Under the pieces are notes generated by a model, which was not told the origin of the DNA, made no database searches, and worked only from the letters and a program-made list of their open reading frames with translations. The translations under genes were made by a program, and so were the position numbers. Positions 1 through 23,617 of a stretch of DNA of 23,617 nucleotides are shown piece after piece. The stretch covers positions 1 to 23,617 of IMG/VR virus record IMGVR_UViG_3300013109_000337; one strand, given 5' to 3'. Within the stretch, counting starts at the first letter, position 1; each line of letters opens with the position of its first letter. The DNA is from a virus.

Positions 1-197
1 GCATTCGGATCATCGTCGTGAATGCTGTCTTCTTCGTCGGGGAGCTTTCCTTTAAACTTCTGGGCATCGGGAGTGTAGTGTCCATTGGCGGATGCTGAAG
101 CTCCGCGTGGGTATGCCATTGGAGGAGGAGCTGTCGTAGTGTTTGCCTCCAGCAACGCTTTTAATACTTCTTCTGTCAGCCAGTCATTATATTTCAT
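1..197 (-). CDS. Unknown protein, 3' end cut by window edge
   Basis: The frame opens with ATG at 197 and stays open to the window edge (65 complete codons), so the C-terminus is missing. GGAG lies about eight bases before the ATG. The start overlaps the end of the amidase gene by 11 bases, a layout that suggests translational coupling. The protein starts MKYNDWLTEEVLKALLEAN. A short predicted helix is followed by a Pro/Ala/Ser-rich and then an acidic stretch, so much of the visible part looks flexible. I do not recognise a family. Its place downstream of the acidic protein, membrane protein and amidase suggests a late or structural role, but that is inference only. Confidence 0.7.
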   Translation of the reverse strand, partial: MKYNDWLTEEVLKALLEANTTTAPPPMAYPRGASASANGHYTPDAQKFKGKLPDEEDSIHDDDPN

Positions 198-990
198 CTT
201 TAATCTCCTCGATAACTTTTGCCAAATCCAGACACGCAGGATCGGTTTTGTTCTCCGTTACATGGTAGTGGCAAATCACACCCTTGAACGAAGATGCTTT
301 AATTACCCCTCTAATTAGTTCCCCGTTTTGGTTTGGGAACTCTAAAGGTACATTATAGAACCCGCAAAGGGATTTTAGCAACTCCTTGAGTGCATCAACC
401 TGAACTTTGTAGAAGTCCAGATGCGCTGGGAAGGGCTTGCCATGCAAAGTGCTGGCGGGAGCAATTGGACGCTGAGGACTGTATTTGCTGGCATATTTTG
501 TAAAGACAGCATTGCTGATTTCTATGCCGATGCTCTTCGAGTTAACTCCTCGCGCATGCCAGCCAACATGGTTGGTGTCCATGAGTTGATGGATCGTGCC
601 ATCGTTGTCGATGCAGAAATGTGCTGAGAGTCCTCTCTGTCCGAGAACCTTTGCACACTGTGCAGAGTTTAAACAGCCGTCCCAGTGCACGACAATCTTA
701 TCAATTGACTGTGCCCTGTTTCCCGCAATTGTTTTATATTGGTTCGACTTGCACATCAAGGCTCCAGGCTCAGTCCACAAAACAGTGTCTGGCCAATCAA
801 TGCGAACCTCGTGGTTGTTACAAATGATGCTTGTCTCTGGCTCAAACTCAACCTGAATTGGTTCAATGGTGAGTTCGATGTCCTCTTGGGGTTCTGAGGG
901 TGTATAATCTGCTTTAGTGGTGAGCATCTTTTGTTTTTTGCCCATGAAAAGCCCCAGAATTGTTTGAATGATTTCAAGTAGAACTTTCAT
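187..990 (-). CDS. N-acetylmuramoyl-L-alanine amidase (endolysin type)
   Basis: Amidase_2/PGRP-fold zinc amidase, expected to cut the bond between N-acetylmuramic acid and L-alanine in peptidoglycan. Seen: IDKIVVHWDG at about 96-105 gives the first zinc histidine (H102). GWHARG and SIGIEISN are typical core motifs of the family. CHYHVTENKTDP near 240-251 gives H241 and the K-T-D-P ending (D250) known from AmpD-like enzymes. The catalytic domain covers roughly residues 90-260. The first 22 residues hold a hydrophobic segment followed by lysines, which could be a membrane anchor or signal-arrest-release type segment; an acidic linker follows. The ATG at 990 has GGAGGAGG about nine bases upstream, and the gene overlaps its upstream neighbour by 17 bases. 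Host lysis is the likely role; a tail-associated lysin is an alternative because neighbouring genes look structural. Confidence 0.9.
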   Translation of the reverse strand: MKVLLEIIQTILGLFMGKKQKMLTTKADYTPSEPQEDIELTIEPIQVEFEPETSIICNNHEVRIDWPDTVLWTEPGALMCKSNQYKTIAGNRAQSIDKIVVHWDGCLNSAQCAKVLGQRGLSAHFCIDNDGTIHQLMDTNHVGWHARGVNSKSIGIEISNAVFTKYASKYSPQRPIAPASTLHGKPFPAHLDFYKVQVDALKELLKSLCGFYNVPLEFPNQNGELIRGVIKASSFKGVICHYHVTENKTDPACLDLAKVIEEIKDEI

Positions 991-1384
991 CTCTTGCTGC
1001 CTCCTCCGGAAAATCCTTATAAGCTGCGAGTTGTTTCACTGCATCATCCCATGTCCTTACCAATAACATATCCTTATAGACATTGGGGTACGACTCGACG
1101 AACTTCTCCATTACCTCTTTTTTCCACTCTCGCAGATCGTGCTCGTCTTCGTTTCTGATTCTTTTTATTGCTTCCTCCGAAACGCCGGAAGTTCGCATTG
1201 TGATGTAACCAGTTTCGAGGGACATGATTAGGCGACTGTAGACAGTCAAGGCAAACTCGATGATTTCGTTTTCCACCACATGCAAAAGCTGGCTCTTTAA
1301 GCCAAAGATAATTGCCAAGGCACTGCACACTTTGTGAAAAAACATTCCAGCAAGAAAGGCTCCGATAACATATAGTATTGTCAT
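974..1384 (-). CDS. Membrane-anchored protein of unknown function
   Basis: A 136-residue protein with one hydrophobic N-terminal segment (about residues 2-28, starting MTILYVIGAFLAGMFF), then a soluble, charged, mostly helical region. This is consistent with a single-pass inner-membrane protein. It is the first gene after the promoter at 1420-1448 and overlaps the amidase gene by 17 bases, so the two are probably co-expressed. GGAG sits seven bases before the ATG. The position next to the amidase makes a holin, spanin-like or other lysis accessory role possible. However, one N-terminal segment plus a long charged tail is not diagnostic, and I recognise no family. The tail contains SEEAIKRIRNEDEHDLREWK, a likely coiled or amphipathic helix. 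Confidence 0.75.
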   Translation of the reverse strand: MTILYVIGAFLAGMFFHKVCSALAIIFGLKSQLLHVVENEIIEFALTVYSRLIMSLETGYITMRTSGVSEEAIKRIRNEDEHDLREWKKEVMEKFVESYPNVYKDMLLVRTWDDAVKQLAAYKDFPEEAARDESST

Positions 1385-1400
1385 TTTCTACTCCATACAA

Positions 1401-1443
1401 AAAAGCACTGCTTTGTTATATTATATAACATTACAGTGCTTTT
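1401..1443 (-). terminator. Rho-independent terminator after the acidic gene
   Basis: Perfect 10-base arms AAAAGCACTG (1401-1410) and CAGTGCTTTT (1434-1443) enclose a 23-base loop. Within the loop TGTTATATTATATAACA (1414-1430) can form a second stem. Read on the minus strand, the hairpin ends in a run of six T (1404-1399), as expected for intrinsic termination of the gene ending at 1463. The promoter for the next unit is nested in the same DNA. Confidence 0.75.
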
Positions 1444-1448
1444 GTAAA
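1420..1448 (-). promoter_or_regulatory. Sigma70-type promoter for membrane protein and amidase genes
   Basis: On the minus strand TTTACA (1448-1443) is followed after exactly 17 bases by a perfect TATAAT (1425-1420). Expected transcription start is near 1413, leaving a leader of about 29 bases to the ATG at 1384. The -10 box lies inside a 17-base palindrome (1414-1430), and the whole promoter overlaps the terminator hairpin of the upstream gene. Confidence 0.75.
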
Positions 1449-1462
1449 GTATTAAAACAAGA

Positions 1463-2317
1463 TTACTTGTTTAAGCGGCTGATTACTTTGGAAGTAATTT
1501 CAGCAACTAAAGCGTCAACTGCTGTAGTTTGGGATTCATTGTAGGCTTTTTCACCCTTCTTGTCTCCCCATGTTCCGTCGTCATCATCGTGCTTAAGCTC
1601 ACTACCCTTTTTGGTGGTGTAGTCTTTTTCGTGAGGATGAGTTTTGGAGTCGTCGCCTGCAGAGGCGCCGGTGTCTTTAGCACCAGTCTCTTGCATCAAA
1701 TCTTCTTCTGCGTCTTCCATGTCGTCAGCAGCGTCCATCATATCGTCGCCTGCGTCTGCCATGTCGTCTACAGCTGCTTCTTCTTCGTCAGAAGTAACAG
1801 TTGTTTCGATGCCAGCTTGAGTCAACAAGTCAGCCAAGTCAGCCAAAATTGCTTCAGCTCTAGCAGCCAAGTCGTCCCCACCTTCTTCAGCGGCTTCTTC
1901 TTCGGCTCCCAAATCTACCTCTGCGTCCATAGCGACTTCTGCGCCCATATCGGCAGCGGCTTCTTCGTCTTCGAGCTCGTCCTCTTGGATGTGCGCCAAG
2001 CCTTCGGCTTTGACTTCTTCCTCGACAGTCTCGTCTTCATGAATACGATCAGCAGTCATGCGGCCTTTGCCAACATCATGCCCTTCGTTTCCGGTTCGAG
2101 CGGCGGCGCCGCCTTCTTCGATGGCTTCTTCGCCTTCGGTTACAGCTTCGGCTTCTTCGTTAGTTGCCTCGGCTGCTTCTTCAACAGTTTCGGTTTCTTC
2201 GTTGATTTCTTCTTCCTCGTTCACTTGAGTTTCCAAGAAGGATTCTGAAAGTGGAGCGAGGTTAGCTAATCCCATGAAACGACGAACTGTTGATTCGTTT
2301 AAAAGTTTCTTACTCAT
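1463..2317 (-). CDS. Highly acidic Glu/Ala/Asp-rich protein, candidate capsid scaffold or core protein
   Basis: A 284-residue protein dominated by Glu, Asp and Ala, with runs such as EEEAAEEGGDD. The short N-terminal segment MSKKLLNESTVRRFMGLAN looks structured, and the C-terminal segment near VDALVAEITSKVISRLNK looks like an amphipathic helix. Strong bias of this kind occurs in T4-like prohead core proteins. Tripeptides LSE and FLE near residues 23-29 match the (L/I)xE form cut by T4-type prohead proteases, but such short matches occur easily by chance. The gene sits alone between two terminator-like hairpins. GAGGAG lies nine bases before the ATG at 2317. I cannot name a family; an internal capsid or DNA-mimicking role is inferred. 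The reverse strand shows a long open frame only because of the repeated GAA/GCT codons. Confidence 0.8.
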   Translation of the reverse strand: MSKKLLNESTVRRFMGLANLAPLSESFLETQVNEEEEINEETETVEEAAEATNEEAEAVTEGEEAIEEGGAAARTGNEGHDVGKGRMTADRIHEDETVEEEVKAEGLAHIQEDELEDEEAAADMGAEVAMDAEVDLGAEEEAAEEGGDDLAARAEAILADLADLLTQAGIETTVTSDEEEAAVDDMADAGDDMMDAADDMEDAEEDLMQETGAKDTGASAGDDSKTHPHEKDYTTKKGSELKHDDDDGTWGDKKGEKAYNESQTTAVDALVAEITSKVISRLNK

Positions 2318-2390
2318 AGTACTATTCTCCTCTTGATTGTTTTTTTAAATCGATTTTTTCAAGATATACCCTGCAAAGTGCAGAATAACT

Positions 2391-2417
2391 CTTATAATTA
2401 GTGTTGTTATTTGTAAA
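2391..2417 (-). promoter_or_regulatory. Possible promoter upstream of the acidic gene
   Basis: TTTACA (2417-2412) and TATAAG (2396-2391) lie 15 bases apart on the minus strand, which is short for sigma70. The -35-like box overlaps the T-tract of the preceding terminator, the same arrangement as at 1401-1448. A phage-modified or phage sigma could use a different spacing. A small stem CTGCA-aag-TGCAG follows at 2371-2383. Weak evidence. Confidence 0.3.
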
Positions 2418-2448
2418 AACCCCTTTTATTTGCCAGAAACGGGTTTTT
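2415..2448 (-). terminator. Terminator-like hairpin overlapping a stop codon
   Basis: Arms AAAAACCC (2415-2422) and GGGTTTTT (2441-2448) can pair. Read on the minus strand the hairpin ends GGGGTTTTT, a terminator-like U-tract. The loop contains the TAA stop codon (2428-2426) of the sigma-like gene, so ribosomes finishing that gene would cover the upstream arm. Confidence 0.55.
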
Positions 2449-2719
2449 GGATTTTCTTTTTCAGCTTCTGAACTGCTGCTTTCTCGATTTGACAAACACG
2501 CACAAAACTGATACGCAAGCGTTCTCCCACTTCCCTGAGTGTTAGTCCTCCCTCGTTTTTATCGATGGCGACAAAAGAGCAGTTCAAGTCATCTTCGTAG
2601 TCAATCCAATACCGACACTCTTTATTGGGGCACGAAACATCATTTTTCTTGCAAAGAGTGGTGCACTCTCTCTCCACCGACGGGGCATCAGTGAAGATGG
2701 TACTCAAAATATCAGACAT
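2426..2719 (-). CDS. Small Cys-rich protein with sigma70 region 4-like HTH
   Basis: About 97 residues from the ATG at 2719. This start is chosen because GGGGGTG lies at good distance upstream, and because it gives an ATGTCTGA overlap with the preceding gene. The C-terminal part LTLREVGERLRISFVRVCQI (about 59-78) followed by EKAAVQKL matches the region 4 helix-turn-helix of RpoD-family sigma factors, which binds the -35 element. The N-terminal half has cysteines at about 19, 23, 30, 35 and 47, including CPNKECRYWIDYEDDLNC, which suggests metal binding. Region 2 is absent, so it is not a complete sigma factor. It resembles the short region 4-only proteins seen in phages and some bacteria. It lies directly upstream of the apparent late genes, so a late transcription regulator is a reasonable guess. 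Confidence 0.75.
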   Translation of the reverse strand: MSDILSTIFTDAPSVERECTTLCKKNDVSCPNKECRYWIDYEDDLNCSFVAIDKNEGGLTLREVGERLRISFVRVCQIEKAAVQKLKKKIQKPVSGK

Positions 2720-3062
2720 CTTCATCACCCCCGATCAAGTCGAAAATGTTTTCGATATCTTCTGGTGAGAGCCCAAAGCGTTTATCAATCTCATCTGCTT
2801 TTTCTCTCTCCTTCTTAATCATTTTTCGAGAACGCTTCGAGTCTATCTCTTTTCTCTCCTTGTAGTTCTCAATGAATGCAGTCATATTTTTTTCGTCGGC
2901 GATGAAGCCGTCAACAACAGCTCGAAAAAATTCCGTCTTTGTCATCTTCTCATATTCAAGCTTCATTATAAAATTGACGTACACGGTGTCCGTGCTATCA
3001 TAATAAAGAGAAGGGTAGACTCTGCGGTTAAGCTGTCCGTACTCTTCTATCTTATCAACCAT
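2712..3062 (-). CDS. Small protein with ribbon-helix-helix-like core
   Basis: About 116 residues from the ATG at 3062. A longer frame is open to 3095, but AGAGAGG lies six bases before 3062 and that start makes a compact ATGGTTGA overlap with the upstream gene. Residues 29-54 (VNFIMKL then TKTEFFRAVVDGFI) have the pattern of a strand followed by a helix starting at a Thr/Ser-rich turn, as in ribbon-helix-helix DNA-binding proteins. The rest is lysine/glutamate-rich helix ending in an acidic tail (GLSPEDIENIFDLIGGDEDV). The family call is inference from pattern only. It lies between the zinc-ribbon and the sigma-like genes, overlapping both by eight bases, so the three are probably made together. 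Confidence 0.7.
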   Translation of the reverse strand: MVDKIEEYGQLNRRVYPSLYYDSTDTVYVNFIMKLEYEKMTKTEFFRAVVDGFIADEKNMTAFIENYKERKEIDSKRSRKMIKKEREKADEIDKRFGLSPEDIENIFDLIGGDEDV

Positions 3063-3324
3063 CAGACGCCTCTCTTTCTCTGAGCATCTTGTCAAAGTCT
3101 CTCACAATTGTCTGAGCCTTTGTCCAGCAGTCCGGACAATAAAGGCGCACATCATCTTCCCTGACGACGACACTCCAGCTCATCACCTGCTCTCTGTCTT
3201 GTCTGTCAAAGGGCTCTTCGCAAGCAAGGCACTCCTCTGGAATCCTGTCGAACAGCCCCATCTTCTGCTTCAAATCTTTCTTGATTTGTTTTTGCTTTTT
3301 CTTGTCCTTGATTTTGCGAACCAT
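3055..3324 (-). CDS. Small zinc-ribbon protein
   Basis: About 89 residues from the ATG at 3324, which shares its A with the TGA of the Dam gene (TGATG). The frame is open to 3375 but that would overlap the Dam gene by 52 bases without need. The N-terminal 20 residues are very basic (MVRKIKDKKKQKQIKKDLKQ). Two CxxC pairs, C32-x2-C35 (CLAC) and C63-x2-C66 (CPDC), are 27 residues apart and fit a zinc ribbon. A basic arm plus zinc ribbon points to nucleic acid or RNA polymerase binding, though no specific family is recognised. It heads the three-gene block of small putative regulators. Confidence 0.75.
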   Translation of the reverse strand: MVRKIKDKKKQKQIKKDLKQKMGLFDRIPEECLACEEPFDRQDREQVMSWSVVVREDDVRLYCPDCWTKAQTIVRDFDKMLREREASDG

Positions 3325-3833
3325 CAGACATTCTCCACGACGCCCAGAGTTGGCATTTGGTTTGGCTTGTGCCACGCATCGTGACGAAACACAACCACTG
3401 CAGATGGGAAAGGTGCAGGACTGGCAACACCATTGTCAACAAACTTGACACGTCCCTTTACAAAGTAAATCTCCGACGCCTTCATGACGTAGCGGTGCCA
3501 ATACTTTGTATCGGTGCGGCTTGGAATGAGCATCACCACCGTGGTGTTTGGCTTTAATGATTCCTCATAACACTTCTTTACCCACTTGCCGATGTGTCGT
3601 CCATACGGAGGATTGACGAACACAGTGTGTCCTCCCCAGTTCTGAGCGAGTCCGTCGTCCTCTTCGGTGAAGTACTTGGGGCACTTCGTGTTGAGGGCAT
3701 TGGCACAAGGATCCAGAGTGAATCTCCACTTCTCGCTGAGACGAGCGAAGAATGCGTCTGAGGTTTCCCAGTCCATCTTCTTGCTACTGAACAGTGCCTT
3801 GAGGTTGTTCTTTGGTTTAATAGTTGTTTCCAT
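3324..3833 (-). CDS. Phage N6-adenine DNA methyltransferase (Dam family)
   Basis: Short phage-type adenine methylase. VFVNPPYGRHIGKWVKKC around residue 72 carries the NPPY catalytic motif (motif IV) of amino-methyltransferases. WRFTLDPCANALNTKCPKYF and the spacing after it match the phage Dam family, in which LDxxA-type sequence precedes NPPYG. Length (169) is typical. The start is set at ATG 3833 because GGAGGT (3843-3838) ends four bases before it. The in-frame ATG at 3845 lies inside that ribosome binding site and overlaps the dUTPase stop codon. The enzyme should methylate adenine in phage DNA, which could protect it from restriction or mark it. The target sequence cannot be read from the protein. 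Confidence 0.88.
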   Translation of the reverse strand: METTIKPKNNLKALFSSKKMDWETSDAFFARLSEKWRFTLDPCANALNTKCPKYFTEEDDGLAQNWGGHTVFVNPPYGRHIGKWVKKCYEESLKPNTTVVMLIPSRTDTKYWHRYVMKASEIYFVKGRVKFVDNGVASPAPFPSAVVVFRHDAWHKPNQMPTLGVVENV

Positions 3834-3844
3834 TTGTACCTCCA

Positions 3845-4342
3845 TTATTGTTTCTCCTCGGATTTGTCCGTGGAGCCCAATGCACCTGCGCCTCTGTCGC
3901 TGATGGTGATAGGATACCAGTTGTACAAATCTCCAGTGTGGGTTTCAAGTGCTCGGAAGTGAACAACAGGAACCATCACAGCTTGTGCAATTTTATCTTT
4001 CGGCGCAACCGTTTGGGGCTTATTGCCGACGTTGTGCAGGTTGACAAATACTTCTCCGTCATAACCTGAGTCTACGACACATGCACCGACAAGCAAGCTT
4101 TTCTTTGCAGCAACCGAGCTGCGGTTCTTAATCTCCAGCATGTAGCCATGAGGTACTCCGAAGCGGAAGCCAGTTGGGATAACCGCACTGGTACCCGGTT
4201 CGATGGTAATCGCATCTCGCTCAGGATGTGGCAGCAAGCCAGTTGGTTCTGGATTGAAGAACAAATCCAATCCTGCATCCGATGGGTTTGCACGTTCCGG
4301 TGGTTGTGCGCTTTCTCTAACTCTAGTATATTCAATAATCAT
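3845..4342 (-). CDS. dut: dUTP diphosphatase (trimeric dUTPase)
   Basis: Hydrolyses dUTP to dUMP and pyrophosphate, keeping uracil out of phage DNA and feeding dTMP synthesis. Conserved motifs are in order: motif 1 SDAGLDL (21-27), motif 2 IKNRSSVA, motif 3 ACVVDSGYDGEV with the sugar-binding Asp and Tyr, and motif 5 DRGAGALGSTD near the C-terminus. Motif 5 usually reads RGxxGFGSTG; here the stacking Phe is replaced by Leu, and NRSS replaces the usual PRSG. An extra segment EPTGLLPHPERDAIT follows motif 1. Length 165 is normal for the homotrimer family. AGGAG lies six bases before the ATG and overlaps the gene boundary, so it is co-transcribed with the small genes upstream. It likely works with NrdJ in nucleotide supply. 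Confidence 0.93.
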   Translation of the reverse strand: MIIEYTRVRESAQPPERANPSDAGLDLFFNPEPTGLLPHPERDAITIEPGTSAVIPTGFRFGVPHGYMLEIKNRSSVAAKKSLLVGACVVDSGYDGEVFVNLHNVGNKPQTVAPKDKIAQAVMVPVVHFRALETHTGDLYNWYPITISDRGAGALGSTDKSEEKQ

Positions 4343-4351
4343 TTTTTCTCC

Positions 4352-4747
4352 TTAGTTGATGTCCCAACTCTTCTCTTTCTTCTTCTTTTCCCAAATGTCA
4401 TTTGTCTGATTGTCTCCATATTTCTCTTTTAGGAAGTCTGAGATTCTTTCAAATGCACCCTGAACATGCTCCTTGTAATCTTCTAATTCTGATTTCGTGG
4501 CAGTGGTGTCCAATTTTTGCTTCTCCGGCTCGTAAAAGTACTTGGATACTTCCTCTTTTAAGCGCGGGGAATTCCTGATTCCCTTTCTCAAGGCATTAAA
4601 AGCAATTTCTTCTAATGTGTTTCCTTCCACGCCTAAAGAATTCTTTAGTGCGTCAACATCAGTCTTGGTTGTCTTGGCGCCGGTACTTGATTTACTCAAC
4701 TTCACTTCCTTTCCAGTGTCGGTTTTGGGTTTTCCAGTTTTTTTCAT
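4352..4747 (-). CDS. Lysine-rich small protein of unknown function
   Basis: A 131-residue protein with two parts. Residues 1-30 are Lys/Thr/Ser-rich and probably disordered (MKKTGKPKTDTGKEVKLSKS). The remainder looks helical, with heptad-like spacing near KSELEDYKEHVQGAFERISD and a basic run KKKKEK before the C-terminus. No family recognised. A basic tail is compatible with nucleic acid binding but proves nothing. AGGAG lies six bases before the ATG at 4747. The boundaries before and after this gene share the same sequence, TCAACTAAGGAGAAAAA, which fuses stop codon and ribosome binding site. Confidence 0.7.
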   Translation of the reverse strand: MKKTGKPKTDTGKEVKLSKSSTGAKTTKTDVDALKNSLGVEGNTLEEIAFNALRKGIRNSPRLKEEVSKYFYEPEKQKLDTTATKSELEDYKEHVQGAFERISDFLKEKYGDNQTNDIWEKKKKEKSWDIN

Positions 4748-4757
4748 CTTTTTCTCC

Positions 4758-4976
4758 TTAGTTGACTTCCGTCTTTTTTAGTTCTCGTAGCTGCATCCAA
4801 TTAAGAACATCGAATGTGCCATCGTATGTGACGATGACATCATAGTCTTCGTCCTTGTATTTTTCCACCAACTCCAGACGTGCTTCTTCTGTCTCTTCCG
4901 CACCCCTAAGAGTTCGCCTTTCCTTTATCTTTAGCATTGTCTTGTGGATAACCACAATTGAGTTAAACTTTGCCAT
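4758..4976 (-). CDS. Small protein of unknown function
   Basis: A 72-residue protein starting MAKFNSIVVIHKTMLKIKER and ending ELKKTEVN. The predicted pattern is beta, then a charged helix (residues 25-42), then beta (DVIVTYDGTFDVLNW). This is a small alpha/beta fold with no recognisable motif. GAGG lies a few bases before the ATG, inside the end of the methyltransferase gene, which it overlaps by 14 bases. The overlap and reading direction suggest it is translated together with the methyltransferase. Function unknown. Confidence 0.65.
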   Translation of the reverse strand: MAKFNSIVVIHKTMLKIKERRTLRGAEETEEARLELVEKYKDEDYDVIVTYDGTFDVLNWMQLRELKKTEVN

Positions 4977-6138
4977 CTTCCTCTTCAGAGCCTTTTTTGA
5001 TAAGTTGGATTTCTTTCTCCAGCAAAAAGCCCACCTTCTTTAAGATGGCAACGTTCTTGCTGTCTTGGCTCTTTTTCTGATCCGGAACATAGTCAACTGC
5101 CGAACCAAAGTTAAAGCCCTTAATAATTGTTTCAATCTCTTTTTCATCTCCTCGCTCAAGAACTGAGTCTACCTCTTCTTTGAGCTTGGCGACGCTTCTG
5201 GCATCTCTCAAGAAGGAAGTGTCTTTTCCTTCTTCCTTGGCTTTCTCAAGGCGGCGCTCTGCAATGCCGCAATACTTCTCGGAAATGTCAATACCAATGT
5301 ATTGTCGTCCGTTGAGATATGCCATCTTGCAAGTTGTTCCTGAGCCATTGAAAGGATCTAACACAACATCTCCTGTCTTGCTCCAGCTGAGGATGTGATC
5401 CTCTGCAAGCTTCTCTGGAAAGATTGCCGGATGTTCGAAAGCTTCTTTGTCTTTGGTTGAGAATCCCTTGCCAGTGTTGTACTTCCAGATGTTGTTTCGT
5501 GGACTGAAGTCTGGGACTGGCTTAATCTTTCGCTCCTGCAGTTCGCCGTCTTGTCCTCGCATGCTGCCTTTACCAAAGGTGGTGTAGCCAGCCCAGCGGT
5601 TGAGCTTGTCGCAAATCAACTTGGCATGACGAGGTGCTCCGTCCTTCGTGAACACGAACATGTACTCAAAAATTTGTGAGTAGCGGTTGCCATCTTGACG
5701 CGCTGGAAAGGAGCTTCCGTTCTTCTCATAAATCATGGTGTCATGAATCTTGAAGCCAATCTCCTGAAAGTAGAGGGCTTGGCGGAATGAGCTTCCTGTC
5801 TCTCCTCCTTTGACGACTGCATCGCCCACAACCCACACGACTGTGCCTCCCGGCTTTAAGCAACGCTTGAGCTGTTGAGCAATTTGCTGGAATGGGAAAG
5901 AGTAGCCGTTGTTTTGTTCTAGCTTTTCTTTTAGTCTCTCCCGCTTAAACTTGGAGAACTCCTTCTTGTATTCTTTCTCGTCCTCGAAGTCCTCGGCAGT
6001 CTTTCCGAACTCCGCGACGAAGCCATCGGCATAGAACCGAATGTCATCGTAGGGAGGGGAAGTCACCACCAAGTCAACTGATTCTTCTGGTAGATTTGCT
6101 AGGAGTTCTACACAATCTCCGCATAAAATCTTATTCAT
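4963..6138 (-). CDS. Site-specific DNA methyltransferase, beta class (N4-C or N6-A)
   Basis: Amino-methyltransferase of the N6_N4_Mtase family using S-adenosylmethionine. The catalytic motif IV TSPPYDD lies at 26-32, near the N-terminus. The SAM-binding motif I DPFNGSGTT lies near 261-269, followed by YIGIDISEKY. This order (motif IV before motif I) defines the beta class. A Ser before PPY is more common in N4-cytosine enzymes, but the base cannot be settled from sequence. The long region between (about 40-250) probably holds the target recognition domain. Residues after about 290 form a charged helical extension. At 391 residues it is of normal size and apparently intact. AGGAG lies six bases before the ATG; an ATGAATAA overlap joins it to the upstream 293-residue protein. 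No restriction endonuclease is recognisable nearby, so it is likely an orphan protective methylase. Confidence 0.9.
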   Translation of the reverse strand: MNKILCGDCVELLANLPEESVDLVVTSPPYDDIRFYADGFVAEFGKTAEDFEDEKEYKKEFSKFKRERLKEKLEQNNGYSFPFQQIAQQLKRCLKPGGTVVWVVGDAVVKGGETGSSFRQALYFQEIGFKIHDTMIYEKNGSSFPARQDGNRYSQIFEYMFVFTKDGAPRHAKLICDKLNRWAGYTTFGKGSMRGQDGELQERKIKPVPDFSPRNNIWKYNTGKGFSTKDKEAFEHPAIFPEKLAEDHILSWSKTGDVVLDPFNGSGTTCKMAYLNGRQYIGIDISEKYCGIAERRLEKAKEEGKDTSFLRDARSVAKLKEEVDSVLERGDEKEIETIIKGFNFGSAVDYVPDQKKSQDSKNVAILKKVGFLLEKEIQLIKKGSEEEDGKV

Positions 6139-7012
6139 TGAGTACTCCTTTTGCTTTTTCGAGGTATTTCGCCCTCATCGTCGTATTTTTAATACGAGGA
6201 GCAGGTGCGTAGTTGAGCATCTTGACGCCATTGATGTAGCAATCCTTTTTTGTCTGAGTGCGGAACTCAAGGACTCCATCTTTGGTGTTCAAGTGATGCA
6301 GTCGCATTGCGTAGCCTTCGTGTGGTGACTTGCTCACCTTCCCTTCGCGGTGCAAATCGTGAAAATGCTGCGGGTTTTTGGCAGCGGTTGCCAACTTCTT
6401 TCCTGCAGAAAGCATCTCTTTATTGATTTGCTCTTCCAAGTCTGTAACCAAGTTGTAGCCGATAATCTTCCAATCCCTTGGATGCAGACGTGGATAGTTT
6501 TTCTTTTTTGCCACAGAAGCCCTCTCTGCTTCTTCGCCGCGCATGGAATATACAACGTCGAGGAGGCGTTTTGTTTTTTCCTGAATCCTTGTTGCGCCGT
6601 CTCCTTTACCGATAGACAGCTCTTCCAGTGCTTTATCGCAAAAACTCATAATCTTCGGCGCGTCGTAGCCTTCTGGAATATCAATTCCTTCCCCTTTAAT
6701 GTGCATAATGCGTCCTTCACGGAACTTGACTTCGGTGCCATCGCCTTCAGGGGAGTGGTTGCAGATGTCCCACCTCCCGTTGCCAGACTCATTTGTCTCA
6801 AGAACAAACATTTCCATCGCCTTAGACCACTTCCCCTTCTCGTCTTCGCTTTCCTCTAGGTATTTATCCATTTGGGAGAGAGTCTCTTCGCTGAGTATAT
6901 CTCCGAGTTTGCCGCCAGCTTCGAGGATTTCATCTAAGCGACGGATTGCCTCTTCTTCTGTTGGGTTTCCATCACTCTCATAAGGTGTGAGTTTTTTAAT
7001 TTTAGTCTTCAT
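6131..7012 (-). CDS. Unknown 293-residue protein upstream of the methyltransferase
   Basis: A soluble, charged protein. The N-terminal 70 residues are acidic and helical (EEEAIRRLDEILEAGGKLGD). Residues about 75-120 look beta-rich (GRWDICNHSPEGDGTEVKF). A helical middle part contains NYPRLHPRDWKIIGYNLVTD. Near the C-terminus HFHDLHREGKVSKSPHEGYA has several histidines, which could bind metal. No catalytic signature is convincing and I do not recognise a family. GAGGAG lies five bases before the ATG, and the gene overlaps the methyltransferase start by eight bases. A partner role for the methyltransferase, or an anti-restriction role, is possible but based on position only. Confidence 0.75.
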   Translation of the reverse strand: MKTKIKKLTPYESDGNPTEEEAIRRLDEILEAGGKLGDILSEETLSQMDKYLEESEDEKGKWSKAMEMFVLETNESGNGRWDICNHSPEGDGTEVKFREGRIMHIKGEGIDIPEGYDAPKIMSFCDKALEELSIGKGDGATRIQEKTKRLLDVVYSMRGEEAERASVAKKKNYPRLHPRDWKIIGYNLVTDLEEQINKEMLSAGKKLATAAKNPQHFHDLHREGKVSKSPHEGYAMRLHHLNTKDGVLEFRTQTKKDCYINGVKMLNYAPAPRIKNTTMRAKYLEKAKGVLNE

Positions 7013-7022
7013 AGTAACTCCT

Positions 7023-10000
7023 CTATCCTAACATTCTAAAGTTGTGATAAATGCTTCTTGTTGAGAAGCCCCAGTTGGGATCATAATCAAGCTTTGCCAT
7101 GTAGGGGTGATTGATGTGAACATTATCTCTACCCTCTTTTATACCCCAACACTTGATGCGTGTCAAGGCATTATTTTCATCGATGACTTCAATCACCCAA
7201 TACGTCTTGCCGTTCTTTGTTTTGCGCGGCGTGACTTTGCGGGGAATGAACCATACGAGGTTCAAGTCTGGATCATAATCCGAGATTGCGGGAACAGCAT
7301 AGTCCTTCAACCTGCTCTGAATCTCATCATTCACCACCAGCGACATTGGGAAAACTCCAGTTAAGTCGGTGAGGTACTCAATCTTTTCCTCGATTGAGAA
7401 GTCTCCCTCCGGAGCATAAGTCACAATGTTGTCTTCCAAATCCTTCTCTTTTCTTGGACGCTCAACTGCAACCGAACTCCAATAGTGCTTGAGTCCAGTG
7501 AAGCGTTCATCCATAAGAGAATTCAATGCCTGACTTCGGACAAGAACATCTAGCGCCTTTTTGTTGAGCTTGCTATAAACCATGTTCTCGTTAAAGAGAA
7601 AGTCCTCAATCTTGTGGAACGGACGTCCTCTGAATATCTGCTCAATGGCAGAATCGCCAAGTCCCTTTACCGAAGTGAGGGGCTGAATGAGTGCTTTGCC
7701 GTCATCAGAAATCTCCCACACTCTGCCAGAGGTGTTGACGTTGAGAGCTTCAATGGAGAAGCCCAAGTTCTTAGCAATGTTAATTGCTGCCTCCTTGCGT
7801 CCTTCTGGTTCTTTGTCCAAGAACGCTGCCACCCACTCGATGGGATAGTAGCGAAGAAGCCACGCACACTGATAAGACAGCGTAGCATAAGAGACAGCAT
7901 GAGAAGCGTTGAAGCCATAGCCTGAGAAGAATTCCATCTTCTCCCACAGCTGCATAGCTTGGCGCTCGGTGATGCCCTTGTCAACACATCCATCGACGAA
8001 CTTGAGGCGAATCTTCTCTAGTGTCTCCGCGCCTTTGCCAGTCCCTTTTTTGGTGAGGAGTTTTCGCAGCATGTTGCCCTCATCAAGAGAGACATCGCGT
8101 CCCAACTTGTGAGCCAGCAAAGCCAGTTGCTCCTGAAAAACAATGAAGCCGTAGGTTTCTTCGAGACACTCCTTGATGATTGGGTGTCCATATTCAATCT
8201 CCTCCGGATTGGCTTTTGCCTTGGTGTACTTCTTTGCGACACCAGCAGACAATGGCCCTGGACGATAGATTGCGGTGATGGCTGCCAAGTCAACCAAGTT
8301 GTTTGGCTTGACTTCCTTGCAGAAATTCTGTGCGCCATGCTGGGTGAACTGGAAGATGCCAGCCCACTTTCCTTTGTGAAAAACCTTCTTCCACACAGAC
8401 TCATCACCGAAGTCAATCACATTCGGATCAAGATGTTTATCATAATACTTTTTGATGTCCTCGAAAGTTGGCTCTGTGATGCCCTCTTTGCGAATGAGGA
8501 TGTGCCGGATGGCTCCTTCAATCATGCGAAGCGAAGCGAGCCCCAAAATATCAAACTTAATGAAGCCCATTGGCTCCAAGTGTCGCACGTTCTGTCCCTC
8601 GCTCCACGGAGTCTGGCGGACACCACCGGATGCGATGAGAGGCATATGTTTATCCAAGTCCTCACCCACAAGAACACCACCTGCGTGGCGTGAGCAAGAA
8701 CGAACACTGCCGAAGATACGCAAGACGTGTGTCTTGACGTGAGGATACTTGGCGAGAAAACCCTTGAGGCTCTCTGAGTATTCCATCACCTCCTCGAAGG
8801 TGGGAGTGTAGACACCAGCGGCGATGCCGTTTGCTTCCTTTGCTTTTGGAAGAGCCTCGCTCATCATGCGGCTCGTCACTCGGTTTACTTCCGAGAAATC
8901 GATGCTGTAAAATTTCGAGATGTCCTTGATGAGAGAGCGCAGCTGCAGTGTATTCCAATTGGAAATAGGAACCACCACGTTGTCTCCCCACTCATCGATG
9001 AGCATATCTTTGAGAGCCATCGGATCGCCGACATCATAATCGATATCGGGATAATCCACAGCATCTTTGCGGAGGAATCTCTCGAACTGAAGATTGTACT
9101 TGATGGGATCAATCTGAGTAATCTCAAGACAATATGCAATGAGGGAACCTGCAGCTGAACCACGCCCTGCGCCAACGAGTTGAACCTGTTGAGCCTTGTC
9201 GGAAATAGCCTTCATCGTCAGAAAATACGTGCTAAAGCCGCGAGAACTAATTACGTCAAACTCCTGCTCAAGACGCTCCTCGTACTGCTTGTTGCCCGTA
9301 AGCTCTCGACTTCTCAGCCCTTCTTGGGCGTAAGCCCAAAGTGCCTCGTCTGCAGTCATGTCCTCTGGAATCACGAACTCTGGCAATCGGACTGTGTTGT
9401 CGGGGAAGAACTTCTCAACCTTGTCGTGAGCAATCTGGTATGTTCGCTCGACACTATCAATCATGAGCTGCTCATCATACTCAACGTCGCTAGGAAACAC
9501 GGGCGTGTCTCGTTCGCGGTAAATCCAATTATCTGGGTTGGAGTATTTGCGGATTGCCTCCACCATCTCATCACCATTTTTGGGATAGAGCTCGCAGCGA
9601 GTCTCGTCGATGGTATCAGGCAATGTAGCCTCTTCAAGTCCTGTGCGGAGCCAGCCGAGCTTCTTGTACAACTCCCTGTCTTTCCACACTTCCCTGTTGG
9701 GGTAGTGGCTATCAGAGGTGGACACCAGCTCAATGTCAAGCTCTCCACAAACCTTGATGACAAACTTGTTAATGGCGTGTTGATCTGGGATGGCGTTCCA
9801 CTGAATCTCTCCGTAGAAATTGCCTCCGAAGATTTCCTTAAAGCGAGTGGCAGTTTTACGCATGGCTTCGAGGACAGCTTCTTCGCCCTGCTCTCTATTC
9901 TTCCAGTAGTCACTGGCAAAGACGCCGCCCATGCATGCGCTACACACAATAATACCCTCGCGGTGTTCTGCTAATGTATCAAAGTCAATGCGAGGGTATC

Positions 10001-10493
10001 TGTAAAAATTTTCGGGCGTGTATGATTTGGAAATCATCTCAAAAAGGTTGCTTAAGCCTTTTTGATTAGCGGCAATAAGAACAAGATGACTACGACGAGA
10101 AAGAATGTCTTTGACAGCACTCTTACTAGCTTCTTCGTCCTCGACGGTTGTCCCTGTTGCTTCGGCATCTTTTTTGGCCCTTTTCTTATCTAGTGTCGCC
10201 GCTTCCTTTTCTTCATGCCATTCTTTCAAAGAGGGCACAAAATATGCTTCGCAACCATAGATCGGCTTGAAGTCCTTGCCTTGGGAGTGCATCTTCTTTG
10301 CGTGAAGCACTTGATATGCGAGCCCGTTCATGTTGCCATGATCTGTCAGAGCCAGTGCATCCATGCCATTATTGTAGGCAGATTCCATGTGCTCCTGTGG
10401 ATATCCAAGGGCATCGAACGGTGAGCCTGCCACACTGTGGGCATGCAGTCCAACGTATTTTACTTTCGGTGTTTCTCGCTTAACTTCTGTCAT
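7023..10493 (-). CDS. dnaE: DNA polymerase III alpha subunit, DnaE type (family C)
   Basis: Full-length family C replicative polymerase (1156 residues from ATG 10493). An N-terminal PHP domain carries LHAHS (H17, H19), LTDHGNMNGL near 50, GCEAYF and STSDSHY, so its metal ligands look preserved. The polymerase core has GRGSAAGS, PDIDYD near 481 (the two catalytic Asp), KFDILGL near 645 (third Asp), FIVFQEQLALLAHKLG near 781 and SGYGFNASHAVSYATLSYQC near 856. A C-terminal OB-fold-like region includes TYWVIEVIDENNALTRIKCW. An insert around residues 95-130 is highly charged. The ATG at 10493 has AGGAG seven bases upstream; the longer frame to 10544 is rejected because a consensus promoter occupies that DNA. 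It is expected to copy the phage genome, perhaps using the host clamp, since no clamp gene is seen here. Confidence 0.95.
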   Translation of the reverse strand: MTEVKRETPKVKYVGLHAHSVAGSPFDALGYPQEHMESAYNNGMDALALTDHGNMNGLAYQVLHAKKMHSQGKDFKPIYGCEAYFVPSLKEWHEEKEAATLDKKRAKKDAEATGTTVEDEEASKSAVKDILSRRSHLVLIAANQKGLSNLFEMISKSYTPENFYRYPRIDFDTLAEHREGIIVCSACMGGVFASDYWKNREQGEEAVLEAMRKTATRFKEIFGGNFYGEIQWNAIPDQHAINKFVIKVCGELDIELVSTSDSHYPNREVWKDRELYKKLGWLRTGLEEATLPDTIDETRCELYPKNGDEMVEAIRKYSNPDNWIYRERDTPVFPSDVEYDEQLMIDSVERTYQIAHDKVEKFFPDNTVRLPEFVIPEDMTADEALWAYAQEGLRSRELTGNKQYEERLEQEFDVISSRGFSTYFLTMKAISDKAQQVQLVGAGRGSAAGSLIAYCLEITQIDPIKYNLQFERFLRKDAVDYPDIDYDVGDPMALKDMLIDEWGDNVVVPISNWNTLQLRSLIKDISKFYSIDFSEVNRVTSRMMSEALPKAKEANGIAAGVYTPTFEEVMEYSESLKGFLAKYPHVKTHVLRIFGSVRSCSRHAGGVLVGEDLDKHMPLIASGGVRQTPWSEGQNVRHLEPMGFIKFDILGLASLRMIEGAIRHILIRKEGITEPTFEDIKKYYDKHLDPNVIDFGDESVWKKVFHKGKWAGIFQFTQHGAQNFCKEVKPNNLVDLAAITAIYRPGPLSAGVAKKYTKAKANPEEIEYGHPIIKECLEETYGFIVFQEQLALLAHKLGRDVSLDEGNMLRKLLTKKGTGKGAETLEKIRLKFVDGCVDKGITERQAMQLWEKMEFFSGYGFNASHAVSYATLSYQCAWLLRYYPIEWVAAFLDKEPEGRKEAAINIAKNLGFSIEALNVNTSGRVWEISDDGKALIQPLTSVKGLGDSAIEQIFRGRPFHKIEDFLFNENMVYSKLNKKALDVLVRSQALNSLMDERFTGLKHYWSSVAVERPRKEKDLEDNIVTYAPEGDFSIEEKIEYLTDLTGVFPMSLVVNDEIQSRLKDYAVPAISDYDPDLNLVWFIPRKVTPRKTKNGKTYWVIEVIDENNALTRIKCWGIKEGRDNVHINHPYMAKLDYDPNWGFSTRSIYHNFRMLG

Positions 10494-10526
10494 TTTTTCT
10501 CCTGAATTTTTCTGTAGCATCTTCTT

Positions 10527-10555
10527 ATTATAGTCGAAAACCATCTAGTTGTCAA
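10527..10555 (-). promoter_or_regulatory. Perfect consensus sigma70 promoter for dnaE
   Basis: TTGACA (10555-10550), 17 bases, TATAAT (10532-10527) on the minus strand: an exact match to the E. coli consensus at both boxes. Expected start near 10520, giving a leader of about 27 bases. The TGA stop codon of the upstream gene (10554-10552) lies inside the -35 box. Confidence 0.88.
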
Positions 10556-10749
10556 CCTATTTTCTTTAATCTATATCCCGCAACCCAAACTTCTTTTCCG
10601 TCCGAGCAAAAGCCAACACGGAGTGCCTGATTGGGAACCGATTCAATTACCTGCAGGATGAGTCCGATGTCATGATCGGGGAGTGAGTAGTCCACTGGCT
10701 TCGTCATCTCCACCAAGTCACCAACCTTAAATTTTTCCAACCTACTCAT
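10552..10749 (-). CDS. Small SH3-like beta-barrel protein (copy 1)
   Basis: A 65-residue protein starting MSRLEKFKVGDLVEM. The motif KVGDLV, then GLILQVIES, then RVGFCSDGKEVWVAGYRLKKIG fits a small five-stranded barrel of the SH3/KOW kind, where GDLV begins the first strand. It shares spacing and key residues with the gene just upstream (KTGDLVRV, GIVLED, YVKVFY, GQIEKI), so the two look like tandem paralogues. Its ATG overlaps the upstream stop by eight bases (ATGAGTAG). Such barrels often bind nucleic acid or protein. No specific function can be assigned. Confidence 0.7.
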   Translation of the reverse strand: MSRLEKFKVGDLVEMTKPVDYSLPDHDIGLILQVIESVPNQALRVGFCSDGKEVWVAGYRLKKIG

Positions 10750-11005
10750 CTATCTTCTCTATCTGTCCTGAGTGGACATAGTAGCTTCTGTTGTCATAAA
10801 ACACCTTAACGTAGCATGTGGCATGTGAGGCGTCCTCCAATACAATTCCTGGGAACACATCAAACTTCAACTCCTCGGCTCCCAGATCGTGGGGAATGTG
10901 AACCCTCACTAAATCACCCGTCTTGAGTGGGCTAGTTCTCTGCACCAACGAGTCGGTAAGAGCGTTGAGCCTCCGTCTTTTGGAACGTGACGATACCATT
11001 GGCAT
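10742..11005 (-). CDS. Small SH3-like beta-barrel protein (copy 2), start uncertain
   Basis: The conserved core begins around LKTGDLVRVHIPHDLGAEEL and ends YVHSGQIEKIDE, again a short beta-barrel pattern like its downstream neighbour. The ATG at 11005 gives 87 residues, but the first 25 (MPMVSSRSKRRRLNALTDSL) lie inside the end of the preceding gene in another frame. Only weak ribosome binding sites are visible (AGAG before the second ATG at 10999). A GTG at 10945 or TTG at 10948 would cut the overlap to 14-17 bases and leave a 66-67 residue protein, the same size as copy 1. I report the longest form but consider the shorter one likely. Confidence 0.6.
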   Translation of the reverse strand: MPMVSSRSKRRRLNALTDSLVQRTSPLKTGDLVRVHIPHDLGAEELKFDVFPGIVLEDASHATCYVKVFYDNRSYYVHSGQIEKIDE

Positions 11006-11828
11006 TCTCTATGTGTTTCTGAACTTCATCTTCTGAAGCCAGGTAGTCTCTATAGTTATCCCATGTGTCAATCTGGTGATACCAAGGGACTTCAATTTCT
11101 GTTGGCTCATCCATTATAACAGACTTAAAAATTTCGTCAAGCTCTGTTTTATATTTTCTTACTTCTCTCCTCGCATAAACGAACACATCCCTGTCGAACG
11201 TGAATGCGGTGTGAAGCCCATCTGCTACGGACTTGCCTTGATGTGTAATGATATAAGATTTGTTGGAGCGCAGCATGTTCCTCTTCTTTCGCAAGATGTC
11301 AGCGTTGTAAACTCCATAAGGAAACGAGACAAAGTACTTATCGGGGATGAGCCACTTGCTAACCCGAAAGGACATGCGGAAGGAGGTGATGGCGCCAACG
11401 AGGGCGCTCCAGCCAAGAGACTCTCGGCGTTCGAAATCAACTGGCTTCAGTTTGACATAATAAATTGGGATGCGCCGGATGTTATCTTTCTGGATGGAGC
11501 GAGGGTTCTTTGCAATCCTGTCAATCTCTACGGGATCATGAACCCAATCGCCAAGTCGATGGCGGATGAGAGGAGTGGTTCCCTCTTTGCAGACAACCCA
11601 GATGGTGCTGACACCTGCACAAGCACACTCATAGACTGCATGCTCGATCGCAAGATAGTCCTGTGCCACTGGCATGAGTGAATCGTGCCAAGGCATATTA
11701 AAATCAAGTTCGGCTCCCGTTACTGGGACGATACCCGCAAGATGAAAGTCGCCTACTGCGTACTTCCCTCTTTTAGATTTCCTCTTCTCTCGAAGAATCC
11801 GAACTCCTTCTAGGTTCTCCTTCTCCAT
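10932..11828 (-). CDS. Putative nucleotidyltransferase-like protein (GT-A-like fold)
   Basis: A 298-residue protein. After a basic N-terminal arm, HLAGIVPVTG (29-38) is followed by DFNMPWHDSLMPVAQDYLAI and EHAVYECACAGVSTIWVVCK (62-81). The arrangement strand-loop, L-x-P-V, helix, then AG-x-x-x-I-x-VV is that of sugar-nucleotide nucleotidyltransferases (LPKALLPV...AGV..I.VV). PLIRHRLGDWVHDP and KYFVSFPYGVYNADIL follow. The usual GGxGTRL loop is not present as such (GIVPVTGAEL), so catalysis is uncertain. It could act in modifying nucleotides, DNA or surface sugars. AGGAAAG lies about six bases before the ATG at 11828, and a consensus promoter lies just upstream. The start overlaps the preceding gene by 56 bases, but no alternative in-frame start was found. 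Confidence 0.65.
   Translation of the reverse strand: MEKENLEGVRILREKRKSKRGKYAVGDFHLAGIVPVTGAELDFNMPWHDSLMPVAQDYLAIEHAVYECACAGVSTIWVVCKEGTTPLIRHRLGDWVHDPVEIDRIAKNPRSIQKDNIRRIPIYYVKLKPVDFERRESLGWSALVGAITSFRMSFRVSKWLIPDKYFVSFPYGVYNADILRKKRNMLRSNKSYIITHQGKSVADGLHTAFTFDRDVFVYARREVRKYKTELDEIFKSVIMDEPTEIEVPWYHQIDTWDNYRDYLASEDEVQKHIENANGIVTFQKTEAQRSYRLVGAEN
11113..11140 (-). promoter_or_regulatory. Possible internal promoter in the nucleotidyltransferase-like gene
   Basis: TTGACG (11140-11135), 16 bases, TATAAT (11118-11113) on the minus strand, inside coding sequence about 110 bases before the start of the small beta-barrel genes. It could add transcription of those genes, but a chance match in AT-rich coding DNA is quite possible. 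Confidence 0.3.
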
Positions 11829-12627
11829 CTATCTTTCCTAATCGATACTCCAAATATCTATTATACACTCTCGACTCACCTTTGTCAATTCCTGAAAACT
11901 TGATGCTGTCGGTGTCCTCGTACTCGTTCTTGTGGAGGATGTAGCTTTCGCGATAACCAATCTCAACTTTCAATGAAAGGTACGCTGGCTTTCCGTTGTA
12001 TGCTTGGGTGCCGTTTCTAGATCCTCTTATTCCGGCTTCCTTCATCATCTCTCTGGCTTTCAGTAGTGCATATGATTCTGAGTAGTTGTTGTCTTTTAAT
12101 TGTTCGCCTGTCATTATTGATAGGGCGCATGCGTCCTTGATGCTGTCTCTCTTGCCTGCAATGCGCTCGTTAGGGTAGAACATCAGCTTCTTAACAAAGC
12201 TGCTCTCCGAGTCGGTGAGGAACTCATATGGGTGTCTCCCTCCTCGCTTGACGTATATCCAGTCAAGTACGAGATATTCCTTCTTCGCCTCTTTTGTTGG
12301 AAGCGGCAACCCGTCGACTGCCATGTCATCAATGATGTGGACTGTCTCGTAGGAGAAGGGAATCACTCTTGAATTGTCTGTAAAGCATTTTATTTCTTTC
12401 TCCTCGGAATTGAGCCGAACAGAGGTGAGTCCGTGGGAAACAGGCAGCTGTCCCGAAAGGGACATCTTAAATGCTAAATCTTCCCACTTAGCGAGGGAGT
12501 TAGGGCGGAAAAAGTGCGGCTTTTGAGGAATGCATAGCAGAGGGTAGCCAGAAGAATAAGCGAATTCTAGAGCCTCTAAGCTACCTCCTACAATGATGTT
12601 TTCATATTTGTGTGTGTGTTGTTTCAA
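11773..12627 (-). CDS. Unknown protein with Rossmann-like N-terminus
   Basis: A 284-residue protein. YENIIVGGSLEALEFAYSSG near the N-terminus looks like a strand, GG-x-x-x-A turn and helix of a dinucleotide-binding fold, but only the first element is clear and no later FAD/NAD motif is seen. A basic region (KRGGRHPYEFLTDSESSFVK) and a charged C-terminus follow. The frame has no ATG near its N-terminus. The best start is TTG at 12627, four bases after the upstream stop, with GGTGAG close before it. The last 19 codons overlap the next gene. It lies next to the nucleotidyltransferase-like gene, so the pair may act in one pathway. Family not recognised. Confidence 0.65.
   Translation of the reverse strand: MKQHTHKYENIIVGGSLEALEFAYSSGYPLLCIPQKPHFFRPNSLAKWEDLAFKMSLSGQLPVSHGLTSVRLNSEEKEIKCFTDNSRVIPFSYETVHIIDDMAVDGLPLPTKEAKKEYLVLDWIYVKRGGRHPYEFLTDSESSFVKKLMFYPNERIAGKRDSIKDACALSIMTGEQLKDNNYSESYALLKAREMMKEAGIRGSRNGTQAYNGKPAYLSLKVEIGYRESYILHKNEYEDTDSIKFSGIDKGESRVYNRYLEYRLGKIDGEGEPRRSSDSSREEEI
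11860..11888 (-). promoter_or_regulatory. Perfect consensus sigma70 promoter for the nucleotidyltransferase-like gene
   Basis: TTGACA (11888-11883), 17 bases, TATAAT (11865-11860) on the minus strand, an exact consensus match. Expected start near 11853, about 25 bases before the ATG at 11828. It lies inside the 3' end of the 284-residue gene, so its presence is not explained by an intergenic gap. Confidence 0.8.
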
Positions 12628-12630
12628 GTC

Positions 12631-12831
12631 TCACCAGAAAATATTAAACAGGCTAACCAGCAGCGTTGCAAATCCTTGAGCAACCATGCTTACAGCGCCA
12701 ACCAAAGACATAAGAAAGTAGTATATCGGATCAGATGTCTCTGGTACGAAAACGATGGAAATCAAACAAATCACCGGAATTACTAGGGTGAAGACGACTC
12801 CCAGAAATCTAAATGGGGAAAAATTATCCAT
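12631..12831 (-). CDS. Small membrane protein, two predicted transmembrane segments
   Basis: A 66-residue, very hydrophobic protein: FLGVVFTLVIPVICLISIVF (about 9-28) and YYFLMSLVGAVSMVAQGFAT (about 37-56), joined by a short polar loop VPETSDP. This layout fits a two-helix inner-membrane protein such as a small holin or superinfection-exclusion protein, but position among early genes gives no support for lysis. The ATG at 12831 has no clear ribosome binding site, which lowers confidence. The stop lies three bases before the TTG start of the next gene, which may depend on it for coupled translation. Confidence 0.55.
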   Translation of the reverse strand: MDNFSPFRFLGVVFTLVIPVICLISIVFVPETSDPIYYFLMSLVGAVSMVAQGFATLLVSLFNIFW

Positions 12832-12906
12832 AGAAGAGCGAGCGAATGAGAGAACCAGCTCTCAGTAAAACTCAACTCGTCCGTGGACAAATTTTCTCCT
12901 AAGCTT
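12832..12906 (-). other. Intergenic stretch with two small hairpins
   Basis: Between the GroES-like and membrane-protein genes. TGAGAG (12847-12852) and CTCTCA (12859-12864) form a six-base stem with a six-base loop, and GTCC-gt-GGAC lies at 12879-12888. There is no T-tract, so these are not typical terminators. They may affect translation of the small membrane protein, which lacks an obvious ribosome binding site. Confidence 0.35.
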
Positions 12907-13179
12907 TTAGAGTCTTACTTCGCACAATACATAATTTGCTTGAAGTAAATAGTGGGTATTACCATCAAGGGTAACTTCCCTAACCATATTCGGCTCTGCA
13001 ACAACGAGAGAGCCCTCTTGGATCTCGTTTTTAACAGAATCGTGTACGCTGAGGACTTTTGCAACTACATAGTCCTTCTGTTTTTGGTAGTCCACTGGGA
13101 GGAGGACATGAGGCTTCTCTACCTCTTCTTCCTCCACCAGTTCAACCAAAATATGTTTGTTCTTTGGAAAGATTTTCAT
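12907..13179 (-). CDS. GroES-like co-chaperonin (gp31-like)
   Basis: About 90 residues, the size of GroES/Cpn10. It begins MKIFPKNKHILVELVEEEEV, like the first strands of GroES (RPLHDRVIVKR). The region 17-36 resembles the GroES mobile loop, with VLLP (25-28) in the place of the hydrophobic IVL tripeptide that contacts GroEL. Later strands KDYVVAKVLSV, GSLVVAEPNM and YLLQANYVLCEV match the barrel and the C-terminal strand. Phage co-chaperonins such as T4 gp31 replace host GroES so that the GroEL chamber can fold the major capsid protein; the same role is inferred here. ATG 13179 is preferred over the TTG at 13182, overlaps the upstream stop (TGATG), and has GGGAG about nine bases before it. 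Confidence 0.7.
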   Translation of the reverse strand: MKIFPKNKHILVELVEEEEVEKPHVLLPVDYQKQKDYVVAKVLSVHDSVKNEIQEGSLVVAEPNMVREVTLDGNTHYLLQANYVLCEVRL

Positions 13180-13436
13180 CAAACACTTCTCCCTACTGTC
13201 TCGTAGAAATCCATCAACTGGTCCAAATCAACATCATCTTTAATCATCTTGTATGCCTTCATTGCCATCTTGATTTCTTCCTTGTTGAGCCAGCCGTTTT
13301 CGACATAATTTGTCTTCAGGGCTTTTTTCTGCTCCTTGAAGGGCTCAAGAGCTTCGTCAATAGAGGCTACCGACTTGATGTAATCAACAATGCGCTCTTC
13401 TTTAGTTACTTTTGTTTCATTATTATCTGTAGTCAT
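13179..13436 (-). CDS. Small helical protein resembling the GapR (DUF2312) pattern
   Basis: About 85 residues from ATG 13436, which has AGGAG five bases upstream; the frame open to 13463 is not needed. After a polar N-terminus (MTTDNNETKVTKEER), three helices are likely: IVDYIKSVASIDEALEPFKE, then the segment around NYVENGWLNKEEIKMAMKAY, then LDQLMDFYETV. The pattern of E-x-K-K-A-L, a short N-G-[WF] turn, an [IM]-x-x-A/V helix and a final LDxLMDxY resembles GapR/DUF2312 proteins, which bind overtwisted AT-rich DNA ahead of polymerases. Similarity is in pattern only, so the link is tentative. It lies directly after the ribonucleotide reductase gene. Confidence 0.65.
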   Translation of the reverse strand: MTTDNNETKVTKEERIVDYIKSVASIDEALEPFKEQKKALKTNYVENGWLNKEEIKMAMKAYKMIKDDVDLDQLMDFYETVGRSV

Positions 13437-13446
13437 GTTTACTCCT

Positions 13447-15873
13447 TTAACCACATTTAGCATAGCCGCAATGAGTGCAAGTTACGCACCCATCTTGGTA
13501 AATCAAACCTTCTGATTCACAACTTGGGCATCTTTTATCCGAGGCTCTTTCGCCATCAGAAATGTATTTTTTTAACACCCTCGACAAAACCTTGTTGAAG
13601 GAGGTGAAGTCGGTATCCTGATCCTTTTGCATCTGCTCAACCACAAACTTCACGTTCGCACCGTGGCGCAGAGAAAGAGAAATCATGCGAGTCATAATCG
13701 CATTGTTTGGGTTATCGAAGATATTGATAATATCGTTAATAACCAGCTGATCGTCTCCCTCACCAAGAACCAAATCGTAAATCGATCTGGTTGTTTTGCG
13801 TGGGTGCTTAACTATTATACCATGAGTGTACTTGTTTGGCAAGGTAATTTTTGAAGAAAGTCCGGCGAAAAGCTCATAGGGCTTCCCCTCAAGCAAGCCA
13901 ATAAGCGCCACCCACTTCTCGCCCTTGATGGTGGGGCGATGAATTTCACACTCAACAAGCTCTGGGCGTTCTGCAGCATCTCTCTGGATAAATCCCTCGT
14001 CCTTGGTTGGCTCTGCAACCAACACGCCAGTTCGGGAGCCATCAACATAGACGGTGATTCCCTTGAGTCCACGCTTCCAGCCCTCTTTATAGAGTTCGCC
14101 TACCACCTCTGGCTTGGTGCCAGCTGGTAAATTGATGGTAGAAGAGATTGCGTGGTCAATGTGTTTCTGAATTGTCTCCTGAATCTCTACTCGGCGGAGC
14201 CAGTCAATCTGATCAGACTCCACAAAAAAGTCTGGTATTTCGTCGGACATCTCTCCTGTGTGGAAATCATTCTCTTCTCTCCACTCCTGTACATTATGGT
14301 GAAACACCTTATATTCCTGCCACTTATCGCCAACGTCGTCAACAAAGTCAACTTTGGTTTCTGTGTCGTTGTGACTAATCTTGCGGCGTCGAGTATAGAA
14401 GTTTCTAAACACTGGCTCCAAACCGGAGCTTGTCTGGCTCATAATTGATACGGAGCCAGTCGGTGCGTTTGTGAGGATGGAAATATTTCTTCTTCCATGT
14501 TTCTTTATCATCTCCCTGATTTCTTCTGGGAGGGATTTAATGAAGGCGTTGTCCTTCTCCAGCTGCCAAGAGAAGTGCGGGAAAGCTCCTCGCTCTTTTG
14601 CAAGATTGCAAGACTCGCGGTATGCTTCCACCTTGAGGGTGTTGTAAATCATATCAATGACGCCCAGTGCTTCATCGCTGTCATAGCGCAAGCGCAGACA
14701 TGCAAGAGTGTCAGCCAGTCCGTGAGTGCCAAGTCCTGTGCGTCTGCCGTTTTTGGCGGCATCGCGCAGCTTGCGCCAGAGAGCCTTTTCATCCTTGGTA
14801 TCGCAGGAGTCAATGATAGACTCAATCTTCTCAATCTCCAGCTCCACCAAGTCATCAGAAAGACGCATAGCATCTCGGACAGTGTTACCAAAGTCATCGA
14901 AATCAAACGATGCCCTGTCGGTGAAAGGATCCCTGACGAAATTTTTAAGGTTAACGGAAATGAGGCGACAACTATCGTATGCAGAAAGAGGAATCTCAGC
15001 ACACGGATTTGTACAGATTGTCTTGTAGGCTGGATACTCGTGCGCTGGCAAGTTCTTGGTGATGTTGTCCCACATCAAGATGCCAGGTTCTGCCGTATGG
15101 GTTGCTGACTCTACAATCTTTTGCCAGACATCGGCGGCGCGAACCTCTTTGGAAATTTTGGGGCGCTTTCTGCCAATGGGATAGCTGAGAGTGAAATTCT
15201 CATCGTCCTCAACAGCTTGCATGAAATCGTCGCTAATCTTCACTGAGACATTTGCGCCTGTCACCTTCGTCAAGTCATGCTTCATCGTGATGAACTTCTC
15301 GATGTCAGGGTGGCGGACATCCATCGTAATCATGAGGGCGCCACGTCTACCGTTTTGCCCTACCATGCGACACACATAAGAATAGAAGTCAGCAAAGGAC
15401 CATGCACCAGTGGTGGTTCCCGCACTATTGCTGACAGGAGCGCCTTCGGGACGGAGTTCCGAAATATCTAGTCCAACACCACAACGACGCTTAAAGAGGT
15501 TTGCCAAGTCTTTGCCTGAATCGACAATGGAGGAGATGTTATCTTTGGGCGAATCGACAACAACACAGTTCGAGAGAGACACGTTGACGAAGTTGTTCCC
15601 GATGCCATACATGGGTGATCCCTGTGGCACGATTTTCTTAAAGCCCTTGATGCTGTCGAAGATGTTTTCTTTTGTTAGCTTGTTGCCATTAAACTTATCT
15701 TCAATCCTTGCAAACTCGCCAGCAAGCCGAATATGCATGTCGTTGGGGTTTGTTTCCCGGAAGTCACCCTCCTTATCTCGTAGGGCATATTTCGTTATGA
15801 ATACGTTCGTGGCTAAATCATCTCCATCGAAATACTCTTTCGTCTCGCGGGTTACGGTTTCAACTTTTGACAT
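13447..15873 (-). CDS. nrdJ: Adenosylcobalamin-dependent ribonucleotide reductase (class II)
   Basis: Reduces ribonucleotides to deoxyribonucleotides with a radical generated from coenzyme B12, with no oxygen or small subunit needed. From the ATG at 15873 (808 residues): SNCVVV gives the first redox cysteine (C103); NPCAE gives the radical cysteine C291 and E293; YDSCRLISVNL gives the second redox cysteine C302. These match the NPCGE...ESCNLGSINL arrangement of class II enzymes. The region around RPTIKGEKWVALIGLLEGKP is a TSCPD-type domain known in NrdJ, and the end CPSC...CVTCTHCGYAKCG is the cysteine-rich tail that carries reducing power. AAGGAG lies six bases before 15873, better than the site before the upstream ATG at 15894. 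No NrdB-like small subunit was seen. It depends on host cobalamin. Confidence 0.94.
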   Translation of the reverse strand: MSKVETVTRETKEYFDGDDLATNVFITKYALRDKEGDFRETNPNDMHIRLAGEFARIEDKFNGNKLTKENIFDSIKGFKKIVPQGSPMYGIGNNFVNVSLSNCVVVDSPKDNISSIVDSGKDLANLFKRRCGVGLDISELRPEGAPVSNSAGTTTGAWSFADFYSYVCRMVGQNGRRGALMITMDVRHPDIEKFITMKHDLTKVTGANVSVKISDDFMQAVEDDENFTLSYPIGRKRPKISKEVRAADVWQKIVESATHTAEPGILMWDNITKNLPAHEYPAYKTICTNPCAEIPLSAYDSCRLISVNLKNFVRDPFTDRASFDFDDFGNTVRDAMRLSDDLVELEIEKIESIIDSCDTKDEKALWRKLRDAAKNGRRTGLGTHGLADTLACLRLRYDSDEALGVIDMIYNTLKVEAYRESCNLAKERGAFPHFSWQLEKDNAFIKSLPEEIREMIKKHGRRNISILTNAPTGSVSIMSQTSSGLEPVFRNFYTRRRKISHNDTETKVDFVDDVGDKWQEYKVFHHNVQEWREENDFHTGEMSDEIPDFFVESDQIDWLRRVEIQETIQKHIDHAISSTINLPAGTKPEVVGELYKEGWKRGLKGITVYVDGSRTGVLVAEPTKDEGFIQRDAAERPELVECEIHRPTIKGEKWVALIGLLEGKPYELFAGLSSKITLPNKYTHGIIVKHPRKTTRSIYDLVLGEGDDQLVINDIINIFDNPNNAIMTRMISLSLRHGANVKFVVEQMQKDQDTDFTSFNKVLSRVLKKYISDGERASDKRCPSCESEGLIYQDGCVTCTHCGYAKCG
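13814..13842 (-). promoter_or_regulatory. Possible internal promoter within nrdJ
   Basis: TTGCCA (13842-13837), 17 bases, TATAAT (13819-13814) on the minus strand, within the 3' third of nrdJ. It has the same spacing as the boundary promoters and could supply the GapR-like and GroES-like genes. It is in coding DNA and may be coincidental. Confidence 0.35.
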
Positions 15874-15901
15874 GTCTCTCTCCTTCTTAGTCATGATAAC
15901 C

Positions 15902-17272
15902 TTATTTTCGACTTTCTTTAAATTCTTTATACTTTTCTTTTAACTTTTCTCTTTGTTCCTTCGCTGTCACTACTGCAATGGAACCTGGAGTATCGCCCTG
16001 ATAGGGTAAAACTTTCAATTCGATGTTTCTCGTATCCATATACATTGGGTAGACAAGTCCGTCCGGTCCGTTGCGGTTTTTGGCAACGAACATGCGAGCG
16101 GTATTTGCAACCTTGTCTTCTGCGGTGCGAGAGATGGAGCAAATAAAATCTGCGACAAAACACTTATTAAATGCCTCGCTAATTGACTCCATTGTGATAA
16201 CTTCTGCGTTCAAGCCGGATCTGTTTGTCTGAGAAGCTGTCCACACTGGGCACTCATATTCCTGAGCGATTCCTCTCATTTCCTCATAGATTGATTCCAA
16301 CTCGTTTCTCTTTTCTTTCTGCGTAGATACGGGACGTAACAAGTCTCCATAATCCACTAGAATCATGTCGATGGGAACTTCACGCTTGCGAAGTTTCTCC
16401 AAGTGACTCCTCAAAGTCTGCGTCGATGCCGACTTCGTAGGGTACTCTTTAACTATCAAGCCACCGGACATATCTTTGATTTTTTCGTAAATCTCATCCT
16501 TCAAACCATGCAGTGCGTTAAGTCCAAAGCCAGTGATGCAGGAATCATACCGACTAGCAACCACTGTATCTTGAAGCTCCAAGGTGTAGTGGATTACATT
16601 CAACCCTTGCTTAATTGCTTGTGTTCCCAAGTGAACCAGAGCCATTGATTTGCCTGCACCAGTGGGTGCCACAACAACGCCAAGCTCACCTTTGCCAAGC
16701 CCACCTTTGAGAAGGTTGTCTGTCTCTTCCCATCCGGTTGTCACGGGGTTTCTTGCTTTGAGTTCGAATCTCCTGTCGAAGTCGAGAACATAGTCATATC
16801 CGAAGTCTGTGTCGGTGCCAAGCTTGAGGGCGTCGTCGAGGGTGCTCTTAATTTTCTCGAAAGAATTATCCTTGAGCAGCTCAACGCTTTTAATCATCGC
16901 CTCTTTAAGCTTCTGCTTCTTGCAGAATTCAAGGGCGTTCTCTTTTACATACTCTGCATCTCTGAGTTCCTCAACCGAAGAGCAGAGACGAACAAAGAAC
17001 TCCCTCACTTGCTTCCTTACAAGCTCATTCTCTTCTTCAAGTTCTGTCCGAAGAATAGTTTCGACAATCGATCGGGTGGGGTGAGTTCCGTATTTCGTCT
17101 TATATGCAAAAATGCGCTGATTAAACACCTGCAGATACTTCGTCTCGAAAAAGCCAACGTCCATGACTTCTCCAATCTGATCGGAAAATTGCCTGTCATC
17201 CAAAATGAGCTGCGTAAGCTTTTCCTGGAAGGATTTTCCATAGTGTGCGAATGTTGGTGTATCTTTTTGCAT
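15902..17272 (-). CDS. DnaB-type replicative DNA helicase (SF4, gp41-like)
   Basis: Hexameric 5'-3' helicase that unwinds the fork. Residues 1-150 form a helical N-terminal domain. The RecA-like ATPase core starts near 175 (TGWEETDNLLKGGLGKGELG). Walker A is APTGAGKS (202-209); the catalytic glutamate is in YTLELQ (E232); Walker B is IDMILVDYGD (about 305-315); and ASQTNRSG near 350 is the sensor loop typical of this family. Length 456 is normal for DnaB/gp41. The ATG at 17272 lies one base after the stop of the exonuclease gene, so the two are coupled. No primase gene was recognised in the window, so the primase must be elsewhere or host-supplied. The gene order exonuclease-helicase-NrdJ links fork movement with dNTP supply. 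Confidence 0.92.
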   Translation of the reverse strand: MQKDTPTFAHYGKSFQEKLTQLILDDRQFSDQIGEVMDVGFFETKYLQVFNQRIFAYKTKYGTHPTRSIVETILRTELEEENELVRKQVREFFVRLCSSVEELRDAEYVKENALEFCKKQKLKEAMIKSVELLKDNSFEKIKSTLDDALKLGTDTDFGYDYVLDFDRRFELKARNPVTTGWEETDNLLKGGLGKGELGVVVAPTGAGKSMALVHLGTQAIKQGLNVIHYTLELQDTVVASRYDSCITGFGLNALHGLKDEIYEKIKDMSGGLIVKEYPTKSASTQTLRSHLEKLRKREVPIDMILVDYGDLLRPVSTQKEKRNELESIYEEMRGIAQEYECPVWTASQTNRSGLNAEVITMESISEAFNKCFVADFICSISRTAEDKVANTARMFVAKNRNGPDGLVYPMYMDTRNIELKVLPYQGDTPGSIAVVTAKEQREKLKEKYKEFKESRK

Positions 17273-17273
17273 A

Positions 17274-18263
17274 TTAGCGTTTTTCCTCGATTATAAATCT
17301 TTTCATAAGTGCATATAAATCATCAAACTTTACAGTCGGAAAGCCATCCTTGACTGTCATTGCCACTACTTCTGTCTTCTGAAATTCGAATTCCATGTCC
17401 TCAATCGCTGTCTTGATTTCTCGGACGGCTTGGTAGGAAAGGTTTGGTGAGGATAGTTGCATCATTTTGTGGTTCTTCATAATAATATCTCGGCTCTCTA
17501 ATATCTTATCATATATTTTTATTTTGCCAAGGTTTTTCTCACAATAATTAAAAATATCCTGCAAGGAATATTCTCCGTCCTCCGCAAGAAACGGGAACCT
17601 CTTTCCCACCGTCTTAATTCCAACACCTGCAACGCCTGGAAGGTTGTCTGATTTGTCTCCCTCCATCGTTCGAGCATACACAAAGTTGGCAGGATGGACG
17701 CCATACTCCTCTAGCAGATCCTTCTGCCTAATCACCTCGAACTTGCCCTTTTCACGAGGACGATAAACCACGGTGCTTTGGGCGTCGTCTGTTGCGGAGA
17801 CACACTGATAGAAGTCCTTGTCGGTTGAGGCTATTATCTTGAGCCAGTCTTCAAAGTGTCCCATCTGGTTAATATAAGAAACAACATCGTCTGCCTCGAA
17901 GCCATCTATGCGGATTTGGTGGATGGGCATACAATTGAGATAACTAATCAGCCTCTCGTATTGCCAGCCTCTGTTTTCCATCTGCTGCTCTTCCGTAAGT
18001 TGTCCACGGGCGAAGCGGTTCAGGCGAACAGGCTTGCGTCCAAACTTATATTCTTTTACTATTTTTCGTTTTCGGGCGCTTCCGCCTTCGCCATCCCAGA
18101 CAACAACAATCTTGTCCGGATTGGTGTTTCGGGCTATCTTCTGCAAAGATGCAAGAAAGCCACGCAAGCCACCAATCGGATCGCCATTGTCATTAACGCT
18201 TGGGTTAGCAATATAATTGCGGACATAGATATTCAGCCCGTCTACTATTAGAAGTCTTTTCAT
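17274..18263 (-). CDS. FEN-family 5'-3' exonuclease / RNase H (T4 RNase H / T5 D15-like)
   Basis: Structure-specific nuclease that removes RNA primers and 5' flaps on the lagging strand. Metal-binding acidic residues sit at expected places: LLIVDGLN (D8), VVVWDGEG (D57), GFEADDVV (E123, D125, D126) and ASTDKDFYQ (D148, D150). GDKSDNLPGV (202-211) followed by GVGIKTVGK is the H3TH-type DNA-binding motif of the FEN family. Length 329 fits phage members. AAGGA lies about nine bases before the ATG. It is packed between the recombinase and the helicase, and all three act at replication forks. The catalytic set looks complete, so it is probably active. Confidence 0.93.
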   Translation of the reverse strand: MKRLLIVDGLNIYVRNYIANPSVNDNGDPIGGLRGFLASLQKIARNTNPDKIVVVWDGEGGSARKRKIVKEYKFGRKPVRLNRFARGQLTEEQQMENRGWQYERLISYLNCMPIHQIRIDGFEADDVVSYINQMGHFEDWLKIIASTDKDFYQCVSATDDAQSTVVYRPREKGKFEVIRQKDLLEEYGVHPANFVYARTMEGDKSDNLPGVAGVGIKTVGKRFPFLAEDGEYSLQDIFNYCEKNLGKIKIYDKILESRDIIMKNHKMMQLSSPNLSYQAVREIKTAIEDMEFEFQKTEVVAMTVKDGFPTVKFDDLYALMKRFIIEEKR

Positions 18264-18283
18264 GTTCTGGTTCCTTTGAGGTG

Positions 18284-19426
18284 TTATTGGCTTTCTTCGC
18301 CATCACGCTCTATATCATAGAACTCAGAAGCATCTCCCTGTCGCTCGGCAAACTTAAGAACAACTTCGGATTCGAAAATGTCCATTACGCTTGCCTTGAA
18401 TTTCTCATCCTGCATCTTGTCGAGCCACATTTTGGACTGGAACTTTTCTTCTTTTCCGTCACTGTGAATGAGGGTATACCATGCTCCTGCGTTTTTCAAC
18501 CGATCGGAGCCACGGATTGCCTCGAAGATAGATTCCTCGTTTTGGATTCTCACTTCGTCTCCCCAAAGGATTTTGAAGAAACACTCTCTACCTTCTGAGC
18601 CAAAGCGGGACTTCTTAATCTTAGCCTTCACTTCCGAACCAATGCGGAAGTTATTTTCGTCATAGATGTAAGATGCCTTGGACTTTCTGCCCGTAAGGTA
18701 AATTCGCAAAGATGCTGCATATTGCATGCTTTTGCCACCGGGTGTCACGAAAGGATCAATCATTGCCGATACGTGATCGCCAGGGCGTGGGATGTTTGTC
18801 TTGAGCTGGTTCAAGACTAGGAAAGTGCTGTCTGATTCGTTGAGAGGGATTGTGAGCTTCTGCATCGCTTTTGATAAGATGCGAGCTTTCATCGCCATTG
18901 AATCTTGAGGGTTAAAAGAGGTGGCATTGTCCGACTCTGTGGGAGTGTTTGCGAGACTGTCCCAGATGAACACGACACCAGTATTGCCCTCATTTAAGAT
19001 AGTTTCCACTGTTTCTAGCATATTCTCGACGGAAGTGGGTGTAACCCTCAGAAAATTTTCTTCATCAACTCCTGCCTTACGCAAGAAGTCAAAATCCATC
19101 GCTGCCTCTGAATCAAAGTAAACTACGCTGAAGCCTTTAGCGTTTGCATTAGCTGCAACCTGTGCTGCCATATAAGATTTGCCGGAGGCTTCAAGTCCTG
19201 CAATCTCTGTAATTCTTCCAACTGGAATTCCTGCCACTTTGCCACGGCAAATAATGCCATCGAGCCAAGTGCAGCCTGTGGGTATCCAATCGGTGACTTG
19301 GGAGGGGTTGCTCCCATGCATTGTTTGGGCAACTGTCATTCCCATTTTCTTATTAAGAACCGTTGCGATTCCTTTGACGCCAAGTTTCCCCGGCTTTGCT
19401 TTCATACTTTTTAAATTTGTTGCCAC
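18284..19426 (-). CDS. uvsX: RecA/UvsX-type recombinase
   Basis: ATP-dependent strand-exchange protein that coats single-stranded DNA for recombination-dependent replication and repair. The N-terminal helix region is followed by IPTGCTWLDGIICRGKVAG, typical of the RecA core entry. Walker A is GLEASGKS (77-84), the catalytic glutamate is in YFDSEAAM, and Walker B is VVFIWDSLA. QLKTNIPRPGD and TPGGKSMQYAASLRIYL follow, as in RecA/UvsX DNA-binding loops. The acidic C-terminal tail (ERDGEESQ) is typical. The start is set at GTG 19426 because GAGG lies seven bases before it; the longer frame to 19483 runs into the tRNA gene. The protein is then 380 residues, close to UvsX. The first in-frame ATG would be 19405. 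Confidence 0.93.
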   Translation of the reverse strand: MATNLKSMKAKPGKLGVKGIATVLNKKMGMTVAQTMHGSNPSQVTDWIPTGCTWLDGIICRGKVAGIPVGRITEIAGLEASGKSYMAAQVAANANAKGFSVVYFDSEAAMDFDFLRKAGVDEENFLRVTPTSVENMLETVETILNEGNTGVVFIWDSLANTPTESDNATSFNPQDSMAMKARILSKAMQKLTIPLNESDSTFLVLNQLKTNIPRPGDHVSAMIDPFVTPGGKSMQYAASLRIYLTGRKSKASYIYDENNFRIGSEVKAKIKKSRFGSEGRECFFKILWGDEVRIQNEESIFEAIRGSDRLKNAGAWYTLIHSDGKEEKFQSKMWLDKMQDEKFKASVMDIFESEVVLKFAERQGDASEFYDIERDGEESQ

Positions 19427-19450
19427 TGTGATACCTCGTTTAATTAAAAA

Positions 19451-19526
19451 TGGAGCGGGAGACGAGCTTCGAACTCGCAACATTCAGCTTGGAAGGCTGA
19501 CACTCTACCAATTGAGTTACTCCCGC
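19451..19526 (-). tRNA. tRNA-Gly (anticodon TCC)
   Basis: A full cloverleaf reads on the minus strand. The acceptor stem GCGGGAG pairs with CTCCCGC. The D arm is ACTC...GAGT, and the anticodon stem TCAGC/GCTGA holds the loop CTTCCAA (anticodon TCC, reads GGA and other GGN). The T arm GCGAG/CTCGT has the loop TTCGAAG. The discriminator T is followed by an encoded CCA (19453-19451). It lies between the SSB and recombinase genes and is probably processed out of their shared transcript. Confidence 0.95.
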
Positions 19527-19554
19527 AAAAGAGTTGCCCCCGCTGGGCGGGGGC
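19527..19554 (-). terminator. GC-rich terminator-like hairpin after the SSB gene
   Basis: GCCCCCGC (19536-19543) and GCGGGGGC (19547-19554) form an eight-base GC stem with a three-base loop. On the minus strand the tail is AACTC then TTTT (19530-19527), so the U-tract is short and offset by five bases. Partial termination, or an mRNA 3' end that protects the SSB message, is plausible. The tRNA starts immediately after. Confidence 0.6.
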
Positions 19555-19562
19555 TGCTCAAA

Positions 19563-20318
19563 CTAAGCGTTTAACAAATCGTTGAAAGACTTGTCAACAC
19601 TTGAAGCTGCGTTGTTAGCAGCAAACTTGGCTGTCTCAGAAGAGTCGCCCTCGGCGGAGGAGTCATCGGAAAGATACTCATCCATGTAGCCTTGAACCTC
19701 TGCTGTTGTCTTCTTCTCAAAAAGAGCATCGATGTCTGGAATGCTGTCCAAAATCTCTTTACAAGCTTCTGGAGTTGCCTCAACACAAACAGGGGAAGTA
19801 GAACGCTTTGGCGTCAACTTTGTTTGTGGGAAGGACTGACCGGGTGCTTTGCCATAATGCAAATCCAAGTCAGTTCCTGCTTCGATGTCGGTGATGTCAC
19901 CGTACTCAGGGTTCAACACGAGGTTAAGCAAGGTTTCATAAGCCATCTTGCCATAGCCCCAGATTTTCACGCCCAAGTTCTCTTCGCCGCGAACCAACAC
20001 GGGTGAGAAAAATCGCTGACGAGCGGTGAGCTCTCGTGCCATTTTTACGCTATCGTCATCGCCTGCTTTATAAAGCTTGCTGGCGAAATCGCAAACTGGA
20101 CAAGATTCGCCAAAGTTCTTCTTTGGACATAAAAATCCAGAATTACTTCCGACGTTGTAATGAAAAAAGTAATCCTTGAAGGGATCACCATCTTTTGTGG
20201 TAACAATCCGAATGGTTTGGCTGCCATCAGAGGGGCGCCAAAAAGAGGAAGAACCTCCAGAACCCTTAGATTGTAATTGGGTTAAACGCTCACGCATTTT
20301 GCTCATATCAATTGCCAT
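19563..20318 (-). CDS. gp32-like single-stranded DNA-binding protein
   Basis: About 251 residues from ATG 20318, with AGGAG eight bases upstream; the frame open to 20453 runs through the promoter and the preceding gene and is not coding. The zinc set H53-x10-C64-x8-C73-x2-C76 (FFHYN, FLCPKK, SCPVCDFASKL) matches the zinc ribbon of T4 gp32 (H-x12-C-x9-C-x2-C). The N-terminal 30 residues are basic and Gly/Ser-rich, as in the cooperative binding arm. The C-terminal tail is acidic (DEYLSDDSSAEGDSSETAK), as in SSBs that recruit other replication proteins. It protects single-stranded DNA and should load the neighbouring UvsX. A strong promoter and a leader hairpin precede it, so its level may be controlled separately. 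Confidence 0.9.
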   Translation of the reverse strand: MAIDMSKMRERLTQLQSKGSGGSSSFWRPSDGSQTIRIVTTKDGDPFKDYFFHYNVGSNSGFLCPKKNFGESCPVCDFASKLYKAGDDDSVKMARELTARQRFFSPVLVRGEENLGVKIWGYGKMAYETLLNLVLNPEYGDITDIEAGTDLDLHYGKAPGQSFPQTKLTPKRSTSPVCVEATPEACKEILDSIPDIDALFEKKTTAEVQGYMDEYLSDDSSAEGDSSETAKFAANNAASSVDKSFNDLLNA

Positions 20319-20339
20319 ATTAGTATCTCCTGTTATAGT

Positions 20340-20363
20340 CACCAGGGCAAATATCCCCTGATG
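20340..20363 (-). promoter_or_regulatory. Hairpin in the SSB mRNA leader, possible operator
   Basis: On the minus strand CATCAGGG (20363-20356) can pair with CCCTGGTG (20347-20340) across an eight-base loop. This is seven Watson-Crick pairs and one T-G wobble. It lies between the expected transcription start (about 20373) and the ribosome binding site (AGGAG at 20331-20327). T4 gp32 represses its own translation by binding a structured leader; the same control here is inference. Confidence 0.45.
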
Positions 20364-20379
20364 CTGGTTTGTTGTTAGT

Positions 20380-20408
20380 ATTGTACCACGGATCAGAAAC
20401 GCTGTCAA
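20380..20408 (-). promoter_or_regulatory. Strong sigma70 promoter for the SSB gene
   Basis: TTGACA (20408-20403), 17 bases, TACAAT (20385-20380) on the minus strand; one mismatch from consensus. Expected start near 20373, leader about 55 bases. The stop codon TGA (20407-20405) of the upstream gene is embedded in the -35 box, exactly as at the dnaE promoter. Confidence 0.85.
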
Positions 20409-21250
20409 GCACTTTCTTCCTGTCCCTGAATCACAGCCGAAGACTGGATACAAAAGACGTGTGGCTCTTCATAGGTTGTGGAATACACCCTATAGGAAGT
20501 TCGTTGTTGTCCTTCACGCTGAGAATCTATTAAATCCTTCAATTTCGTGAGGAGTTTGTTGTCATTTCTTAATTCATCTTCATTAATTCCGCAATAATAC
20601 ATGCGTTCTTTGATTTCCTCTAAGTCAAAGAATTTCTTCTCTTTTGCCTCGTCTAAAGAAATCATGCTAATTGTCATGATGCGAGACCAGTTGACTGCAT
20701 CGGAGTCAACACTCAAGACTGGCTCTGAATGTTCGAAGTAGTTGATGAGGTTTAGGGAAGAGACAATGTATTGGTAGAGGGTTTCCTTATATCCGATAAT
20801 CGGGACATCTCCCATAGCCTCTTCGACTTTGGGGATGTTAAAGAGAAGGATTTTGGAAATGGCTCCAGAACGTGCATACTCCTGCAGAACATTAAAGACT
20901 ACTTTCTCACTCTTCTTGGTTTCCTCGTTGAGAGCTGACATGTCCGGCTGGATATAAACCACCGTTGTTGACCACGGGCGTGTGTGTTCCAGAACCCGCA
21001 AAGAGGCAAGTGCTGTTTGTTCGCCACCATTGACGAGAAGAATGCTTCTCCCTGTCAAGTCTTTAAAGAAGTGCTTCATTGCGGGGCAATTGGCTTCATA
21101 TTTTTCGGGAGTCTTTTCTTTCTTAAGTCCCCGCGATCGTTTGGTTTTCGGCAAACCAATTCCTATTTTATAGATTTCATAAGTGTTGTGTTTGGCAAAC
21201 TCATCTGCCAAATCGCAGCCCATTTCGCCGAGTCCAATAATGTTTATCAT
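20405..21250 (-). CDS. Putative divergent FtsZ/tubulin-like protein
   Basis: A 281-residue protein without a clear family signature, but its layout follows FtsZ. NIIGLGEMGCDLADEF (3-18) corresponds to IKVIGVGGGGxNAV at the FtsZ N-terminus. ILLVNGGEQTALASLRVLEH (70-89) lies where the GTP-binding GGGTGTGAAP loop is. TTVVYIQPDMSALNEETKKS (95-114) matches the segment AVVTRPFxFEGxxR. KILLFNIPKVEEAM (133-146) matches LIVIPNDRLLE, and GYKETLYQYIVSSLNLINYF (153-172) matches the following amphipathic helix. VDSDAVNWSRIM (181-192) could stand for the T7 loop. The GGGTGTG tubulin signature is degenerate, so GTP use is doubtful. GGGAG lies five bases before the ATG. It sits between the family A polymerase and SSB under its own promoter. 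An alternative is an unrelated Rossmann-type protein. Confidence 0.45.
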   Translation of the reverse strand: MINIIGLGEMGCDLADEFAKHNTYEIYKIGIGLPKTKRSRGLKKEKTPEKYEANCPAMKHFFKDLTGRSILLVNGGEQTALASLRVLEHTRPWSTTVVYIQPDMSALNEETKKSEKVVFNVLQEYARSGAISKILLFNIPKVEEAMGDVPIIGYKETLYQYIVSSLNLINYFEHSEPVLSVDSDAVNWSRIMTISMISLDEAKEKKFFDLEEIKERMYYCGINEDELRNDNKLLTKLKDLIDSQREGQQRTSYRVYSTTYEEPHVFCIQSSAVIQGQEESA

Positions 21251-21259
21251 TCTCTCTCC

Positions 21260-21283
21260 CGCAGATCTATTATAACGCAGATC
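21260..21283. repeat. Direct repeat flanking a -10 box
   Basis: CGCAGATC occurs at 21260-21267 and again at 21276-21283 with eight bases between (16 bases centre to centre). The -10 box of the promoter at 21269-21297 lies between the copies. It could be an operator that blocks or tunes this promoter; chance duplication is possible. Confidence 0.5.
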
Positions 21284-21297
21284 GGGTTAAATGTTAA
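21269..21297 (-). promoter_or_regulatory. Sigma70-type promoter for the FtsZ/tubulin-like gene
   Basis: TTAACA (21297-21292), 17 bases, TATAAT (21274-21269) on the minus strand. The -35 box lies in the last codons of the polymerase gene. Expected start near 21262, only about 12 bases before the ATG at 21250, so the leader is just long enough to hold GGGAG. Confidence 0.75.
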
Positions 21298-22495
21298 AGT
21301 CTTTAAGTGCGCCAAAATTCTTTCCGGCGGCAACCGATGCCTTGAAATTGCCAAGCTTGGTGTCAGCAAAAATCTTGAAAATCTCTTTAATTTCGGCTCG
21401 TTCATCGTGCGCCAAATCGATTACAACAGAGTCATGAAGGCAGAATTTAATGAAGCTTTTTTTTCCTTTTAGGAGATCTCGTATCGCCAACATTCTGTCA
21501 AAAACCAGATCTGCTGTAGTGCTTTGAACGAGATAATTCATTGCGTGGTGTTCATCTGCCTCTAATTCTCTGCCAAATGGCGTCGTCACGATGCCTTTTT
21601 CGGGATCATAATGTTTACTTAGAACCTTTTCTCTTGCGTACATCTGCGAAAGCTTTTCTCCAATATCGGATGTCTTCGAGCCATAAAGCCACGATATGAC
21701 GGACTTTTTTGCTTCGTCTCTCGATACGCCTAGAATGTCTGAATTCCATTTATGAATATCCTCGGTGGGCTGCTCCTTTCCTGCGAGAGCCAAAAGTGTT
21801 CTCAGTTCGGCTGCGTTATAATCAAGCTCCAGTATCCAATCGTTCGTAGGCTCGACGACACAGCGGAATTCCTTGTCTAAATTAAGTATCGGGAAGGAGT
21901 TCTTTTTTACCGAAAGTCTGCCAGTCTTGGTTTTGAAGGCATCATAAGAAACAAAGTCATATTTCTTTCCTTTCCTCAGATCGTTGGCAAAATCCCTTGC
22001 TCGCTTGATGTGCAACTTTCGTTCTAAGGAGGCGACATTAAGCTTTATTTTTTGTCCCTCGATTTCGTTAAGCAGAGAGAGGAGCCCCTTCATGAAATCG
22101 TAATTTTGGGGCTTTTCTACCGTTTTAAAAACATGTTTAATGATTTCTGTCTTGAGGTAGCAATACTGGGTGAGATATTGCAGTGGAATCAAGTCGAAAA
22201 CGCAGTTTTCGCCCAAATTTACTTTTGCTTCCTGAAAGGAATTGCGATAAGCAGACATTCGCTTGATGATGGTGTCCCACTCGTCCTTGAGTTCGGGTGG
22301 GCAAAGTTCATCAAGGGATGAGCCCTGAGCATAAATGTATGCAAACTCTGCCTCGTCTGCAGCGATGGAGCTGAGAGATGGTGTGGGCTTCCAAGTGTGT
22401 GTCAGTTGTGCGGGGAGATTATCGAAGTGTAATTCGCCTTCGTTAAATACTCCCACACACTCTTTCTTGTCGTCGAGTGTGACGAAACATGTCAT
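21287..22495 (-). CDS. Family A DNA polymerase, polymerase domain only (PolA type)
   Basis: A 402-residue protein with the palm and fingers of DNA polymerase I and no recognisable 3'-5' exonuclease domain. TGRLSVKKNSFPILNL (191-206) corresponds to TGRLSS..PNLQN. Motif A is LELDYNAAELRTLLAL, with D225 and E230. Motif B is RDEAKKSVISWLYG (R259, K263, Y271, G272); the residue aligned with E. coli Phe762 is Ile267. NYLVQSTTAD matches NxPxQGTAAD. Motif C is CLHDSVVID, with D355 kept but Ser in place of the usual Glu. Residues 1-150 are divergent. The catalytic Asp pair is present, so activity is likely but may be specialised. It is the second polymerase in this window besides DnaE; gap filling, primer extension or lagging-strand work are options. 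Confidence 0.88.
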   Translation of the reverse strand: MTCFVTLDDKKECVGVFNEGELHFDNLPAQLTHTWKPTPSLSSIAADEAEFAYIYAQGSSLDELCPPELKDEWDTIIKRMSAYRNSFQEAKVNLGENCVFDLIPLQYLTQYCYLKTEIIKHVFKTVEKPQNYDFMKGLLSLLNEIEGQKIKLNVASLERKLHIKRARDFANDLRKGKKYDFVSYDAFKTKTGRLSVKKNSFPILNLDKEFRCVVEPTNDWILELDYNAAELRTLLALAGKEQPTEDIHKWNSDILGVSRDEAKKSVISWLYGSKTSDIGEKLSQMYAREKVLSKHYDPEKGIVTTPFGRELEADEHHAMNYLVQSTTADLVFDRMLAIRDLLKGKKSFIKFCLHDSVVIDLAHDERAEIKEIFKIFADTKLGNFKASVAAGKNFGALKDFNI

Positions 22496-22502
22496 GTGTC
22501 AC

Positions 22503-23617
22503 CTAAAATCTAAAAGTTGGCTTTCCAGTAAACTCTGATACCTTTAAGGGATCAATCCTCTTATTAATATACACCAAAGCTTCCTTCATGTCAACATATT
22601 TATTTACTCCCGCAACTTCGTCGACGAAATCATCGAATTCCTTTTGCGTAAAGTTCTTGTTTGCTTCGCGAACCTTGAGAAAACAAAAAGCGCGTAACCA
22701 GAAAGGTTTACCCATGTAATCCATCATCTCCTCAAGGCTTGTAAACTTGTTGGGATCAAAATTATCTCGGTATTTAACCGTGTGGGAAGTTTTACCATCC
22801 TTATAACAGACGCGCACATACTCAGACTCTGGCGGGAAGGTGTTGAAGTAGACTGCATTGACAAGCTTCACAAACTCATTAAACTCGGCGACGAGAGGGC
22901 TGAAATATGCCTGATTAAAGAAGTCTACAATATTTGCATAATTGCGGCGCTTCATATAACGCTGCATGGGTTCGGATGTCAAATTTACCACAAGGCGCCA
23001 CGGTGCATGCCTGTCAAGAATAAATCCGTGGTTTTGGGCTTCTTGAAAAAACACCGGAAAATTAACATCCTTCATGTATGTAGAGTAGCTAGTGTCGTCG
23101 TTGCCGTACTGTTCGCTGTTGATGTCTATTGCCAAGCCAGATGGAAAAATGCTGCTTTGGCGAGATATATAATATTGAGAAAAGCTCACAGGAAAAGAAG
23201 GTGTTGCGAGCGCAATGAAATCTAAAAAGTCTGTAGTAAAGCTTTCAAAATCCACTATATTATCAACATGCTCCATCTTGGGAACATACGCGGCGGAGTA
23301 TGCCTTTGAAACATCCTTTAAGTAAAGAGAGTATTCTCTTTGCCAGTTTGAGTCTCGCGGAGTGACATCGAGGTTTGAATATGGTGTCCCTCTTTTTAGT
23401 GTTCCCGCTTCTTTTCTTTCTGCGAGCCTGTTGGACAAATCCTCCAGTGCGTCCACCACAAAATCAAATGTATATGCCTTTCCCATGTACGCTTTTAAGA
23501 AGCTTAAGCGCGGGACGATAATTTCATTTTCCAAATTTATCTTTCCGTAAAGGGGCTTTTTGTGCAAATCAATAAAACCTAGATTTGGCGTTGTAAGTTC
23601 TAGTCCGTCGACTACCT
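22503..23617 (-). CDS. Unknown protein, 5' end cut by window edge
   Basis: The frame stays open past the first usable start (TTG at 23567) to the window edge, with plausible coding sequence upstream (VVDGLELTTPNLGFIDLHKK), so the N-terminus is outside the window. At least 371 residues are visible. The protein is rich in aromatic residues (many Phe and Tyr), with segments such as YTFDFVVDALEDLSNRLAER, DRHAPWRLVVNLTSEPMQRY and PFWLRAFCFLKVREANKNF. There are no transmembrane segments or enzyme motifs I can name. The stop TAG lies seven bases before the polymerase ATG, so the two are probably co-transcribed. It resembles nothing I can assign; a structural or replication-associated role cannot be told apart. 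Confidence 0.8.
   Translation of the reverse strand, partial: VVDGLELTTPNLGFIDLHKKPLYGKINLENEIIVPRLSFLKAYMGKAYTFDFVVDALEDLSNRLAERKEAGTLKRGTPYSNLDVTPRDSNWQREYSLYLKDVSKAYSAAYVPKMEHVDNIVDFESFTTDFLDFIALATPSFPVSFSQYYISRQSSIFPSGLAIDINSEQYGNDDTSYSTYMKDVNFPVFFQEAQNHGFILDRHAPWRLVVNLTSEPMQRYMKRRNYANIVDFFNQAYFSPLVAEFNEFVKLVNAVYFNTFPPESEYVRVCYKDGKTSHTVKYRDNFDPNKFTSLEEMMDYMGKPFWLRAFCFLKVREANKNFTQKEFDDFVDEVAGVNKYVDMKEALVYINKRIDPLKVSEFTGKPTFRF
22566..22594 (-). promoter_or_regulatory. Sigma70-type promoter for the family A polymerase gene
   Basis: TTGACA (22594-22589), 17 bases, TATATT (22571-22566) on the minus strand. It lies in the 3' end of the preceding gene, with expected start near 22559 and a leader of about 64 bases to the ATG at 22495. 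The spacing is the same as in the other boundary promoters. Confidence 0.65.

Follow-up and report, generated by a model that had tools for sequence, protein, structure and literature searches.

Late transcription in T4 is the textbook case in which a phage rebuilds the RNA polymerase of its host with split sigma parts, and the locus described here raises the question of whether a comparable arrangement, made of other proteins, exists outside T4. The stretch of DNA that was analysed (the window, positions 1-23,617) is one viral record of 23,617 bases, whose minus strand encodes a T4-style set of replication genes. Three small genes follow each other on that strand: one for a basic, zinc-ribbon-like protein of 89 amino acids with a CX2C...CX2C pattern (3055..3324), one for a ribbon-helix-helix (RHH)-like protein of 116 amino acids (2712..3062), and one for a sigma region 4-like protein of 97 amino acids, in which an N-terminal Cys cluster (CX3CX6CX4C...NC) is followed by a helix-turn-helix (HTH) (2426..2719). 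As read from the sequence, the zinc-ribbon and RHH genes overlap by 8 nt (ATGGTTGA, 3055-3062, minus strand), and the RHH and sigma-4 genes overlap by 8 nt as well (ATGTCTGA, 2712-2719, minus strand). The genes and both overlaps lie exactly where a sequence-only reading of this DNA had put them. That reading suggested that the three genes may be a single transcription-switching module, located just before the apparent late region, and that the sigma-4-like and zinc-ribbon proteins could act on host RNA polymerase in the manner of the T4 late factors. Which of these genes belong together, and what they are likely to do, is the subject of the present analysis.

Gene order and coupling in relatives

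Relatives were collected from viral contigs in two ways. Searches with single proteins (one query per trio protein) gave 13, 35 and 48 loci, and a scan with a sigma-4 alignment gave 502 relatives, 80 of whose loci were read. In every one of these the RHH-like gene stands 5′ of the sigma-4-like gene, directly so except in one locus (L191, about 0.7 kb), and the gene for a highly acidic protein of 284 amino acids, which is the conserved next gene (1463..2317 on the minus strand of the window), is found downstream in 77 of the 80 sigma-4-anchored loci, the remaining three loci ending near there. Since the 80 loci were picked by the sigma-4 protein, it is the presence of the RHH and acidic neighbours that carries information here; the same gene order is found in loci obtained independently with the RHH and zinc-ribbon queries. 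Among 98 distinct RHH/sigma-4 pairs (from loci of shared ancestry, cleared of duplicates by sequence alone, so that their counts are not counts of independent events), 94 overlap by 4 or 8 nt (4 nt in 82 pairs, 8 nt in 12), with the start codon taken nearest the upstream stop, which slightly favours overlap, and with starts that sit just before the conserved Cys cluster. The background, measured over all neighbouring gene pairs of six related genomes, is ~10-19% overlapping by 4 or 8 nt, and the overlap frequency of the pair is far above chance.

While the RHH/sigma-4 pair stays together in relatives, the zinc-ribbon-like gene is usually separated from it. Specifically, it lies 5′ of the pair in 71 of the 80 sigma-4-anchored loci, usually in a non-adjacent position, it is not a neighbour of the RHH gene in most relatives, and in three loci (L139, L168 and L198) the flank yielded no copy of it. 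Typically it is a gene for an IMP dehydrogenase-like protein that intervenes: such a gene stands between the zinc-ribbon and RHH genes in 7/7 fully read loci, some with extra genes (L076:4982-6001, which matches Pfam PF00478 at E=2e-103, with equivalents in L010, L027, L063, L181, L203 and L048). The three genes are contiguous in the window and its nearest relatives because the IMP dehydrogenase-like gene is absent at that place, and the trio looks like the result of this absence. That all three genes, including the one for the zinc-ribbon protein, form one switching module is very improbable, as their contiguity and overlaps in the window and near relatives, together with the frequent 5′ position of the zinc-ribbon gene, have to be weighed against the gene or genes that intervene in most relatives and against the three loci just named. 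The zinc-ribbon protein is a conserved upstream neighbour that probably does not belong to the core unit. The real unit is the RHH/sigma-4 pair, with the RHH gene first, together with a late promoter candidate (described below), and not the trio; this conservation supports the broader idea that a regulator unit sits where the early and late genes meet.

The encoded proteins and their possible action on RNA polymerase

Of the three identities proposed at the outset, the sigma region 4-like one is confirmed by profile searches. The window protein matches Pfam Sigma70_r4 (PF04545) at E=1.1e-8 over residues 56-88 (34.9 bits, for a curated cut-off of 24.1), 38/38 aligned relatives match the same family at E<=0.001 (best 1.9e-12), and the profile matches in the PDB are to sigma region 4 (2p7v, E=1.1e-5). 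Each match concerns the HTH half; in the window protein it spans only profile positions 18-50, and the beta-flap-contacting part is therefore unrecognisable by sequence. The family differs from PF04545 in that its members are single-domain proteins in which the N-terminal Cys cluster replaces the first part of region 4. Invariant within the family are C19, C30, C35, N46, C47, R67, R74, Q77 and K85, with C23 nearly so, and the Cys cluster suggests a metal site before the HTH. In the AlphaFold2 model (mean pLDDT 84.7) helices 61-68 and 72-91 form the HTH, and a Foldseek search with this model returned weak matches only, several of them to sigma region 4 and other HTH proteins. A direct profile link between the sigma-4-like and gp55-like proteins was sought, and none was found. 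Cultured phage records contained no relatives of any trio protein nor of the broader family members, bacterial genomes gave only one partial match of 29 residues to a consensus query, and no PADLOC defence family was matched.

The RHH-like and zinc-ribbon-like proteins had no family match above the cut-off in library searches, and their names are putative. For the zinc-ribbon-like protein, four cysteines (C32, C35, C63 and C66) are invariant in 33 relatives. For the RHH-like protein, the sequence pattern agrees with the name, and so do two confident helices (25-37 and 42-54) of the AlphaFold2 model (mean pLDDT 76.2), which follow an extended segment and sit where the RHH fold has them; the monomer model shows no strand and is compatible with RHH, but its top Foldseek match, the RHH antitoxin RelB, is non-significant (E=5.9). 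The C-terminal DIENIFDI/L motif of this family contains an invariant IFD. A clamp-binding role for the motif, an idea suggested by T4 motifs, was dropped because no clamp gene was found.

The explanation that we prefer, with a probability of roughly 0.45, is that the RHH/sigma-4 pair is a functional counterpart of T4 dsbA-33 and works at the late switch by acting on the RNA polymerase of the host. The two genes would be the last of the early operon, directly before the late promoter. The sigma-4-like protein would most likely join the host RNA polymerase at the site of sigma region 4 (the beta flap) and, together with a separate gp55-like factor, would favour late promoters as T4 gp33 does, and the RHH-like protein would probably take the part of T4 DsbA, as a partner that binds DNA or as a regulator of the sigma-4-like protein. 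The binding to RNA polymerase, the partnership with the gp55-like factor and the timing are the steps that we infer.

The main rival, a serious though somewhat unlikely possibility, is that the sigma-4-like protein is an ordinary sequence-specific repressor or activator with a borrowed sigma-4 HTH, which never sits on RNA polymerase and which, with the RHH-like protein, controls the operon that encodes it or the late promoter next to it. Indeed, HTHs of the sigma-4 type occur in non-sigma regulators, some members of the family weakly match phage transcriptional-regulator families, the Cys cluster stands in for the N-terminal part of region 4, and the gene always lies beside a promoter (the candidate late box); yet the clear family match of each member is to sigma region 4 and to no repressor family. 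It is decidedly unlikely that the protein is instead a host-takeover factor, which would sit on the beta flap, displace region 4 of the host sigma factor and silence the promoters of the host and of the early phage genes, while having no positive effect at late promoters. Such a factor could well resemble region 4 without region 2 and have its gene last in the early operon, and the early genes do carry TTGACA/TATAAT-like promoters, but the conserved HTH and the invariant R67, R74 and Q77 suggest contact with DNA, for which a pure competitor would have no need.

The candidate late promoter and a lineage without the sigma-4-like gene

The proposed position before the late region holds across a broad phage group, in which the sigma-4-like gene directly precedes a late-type promoter candidate. 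Of 83 distinct loci, 82 have this box, ACTA[T/C/A]TTA, between the sigma-4-like and acidic genes, where shuffling predicts 4.3; in the window, the candidate (ACTAATTAT, 2394..2402, minus strand) lies 84 nt upstream of the acidic gene. The box is also found upstream of long structural-type genes in six relatives (G001-G006), the label ‘late’ for the genes behind it being taken from size, order and recognisable sequence. Intergenic CTA[CT]TTA is enriched and strand-biased in two related genomes of ~190 kb (forward/reverse 44/5 and 42/6), the bias recurring in four more, and the corresponding counts for all five genomes with a sigma-4-like gene are 44/5, 42/6, 44/8, 49/14 and 33/5. The box is a good late-promoter candidate of this phage group, and the conserved overlap of the pair, taken with this candidate, suggests an undescribed early-to-late switch that resembles the one of T4 and is built from different parts. 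Two side observations concern the genes behind the box: the acidic gene is tandemly duplicated in G006 (L048:8387-9735), and in G005 and G006 many of the proteins begin with a sequence like MKLTKSxLKQIIKEEL, which may be a sorting signal.

Around the box, further elements can be recognised. A weak element ~20 bases upstream of it was found by expectation maximisation (log-likelihood 65, versus ~26 in three control windows). At the position of this weak −35-like element, GGGGTTTTT (2415..2423, minus strand) is invariant in nine close relatives, and it doubles as an arm of a possible early-operon terminator, a stem-loop at 2415..2448 on the minus strand. The terminator that the sequence-only reading had placed after the trio is plausible but not strong (z=-2.45 over 42 nt, z=-0.32 over 91 nt), and its stem is largely, not fully, retained in nine relatives. 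Just 3′ of the late box lies a 5′-leader hairpin (CTGCA-CTT-TGCAG, 2371..2383, minus strand) with compensatory changes from CTGC/GCAG to CCAC/GTGG among nine relatives. The stretch beyond the acidic gene is not purely late-type, since a sigma-70-type promoter match (TTTACA-17-TATAAT, 11/12) lies at 1420-1448 of the window, before the gene at 974-1384. Elsewhere in the window (20405-21250), a protein of 281 amino acids has a glycine-rich N-terminal GLGEMG stretch and no family match above the cut-off.

A distant relative of a T4 late factor is encoded in these phages. The window is a fragment without a gp55-like gene, and such a gene (phrog_234) is present in 6/6 large relative genomes as a distant match (E 5e-9 to 8e-6), far from the sigma-4-like gene in the genomes that have both. 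Compared with T4 gp55, the gp55-like protein has a greater length, and its conserved C-terminal stretch, judged by eye, could be a DNA-binding domain of its own. Flavobacterium phage immuto has the gp55-like protein in common with this group (30% identity), and no match to the trio was found in three stretches covering about 148 of its 160 kb. As a separate observation, one relative contains an additional sigma factor ORF (G003:C1:106174-106848; 339 aa) with regions 2 and 4.

The genes of the trio had also been expected not to be lost separately, but the sigma-4-like gene alone is missing in one lineage (L030, L032 and L036), where the late box and then the acidic gene come after the RHH gene, with no gene between. 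This lineage includes G004, probably complete because of its 99-nt terminal repeat (with copies differing at one base), in which no sigma-4 match was found in six frames, and two more contigs without the gene at its usual place. G004 retains the late box, with the weakest CTA[CT]TTA bias of the six genomes (38/22), and the weak upstream element (p=3e-4). The sigma-4-like protein is thus not needed for keeping this type of promoter, unless it has been replaced, and the loss of the gene with retention of the box argues against a strict need for a sigma-4-like subunit; it fits the accessory role that an ordinary DNA-binding regulator would have. That the sigma-4-like protein is the sole determinant of the −35-like element was rejected in view of G004, where the element persists although the gene is gone. 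A more elaborate scheme, which we regard as unlikely, supposes a late transcription system of an abundant uncultivated phage group that works independently of a clamp: a split sigma, composed of the gp55-like factor and the zinc-bearing sigma-4 protein, would read a two-part promoter (a weak G-rich/TTT element and the ACTATTTA box) with the coupled RHH-like protein as a partner, one lineage having since passed the sigma-4 role to another protein.

Comparison with T4 and with cellular split sigma factors

The preferred reading, a functional counterpart of dsbA-33, draws on what has been described for T4. There, gp33 occupies the binding place of sigma region 4, and gp55 and gp33 together have been called a split sigma (PMC2988020). 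T4 dsbA, the gene for a small DNA-binding protein, has a conserved overlap with gene 33, which can also be seen in the T4 sequence record; what purpose it serves, and why T4 relatives retain it, has yet to be explained (PMC2988020). The large uncultivated group of T4-like phages that emerges from the sigma-4 scan has the gene arrangement of T4 with unrelated proteins. Since the same arrangement comes with a candidate promoter, and since one lineage has lost the gene naturally and can serve for comparison, it becomes testable outside T4 what a coupled sigma-4-position protein does; the late box, for its part, offers a means of recognising late genes in genomes of uncultivated phages.

The likeness to T4 has three parts: (i) a small protein for the sigma-4 position exists beside a separate factor of the gp55 family, (ii) the upstream gene that overlaps it codes for a small, here putative, DNA-binding protein, and (iii) there is a short late-promoter box, here a candidate. 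The parts themselves differ. No sequence relation of the sigma-4-like and RHH-like proteins to gp33 and DsbA was found, a true sigma-4 HTH with a Cys cluster is found in place of gp33, and the gp55-like protein, as judged by eye, is without the clamp-binding tail of the T4 type. The box is of the ACTATTTA type with a weak upstream element, whereas that of T4 is TATAAATA, which has no consistent forward bias in the six genomes (forward/reverse 8/7, 6/10, 14/7, 8/14, 6/23 and 2/10). At the profile level, no match was found to the gp33 co-activator (PF16805; 0/6 genomes at E<=10), the gp45 sliding clamp (phrog_223; 0/6), the bacterial beta clamp (PF00712; 0/5) or T4 DsbA (PF11126; 0/5 at E<=10). 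Matches to T4 clamp-loader profiles in the large genomes were weak or fell in long ORFs, and none was taken for gp44. The suggestion that these proteins act as T4 late factors do is favoured by the gp55-like factor of the six large genomes, but a literal T4 mechanism is unlikely, because homologues of gp33, DsbA and the sliding clamp were not found. With a gp55 homologue present and the other components unmatched, the arrangement is T4-like in plan and not in parts.

Cellular split sigma factors provide a second comparison. They share with the system proposed here the distribution of sigma-4 and sigma-2 functions over separate proteins, and they differ from it in that the genes of the two partners lie together, whereas in these phages the gp55-like gene and the sigma-4-like gene lie far apart.
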